From positions 96,758-119,587 of the IMG/VR virus record IMGVR_UViG_3300030098_007087: a DNA stretch of 22,830 bases. One strand, written 5' to 3'. This DNA is from a virus. How positions within the stretch are numbered: position 1 is the stretch's first letter; each line of letters begins with the position of its first letter. Of this stretch, positions 1-22,830 are shown piece after piece. The translations under genes were made by a program, and so were the position numbers. Below the pieces are notes generated by a model. That model saw only the letters and a list, made by a program, of their open reading frames with translations, was not told the DNA's origin and did not search any database.

Positions 1-1
1 C

Positions 2-76
2 CCCGGCTTTGACTACGAAAAGGTAGGAGTTGTGGAAGGCTACGACATTGTAAATAAGGAGTTAGTAAAGAAATGA
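2..76 (+). CDS. C-terminal end of an unknown protein (partial)
   Basis: An open frame enters from the left edge and reads PGFDYEKVGVVEGYDIVNKE followed by LVKK before a TGA at 74-76. That stop overlaps the ATG of the next gene in an ATGA arrangement, which is typical of translationally coupled phage genes and is the main reason to believe the frame. Only 24 residues are visible and no family can be recognised. It lies directly upstream of accessory and fibre genes, so it may belong to the same late cluster. Confidence 0.5.
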   Translation, partial: PGFDYEKVGVVEGYDIVNKELVKK

Positions 77-348
77 AACTTACAAAAAAACAACTAATCC
101 AAATAATCAAGGAAGAAGTTGTTGACTTCCAAAAATATAAGGCACAAAAAGAAAAAGAAGCTTTACGAGATATTGTTATGGTCAATATGTCTGGCGAACC
201 AGCCGTATATGATCCAAGAGATTTTATGTTGGCGGTTGTAGAAACACCAGAACAGCAAGAAGCGATTGAGGACGGAGATTACGAGAGAGCAGAAGAGTTG
301 GGCGTAGAGTTTAAGACGGTTATAGACGAAGAGGAATATGGATACTAA
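73..348 (+). CDS. Small acidic phage protein with an MKLTKKQL N-terminus, function unknown
   Basis: This is a 91-residue protein. Its N-terminus, MKLTKKQLIQIIKEEV, is a short basic-then-acidic amphipathic helix. I recall similar MKxTKxxLxxIIKEE starts on many small proteins of marine tailed phages. The C-terminal half is strongly acidic (EQQEAIEDGDYERAEE, then DEEEYGY). No cysteine motif, signal peptide or membrane segment is visible. The start overlaps the previous stop (ATGA) and a GGAG lies about 9 bases upstream. The stop shares its last base with the next ATG (TAATG). The gene at 8649 starts with a related helix. Function cannot be assigned. Confidence 0.75.
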   Translation: MKLTKKQLIQIIKEEVVDFQKYKAQKEKEALRDIVMVNMSGEPAVYDPRDFMLAVVETPEQQEAIEDGDYERAEELGVEFKTVIDEEEYGY

Positions 349-791
349 TGAAACAACTACTATCCATATTTTTAGTTATACTCTTTGCTTTCCCTGCTTG
401 GGCGCAAGAGGGAGTTATAACTGAACTACAGAAAGGGCAACAAGCACCCTTTACTGGTGTCCTAATGAATCCAACAGCAGCAGCCAAGGTTCTCGCCGAC
501 AAGAAGTATACAGCAGAGGAGTGTCGCCTAGAGATAGACAGAGAACTAAAACTGCTATCCGCACAACTGGAGCTTGATTTGCAGATCAGCGACATAAAAT
601 TGAAGTCTTCAACAAAAAAGTATGAGCAACTCTTAACCATAAAAGATGAAGAAATTGGCAGACTTCAGGAACTAGCCCTTGAATCGCCCAATGATTATTC
701 TCACTGGTGGTTGGCTGGTGGAGTGCTTGGCGGCATAATTATATCTATATCCGTATTTGCAATTGCGGTGGAGATAAAAAATAATGAGTAG
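348..791 (+). CDS. Exported coiled-coil protein with a C-terminal membrane anchor (spanin-like topology)
   Basis: This is a 147-residue protein. Residues 1-19 form a classical signal peptide: MK, a hydrophobic core, then FPAWA followed by QE, fitting signal peptidase I cleavage after AWA. A PFTGVLMNP segment follows. Residues about 55-112 are charged and helical, likely coiled coil. Residues about 119-142 form one membrane helix (WWLAGGVLGGIIISISVFAI) with a short charged tail. The predicted topology is an extra-cytoplasmic N-terminal region anchored by a C-terminal helix. The layout recalls unimolecular spanins, which bridge both membranes during Gram-negative lysis. However, there is no lipobox cysteine, so no outer-membrane lipid anchor can be predicted. 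Start and stop overlap neighbouring genes by 1 and 8 bases. Role in lysis or at the envelope is inference. Confidence 0.8.
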   Translation: MKQLLSIFLVILFAFPAWAQEGVITELQKGQQAPFTGVLMNPTAAAKVLADKKYTAEECRLEIDRELKLLSAQLELDLQISDIKLKSSTKKYEQLLTIKDEEIGRLQELALESPNDYSHWWLAGGVLGGIIISISVFAIAVEIKNNE

Positions 792-1695
792 AAGATTTAG
801 AACAATTGGGCAGCTTCAAAACTTTATTCGTAGAAAAGAACAGCCCTTTGATTCTACCACCGCAGGTGGTGATAGCGAGCAAATACAATACAACCGCTCC
901 GGAGCCTCTTCGGGAGTCCCATCTTTTACTTTTGATGAAACAGATCTGAAAATCTCTGACGATACTAAATTATTTTTTGGAACGAATGATGATGCTTTTA
1001 TAGAATATAATGAAAATGGCGATGATTATTTAGTGATATCTGGATCCAGCAACGGGATTGTCTTGTCAGGATCCACAATTCAAATTGCTGGAACTCTAGA
1101 GGGAGCCTCTCCTCTAAAAATCGGGGGGGAATTACAATTTACAAGCACTGGTTCGGCAGGTTCATTTAATTTTGGTCCCAACAATGAGGCAAGAATGTTT
1201 TATAGCGATGCAGATTCTTTGATTATATCTGGCTCTTCTACAGGAGGGCTTGTTTTGTCTGGAGCCGTTGTCCATATAGACAAACATTTGGCAATCGGTA
1301 CATCATCTGCAACCCATGGACTAACTCTGCCGGATACAAGCGACGTGTCTGGTAAAGTCAAGGCAAATGCCTTTGTGTCTTATTCTTCTATTAGATTCAA
1401 GAAAAATATAGAACCTTTAGATAATCCAATCAACATTCTCAATAAACTCAATGGAGTTTCCTACAACTGGAAAGACACTGGAAAGAAAGACTACGGATTT
1501 ATAGCAGAGGAAGTCGGAAAAGTATTGCCAGAAATTGTCGAATGGTCAGCCGATCCCGAATATGCCAATAGCATGGATTATATACGCATTATTTCTTTCT
1601 TGGTTGAGGGTGTGAAAGAACAAGATAAAAAAATATCTAAATTAGAAAATAAATTAAAACTTATAAGTGAAAAACTAGATAAAATAAAAGTATAA
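784..1695 (+). CDS. Tail fibre/spike protein with C-terminal S74 intramolecular chaperone domain
   Basis: This is a 303-residue protein. Residues about 65-103 and 130-168 are two copies of a beta-rich repeat sharing the pattern FGxN...Y...DxLxISGSSxGxVLSG. Residues about 198-303 match the Peptidase_S74 (intramolecular chaperone) domain: SSIRFKKNIEPLD, an NWKDTG loop, KKDYGFIAEEV and a final charged coiled coil (VKEQDKKISKLENK). In that family a Ser/Lys pair in an S-x-x-R-x-K motif releases the chaperone by self-cleavage after trimerisation. Here S201 and K206 fit, so the mature fibre would end near residue 200. It is small for a receptor-binding fibre and may be a distal subunit or a fibre attached to another structure. 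It is separated from the tail genes by the whole head module. The fold and domain are well supported; the exact virion location is not. Confidence 0.88.
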   Translation: MSRRFRTIGQLQNFIRRKEQPFDSTTAGGDSEQIQYNRSGASSGVPSFTFDETDLKISDDTKLFFGTNDDAFIEYNENGDDYLVISGSSNGIVLSGSTIQIAGTLEGASPLKIGGELQFTSTGSAGSFNFGPNNEARMFYSDADSLIISGSSTGGLVLSGAVVHIDKHLAIGTSSATHGLTLPDTSDVSGKVKANAFVSYSSIRFKKNIEPLDNPINILNKLNGVSYNWKDTGKKDYGFIAEEVGKVLPEIVEWSADPEYANSMDYIRIISFLVEGVKEQDKKISKLENKLKLISEKLDKIKV

Positions 1696-1704
1696 TCACC
1701 CAAC

Positions 1705-2115
1705 ATGAAGAAAGACCTAAACTATATTGCTAAACTAGAGCAAGCGATTGCGAAGAAATATGGCGCAGAAACAATACAAAATCCAAGATCTACTTGGACG
1801 CAAGAGAAAGAAGAGAAATATCTTGAAGAAATAAAACAAATATATAAGAAAGAGATTCAAAAGAGTACATATGATGAGAAAATTCAAGCAAATGGTTTTT
1901 TTGTTTCAAAAAAACTACTTACTAACAAGGAAGATAGGACTTGCCCTGCCTGCTTCACTTATTCTTTTGAACAAAAGGACGACGTTTACATGAATAAGTA
2001 CGATTGCTGCCACCGTTGCTACTTAAAATTCGTCGAGGGCAAAGAAGAACGATGGCAAAACATAGATAAAAGAGTAGAATTTTTATCTGATTATTATAGT
2101 CGAGGAGAAAAATAA
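1705..2115 (+). CDS. Zinc-ribbon-like conserved phage protein
   Basis: This is a 136-residue protein. Residues 1-60 are highly charged and helical (KLEQAIAKKYG, then EEKYLEEIKQIYKKEIQ). The second half contains C80-x2-C83 (TCPAC) and C101-C102-x2-C105 (CCHRC), spaced like the two knuckles of a zinc ribbon. The tail is acidic and aromatic. It lies between the fibre gene and the gene before the terminase, overlapping the latter by one base (TAATG). A small zinc-binding protein next to the terminase could be an assembly or packaging accessory factor, but nothing in the sequence proves that. It does not resemble a small terminase with a clear helix-turn-helix. Confidence 0.75.
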   Translation: MKKDLNYIAKLEQAIAKKYGAETIQNPRSTWTQEKEEKYLEEIKQIYKKEIQKSTYDEKIQANGFFVSKKLLTNKEDRTCPACFTYSFEQKDDVYMNKYDCCHRCYLKFVEGKEERWQNIDKRVEFLSDYYSRGEK

Positions 2116-2714
2116 TGGCAACAGCTTTAGAAATTGTAAGGGGTATATCTCAGGTGCTCGCTAACTCATATGACGGAGCGCTAGATGAAAACGGAGATCC
2201 AATTAAGATTGGTCTCAAAAGAGAACAAGAGGTAAAAATTACAGATAAGAGAGTTATGGATGGGTTTGGGTGCACAATTGCAGGCAACCGTCTGAGAATC
2301 AGCTATCAGTGCGAGCATCCTCTAAAAGAAGTACATCAGGATAACAAATTTGAAAGCGATATTGCTTCAATGATCGAAAGCATCAAAAAGTTTTTGACGA
2401 AAGAATACAAGAAAGTTACTGGTGAAACACTCTCCCTCACTAAGGACGGAGAAATTGATATTCTTGTTCAATCCATTTCTAGACAAAGGACAGACGTCAC
2501 TGCTAAACAACACTACAAAATTGGTGGTCTGAAAGATGTTGTCGGCGTGGAAGAGGTAGACAGAAACAAAGATCCTCAAATCAAAGACCTCGATTCAGCT
2601 ATCAAGAACTTTATGCAAACGGCTAAAGACTCTTATACTGGTGCTAAGAAGCCTAGCAACTACTCCTCCAAGGACGAGGGCGGTCAAACTCTAAAAGATC
2701 TATATAAGGTATAA
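2115..2714 (+). CDS. Conserved phage protein of unknown function, directly upstream of terminase
   Basis: This is a 199-residue soluble protein with no signal peptide, membrane helix or nucleotide-binding motif that I can see. It starts ATALEIVRGISQVLANSYDG and has a middle region of mixed strands and helices (VKITDKRVMDGFGCTIAGNR). The C-terminus is low-complexity and lysine/serine-rich (GAKKPSNYSSKDEGG), probably flexible. It sits 11 bases upstream of the large terminase. In many tailed phages that slot holds the small terminase or a structural protein. No DNA-binding motif or coiled coil resembling T4 gp16 is evident, so I do not assign that role. Confidence 0.72.
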   Translation: MATALEIVRGISQVLANSYDGALDENGDPIKIGLKREQEVKITDKRVMDGFGCTIAGNRLRISYQCEHPLKEVHQDNKFESDIASMIESIKKFLTKEYKKVTGETLSLTKDGEIDILVQSISRQRTDVTAKQHYKIGGLKDVVGVEEVDRNKDPQIKDLDSAIKNFMQTAKDSYTGAKKPSNYSSKDEGGQTLKDLYKV

Positions 2715-2725
2715 AAGGTCATGAG

Positions 2726-4309
2726 ATGGCTGGATATCAATTATCAAAAAAACAAATAGTCCAAGAAATCATAAAATGTGGTAAAGACCCCACACATTTC
2801 ATAAACAATTATGTAAAAATATCACACCCTCTTGAGGGTCAAATACCTTTCAAAACCTTTGACTTTCAAGCAGATCTGCTGGAAGACTTCAATGATTACC
2901 GCTTCAATATTGTCCTAAAAGCAAGACAGCTTGGCATCTCAACCATTGTTGCTGCATACGTTGCTTGGATGATGGTTTTCCACAGAGACAAAAACATTCT
3001 TGTGATTGCAACAAAGTTTGGAACTGCAACAAACCTTGTAAAAAAAGTAAAAAGCATGATAAAAAACCTTCCTGATTGGGTTCGCATAGCAGATGTGTCA
3101 ATTGATAATAGAGCCTCATTTGAGTTGAGTAATGGCTCCCAAATTAAAGCCTCATCAACCTCTGGCGATGCTGGACGTTCAGAAGCATTATCTCTTCTTG
3201 TTATTGACGAGGCAGCACATGTTGAGGGACTAGATGAGCTTTGGACTGGTTTGTATCCTACGCTGTCTACTGGTGGTCGCTGCATCGCACTTTCTACTCC
3301 AAATGGTGTTGGCAACTGGTTCCATCAATCATATACGGACGCAGAAACACAAAATAACGATTTTCACCCAACAATTTTACCATGGGATGTTCATCCCGAT
3401 AGAGACAAAACTTGGTTTGATAAAGAAACACGGAACATGTCGAGAAGACAGATCGCACAAGAGCTTGAATGCAACTTCAACACTTCCGGGGAGTCTGTTA
3501 TACACCCAGATGATATAAATAAAATGGAAGAATTTACCATATGCGAGCCGAAATATAAGACAGGGTTTGATAGGAATTTATGGATTTGGGAGCCGTATGA
3601 GTCTGGTAATACCTATGTTTTAGTCGCAGACGTTGCACGAGGAGATGGTAGAGACCATTCTGCTTTTCACATTATTAACGCAGACACTATGGAACAGGTT
3701 GCTGAATATCAGGGCAAGCCAAATCTGGAAATGTATGCAAACCTTCTAAACCAGACCGGGAGGGAATACGGAGAATGCCTTGTTGTGGTTGAAAACAATA
3801 ACATTGGTTTCTCAGTGCTGGAGAAACTAACAAATGAATATGAGTATCCTAATTTATACTATTCAGTAAAGTCTACTCACGAATACGTCGAGCAGGTTAT
3901 TGCAGAGCATCAGTCCAATACTGTCGCTGGTTTTACCACATCGATGAAAACTAGACCACTAATTATCGCCAAACTAGAAGAATTCGTAAGAAATCAACTA
4001 ATTACTTTGCGCTCAATTCGCTTAGTCAACGAATTGAGAACTTTTATTTGGAATAACGGCAGAGCACAGGCAATGCGAGGCTACAATGATGACTTGACTA
4101 TGAGTATCGCAATTGCATGCTGGGTAAAAGATACTGCACTAACAACAAATAAAAGGGCTATGGAATATAACAAAGCTTTTATTAGCTCCATGATTACGAC
4201 TAAAACATCTCTTAATACGACGATACCGGGACAAAAGGGGTATAAAGAAGTGAGAAAGGGTGATAAAATAAAAAAGCAGCAGCAATTTGAATGGCTCTAC
4301 AAAGGATGA
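2726..4309 (+). CDS. 17: Terminase large subunit (T4 gp17-like ATPase-nuclease)
   Basis: This is a 527-residue DNA packaging motor that pumps DNA through the portal and cuts concatemers. The ATPase half shows a deviant Walker A at residues 65-73 (KARQLGIST), Walker B at 157-162 (LLVIDE) with the catalytic glutamate, and coupling motif III at 190-193 (STPN, in LSTPNGVGNWFH). The RNase H-like nuclease half shows candidate metal ligands D302 (VADVARGDG), E356 (VVVEN) and D455/D456 (GYNDDLTMS), matching the D/E/D pattern of T4 gp17 in order and spacing. The length is slightly below T4 gp17. The basic tail (KGDKIKKQQQ) may contact DNA or portal. ATG at 2726 is chosen over the out-of-frame ATG at 2721 because it gives the full N-terminus and follows an AAAAGG site. 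The portal gene starts 5 bases downstream. Confidence 0.96.
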   Translation: MAGYQLSKKQIVQEIIKCGKDPTHFINNYVKISHPLEGQIPFKTFDFQADLLEDFNDYRFNIVLKARQLGISTIVAAYVAWMMVFHRDKNILVIATKFGTATNLVKKVKSMIKNLPDWVRIADVSIDNRASFELSNGSQIKASSTSGDAGRSEALSLLVIDEAAHVEGLDELWTGLYPTLSTGGRCIALSTPNGVGNWFHQSYTDAETQNNDFHPTILPWDVHPDRDKTWFDKETRNMSRRQIAQELECNFNTSGESVIHPDDINKMEEFTICEPKYKTGFDRNLWIWEPYESGNTYVLVADVARGDGRDHSAFHIINADTMEQVAEYQGKPNLEMYANLLNQTGREYGECLVVVENNNIGFSVLEKLTNEYEYPNLYYSVKSTHEYVEQVIAEHQSNTVAGFTTSMKTRPLIIAKLEEFVRNQLITLRSIRLVNELRTFIWNNGRAQAMRGYNDDLTMSIAIACWVKDTALTTNKRAMEYNKAFISSMITTKTSLNTTIPGQKGYKEVRKGDKIKKQQQFEWLYKG

Positions 4310-4314
4310 AATAA

Positions 4315-6267
4315 ATGGTTGACCAACAAAAAAACCCAAGACAAGCGAATTCACCACTCTTCAAAAGACTAACCAGACTTTTTTCTGGACCAATTGTAAA
4401 CTACCGTGCTCAAACCCCACGCCAACTTAGAAGAGCGCAACTGAACAAGTATGATTTCACATCAGCTAGCGGGATGTCTTTCAAAAAAGCCTCGTATGAA
4501 CCTCTAAGCGGCTATCCAATGAATTCTGTAATGGGCAATCTGAGCAGGGCTGAAAGGTATGCCGACTTTGATCAGATGGAATACATGCCAGAATTAGCAT
4601 CAGCAATGGACATTTACGCTGATGAAATGACAACATCTTCAGAGTTACAAGAGCTTTTGCGTATTGACTGCCCAAATGATGAGATCAAAGCCGTGCTGGA
4701 AACGCTTTATCACAACGTTCTCAATATTGACCACAACCTCTTTGGTTGGTGCAGAACGATGTGCAAATTTGGTGATTATTTTCTTTATCTAGATATCGAC
4801 GAGCAAATGGGAATTACAAATGTGATCGGGTTGCCAACTCCTGAAATTGAGAGATTGGAAGGTGAGGACAAGACCAACCCAAATTACGTCCAATATCAGT
4901 GGAATTCTGGAGGTCTCACCTTTGAAAACTGGCAGATTGGGCACTTTAGAATTTTAGGCAACGATAAATATGCTCCATACGGCACATCAGTGTTAGAGCC
5001 AGCCCGTCGTATCTGGAGACAACTCACTCTTCTTGAGGATGCAATGATGGCTTATCGTATTGTTAGGTCACCTGAGCGCCGCGTGTTTTATATCGATGTT
5101 GGTAACATTGCGCCGCAAGACATCGAGCAATACATGCAAAAGGTTATGACTCAAATGAAGCGAAATCAGGTTGTTGACCCAACCACCGGTCGCGTTGATT
5201 TGAGATACAATCCTATGTCAGTCGAGGAAGATTATTTTATACCAACAAGAGGCAACGTTAGTTCTAAAATTGAAACACTAGCTGGGGGAACTTATACCGG
5301 TGACATCGATGATGTAAAATACCTTAGAGACAAGCTATTCTCCGCTATCAAAATTCCTGCTTCTTATTTGACAACTTCTGAGGAGGGCGCTGAAGATAAG
5401 ACAACTCTAGCACAAAAAGACATCCGCTTTGCTAGAACTATCCAAAGATTACAGCGAGCGGTAATTACAGAGCTTGAAAAGATTGGAATTATTCACCTTT
5501 ATACTCTTGGATTCAGGCAGGAAGATTTGATTTCTTTCAAGCTGTACTTAAACAATCCGTCTAGAATCGCAGAGTTGCAAGAGCTAGAGCACTGGAGAAC
5601 TAAATTTGAAATTGCGTCCAACGCAACAGAAGGATTCTTCAGCAAACGCTGGGTTGCACACAACATCTTTAACTTGTCTGACGAAGAATTCTTGAGAGTT
5701 CAAAGGGAAATGTTCCACGATAGAAAAGTACAAGCCCTTCTTGATGCTGCTGGAGAGGCTGTTACCGCCGAAGGCGGTGCTGGCGGGGGCGGTCTAGGTG
5801 GTGATTTAGGCGGCGAAGAGGATCTTGGTGGTGATGACTTGGGTGGCGGCGATGACCTCGGAGGCGACGATCTCGGAGGTGACGATGCCGGCGCAGGCGA
5901 TGAAGGTGAAGGAGATGACGTGCTTCTAGCAACACCAGACACTGGCGGCGACGAGCCACCAGCTAGAAGAGATGACAATGGCAGGACCATGACTACAACT
6001 TCTAAATCAAAAGGCAAACACTACACCCCGCGCATTAGTAAGAATCCCGCTGGTCATCGGAAAAGGAACATGAAAAGCAAGTATGCAGGGGATAGTATCG
6101 GCAGTGTTAGAGATATTCTTCCGGGTTTTGAACTTGCAAAAGGAATTTACGAGAGTAAAGAGTCTAATTATGAGAACGAAGAAAAAAAAGTTTTTGAAGT
6201 AAATAATGAAATAAAGAAGCTTATAAACGAATTGGAGTCCAAAGATAATGAAGCTAAAGCACAATAA
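4315..6267 (+). CDS. 20: Portal vertex protein (T4 gp20-like)
   Basis: This is a 650-residue protein. It forms the dodecameric portal ring at one capsid vertex, nucleates prohead assembly and docks the terminase. T4 gp20-like segments are present in order: an N-terminal arm (about residues 1-60), ASAMDIYADEMTTSSE (about 95-110), FGDYFLYLDID, the APYGTSVLEPARRIWRQL helix, YRIVRSPERRVFYIDVGN, FIPTRGNVSSKIETLAGG and KLFSAIKIPASYL, followed by the crown region. It is longer than T4 gp20 (about 524 residues). The extra length is largely a Gly/Asp low-complexity linker at about residues 488-537 and a basic, charged tail. The following gene overlaps its 3' end by 20 bases. Spacing to the terminase is 5 bases, with AAAGGA as ribosome site. 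Confidence 0.95.
   Translation: MVDQQKNPRQANSPLFKRLTRLFSGPIVNYRAQTPRQLRRAQLNKYDFTSASGMSFKKASYEPLSGYPMNSVMGNLSRAERYADFDQMEYMPELASAMDIYADEMTTSSELQELLRIDCPNDEIKAVLETLYHNVLNIDHNLFGWCRTMCKFGDYFLYLDIDEQMGITNVIGLPTPEIERLEGEDKTNPNYVQYQWNSGGLTFENWQIGHFRILGNDKYAPYGTSVLEPARRIWRQLTLLEDAMMAYRIVRSPERRVFYIDVGNIAPQDIEQYMQKVMTQMKRNQVVDPTTGRVDLRYNPMSVEEDYFIPTRGNVSSKIETLAGGTYTGDIDDVKYLRDKLFSAIKIPASYLTTSEEGAEDKTTLAQKDIRFARTIQRLQRAVITELEKIGIIHLYTLGFRQEDLISFKLYLNNPSRIAELQELEHWRTKFEIASNATEGFFSKRWVAHNIFNLSDEEFLRVQREMFHDRKVQALLDAAGEAVTAEGGAGGGGLGGDLGGEEDLGGDDLGGGDDLGGDDLGGDDAGAGDEGEGDDVLLATPDTGGDEPPARRDDNGRTMTTTSKSKGKHYTPRISKNPAGHRKRNMKSKYAGDSIGSVRDILPGFELAKGIYESKESNYENEEKKVFEVNNEIKKLINELESKDNEAKAQ
5776..5930 (+). 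repeat. In-frame Gly/Asp-rich low-complexity repeat in the portal gene
   Basis: The DNA repeats short G-rich units (variants of ggtggtgatgacttg) that encode GGDDLGG-type motifs over about 50 residues. The codons vary between copies (ggt/ggc/gga, gat/gac), so the protein pattern is kept more strictly than the DNA. This is probably a flexible acidic linker or tail after the portal core. The antisense reading gives spurious Ser/Pro/Arg-rich open frames. Confidence 0.8.
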
Positions 6268-7072
6268 AAAAAGAAACACGGCATTTTTGTTTGAGGTTTT
6301 GATTAGAGAACTGACAAAATCTGTGATACAAAAAAGATCTGATTACGGGATAAAAATTAGCAAGATTGTTAAGGAACATTTTGGGAAAGGGACTCTGCTG
6401 AAGAAAGAGTTGGAAATATACAAATCCCTACAAGAAAATTCAGGACTTGAGCCATACATCGCTGAAAAATTGATTTATGAAGCAAAAGGACAATACAATC
6501 AATTAGACAGGGAAAGAATATTTCAAGAGCAAAGTGCTCTAATCAAAAAAATAAATAAAGAACTAACTCCGGATGTGTTTTCGCAATTTGTTCCAAATTA
6601 TAAAAGCATCGCTACAATACACCAAATCTTCAACGACTCTTTATCTCCAAAGAAGAAGGTTTTGTTGGAAGCCACAATCTTAGAGGCGCTAACTTCCACA
6701 GAGCGATTAACCGAAGGAGAGGGCAAGAAAGTAGACAGCTTAGTAATCAAAAAGTTTGTTGAGAGATACAACAAGCAGTACGAATCATCTGATCTTCACG
6801 AAGAACAAAAAAAACTACTTCAAAAATATATCATGTCATTTTCAGACAATGGTCTTGATTTGAATATATATTTAAATGAGGAGCTTGGAAGATTGAAAAA
6901 TGTCCTTTTCGAGAGTAACAATGTAAAAGAAATATTAGAAGATACAGAAATGCTTGAAAAAAGCAAAACAGTCCTTAGTATTCTTGAATCTTTCAAAGAA
7001 CAACCCGTGTCAGTGGACATGATAAAGAAAGTTTTGAGAGTGCAAAATTTAGCTAGAGAGATACAAGACTAA
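6248..7072 (+). CDS. Conserved phage head-region protein of unknown function; candidate protease-processed core protein
   Basis: This is a 274-residue, highly charged, helix-rich protein. It starts MKLKHNKKRNTAFLFEVLIR, a segment I associate with conserved unassigned proteins next to the portal in marine T4-like phages. Heptad-like stretches (LLKKELEIYKSLQ, LIKKINKEL) suggest long helices. Within residues 139-157 three motifs fit the T4 prohead protease consensus L/I-x-E|A/G: LLE|A, ILE|A and LTE|G. Together with its position between portal and protease, this makes a prohead core protein plausible, in the role filled by gp67 and gp68 in T4. That role is inference. The start overlaps the portal gene by 20 bases, and the stop overlaps the next ATG by one base (TAATG). 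Confidence 0.8.
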   Translation: MKLKHNKKRNTAFLFEVLIRELTKSVIQKRSDYGIKISKIVKEHFGKGTLLKKELEIYKSLQENSGLEPYIAEKLIYEAKGQYNQLDRERIFQEQSALIKKINKELTPDVFSQFVPNYKSIATIHQIFNDSLSPKKKVLLEATILEALTSTERLTEGEGKKVDSLVIKKFVERYNKQYESSDLHEEQKKLLQKYIMSFSDNGLDLNIYLNEELGRLKNVLFESNNVKEILEDTEMLEKSKTVLSILESFKEQPVSVDMIKKVLRVQNLAREIQD

Positions 7073-7635
7073 TGGCATTAACACTAAAAGTAGGGGCAGC
7101 AGCCCAAAAGCAAGAAGCGCCGCAAGAAGAGGTCAAAAAAGATCCTCAAGCAACTGTTTCTATGAACATTAGAAAGTCTCTGGACGGCAATTATATGATT
7201 TTTGACCATCCAGAGATTGACATCGCTATTCTTCCTGAGACCAACAAGGTTGTAACTTTTGCAAAAGAAAAACACAGCAAGCATGTTTATGAAGCGCAAG
7301 ACAGGCTATTTTCTTTTTTGAGAAAAAAAGGTGTGATAAAATTAGGCTCCGTGCAGGGTGGAAATGTTTACAACTCTTTAGAAGCAATTATACCTGAGTC
7401 TAAAATTGATGGTGTTGATTCCACACAAAGCGTCTTATATAGCATTTCTAAATTTTTAGAGGAAGAAAGACCATATTATGAATATGTCAAGGCATACCAT
7501 GACCAATTTGAAGACGATTTGATCGACCCGGATGCGGAACACTCAACAGAACTTGGAGAAGTGCCGCAAGAGGAGACCAAAGGATCCATTTTCCCCGGTA
7601 TGGCACCATACGGATTATATTACGAATATAGATAA
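7072..7635 (+). CDS. Conserved phage protein of unknown function in the head module
   Basis: This is a 187-residue soluble protein. The N-terminal about 30 residues are low-complexity and charged (KQEAPQEEVKKDPQ), probably disordered. A compact domain follows (NIRKSLDGNYMIFDHPEIDI, then KVVTFAKEKHSK). The end is acidic and then aromatic (GMAPYGLYYEYR). No recognised motif, membrane segment or cysteine pair is visible. It is translationally coupled to the gene before it (TAATG) and lies 14 bases before the TTG-started membrane protein. Its conserved neighbourhood between portal and protease suggests a head-assembly role, but the sequence gives no direct proof. Confidence 0.75.
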   Translation: MALTLKVGAAAQKQEAPQEEVKKDPQATVSMNIRKSLDGNYMIFDHPEIDIAILPETNKVVTFAKEKHSKHVYEAQDRLFSFLRKKGVIKLGSVQGGNVYNSLEAIIPESKIDGVDSTQSVLYSISKFLEEERPYYEYVKAYHDQFEDDLIDPDAEHSTELGEVPQEETKGSIFPGMAPYGLYYEYR

Positions 7636-7649
7636 AAAGAGAGGTATTT

Positions 7650-7958
7650 TTGGAACTTTTATATTTTATTCTCACTTCTTATGGATTAACTCAAATCCTA
7701 GTTTACGGCAGCATTTTTGAAAAACAAAGAGAATACATTCTAGAGAAATCAGAATGGTTCGGTAAATTGGTTCATTGCCCCATGTGCACAGGCTTCTGGG
7801 TTGGGGTCTTTTTGTTTGGGATAAACGGTTTTACAGAACTATTTACATTTGATTATAATATCGCCAATTTATTGATTCTAGGTTGGCTAGCTTCTGGAAC
7901 ATCATATATCATTAGCATGATTTTTGATGATTCTGGTATAAAAATCAACGGAGGATAA
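7650..7958 (+). CDS. Small membrane protein with CPMC motif (DUF1360-like), TTG start
   Basis: This is a 102-residue protein with three hydrophobic segments: residues about 3-21, 47-61 and 70-92. Between the first two lies WFGKLVHCPMCTGFWVGVF, which I recognise as the signature of the phage/bacterial DUF1360 family of small membrane proteins. C43 and C46 form a CxxC on or near the membrane surface. The start is TTG at 7650, supported by a GAGAGG site 5-6 bases upstream; no better start exists in frame. It would act in the host inner membrane. A membrane protein inside the prohead assembly block is unusual. Prohead assembly on the membrane is known for T4, but a link to this protein is speculation. 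Confidence 0.82.
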   Translation: MELLYFILTSYGLTQILVYGSIFEKQREYILEKSEWFGKLVHCPMCTGFWVGVFLFGINGFTELFTFDYNIANLLILGWLASGTSYIISMIFDDSGIKINGG

Positions 7959-7959
7959 C

Positions 7960-8077
7960 ATGAAGCGTTGGAAATTACAACCAGTCAGAAGATGCTGTAA
8001 AGGGTCCTAGCTCGAACGGGTCACGCCCGTATAAGGAAATAGATTATGTCAAAAAAACTTTTGAGAGAATATTATGA
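7960..8077 (+). CDS. Possible tiny gene split by a +1 frameshift (site of shift not resolved)
   Basis: ATG at 7960 has a perfect GGAGG at 7950-7954 with 5-base spacing, but its own frame gives only 16 residues (MKRWKLQPVRRCCKGS) before TAG at 8008. The +1 frame is open from 7964 to TGA at 8075-8077 and reads much more like protein: NQSEDAVKGPSSNGSRPYK then EIDYVKKTFERIL. It has no start codon of its own. Joining the frames near 7972-7976 would give a protein of about 38 residues starting MKRWKYNQSEDAV and overlapping the protease start by 32 bases. Explanations are a programmed +1 shift, a one-base insertion in this genome or assembly, or a real 16-residue peptide. The slot corresponds to small prohead core genes in T4 (67/68), but no homology can be claimed. 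Confidence 0.45.
8016..8030 (+). other. Short GC hairpin upstream of the protease gene
   Basis: acggg at 8016-8020 pairs with cccgt at 8026-8030 around a 5-base loop. No T-run follows, so it is not a terminator. It sits just before the ribosome site (AAGGA) of the protease gene and inside the +1 reading frame of the tiny gene. It could tune initiation or the frameshift, or be chance. Confidence 0.35.
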
Positions 8078-8648
8078 ACTTTGTGAAGGTGGTGTATGTC
8101 AAGACCTACTCACTGAGGATGAAAAGAAATTTGTGGCTACCGGAGGTATGATACTTACCGGAAAGCTGCAAGAAGCTGAAGTCCAAAATGGAAATGGTAG
8201 AGTGTACCCTCAAAAGGTCTTGCGTCGGGAGATGCAAAATTATGACAAGCTAGTTAGAGAGAGAAGAGCGCTTGGCGAATTGGACCACCCTGACGATTCA
8301 GTAATCAATCTCAAAAATGCATCCCATCTTGTGACGGAAGTTTGGTGGGACGGCAATTCAGTAATGGGAAAAGTAAAAGTGCTAGATACCCCCTCTGGAA
8401 AAGTCCTTAGATCTTTGGTTGATTCGGGCGTTTCTTTAGGAATTTCTTCGAGAGGCTTGGGGTCTGTATCTGAAGGTGCCAACGGGACTGTGACAGTTCA
8501 AGAAGATTTTCAACTTATTTGTTTTGATTTCGTATCTGAACCTTCAACGCCCGGAGCTTACATGGCATTACAAGAGGGTGTCGAAAAACAAATTTTTAGC
8601 AAAGCAGATAGAATCAACCGCGCTTTGAATTATGTTCTGGAGGATTAG
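8046..8648 (+). CDS. 21: Prohead core protease (T4 gp21-like)
   Basis: This is a 200-residue serine protease that sits in the prohead core, cleaves scaffold and capsid proteins and then degrades itself. Family marks in order: NGNGRVYP (residues 48-55), GELDHP with candidate catalytic H81, INLKNASH (87-94), and GISSRG with candidate catalytic S134/S135 (131-137). EDFQLICFDFVSEPS (153-167) is the conserved C-terminal strand. Length is close to T4 gp21 (about 212 residues). Three self-cleavage consensus sites (L/I-x-E|A/G) are present: LCE|G at 12-15, LQE|A at 41-44 and LQE|G at 175-178, in keeping with the family's autoproteolysis. The ATG follows an AAGGA site by 8 bases. The next gene starts directly after the stop. 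Confidence 0.94.
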   Translation: MSKKLLREYYELCEGGVCQDLLTEDEKKFVATGGMILTGKLQEAEVQNGNGRVYPQKVLRREMQNYDKLVRERRALGELDHPDDSVINLKNASHLVTEVWWDGNSVMGKVKVLDTPSGKVLRSLVDSGVSLGISSRGLGSVSEGANGTVTVQEDFQLICFDFVSEPSTPGAYMALQEGVEKQIFSKADRINRALNYVLED

Positions 8649-9074
8649 ATGAAAAAGTCAGATCTCAAAAAATTGATAAAGCCAATTGTAAAGGAGTGTA
8701 TTCAAGAATCCCTCCTAGAAGAAGGCGTTTTATCAAAGGTTATTTCAGAGGTTGCAGTGGGTTTGTCATCATCAAATAGTGCTGCACAGCCGCAAAAAAA
8801 AGAGGTGCAAAAACAGCCACTCTCTAGCAATAGAGAATCTGAAGCATTGGCTAATCTGAAAGAACACAGACAAAAAATGCTAGATGCTATTGGCAAAGAT
8901 TCTATGAATGGGGTAAATATTTTTGAAGGAACTGACCCCCTTCTATCCGCTGGCTCATCCGATGGTAGCCCAACGGGTGCTCTTGACGGAGTGGATCCCC
9001 GCGATCCGGGCGTTGACATATCCGACTTAGCGGGAGTTTTTGGTGATACTTGGAGAGTGATAAAAGATGGCTAA
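8649..9074 (+). CDS. Small phage protein with prohead-protease motifs; candidate core protein
   Basis: This is a 141-residue protein. Residues 1-35 form an amphipathic helix (KKSDLKKLIKPIVKECIQES) similar in style to the N-terminus of the gene at 73. The middle is Ser/Gln/Lys-rich and probably disordered. The C-terminus is Asp/Gly-rich (DPRDPGVDISDLAGVFGDTW). Two motifs fit the T4 gp21 consensus: LEE|G at residues 23-26 and IFE|G at 91-94. With ATG immediately after the protease stop, and a bS21 gene overlapping its end by 8 bases, it is embedded in the prohead assembly block. A prohead core or internal head role is a reasonable guess. No family can be named with confidence. Confidence 0.78.
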   Translation: MKKSDLKKLIKPIVKECIQESLLEEGVLSKVISEVAVGLSSSNSAAQPQKKEVQKQPLSSNRESEALANLKEHRQKMLDAIGKDSMNGVNIFEGTDPLLSAGSSDGSPTGALDGVDPRDPGVDISDLAGVFGDTWRVIKDG

Positions 9075-9306
9075 AGCAGTTAATATAGAAGTTACCTTAA
9101 GACCGGGAGAACACCCGGAAAGAATGATCAGACGATTCATTAGAAAAGTAAAAAAATCTGGAATCATGGAAGACTACAAAGCACGTAGATTTCATGAAAA
9201 AAAATCTGATAAAAACAGAAGAATAAAGCAAGCTCGAAAAAGAGCGCACGAAAGAGAAGTAGCCAATAAAAAGGCAAAAGAATTACAATTAGAGAGGGGA
9301 AGATAA
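9067..9306 (+). CDS. rpsU: Phage-encoded small ribosomal subunit protein bS21 homologue
   Basis: This is a 79-residue very basic protein. The family pattern is followed closely: NIEVTLRPGE at residues 6-15, then RRFIRKVKKSGIM, then YKARRFHEKKSDKNRR and an Arg/Lys/Ala-rich helical tail. Cellular bS21 is about 70 residues, so this is full length with a slightly extended tail. In bacteria bS21 binds the 30S platform next to the anti-Shine-Dalgarno end of 16S rRNA and influences initiation. Viral bS21 genes are known from marine and other phages. Here it overlaps the previous gene by 8 bases and is followed by a virion gene, so it should be expressed with late proteins. It may displace or replace host bS21 to favour late phage mRNAs; that effect is inference. 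Confidence 0.9.
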   Translation: MAKAVNIEVTLRPGEHPERMIRRFIRKVKKSGIMEDYKARRFHEKKSDKNRRIKQARKRAHEREVANKKAKELQLERGR

Positions 9307-9711
9307 ATGGCAAATTATTACAATTATACAAAAGGGATGGGCAACGTCGGTTCGTATCTAGTATCAGGAATCCCCTATGCTACAGGAGCTATCACTGTCG
9401 ATGCTAATAATGGTGACCCGTATGTGATTGACTTTCCAAATGTTACAAGATTTGTGACAATTAGAAATGGAGATGCCACCGCCGACCTTCGCGTCGGTTT
9501 TAGCGTACATGGTGTAAAGGGAGACGTAAACAACTACTATCATCTAGTCAGCCCTTCAGGCAGCCTTACTCTTGATGTTAGAGTTGCGGAACTATATTTG
9601 CTTGGCAATACAGCCGGAACTTGTGACAATGTTAGCGTTTCTGCTGGGCTTACTGGCATTAGTGAAACAGAATTACCAACGAACTGGAGTGGTTCTGCTG
9701 GAGTGGGCTAA
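9307..9711 (+). CDS. Putative virion surface/decoration protein (beta-rich)
   Basis: This is a 134-residue protein, neutral and rich in Gly, Ser, Val, Asn and Tyr, with alternating strand-like segments (YVIDFPNVTRFVTIRNGD, LRVGFSVHGVKG, GSLTLDVRVAELYLLG). This composition is typical of small beta-sandwich capsid decoration or fibre-like proteins. There are no membrane segments or catalytic motifs. The start lies one codon after the bS21 stop and follows GAGGGGAAG. It is the last gene before the intergenic gap leading to the scaffold and major capsid, which supports a head role. A tail role is not excluded. I do not recognise a named family. Confidence 0.72.
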   Translation: MANYYNYTKGMGNVGSYLVSGIPYATGAITVDANNGDPYVIDFPNVTRFVTIRNGDATADLRVGFSVHGVKGDVNNYYHLVSPSGSLTLDVRVAELYLLGNTAGTCDNVSVSAGLTGISETELPTNWSGSAGVG

Positions 9712-9723
9712 AGCTAAAAATAC

Positions 9724-9744
9724 AAAAAGGCTTTTACGCTTTTT
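9724..9744 (+). terminator. Weak possible terminator before the scaffold gene
   Basis: aaaaag at 9724-9729 pairs with cttttt at 9739-9744, plus one C-G pair with a bulged G, around a 6-base loop. The 3' arm itself is a T-run. The stem is A-T rich and short, so termination would be inefficient. It lies in the 92-base gap between the surface protein gene and the scaffold gene. Confidence 0.35.
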
Positions 9745-9749
9745 ATTCA

Positions 9750-9758
9750 CTAATTATA
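9750..9758 (+). promoter_or_regulatory. CTAATTATA element upstream of scaffold gene (possible promoter)
   Basis: The 12-base string cactaattataa at 9748-9759 recurs exactly at 15561-15572 before the sheath gene. It resembles the CTATTTATA elements in three other gaps. The ATG of the scaffold gene is 46 bases downstream with an AGGAG site between, so a late promoter here is plausible. No -35 element is evident. Confidence 0.42.
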
Positions 9759-9803
9759 AACGATGTACTATATCTATAAGCACTTAAATACAGGAGCAAA
9801 AAA

Positions 9804-10811
9804 ATGTCTAATATGTTAGAACAAGCAATTGTTGATGCGGAAGCACTCAAAGAAGCTGCGCTACAAAACGCGGAACAAGCCGTGATTGAAAAATACCAAT
9901 CAGAAATTAAAAATGCCGTTGAAGCACTTTTGGAACAGGATGAGGATGATCCTTTTGAGGAGCCGCTTGATGACGAAGACGGTTTAGAATCAGATGAAGA
10001 TCTAGCGCAACAAATGCCGCTCGCTTCCACGGGGGGTGACAAGCTTTGCCCATGTCCAGACGATGAAGAAGAAGTTGAAATTGATTTTGATCAATTGGCA
10101 CAGCAAATGCAAGCATCAGATGCAGAGGCGGGGGGGGGTATTCCCGCATTAGACTCTCCTTTAGCAGAGAACCTTAATGAAGAGGCAGACGAAGAAGAGG
10201 TGGAAGAAGAAATTCAAATTACCGAAGAAGAACTTGTAGATATTTTAGAAGAACTCACACTTGACATGGAGCCTACAAAGGCTGGCTGGCTACAAAGACC
10301 AGATTCAAGTGTTGAGCACGAGATTGATATTCTTCAAACTAAAGTTGAAGAACCTCTTGATGTTAAGGAACTAGAGGAAGAAGAAAAAGAAGACGAAGAT
10401 CTTAGTGAAGCTCTAAATGCTTTAGAGAACGCTGAGAATGAAATTTATCGGCTTGAAGAAAAAGCCGATAAATACAAAGAAATGCTTTTGCAAATGAAGA
10501 GCACCTTGACGGAGGTAAATCTTCAGAACGCAAAACTACTCTATACAAATCAGGTTTTGGTTGACGACTCCCTAAATGAGCGACAAAAGAATAAAATTGT
10601 CGAGGCAATCATGAAGTCTGGTTCTGTGGAAGAGACAAAGACAATTTTCGAGGCACTTCAAAGCACGGTGGGAGCGCAACCAAATAAAAAGGTTGCGCCA
10701 AAATCACTTAGCGAGGCAGTTGAGAGAAGGTCTACAACATTACCTAGAAGGGTAGAAAAGGAATCCCATTCGTATTCGGATAGGATGAAAATTTTAGCTG
10801 GTATTAACTAA
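9804..10811 (+). CDS. 22: Prohead core scaffolding protein (T4 gp22-like)
   Basis: This is a 335-residue, extremely acidic, helical protein (runs of Asp/Glu at residues about 45-66 and 124-200, then a coiled coil at about 205-250). It lies directly before the major capsid gene, as gp22 does in T4, and ends MKILAGIN in the style of gp22 C-termini. It should form the internal core on which gp23 assembles and then be cut to peptides. Five sites fit the protease consensus: LKE|A (15-18), LSE|A (200-203), IVE|A (265-268), IFE|A (281-284) and LSE|A (302-305). Length is above T4 gp22 (about 269). A run of nine G at 10130-10138 encodes Ala-Gly-Gly-Gly. The capsid gene follows after 17 bases. Confidence 0.9.
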   Translation: MSNMLEQAIVDAEALKEAALQNAEQAVIEKYQSEIKNAVEALLEQDEDDPFEEPLDDEDGLESDEDLAQQMPLASTGGDKLCPCPDDEEEVEIDFDQLAQQMQASDAEAGGGIPALDSPLAENLNEEADEEEVEEEIQITEEELVDILEELTLDMEPTKAGWLQRPDSSVEHEIDILQTKVEEPLDVKELEEEEKEDEDLSEALNALENAENEIYRLEEKADKYKEMLLQMKSTLTEVNLQNAKLLYTNQVLVDDSLNERQKNKIVEAIMKSGSVEETKTIFEALQSTVGAQPNKKVAPKSLSEAVERRSTTLPRRVEKESHSYSDRMKILAGIN

Positions 10812-10828
10812 TATAGGAGAAAATAAAC

Positions 10829-12679
10829 ATGTCAGTTTTAGATAAATTAACAGAAGGCATCGTTAATCGCAATCTCCAGAAGGAAGGTGCTGCCCTGCTT
10901 GACAAGTGGGAAAAGACCGGGCTTCTTGAAGGTTTAGATAACGATAGCAATAAGGCGTCTATGTCACGCCTTTTGGAGAACCAAGCGAAGGAACTTCTTC
11001 GTGAGGCAAGCTCCATGGCAGCAGGAGATGTTCAAGGTTTCGCTGCTGTAGCATTCCCAATCGTTCGCCGTGTATTCGGCAGTTTGGTTGCTAATGACTT
11101 GATTTCGGTTCAACCAATGAGCCTCCCATCAGGTCTCATTTTCTTCCTTGATTTCACTTTGAGCAACGCTCGTTTGGATCAAGGACAAAACGCATCCCTC
11201 TACGGAGGAGGCGTTGTCGGTTCACAACTTACAGGTGGTGTTAACCTTGGTGGTGCTGGAAATGCAAATGCTGCTCAAGCAGAGCGCAGCTTCTATGCAC
11301 TTAACAATGGATACTCCTCCCCAACTGGATCTGCTGCATTAGCTTCCGTGATTGCTATTGCATCTGGTGTTGTTGGATCTGGAGTTGGTGATGACGTTGA
11401 AAACTCTTTGACGCCTGCAACACTTGGTGGTGCGACTACTTACTTGAGCGATCTTGTACGCTACGACCCAGATCTCGAAGGTAAATCTGTTGTTGTTGTT
11501 AGTGCAACCGCTGCAAATCTTGCCGGCGCACTTAATCGCAATGATCTTATCACCGTTGTTTACACTGCTAGTGCGGATATGGAGCAGGGACGCCAAGTTC
11601 GCCGCTTGACAGACCTCAAGGGACGTAATGCTGCAAACGCTGGTAAATCTGTAAATGCTCTTGATCTTGCAAATACATCGGACACTTCGATTGTTCTTGT
11701 TTTTGAATCAACAGCTTCCGCAGGTTCTGCTGCAATAACAACTAACTTGTCTGCTGCAATCAACTTGATTGGAACTACTCCAACTGTTGACTTTGCTCGT
11801 GCAGATGCGTTCCAGAATGTTGGTACTGACGCACTTGGAGCACTTGCTGGTACTTCCCCATGGGGACTTGAAGGTGCTGCTGCTGCCGCTGGTGAGTTCA
11901 ACGGAAACCAAGTTGACCTTATTCCAGAGATCGACATCAAAGTTGATTCTGTCAGCGTAACTGCTGTGACCAAGAAGCTCAAGGCGAAGTGGACCCCAGA
12001 ACTTGGACAAGACCTCCAAGCTTACCACAACCTTGACGCAGAAGTTGAGCTTACAAGCATCCTTTCTGAGCAAATTGCTCTTGAAATTGACCGCGAGTTG
12101 CTCAATGATCTTGTAAAGGGTGCATCTGCTGCAACTCTTCACTGGTCACGTCGTCCGGGTCAATTCTTGAACAGAGAAAGTGGTGTCAAGATCGACAACA
12201 CTACTACTCCACCAGACTTCACTGGTACTGTTTCTGAATGGTATGAGACTTTGATTGAAACCATCAATGATGTTTCTGCTCAAATCCACAGAAAGACACT
12301 CCGTGGTGGCGCAAACTTCTTAGTTTGTTCACCAGAAGTCGCGAACATTCTTGAGTTCACAAGCGGATTCCGCGCAAGCGTTACTGCTGACACTCCAAGA
12401 GGTTCCGCAGGTGCTGTAAAAGTTGGTCAGATTAGTAAGAAGTTTGACATTTACGTTGATCCTTACTTTATCAGAAACGTTATCCTTGTTGGACGCAAGG
12501 GTGGAAGCTTCTTAGAAAGTGGATATGTGTACGCCCCATACGTGCCGCTCCAAGTCACTCCTACCATCTTTGGTACGGAAGACTTCGTGCCGCGTAAGGG
12601 TGTCATGACACGCTATGCTAAGAAGATGGTACGTCCTGATATGTACGGATTAGTTGTTTGTCACAATCTTATTAACTAA
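10829..12679 (+). CDS. 23: Major capsid protein (T4 gp23-like)
   Basis: This is a 616-residue HK97-fold subunit of the head lattice. Recognised regions: the N-terminal delta domain (SVLDKLTEGIVNRNLQKEG), FAAVAFPIVRRVFGSLVAND (about 71-90), SVQPMSLPSGLIFFLDF, a variable Ala/Gly/Thr-rich insertion (about 110-360), KLKAKWTPELGQDLQAYHNL, LSEQIALEIDRELLND, and the C-terminal KFDIYVDPYFIRNVILVGRK and FGTEDFVPRKG segments. It is larger than T4 gp23 (521). The most likely prohead protease site is LRE|A at residues 57-60, near the T4 site (after residue 65); LTE|G (7-10) and LLE|G (32-35) also fit. Arginine codons are mostly CGT/CGC, unlike the AGA-rich neighbours, which suggests selection for high expression. 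A strong terminator follows. Confidence 0.96.
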   Translation: MSVLDKLTEGIVNRNLQKEGAALLDKWEKTGLLEGLDNDSNKASMSRLLENQAKELLREASSMAAGDVQGFAAVAFPIVRRVFGSLVANDLISVQPMSLPSGLIFFLDFTLSNARLDQGQNASLYGGGVVGSQLTGGVNLGGAGNANAAQAERSFYALNNGYSSPTGSAALASVIAIASGVVGSGVGDDVENSLTPATLGGATTYLSDLVRYDPDLEGKSVVVVSATAANLAGALNRNDLITVVYTASADMEQGRQVRRLTDLKGRNAANAGKSVNALDLANTSDTSIVLVFESTASAGSAAITTNLSAAINLIGTTPTVDFARADAFQNVGTDALGALAGTSPWGLEGAAAAAGEFNGNQVDLIPEIDIKVDSVSVTAVTKKLKAKWTPELGQDLQAYHNLDAEVELTSILSEQIALEIDRELLNDLVKGASAATLHWSRRPGQFLNRESGVKIDNTTTPPDFTGTVSEWYETLIETINDVSAQIHRKTLRGGANFLVCSPEVANILEFTSGFRASVTADTPRGSAGAVKVGQISKKFDIYVDPYFIRNVILVGRKGGSFLESGYVYAPYVPLQVTPTIFGTEDFVPRKGVMTRYAKKMVRPDMYGLVVCHNLIN

Positions 12680-12709
12680 GATAGCTAACTAAACTGTAAC
12701 AAAAACGAG

Positions 12710-12747
12710 ACCCTGCTTCTGATTTCGGTCGGAGGCGGGGTTTTTTT
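12710..12747 (+). terminator. Strong intrinsic terminator after the major capsid gene
   Basis: accctgcttc at 12710-12719 pairs with gaggcggggt at 12732-12741 (10 pairs including two G-T) around a 12-base loop. Seven T follow at 12741-12747. It starts 30 bases after the capsid stop and separates the abundant capsid transcript from the neck genes. Confidence 0.9.
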
Positions 12748-12770
12748 ATTTCTATTACTGTAACGTCAAG

Positions 12771-12779
12771 CTATTTATA
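12771..12779 (+). promoter_or_regulatory. CTATTTATA element upstream of neck gene 13
   Basis: This is one of three exact copies in the window, all between genes. It lies just after the capsid terminator, where a new promoter is expected. The GGAGG site of the next gene begins only 4 bases after it, tight for a -10 element whose transcript must include that site. On the other strand it reads TATAAATA, the T4 late promoter consensus. Confidence 0.38.
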
Positions 12780-12796
12780 GATGGAGGAATCTATGC

Positions 12797-14071
12797 ATGT
12801 CTGTCCCAACATTAACACCCACTAGCACAACAAGCGCCATTGCTTTACCAATAACTGGCACTCACTCGAATGTAAATTCGGAAGCAAACCCATTACCATT
12901 TGGCATCTACACTTCTGTTGCCTTTGTTTCTGGAGCAGTGGATCAAGTTGCATATACCTTTAAGAAATTGGGGGGAGACGTATTAGATTTAGAAATCACT
13001 GAACATCAAGTGTACTCGGCGTATGAAGAGGCAGTCTTAGAGTATTCATATATTGTAAACTCTCATCAAGCAAAAAATGTATTGTCAGACCTTCTAGGAG
13101 CAACCACAGCCTCTTTTGATCAGGATGGTCAAATTGCAAGTGGCAGCAGCTTATCTGGATCGGACATCGCATTGAAATATCCAAAATTCAACTTTTCATA
13201 CGCTAAAACAGTAGCTGACGGTATCTCAACAGAGACTGGCATTGGTGGAACGGTGCCAATTTATTCTGCATCTTTCAATATGACAGGAGGAATGCAGGAT
13301 TATGATTTACAACAAATTATATCCGGATCGTCAGCGTTATCTTCTAGCTACCCCTATTATGGTAAAGTAACTGATAAAAAAGTAACAATTAGAAAAGTGT
13401 ATTATAAAACACCTGCTGCTATGTGGAGATTTTATGGGTACTATGGAGGTCTAAATGTTGTTGGTAATTTATCAACATATGGGCAATATGCAGATGATTC
13501 GACTTTCCAAATCGTACCAACTTGGCAAAACAAATCACAGGCTATGGCGTATGAAGATGCCTTATATACTAGAGTTTCTCACTGGTCATATGAACTGAAA
13601 AATAATAAACTAAGAATATTTCCAATTCCTAGAGAGAACTTTTCACCAAAAACATATTGGGTGGAATTTACAGTGGATTCAGACCCATACACTGAAGCAG
13701 ATTCTAGTATAAAAACTGGAATAGATGGGGTAAACAATATGAACACACTCCCGTTTCAAAATATACCATATGCAAAAATCAACAGCATTGGTAAGCAGTG
13801 GATAAGAAGGTTTGCACTCGCTTTAGCTAAAGAAATGTTAGGTTTGATCAGATCAAAATTTGCATCAATTCCAATTCCGGGTAATGATATACAACTAAAT
13901 GGAACTGACTTGATCAGTCAAGGTAAGGAGGAACAGGAAAAGCTAAGAGAGGAACTAAAAGAAGTTCTAAATCAACTTACATACCAACAACTCTCTGAAG
14001 ATAGCGCAGGGGTGGTAGAAAATTCAAACAAAATTATGCAGCAGATACCTGCTGCTGTATTTGTGGGGTAA
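12797..14071 (+). CDS. 13: Neck / head completion protein (T4 gp13-like)
   Basis: This is a 424-residue protein. The N-terminal FKKLGGDVLDLEITEHQVYS segment followed by a Y-rich helix matches T4 gp13 (RRLGAPIINVELTPDQIYD). The C-terminal IRRFALALAKEMLGLIRSKF, the NGTDLISQGKEEQEKLREEL segment and a final AVFVG match the gp13 ending (ATALAKELNG, then [20 protein letters not shown], ending ILVG). gp13 joins the portal after packaging and, with gp14, forms the docking site for the tail. The protein is about 115 residues longer than T4 gp13, with Ser/Tyr-rich insertions in the middle. ATG 12797 is chosen over the ATG at 12793, whose frame closes after 10 codons. GGAGG lies 9 bases upstream. Confidence 0.86.
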   Translation: MSVPTLTPTSTTSAIALPITGTHSNVNSEANPLPFGIYTSVAFVSGAVDQVAYTFKKLGGDVLDLEITEHQVYSAYEEAVLEYSYIVNSHQAKNVLSDLLGATTASFDQDGQIASGSSLSGSDIALKYPKFNFSYAKTVADGISTETGIGGTVPIYSASFNMTGGMQDYDLQQIISGSSALSSSYPYYGKVTDKKVTIRKVYYKTPAAMWRFYGYYGGLNVVGNLSTYGQYADDSTFQIVPTWQNKSQAMAYEDALYTRVSHWSYELKNNKLRIFPIPRENFSPKTYWVEFTVDSDPYTEADSSIKTGIDGVNNMNTLPFQNIPYAKINSIGKQWIRRFALALAKEMLGLIRSKFASIPIPGNDIQLNGTDLISQGKEEQEKLREELKEVLNQLTYQQLSEDSAGVVENSNKIMQQIPAAVFVG

Positions 14072-14075
14072 ATAA

Positions 14076-14594
14076 ATGTCAAGTAACAAATGGTCACAAC
14101 CAAGTCAACCTCCTCCTCCTTTGTTTACGGGGAAAAAAGAGCGCGATCTTGTTAAGCAAGTCAATGATGAACTCATTGAGAGAGTTATTGGACAGCAGAT
14201 ACTGTATTATCCGATAAGTTTAGATCACACAAATTATCATGAGATATATGGTGAGGCTATTAATAAGACATTTTTACCCCCGGTCAGAGTTTACGCCCTT
14301 GTAGAGTGGCAAGGCTACGAGACTGAAAATACACATCTCGGAATAAACCGGAGACCACGTATAAATATACATTTTCACAAAAGAAGATTGACTGAAGATC
14401 AAGACTTGTTTGTTAGAGAAGGAGATTTTATTTTATATGGTCAAAGTTATTATGAAATTACCGTCTTAAACGAGCCAAGAGAGCTTTTTGGGCAAAATGA
14501 TCATAGAGTAGAAATTTCTGCTGAGTGTATAAAGGCAAGAAGGAGTATTTTTGACGCAGGAGGTATAGTGGGTAACCCTAATTCATACCCATAA
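14076..14594 (+). CDS. 14: Neck protein (T4 gp14-like)
   Basis: This is a 172-residue protein. After a Pro-rich arm it reads LVKQVNDELIERVIGQQILY, a YHEIYGEAINKTFLP segment, VYALVEWQGYETENT, INIHFHKRRL, and EGDFILYGQSYYEITVLNEP with LFGQN. T4 gp14 has the same order of elements: a helix leading to a C/YYVPR strand, an IFGEDLKNKF segment, EGYEGDN, a strand ending in LF, EGDLIYFPMDNSLFEI and YQLGQN. It is shorter than T4 gp14 (256). Its position directly between gp13-like and gp15-like genes, 4 bases after the former, agrees with a head-neck closure role. The match is by pattern, so somewhat less certain than for gp13. Confidence 0.76.
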   Translation: MSSNKWSQPSQPPPPLFTGKKERDLVKQVNDELIERVIGQQILYYPISLDHTNYHEIYGEAINKTFLPPVRVYALVEWQGYETENTHLGINRRPRINIHFHKRRLTEDQDLFVREGDFILYGQSYYEITVLNEPRELFGQNDHRVEISAECIKARRSIFDAGGIVGNPNSYP

Positions 14595-14600
14595 TAAGAT

Positions 14601-15518
14601 ATGAGTGAATTTAATGAAGATATCCCAATAAAAATGTCATCAATTGAGACTATTGATGGAGCCATGTTGGATCACATACGTGATATGAACACGCATGTGA
14701 TCGGGAACAAAGGGTTTGAAGCACTACCAGTTATATGGGTGTCAGCAGAACGAGCTTTTCAAGCTAAGAAAAGTAAAGAATATAGAGATTCGGATGGCAC
14801 AATTGTTCTCCCTGTCTTGACTTTAGAAAGAACAGCGATGCAAAAAAGCCTAACAAAAAAAGGAAGTGTCTATGGAAACGTTCCTCCCGAAGTACAAGGC
14901 AATTCAATCGTATTTCAAAAGCGAATAAAGCAAGACAAAACTTCAAATTTTGAAGGAGCAAGAATAAAAAGAAGTAAAGGGCAAATAAACTTCCCATCGC
15001 CTCCTGAAAAAACAGTGTATCAATTTGCATATGCTCCCATGCCGGTGTACTTGTACATAACGTATCAAGTAACAATAAGAACCCAGTATATCCAACAAAT
15101 GAATCAAGCATTATTGCCTTTCTTAAATAAGGGAGGTGGAATAAACTATTTCAGCATTTCAAAAGATGGTCACAGATATGAGGCTTTTTTACAAGAAGAC
15201 TTTGCTCCACAAAATAACCTATCCTCAATGGGGACCGATGAGAGAACGATTGAAACACAATTCAATATCAATGTACTAGGGTATATTTTGGGATCAGAAG
15301 AAAACCAAGAAGGACCCAAGGTCTCTTTCAGGGAGAGTATTGTTGACATCGCTTTTACTAAAGAAGAGTCAATATTTGGTGATATTCCTCAAAATATATC
15401 TGCTGCCGACCTTCTTGCCGCAGAGGGTCATAAGACAGACAAGACTACCAATCCCGGCGTCGGAAAGTACCCGGATGGATGGAATCCTAACCTGCCAGAA
15501 GAAGATCCATACAGTTAG
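14601..15518 (+). CDS. 15: Tail completion / sheath stabiliser protein (T4 gp15-like)
   Basis: This is a 305-residue protein expected to form the ring that caps the finished tail tube and sheath and binds the neck. Element order matches T4 gp15: LPVIWVSAERAF (T4 IRVPITYASKEHF), TIVLPVLTLERTAM (T4 ETILPRINLHLVDF), MPVYLYITYQVTIRTQYIQQ and then MNQALLPFL (T4 IKMIYELSIFTRYEDDMF and then VEQILPYF), and ERTIETQFNINVLGYIL (T4 RRRIEWSLTFEVNGWMY). The C-terminal tail is acidic, Pro-rich and probably flexible (GKYPDGWNPNLPEEDPYS). It starts 6 bases after the gp14-like gene, and the sheath gene follows after a gap holding a promoter-like element. Confidence 0.84.
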   Translation: MSEFNEDIPIKMSSIETIDGAMLDHIRDMNTHVIGNKGFEALPVIWVSAERAFQAKKSKEYRDSDGTIVLPVLTLERTAMQKSLTKKGSVYGNVPPEVQGNSIVFQKRIKQDKTSNFEGARIKRSKGQINFPSPPEKTVYQFAYAPMPVYLYITYQVTIRTQYIQQMNQALLPFLNKGGGINYFSISKDGHRYEAFLQEDFAPQNNLSSMGTDERTIETQFNINVLGYILGSEENQEGPKVSFRESIVDIAFTKEESIFGDIPQNISAADLLAAEGHKTDKTTNPGVGKYPDGWNPNLPEEDPYS

Positions 15519-15562
15519 AAAAATAAAAATAAACGATACTGGAGTTTTCGCACTTTAGCACA

Positions 15563-15571
15563 CTAATTATA
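15563..15571 (+). promoter_or_regulatory. CTAATTATA element upstream of sheath gene (possible promoter)
   Basis: cactaattataa at 15561-15572 is an exact 12-base repeat of the element before the scaffold gene (9748-9759). It lies in the 104-base gap ahead of the sheath gene, 52 bases before its ATG. A second A/T-rich stretch (attgtaaactaata) follows. Recurrence before two highly expressed structural genes supports a late promoter function. Confidence 0.45.
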
Positions 15572-15622
15572 AGAGAAATTATTGTAAACTAATACACTTA
15601 TCATAATAAGGAGAACAACAAC

Positions 15623-18541
15623 ATGTCAGTTAAGCAATTCAAGTTTGTATCCCCCGGAGTTTTTATCAACGAGATTGATAACTCTGCACGTAATAAAACT
15701 TCCGACCAAATCGGACCAACCATTATCGGTAGATTAGAGAGAGGACCTGCGCTACGCCCCGTGAAAGTCGAGTCATACTCAGAGTTTATCAATATTTTTG
15801 GTGAGGCAATGCCCGGAGGCGTCGGAAAGGATGTTTGGAGAAACGGAAACTATACCGCCCCAACATATGCAGCATATGCCGCTCAAGCTTATTTGAGAAA
15901 TAGCACACCAATAAATGTTGTTCGTCTCCTTGGAACCGAAGCTCCGGATGCGGAAACCGCAGGTAAGGCTGGATGGAAAACAGCCAACGCCACGTATGCT
16001 GATAACAATACCTCGAATGGTGGAGCATATGGTCTATACATCATTCCATCATCTTCTGTAGCTCTCCACGGAACAGGAACTTTAGCTGCTGTGTGGTATT
16101 TTGAAAATGGGCATATCGCCCTCTCTGGTGAGCAACCTAATGGTAGTACCACAACTTCCTCTTTTGGTGCGCTTGTAAACAACGTCGGCACTGATTTTGG
16201 CTTCAAAGCTGATGTAAAGAACAGTTCCGGTGTGGTTCAATACACAACTGAATTTAATTTCAATGAAGCAAGTGACAAGTTCGTTAGAAAAGTTTTCAAC
16301 ACAAACCCAACTTTGACAAACTCTTCTGTGGGTGCTTCTGGTATCACTGAAAGATATTGGCTTGGACAAACTTTTGAAAACTGGCTCACAGACGCCAGAG
16401 CCGGTCATGACCTTTCTGATAAATCTACTGACCCTGCTGGAGAATTGCTTGGAATTATCCTTCCACTTGAAGACGCTACCGGCAATAGCAAGAGATCTGA
16501 CCACCAAAAACCTGCACGATCTGCAAGAACGCCATATGTATTTTCGCAAGATCTAAGCAATGATACTGGATCGTTTGTGGTGTCAACATCTAGAACACCA
16601 AACTTGTTCTACTTTGAAACTATCAATGCTGGATTTGATGAAGGAAGAAGATTCAAAATTTCAATTGAAGATATCCGCGTATCCACTACAGACGACGATC
16701 CCTACGGTTCTTTTTCAGTCGTGGTTAGAGACGCTAAGGACTCCGACAGTGCAGTCCGTTTTATTGAAAAGTACAACCAATGTAATTTGAACCCACAATC
16801 GGAAAATTACATTGGAAAAAAAATTGGTGATAAGTATGTCGAATGGGACGCCGCAGATGGGAGATATAGAGAATATGGAAGATTCAATAACCAGTCTTCT
16901 AACATTCGCGTGATTGTAAATGAGAACGTTGACATCGGCATCGCAGATGAAAGATTACTCCCAGCCGGTTTTAGAGGACCAGCTAAGTATGAAGATATAT
17001 ATCTCTTCGCCAACCCCTCCAACGGCGAACCAGAAGGGGCAGCCGATGGCGTTGGAAGCGAAATTTTAGGGAACACCAAAACCACCGTTCCAGTAAAAGC
17101 TATTGGCTCTGGCGGCAGAATTGGGTGGAATCACCCATCCGCCACAGCGGACTTCACAGCTTCTATTGTGCACCCCGGTCACCTTCCGAGATCATCTTCA
17201 GCAGGTGCTCCATCATCAACGAGGGCTTACTTTGGATACAGCACAACTAAGTCTTCTGGGTCTAGCGATTACGCGCAACCTAATATTGACTACGCCAGAC
17301 CACTTTGTGCCAACTTGTTCGACACTCAGTTCAACGACACTGGTGCAACAACACCACTGAAAGACTCATTTATCTTTACCCTTGATGACCTTAGCGGATC
17401 TGCCACATCAGGCTCTATTTCTGCTGCGCCGGGAGTGATGTATTGGGTCAGTGGTTCCCGCGCGGGAGCAACATCCTATAGAGGAACTTCTTCCTTTGGA
17501 GATGTGCTCAAAAGAGGCTTCGACCAGTTTACACTACCACTCTTCGGAGGCGCTGATGGTGTTGATGTAAAAGAAATGGAGCCGTTTAGAAACACTGCAA
17601 TAACTGACACTGATACGGCAAGAACTAATTACATTGTCAACTCAATCGAGCAAGCAATTCAGTCTGTTGCCGATCCTGAAGTTGTGGACACAAACATGAT
17701 CTCAATGCCGGGTCTTACTAACCAAGGTCTAATTACAAGAATTGTAAGAACTTGTGAAGATAGAGCGGATGCATTGGCAGTTGTTGACCTCAAGGGAGGT
17801 TACCAACCAAATACTGAAGCTCTTGGCGATGAAAGGGCTAGAAGAGGCGATTTAGATACTGTTATCAATGAGCTTCAAAAGCTTCAAGAGAACACTAGTT
17901 ACGCATGCGCTTACTATCCATGGGTTCAGATTAGAGACCCAGAGAAAGGCGCACTTGTTTGGGTTCCACCTTCAGTGGCAGCTATTGGAGTCTTCGCTAC
18001 TACAGAAAGAAAAGACGAACTTTGGTTCGCACCTGCTGGGTTCAACAGAGGTGGACTTTCTAACGGAGATGCAGGAGTACCAGTTGTTGGGACAAGTCAG
18101 AGATTGACTTCTAAAGAAAGGGACAATCTTTACGAAGCAAACATCAACCCAATCGCCAACTTCCCGAATGAAGGAATTGTGATCTTCGGTCAAAAGACCC
18201 TTCAAGTCACACCTTCTGCTCTGGATAGAATCAATGTGAGAAGATTGATGAACTTTGTCAAGAAAGAGATCTCTAGAATGGCTGGTCAAGTTCTCTTCGA
18301 TCCAAACGTTGATGTAACGTGGAACAAGTTCCTTTCTAGAGTAGAGCCATTTTTGAGTTCGGTTAGAGCCAGATTTGGACTTGATGATTTCAAAGTGGTT
18401 CTTGACAAGACAACAACGACACCTGAGCTTATCGATAGAAATATCGTATACGCAAAAATCTTCTTGAAGCCAACAAAAGCAATTGAATACATTGCGATTG
18501 ATTTCAACATCACAAACAGTGGAGCTTCTTTCGAGGATTAA
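15623..18541 (+). CDS. 18: Tail sheath protein (T4 gp18-like)
   Basis: This is a 972-residue contractile sheath subunit. The N-terminus FVSPGVFINEIDNSARN, then GPTIIGRLERGPALRPVKVE and a FINIFGE segment, is the classic sheath start. The C-terminal domains carry RTCEDRADALAVVDLKGGYQ, YACAYYPWVQIRDPEKGALV, WVPPSVAAIGVFATTERKDE, LWFAPAGFNRGGL, NINPIANFPNEGIVIFGQKT and RINVRRLMNFVKKEIS, ending in KAIEYIAIDFNIT. It is about 310 residues longer than T4 gp18 (659). The extra length lies in the middle (about residues 100-640), probably larger surface-exposed protrusion domains. The start follows AAGGAG. A hairpin follows the stop, and the tube gene comes next, as in T4. Confidence 0.96.
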   Translation: MSVKQFKFVSPGVFINEIDNSARNKTSDQIGPTIIGRLERGPALRPVKVESYSEFINIFGEAMPGGVGKDVWRNGNYTAPTYAAYAAQAYLRNSTPINVVRLLGTEAPDAETAGKAGWKTANATYADNNTSNGGAYGLYIIPSSSVALHGTGTLAAVWYFENGHIALSGEQPNGSTTTSSFGALVNNVGTDFGFKADVKNSSGVVQYTTEFNFNEASDKFVRKVFNTNPTLTNSSVGASGITERYWLGQTFENWLTDARAGHDLSDKSTDPAGELLGIILPLEDATGNSKRSDHQKPARSARTPYVFSQDLSNDTGSFVVSTSRTPNLFYFETINAGFDEGRRFKISIEDIRVSTTDDDPYGSFSVVVRDAKDSDSAVRFIEKYNQCNLNPQSENYIGKKIGDKYVEWDAADGRYREYGRFNNQSSNIRVIVNENVDIGIADERLLPAGFRGPAKYEDIYLFANPSNGEPEGAADGVGSEILGNTKTTVPVKAIGSGGRIGWNHPSATADFTASIVHPGHLPRSSSAGAPSSTRAYFGYSTTKSSGSSDYAQPNIDYARPLCANLFDTQFNDTGATTPLKDSFIFTLDDLSGSATSGSISAAPGVMYWVSGSRAGATSYRGTSSFGDVLKRGFDQFTLPLFGGADGVDVKEMEPFRNTAITDTDTARTNYIVNSIEQAIQSVADPEVVDTNMISMPGLTNQGLITRIVRTCEDRADALAVVDLKGGYQPNTEALGDERARRGDLDTVINELQKLQENTSYACAYYPWVQIRDPEKGALVWVPPSVAAIGVFATTERKDELWFAPAGFNRGGLSNGDAGVPVVGTSQRLTSKERDNLYEANINPIANFPNEGIVIFGQKTLQVTPSALDRINVRRLMNFVKKEISRMAGQVLFDPNVDVTWNKFLSRVEPFLSSVRARFGLDDFKVVLDKTTTTPELIDRNIVYAKIFLKPTKAIEYIAIDFNITNSGASFED

Positions 18542-18550
18542 TAAAAAAGA

Positions 18551-18576
18551 AGTGAGGGGTTTTGCCTCCCCTCACT
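18551..18576 (+). terminator. Perfect hairpin between sheath and tube genes, possibly bidirectional
   Basis: agtgagggg (18551-18559) pairs perfectly with cccctcact (18568-18576) around an 8-base loop. On the + strand only attta follows, a poor T-run, so + strand termination would be partial. On the - strand the hairpin is followed by tcttttttatt, a good T-run, so it looks better suited to stop antisense transcripts. It may also protect the sheath mRNA 3' end. Its right arm runs into the next promoter-like element. Confidence 0.7.
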
Positions 18577-18585
18577 ATTTATAAT
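18575..18585 (+). promoter_or_regulatory. CTATTTATAAT element upstream of tail tube gene
   Basis: CTATTTATA is the second of three exact copies and here runs into TATAAT (18580-18585), a perfect bacterial -10 hexamer. The string TATAATACAAA (18580-18590) recurs at 19166-19176 before the next gene. The tube gene ATG is 28 bases after the hexamer, with AGGAGG between. No -35 box is visible, because the hairpin occupies that position. Confidence 0.45.
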
Positions 18586-18613
18586 ACAAAAGGAATATAG
18601 GAGGACATAACAA

Positions 18614-19141
18614 ATGTCAAGCTTTTGGTCAGATACACTTTTAGAGCCTAAAAGAAAATATAGATTCAAACTACTGATGGACGGTCAGCAACCATATGTT
18701 GTTACTAAGGTGAAAAATCCAGCGGTAAAAATTTCAGAAACACCACATAAATTTCTGAATCACACGTTTTATTATCCCGGCAGAGTGGAGTGGGAGCCAA
18801 TTGATATTTCTTTTGTTGATCCATCGGGTCCGGACGATCAAAGTGGGAGATTATTTGACGCCTTGAAAGATTCAGGGTATGCTAATCCTACCACCGATCA
18901 GTTAGCATTGGAAGGCATCTCGAAATTCTCAGCCACAGCATTTGGGGTTGGAAAAGTGAGAATTCAACAACTGGGTCTATCAGAGTCAACAGTCACTGAA
19001 CTAGTAGCAGAGGCAGAATGGGAACTTTTCAATGTCTTTTTTACAAGCATTTCATGGGGTGAATATGACTACAATGGTGAAGAAATGCTTGAGTGCAATT
19101 GTACGCTTAGATACGACTATGCTGAATTTAGAAACTTATAA
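18614..19141 (+). CDS. 19: Tail tube protein (T4 gp19-like)
   Basis: This is a 175-residue subunit of the inner tube through which DNA passes. It follows the sheath gene, as in T4, and its length is close to T4 gp19 (163). Features: an N-terminal SFWSDTLLEPKRKYRFKLLM (the common LEPxRxxRF start of marine tube proteins), HKFLNHTFYYPGRVEWEPID, the SFVDPSGPD segment, a central helix LFDALKDSGYAN, and C-terminal strands FNVFFTSISWGEYDYNGEEM and ECNCTLRYDYAEF. The paired final strands and the Y-N-G-E-E turn are typical of the Hcp-like tube fold. The start has AGGAGG with 7-base spacing. Expression should be high, and the gene has its own promoter-like element. Confidence 0.88.
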   Translation: MSSFWSDTLLEPKRKYRFKLLMDGQQPYVVTKVKNPAVKISETPHKFLNHTFYYPGRVEWEPIDISFVDPSGPDDQSGRLFDALKDSGYANPTTDQLALEGISKFSATAFGVGKVRIQQLGLSESTVTELVAEAEWELFNVFFTSISWGEYDYNGEEMLECNCTLRYDYAEFRNL

Positions 19142-19165
19142 TTTAATGCCATATAGAAAATATTG

Positions 19166-19171
19166 TATAAT
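19166..19171 (+). promoter_or_regulatory. TATAAT -10-like promoter element before the gp26-like gene
   Basis: TATAAT at 19166-19171 lies in the 58-base gap after the tube gene and shares the 11-mer TATAATACAAA with 18580-18590. A weak -35 candidate (ttaatg, around 19143) lies at roughly the right distance. The ATG of the next gene is 28 bases downstream with an AGAGG site. Confidence 0.42.
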
Positions 19172-19199
19172 ACAAACGAAACTTAACTAAGAGGTAAAA

Positions 19200-20063
19200 A
19201 TGTCAATACGAAACAACGAAGAAAGATTGGGGGCTACCAAGGTCCAAGGAGATGCCCCCATTTCTGACCTACAGCAAGAACAAGAGGAACCAAAACCCTC
19301 CTTATCCTTTACAACTCCAACTGAAATTGTTGATCTTCCCTCCAAGGGGCTATACTATAGCGAGGACCACCCTCTTCATGGCAAGGACTCTATTGAAATT
19401 CGCTTCATGACTGCGAAGGATGAAGATATCTTAACATCAAAGTCTTTATTGAAAAAAGGTATTGCAATTGATAGGTTATTACAAAACATAATTGTCGATA
19501 AATCTGTCAACGTCAACTCTCTTTTGACCGGAGACAAGAACGCCCTTATTGTGGCGGCAAGAGTTACCGGATATGGGTCTTCTTATCAAACAAAAATAAC
19601 TTGCCCACAATGTGAAACACCCTCTACTGTTGAATTTGACTTAGAAGCAGGAAATATAAGAGAAAGTGAAGAGATTGAAAGCGTAGAAGACCAGAGCGAC
19701 GGCACATTTATTGCTACAACCCCCAGAGGCAACATCGCTGTCAAGATGAAGTTGTTGGATGGCACCGCAGAAAAAGCCCTAACGCTGCTCACTGCTAGAA
19801 AAAAGAAAAACAAACAACCAGAATCAACCCTCTCAGACCAACTCCGAATGGCTGTTGTTGCGGTTGAAGGGCAATCAGACCAAGAACTTATCAATATGTT
19901 CATTAAGTCAGTTCCAGCATCTGATGCTCGCTATTTGCGCGATGTATATGCAAGAAAGATGCCAAATGTTGACCTAAAGCACGATTACGAGTGCCAAGCT
20001 TGCGGCTACGAGCAAGAAATGGAGGTACCGTTTACCACTGACTTTTTTTGGCCTCAACGATAA
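19200..20063 (+). CDS. Baseplate hub/tail assembly protein (gp26-like) with four-cysteine zinc site
   Basis: This is a 287-residue protein. The first 35 residues are acidic and disordered. The conserved core starts TEIVDLPSKGLYYSEDHPLH, IEIRFMTAKDEDILTSKSLL and KKGIAIDRLLQNIIVDKSVN, which I recognise from proteins annotated as T4-type baseplate hub (gp26) in marine phages. C135-x2-C138 (CPQC) and C265-x2-C268 (CQAC) should bind one zinc. The protein ends FTTDFFWPQR. The stop is preceded by seven T (20043-20049), and a conserved-looking domain lies in the +1 frame just beyond it. Position between tube and tape measure is the usual slot of tail assembly chaperones. A gene symbol is withheld because the T4 equivalence is not certain. 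Confidence 0.82.
   Translation: MSIRNNEERLGATKVQGDAPISDLQQEQEEPKPSLSFTTPTEIVDLPSKGLYYSEDHPLHGKDSIEIRFMTAKDEDILTSKSLLKKGIAIDRLLQNIIVDKSVNVNSLLTGDKNALIVAARVTGYGSSYQTKITCPQCETPSTVEFDLEAGNIRESEEIESVEDQSDGTFIATTPRGNIAVKMKLLDGTAEKALTLLTARKKKNKQPESTLSDQLRMAVVAVEGQSDQELINMFIKSVPASDARYLRDVYARKMPNVDLKHDYECQACGYEQEMEVPFTTDFFWPQR
20043..20049 (+). other. Candidate +1 frameshift site (seven T)
   Basis: In the gp26-like frame the codons are GAC TTT TTT TGG. A Phe tRNA on the second TTT can move one base forward and still pair with TTT, after which reading continues GGC CTC AAC GAT into a long open frame. The -1 frame closes soon after, so it would not produce the same domain. A GGAGG at 20021-20025 is too far upstream (about 20 bases) to act as in the release factor 2 (prfB) frameshift. 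No clear downstream pseudoknot was found by eye. Confidence 0.6.
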
Positions 20064-20244
20064 TTATATTGAGAAGGTTTACGAACATTTCTTCTATTTA
20101 AAGTATTATGGTGGATGGAGCTTCATCGAGGCTTATAATCTGCCGGTAAAAATACGCAATTGGTTTATTTTCAAGCTAAACGAACAACTAGAAAAAGAAA
20201 AAGAAGCCATGGATAGAGCACAAAGCAGTGCCAAGCGTCGATGA
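20049..20244 (+). CDS. C-terminal extension domain made by +1 frameshift from the gp26-like gene (tail assembly chaperone-like)
   Basis: The +1 frame is open from 19978 to TGA at 20242-20244 and has no ATG or GTG before 20209. From 20050 it encodes GLNDNYIEKVYEHFFYLKYY, GGWSFIEAYNLPVKIRNWF and then a charged coil (LNEQLEKEKEAMDRAQ). I recognise the YGGWSF..AYNLP..IR.WF style from small proteins of T4-like marine phages. Read through the T run, the fusion would be 283 + 64 = 347 residues. Independent initiation would need a CTG (20038) or ATT (20068). Without this frame there would be a 247-base gap in a dense cluster. The arrangement parallels lambda G/GT, where a minor frameshift product chaperones the tape measure. 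The shift mechanism is inference; that the frame is coding is well supported. Confidence 0.75.
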
Positions 20245-20269
20245 TGACACAAACATTTTTTGAAAATTA

Positions 20270-20278
20270 CTATTTATA
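20270..20278 (+). promoter_or_regulatory. CTATTTATA element upstream of the 112-residue gene
   Basis: This is the third exact copy of CTATTTATA, 26 bases after the frameshift domain's stop and 32 bases before the ATG at 20311. It supports the later start for the next gene, since an upstream TTG at 20260 would place the element inside the coding region. Confidence 0.4.
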
Positions 20279-20310
20279 TAGAGTTTGTGCATTCTTTGGA
20301 GGATAAGTGG

Positions 20311-20649
20311 ATGAATGACGAGCAAGACATCGTTGCCATTGATATAGATCTAGGCGTCAATCGACGCAAAGAGGTAAATGAAAGCTGGCTTGCCATGTTT
20401 GGCGGGGCAATCAAAATGATTCTTGGCAGCATGTTCGGGGGGAGCGTTTTACCTCCCAACGTTAGCGTCAAAGGCACTCCAAGCGAGGTGAGGTCATTTG
20501 CTAATGCCTTGCAGAAAGAAAAGAAATACATCGAGGCTTATAACAAGCATGGCTTGAATGATCCAAGGACCTATCGATCAAAATCTAACCTAAAGAATGC
20601 CGTCTCTAAATTTGAGAGAGCCACCGGCATAAAGTGGCCCTTCAAGTAA
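20311..20649 (+). CDS. Conserved marine-phage tail-region protein of unknown function
   Basis: This is a 112-residue protein. ATG 20311 is chosen because GGAGG at 20298-20302 lies 8 bases upstream. An in-frame TTG at 20260 would add 17 residues but has no ribosome site and overlaps the promoter-like element. Sequence: an acidic start (NDEQDIVAIDIDLGV), a Gly/Met-rich hydrophobic patch (FGGAIKMILGSMFGGSVLPP), GTPSEVRSFANALQKEKKYI, then GLNDPRTYRSKSNLKNAVSK and a C-terminal FERATGIKWPFK. I recall very similar proteins beside tape measure genes in marine phages, always unassigned. The position suggests a tail assembly or minor tail role. The tape measure starts 19 bases downstream. Confidence 0.78.
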   Translation: MNDEQDIVAIDIDLGVNRRKEVNESWLAMFGGAIKMILGSMFGGSVLPPNVSVKGTPSEVRSFANALQKEKKYIEAYNKHGLNDPRTYRSKSNLKNAVSKFERATGIKWPFK

Positions 20650-20668
20650 TCTCGTTGAGGGCTGAGAA

Positions 20669-22830
20669 TTGACACCAGAAGAATTACAACAAGCGAAAGA
20701 CCGCCTAGCTGAATACAAGAGGGATTTGGAAAGCGTTTCTGAAGTCGATCAGGAACGTTTGAAAGCAGTTATGAAGCTGGAAAATCAGCTAAATGATGTT
20801 CAAGCCAAGCGATTATCTGATTTTCAACTACAAATGGCAGAATTTGACGAGATGGTCAAGGATTCTCAAAAAGAGATAGCCAGTCTAAATAGAGAATTAA
20901 CCGATGCTGAAAAAGAATATCGAGAAGCCAAAAAAACAGGCGATCAGGCAGCCATCGCTGCCGCCCAAGTCAAAATTGATTTGCTGGACGACGAGATAGA
21001 GAAACAAGAAGAAATAATTGAACTAGTCAAAGAGCAAAAGAAAGAACAAGAAGACCTCAACTCAACTACAGGAAACCTTATATCAACCCTTACAGGTGTC
21101 CAAGCCGAACAAACTGGTGTGATTGGTGCCATTCAAAAAAGCATGAACCAAGGAATGGGCTTTGGTGGAGCGATGAACGCCCTCATGGGCAGCATGACGA
21201 CTAGCTTTAAAGCCATAGTTACACCAATAAATGTTGTTGCCTCTATTGCTGCAAAAGTTGTCGAAAGCACAGTTGCTATGGTGATGTCAACAGACCAAGC
21301 ATTGGCAAACTTCAACAAACTAACAACTGCTAGTGGTAAACTAAATCGAGCTATATTTGAAGCCTCTGTTCAAACAAAGCAATTCGGTGTAAACATGGAG
21401 CAGACTGTTCAAGTTGCTGGAGAATTGTTCACTTCAATGACATCCTTCAGGGATATGACCGAAGAGACCGTAACAGAAGTAACAACGCTCGCCGCAGCTT
21501 TGAATAAAGTTGGATTGTCAACAAAAGACTTTGGTGAAATATCTGATTTAGCAATGAAAGGCTTTAGCATGAATCTGACGGAAGCGAACAACCTTCAGAT
21601 GGAGCTTTTAGGGGTCGCCAAAGACTTGAACGTACCATTGAGCCAAATTGGTGCTAATTTCAATTCATCTATGAATGAGCTAGCCAAATACGGACCAGCC
21701 GGAATTGAAGTGTTCAAAGAGTTGGCAGCAATGGCACAAGCTGCTGGTGTTGAGATGGAAACTCTTCTTGGTGTTGCAAAAGGTTTTGACACAATTGAAG
21801 GCGCAGCCGAAAAAACATCAAAACTCAATGCCATTTTAGGCTCAACAATGAATACAATGGAAATGCTGAATGCTACAGAGTCAGAAAGACTTATGATGAT
21901 AAAGCGCTCTGTAGAAGCCACTGGTCGGTCTTTCGATTCAATGGATCGACATGAAAAGCAAGCAATTGCAGCAGCAGCAGGCATTTCTAGCATGTCTGAC
22001 GCACAAAAGTTTTTCAACACCAGTGGGGCTGAGTTTGAAGCTCAAATGGCTAAACTAACAGGAGAGGCTGGAAACTTGGAGGACGCCACAGGCGCAGCAA
22101 CATCAATTACAGAAAAATTTAGGCTCATGATGGAAACCACAGCAGTTGCAATTATGCCACTAATCAAATTAGTGACTTCGCTGCTCTCCGCACTCCTGTT
22201 CCTTCTAACGCCAATTTTTGCAATTCTAAATGGTGTTATTGGAATGTCCGAAGCATTTGGAGAATTTATTGGAGTCGGAAAAGAAATGGGAATTCTACTA
22301 ACAGCAGGGGCTGTAGCCGGCGGCTTTTTCTACTTGAAGTTCTTATTGAAGGGAACACATATTGAAATGTTGAAAATGCTAAAAGCTACCTTCCTTACAA
22401 AAAGGGGGTTGATAGACTTTGCCACATCTATACCATCTATGCTAAAAACAGTGCTTGTCGATGCAAAAAATGCAATCATTGGCAAGGCGATGGCACTTAA
22501 GACTTCTCTTACACCATCTTTTATAGCAGCTAAAAGTAAGCTCATTGCTTTTGGGGGTTCAATCAAGACAAGTCTTATGGGGGCACTGACAGCAGCTAAA
22601 ACTGCCATTATTGCAAAAGCAACCGCACTCAAAACTACTCTCGTCGGAGCTTTGACTACTGCCAAAGGAGCCATCATCGCTAAAGCGGTTGCGCTCAAAA
22701 CTACTCTCGTCGGGGCTTTGGTTGCCGCTAAAGCAGCCATCATCGCTAAAGCGGTTGCGCTCAAAACTACTCTCGTCGGGGCTTTGGTTGCCGCTAAAGC
22801 AGCCGTCATCGCTAAAGCAGTTGCGCTCAA
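20669..22830 (+). CDS. Tail tape measure protein (partial, runs off the window)
   Basis: At least 720 residues are visible. TTG at 20669 is supported by GAGGG 7 bases upstream; no ATG is available nearby. Residues 1-130 are a charged coiled coil (DRLAEYKRDLESVSEVDQ and similar). A region of amphipathic helices follows (about 170-490), with ANFNKLTTASGKLNRAIFEA, FGEISDLAMKGFSMNLTEAN and AAAGISSMSDAQKFF, typical of tape measure proteins. Hydrophobic segments lie at about 490-525 (MPLIKLVTSLLSALLFLL) and 538-556 (ILLTAGAVAGGFFYLKFLL), probably used when DNA crosses the host membrane. From residue 600 a 22-residue Ala/Lys repeat runs to the edge. The protein sets tail length and occupies the tube lumen. 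It resembles tape measures of marine myoviruses more than T4 gp29. Confidence 0.9.
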   Translation, partial: MTPEELQQAKDRLAEYKRDLESVSEVDQERLKAVMKLENQLNDVQAKRLSDFQLQMAEFDEMVKDSQKEIASLNRELTDAEKEYREAKKTGDQAAIAAAQVKIDLLDDEIEKQEEIIELVKEQKKEQEDLNSTTGNLISTLTGVQAEQTGVIGAIQKSMNQGMGFGGAMNALMGSMTTSFKAIVTPINVVASIAAKVVESTVAMVMSTDQALANFNKLTTASGKLNRAIFEASVQTKQFGVNMEQTVQVAGELFTSMTSFRDMTEETVTEVTTLAAALNKVGLSTKDFGEISDLAMKGFSMNLTEANNLQMELLGVAKDLNVPLSQIGANFNSSMNELAKYGPAGIEVFKELAAMAQAAGVEMETLLGVAKGFDTIEGAAEKTSKLNAILGSTMNTMEMLNATESERLMMIKRSVEATGRSFDSMDRHEKQAIAAAAGISSMSDAQKFFNTSGAEFEAQMAKLTGEAGNLEDATGAATSITEKFRLMMETTAVAIMPLIKLVTSLLSALLFLLTPIFAILNGVIGMSEAFGEFIGVGKEMGILLTAGAVAGGFFYLKFLLKGTHIEMLKMLKATFLTKRGLIDFATSIPSMLKTVLVDAKNAIIGKAMALKTSLTPSFIAAKSKLIAFGGSIKTSLMGALTAAKTAIIAKATALKTTLVGALTTAKGAIIAKAVALKTTLVGALVAAKAAIIAKAVALKTTLVGALVAAKAAVIAKAVAL
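22466..22830 (+). repeat. 66-bp tandem repeat (22-residue, 2 x 11) in the tape measure gene
   Basis: Five full units start at 22466, 22532, 22598, 22664 and 22730, and a sixth is cut by the window edge at 22796. The core string aaaactactctcgtcgg recurs exactly 66 bases apart (22631, 22697, 22763). The last unit encodes KAAIIAKAVAL plus KTTLVGALVAA, two 11-residue halves each starting with Lys. Units 1 and 2 are diverged at the DNA level, while units 4 and 5 are nearly identical, indicating recent duplication toward the 3' side. An antisense open frame here is only a shadow of the repeat. Confidence 0.92.

Follow-up and report, generated by a model that had tools for sequence, protein, structure and literature searches.

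The window analyzed here is a 22,830-nucleotide stretch of DNA that forms the end (positions 96,758–119,587) of a 119,587-base IMG/VR phage record. Its genes are of the T4 type and include those for terminase, portal (gp20), protease (gp21), capsid (gp23), a head–tail adaptor-like protein, sheath, tube, and baseplate hub. Embedded in the head module is a short reading frame that encodes a form of ribosomal protein S21 (bS21). The features relevant to this locus are as follows.

2726–4309, + strand, terminase large subunit (Pfam Terminase_6N, phrog_2)
4315–6267, + strand, portal protein of the T4 gp20 type (Pfam Portal_T4, E 2.8e-76)
8046–8648, + strand, prohead protease of the T4 gp21 type (Pfam Peptidase_S77, E 2.4e-33; phrog_207)
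8649–9074, + strand, conserved 141-aa gene directly upstream of bS21, overlapping its start by 8 bases; termini conserved
9067–9306, + strand, phage bS21, ATG to TAA, 79 aa (Pfam, NCBIfam, PHROG, PDB sequence, and predicted fold)
9307–9711, + strand, 134-aa beta-rich gene directly downstream of bS21 (predicted fold)
9748–9759, + strand, CACTAATTATAA, a putative late-promoter motif lying between the bS21 cassette and the scaffold-like gene
9804–10811, + strand, acidic scaffold-like protein in the T4 gp22 position (position and acidic sequence)
10829–12679, + strand, major capsid protein of the T4 gp23 type (Pfam Gp23, E 4.8e-71)

From the gp21 protease to the gp23 capsid, the intervening genes encode, in order, the 141-aa protein, bS21, the 134-aa protein, and the acidic scaffold-like protein. 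T4-type head genes lie on both sides of bS21, in agreement with the late-module placement proposed in an earlier note on this DNA, and the 8-base overlap that it described with a head-module gene is found between the bS21 start and the end of the 8649–9074 gene. Its placement of bS21 between protease and capsid also holds as an order of genes, although one gene separates bS21 from the protease and two separate it from the capsid. The description of a virion gene one codon after bS21 stands in part: an ATG at 9307 abuts the stop codon with zero spacer, but the 134-aa product is without a family match in Pfam or PHROG that would show it to be a virion protein. Its predicted fold is beta-rich, and the structural matches are weak and mostly to unnamed phage proteins; a virion gene is plausible at this site, and from the modeled fold the product may possibly be a head decoration protein. 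For the scaffold-like protein, Pfam and PHROG searches for a family match found none, and a homolog of it directly precedes the capsid gene in most relatives.

Several lines of evidence bear on the identity of the 9067–9306 product. The earlier note had called it a full-length bS21-like protein on the basis of three peptides, all of which lie inside this reading frame, and had stated that a profile search with no bS21 match would refute it. Such a search gave a match well above the cut-off for PF01165 (Ribosomal_S21; 51.7 bits against 27, E 6.9e-14), and the NCBIfam profile TIGR00030 was also passed (42.7 bits, cut-off 28.95). Matches among PDB sequences are bS21 chains from several bacteria and from chloroplasts. 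The predicted structure has a mean pLDDT of 89.1, and the top PDB structures identified with Foldseek are again bS21 chains, with TM-scores of 0.82–0.85 normalized by target; the Foldseek E-values are weak for this small protein (0.014 at best), and it is the TM-scores and the ranking that carry the point about fold. By sequence and modeled structure, the gene is a genuine phage-encoded bS21, and it is the single bS21 detected in the whole 119,587-base record. Its sequence carries a high positive charge, as read directly. Both the fold and the core residues of bS21 are retained, and the phage proteins have divergent C-terminal extensions. In bS21 of the Bacteroidetes type, an aromatic residue at the position of Flavobacterium johnsoniae Tyr54 stacks on A1534 by the ASD. 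The coordinates of the match to 7jil_z put residue 54 near Lys58 of the window protein, a placement extrapolated past the aligned stretch and made from coordinates rather than from comparison with the F. johnsoniae sequence itself.

The distribution of this arrangement was assessed across related phages. An initial search of viral contigs with one bS21 protein found a single locus, and for this reason searches were anchored on the protease and capsid proteins, so that bS21 played no part in the choice of loci. In all loci that span both genes (29 of 29), bS21 lies between protease and capsid on the same strand. These include the window itself and some duplicates or near-duplicates (L004 and L084 are one contig, L005 has a bS21 identical to theirs, and L156 and L158 have one bS21 in common), so that about 26 cases are independent; one of the 29, L002, was found with bS21 as query. 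Many capsid loci are short and stop before the protease, and are uninformative either way on the linkage. Among 13 capsid loci that have no bS21 in the fetched flank, nine have one elsewhere when the whole record is searched. A later bS21-anchored search was left out of the evidence for linkage, as were the Listeria, Klebsiella, and Salmonella records matched by a second bS21 query, with alignments of only 33–46 residues. Whole-record searches detected no bS21 in two phages with named hosts, Flavobacterium phage immuto 3-5A and Rhodothermus phage RM378; over the aligned pieces, their capsid proteins share 47.5% and 41.8% identity, respectively, with the window capsid.

Some matches in phage collections fall outside this picture. 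The CAKLQH and CAKLQF matches labeled 'Acinetobacter phage' were rejected as phage, the CAKLQH neighbors having the look of bacterial chromosome; in CAKLQH020000004.1 the annotated rpsU, yqeY, gcp, htpX, and purF resemble a bacterial chromosome. Separately, a 484-kb phage record (LR756508.1) has a weak bS21-like reading frame of 19 bits at 4762–5001, about 2 kb before its capsid gene.

The gene upstream of bS21 is a recurrent partner. The 141-aa protein is without a gathering-level Pfam match or a PHROG match and is possibly a prohead core protein. Its family comprises 128 distinct homologs, usually directly 5′ of bS21, with a conserved amphipathic N-terminus and the C-terminal motif GVDPxDAGVDISSL. 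An upstream-gene homolog was found in 130 loci (among 137 distinct proteins, one of them a bacterial control), and in 112 of these 130 distinct cassettes, with start codons chosen by a simple rule, the upstream gene ends between −30 and +40 nt from the bS21 start; 32 overlap. These counts pool the loci of all searches, bS21-anchored ones included, and so describe how the cassette is built, not how frequent it is. Within sampling confined to this phage group, no clear case of the 141-aa family without bS21 was seen.

Values of omega for bS21 are 0.11–0.15 among the three closest copies, compared with 0.01–0.02 for the protease in the same genomes, and the window bS21 is under purifying selection. 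In a 72-column tree, the phage bS21 group stands apart from sampled bacterial bS21 with a split support of 0.96, the bacterial sample coming mostly from the phylum of one center genome. Phylogeny against host bS21 had been suggested both as a check and as a predictor of host; the phage proteins do separate, but the tree names no host. A genome scan for bS21-based host prediction gave as its only match DITM01000058.1, a phage-like contig assigned to a Paracaedibacteraceae assembly; it has the same head module with bS21 and is probably of phage origin, binned together with that genome. The constant cassette, purifying selection, and separate group in the tree together lead to the conclusion that bS21 has long belonged to the core genes of a large, uncultivated phage group.

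Signals for translation and transcription were also assessed. The phage genes are SD-led throughout, and SD pairing is somewhat stronger for window genes than for those of three stretches elsewhere in the genome (median −6.7 versus −4.15 kcal/mol, p = 0.009, from crude longest-ORF gene calls and 22 genes). Under another start rule, 62% of window genes are at or below −6 compared with 43–52% elsewhere, a difference given without a statistical test. The stronger pairing in the window is suggestive. At up to one mismatch, CACTAATTATAA has three copies in the 119.6-kb record (9748–9759, 15561–15572, and 18573–18584), which precede the scaffold-like, sheath, and tube genes, all of them structural; a reversed control pattern gave one hit. 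The motif is possibly a late promoter. A T4-style late promoter, TATAAATA, was rejected, as both copies in the window lie inside genes.

Throughout this large group of uncultivated phages, a ribosomal protein keeps the same site within a T4-type head operon, and a role in translation late in infection is thereby likelier than chance acquisition of bS21. We think it probable that the phage protein, made from late head mRNA by coupled translation, joins the host 30S subunit and sustains or biases SD-led initiation. In this model, bS21 would be translated from the late head-gene mRNA in a manner coupled to the gene upstream, and would most likely take its place on host 30S subunits beside the 3′ end of 16S rRNA late in infection, either instead of host bS21 or in addition to it. 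Subunits carrying it may then sustain, or favor, initiation on the abundant SD-led mRNAs for phage structural proteins. Remodeling of host ribosomes toward such mRNAs, as proposed in the earlier note, would be consistent with the data. The model, and with it any putative gain in translation, is tempered by work on bS21 of the Pelagibacter phage HTVC008M, which was incorporated into E. coli 70S ribosomes; the resulting ribosomes were ∼5% active (Mizuno et al. 2019, PMC6375957).

Other explanations account for parts of the same evidence. Phage bS21 may simply refill ribosomes that lose or turn over their own copy, leaving the choice of mRNA unchanged. Viruses tend to encode ribosomal proteins that exchange readily, and bS21 is one of these (PMC6375957); purifying selection and a conserved fold fit such replacement; the separation of the phage group from bacterial bS21 and the divergent C-terminal extensions suggest a more specialized role and, without being decisive, make supply by itself rather unlikely. 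The strict linkage to head genes and the positive charge would also suit a bS21 fold recruited as a basic protein for head assembly or nucleic-acid binding, outside the ribosome. This is improbable given that bS21 keeps its fold and core residues, that it was not detected in the related phages immuto 3-5A and RM378, and that in other phages bS21 belongs to no specific gene cluster (PMC7029224). We would give still little weight to the idea that the 141-aa protein and bS21 are a coupled two-gene unit whose products cooperate, for example in loading of bS21 or in linking head assembly to translation. Delivery in the head as an effector that alters early translation, proposed for phage bS21 along with preferential late translation (PMC9723584) and in keeping with neighboring gp21 protease and capsid genes, is very unlikely, as inspection revealed no capsid-targeting leader before the bS21 domain (the profile match begins at residue 8) and position alone cannot tell a packaged protein from other products of a late module; the analysis yielded no evidence for packaging.

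The preferred reading, action on host 30S subunits late in infection, can be set beside known systems. Chen et al. (2022, PMC9723584) surveyed 900 phages with bS21 and found a prohead protease within ten genes in 310 of them and a capsid gene in 154; in freshwater lake phages, bS21 was transcribed late, together with structural genes. The window resembles these phages in that its terminase, portal, protease, and capsid genes all lie no more than ten genes from bS21. In the five clades of that study, bS21 runs opposite to the structural genes and the predicted hosts are Bacteroidetes, whereas the window bS21 shares the strand of its structural genes, overlaps the gene upstream by 8 bases, and accompanies SD-led genes; the window phage is not filed in those clades because of the shared strand. 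The HTVC008M protein, from the pelagimyophages (PMC7029224), is likewise encoded by a myovirus. A 2023 study (PMC9976891) noted the replacement model and speculated that a phage product may help in removing host bS21. A head-module bS21 was already described in 2022, so its kind is known and the main ideas of the earlier note are not new; within the open-licence literature searched, beyond which further descriptions may exist, the chief additions are a same-strand, overlapping cassette and how constant it is in the group. A close example with a named host is Microcystis phage Mel-JY01 (PP395634), in which protease, one gene, an annotated S21, three genes, and capsid follow one another on one strand. 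It differs from the window group in that its bS21 reaches just 48 bits with the group profile, and a homolog of the upstream gene was not detected in it. With its named host and matching layout, Mel-JY01 offers a system in which the role of bS21 could be tested.
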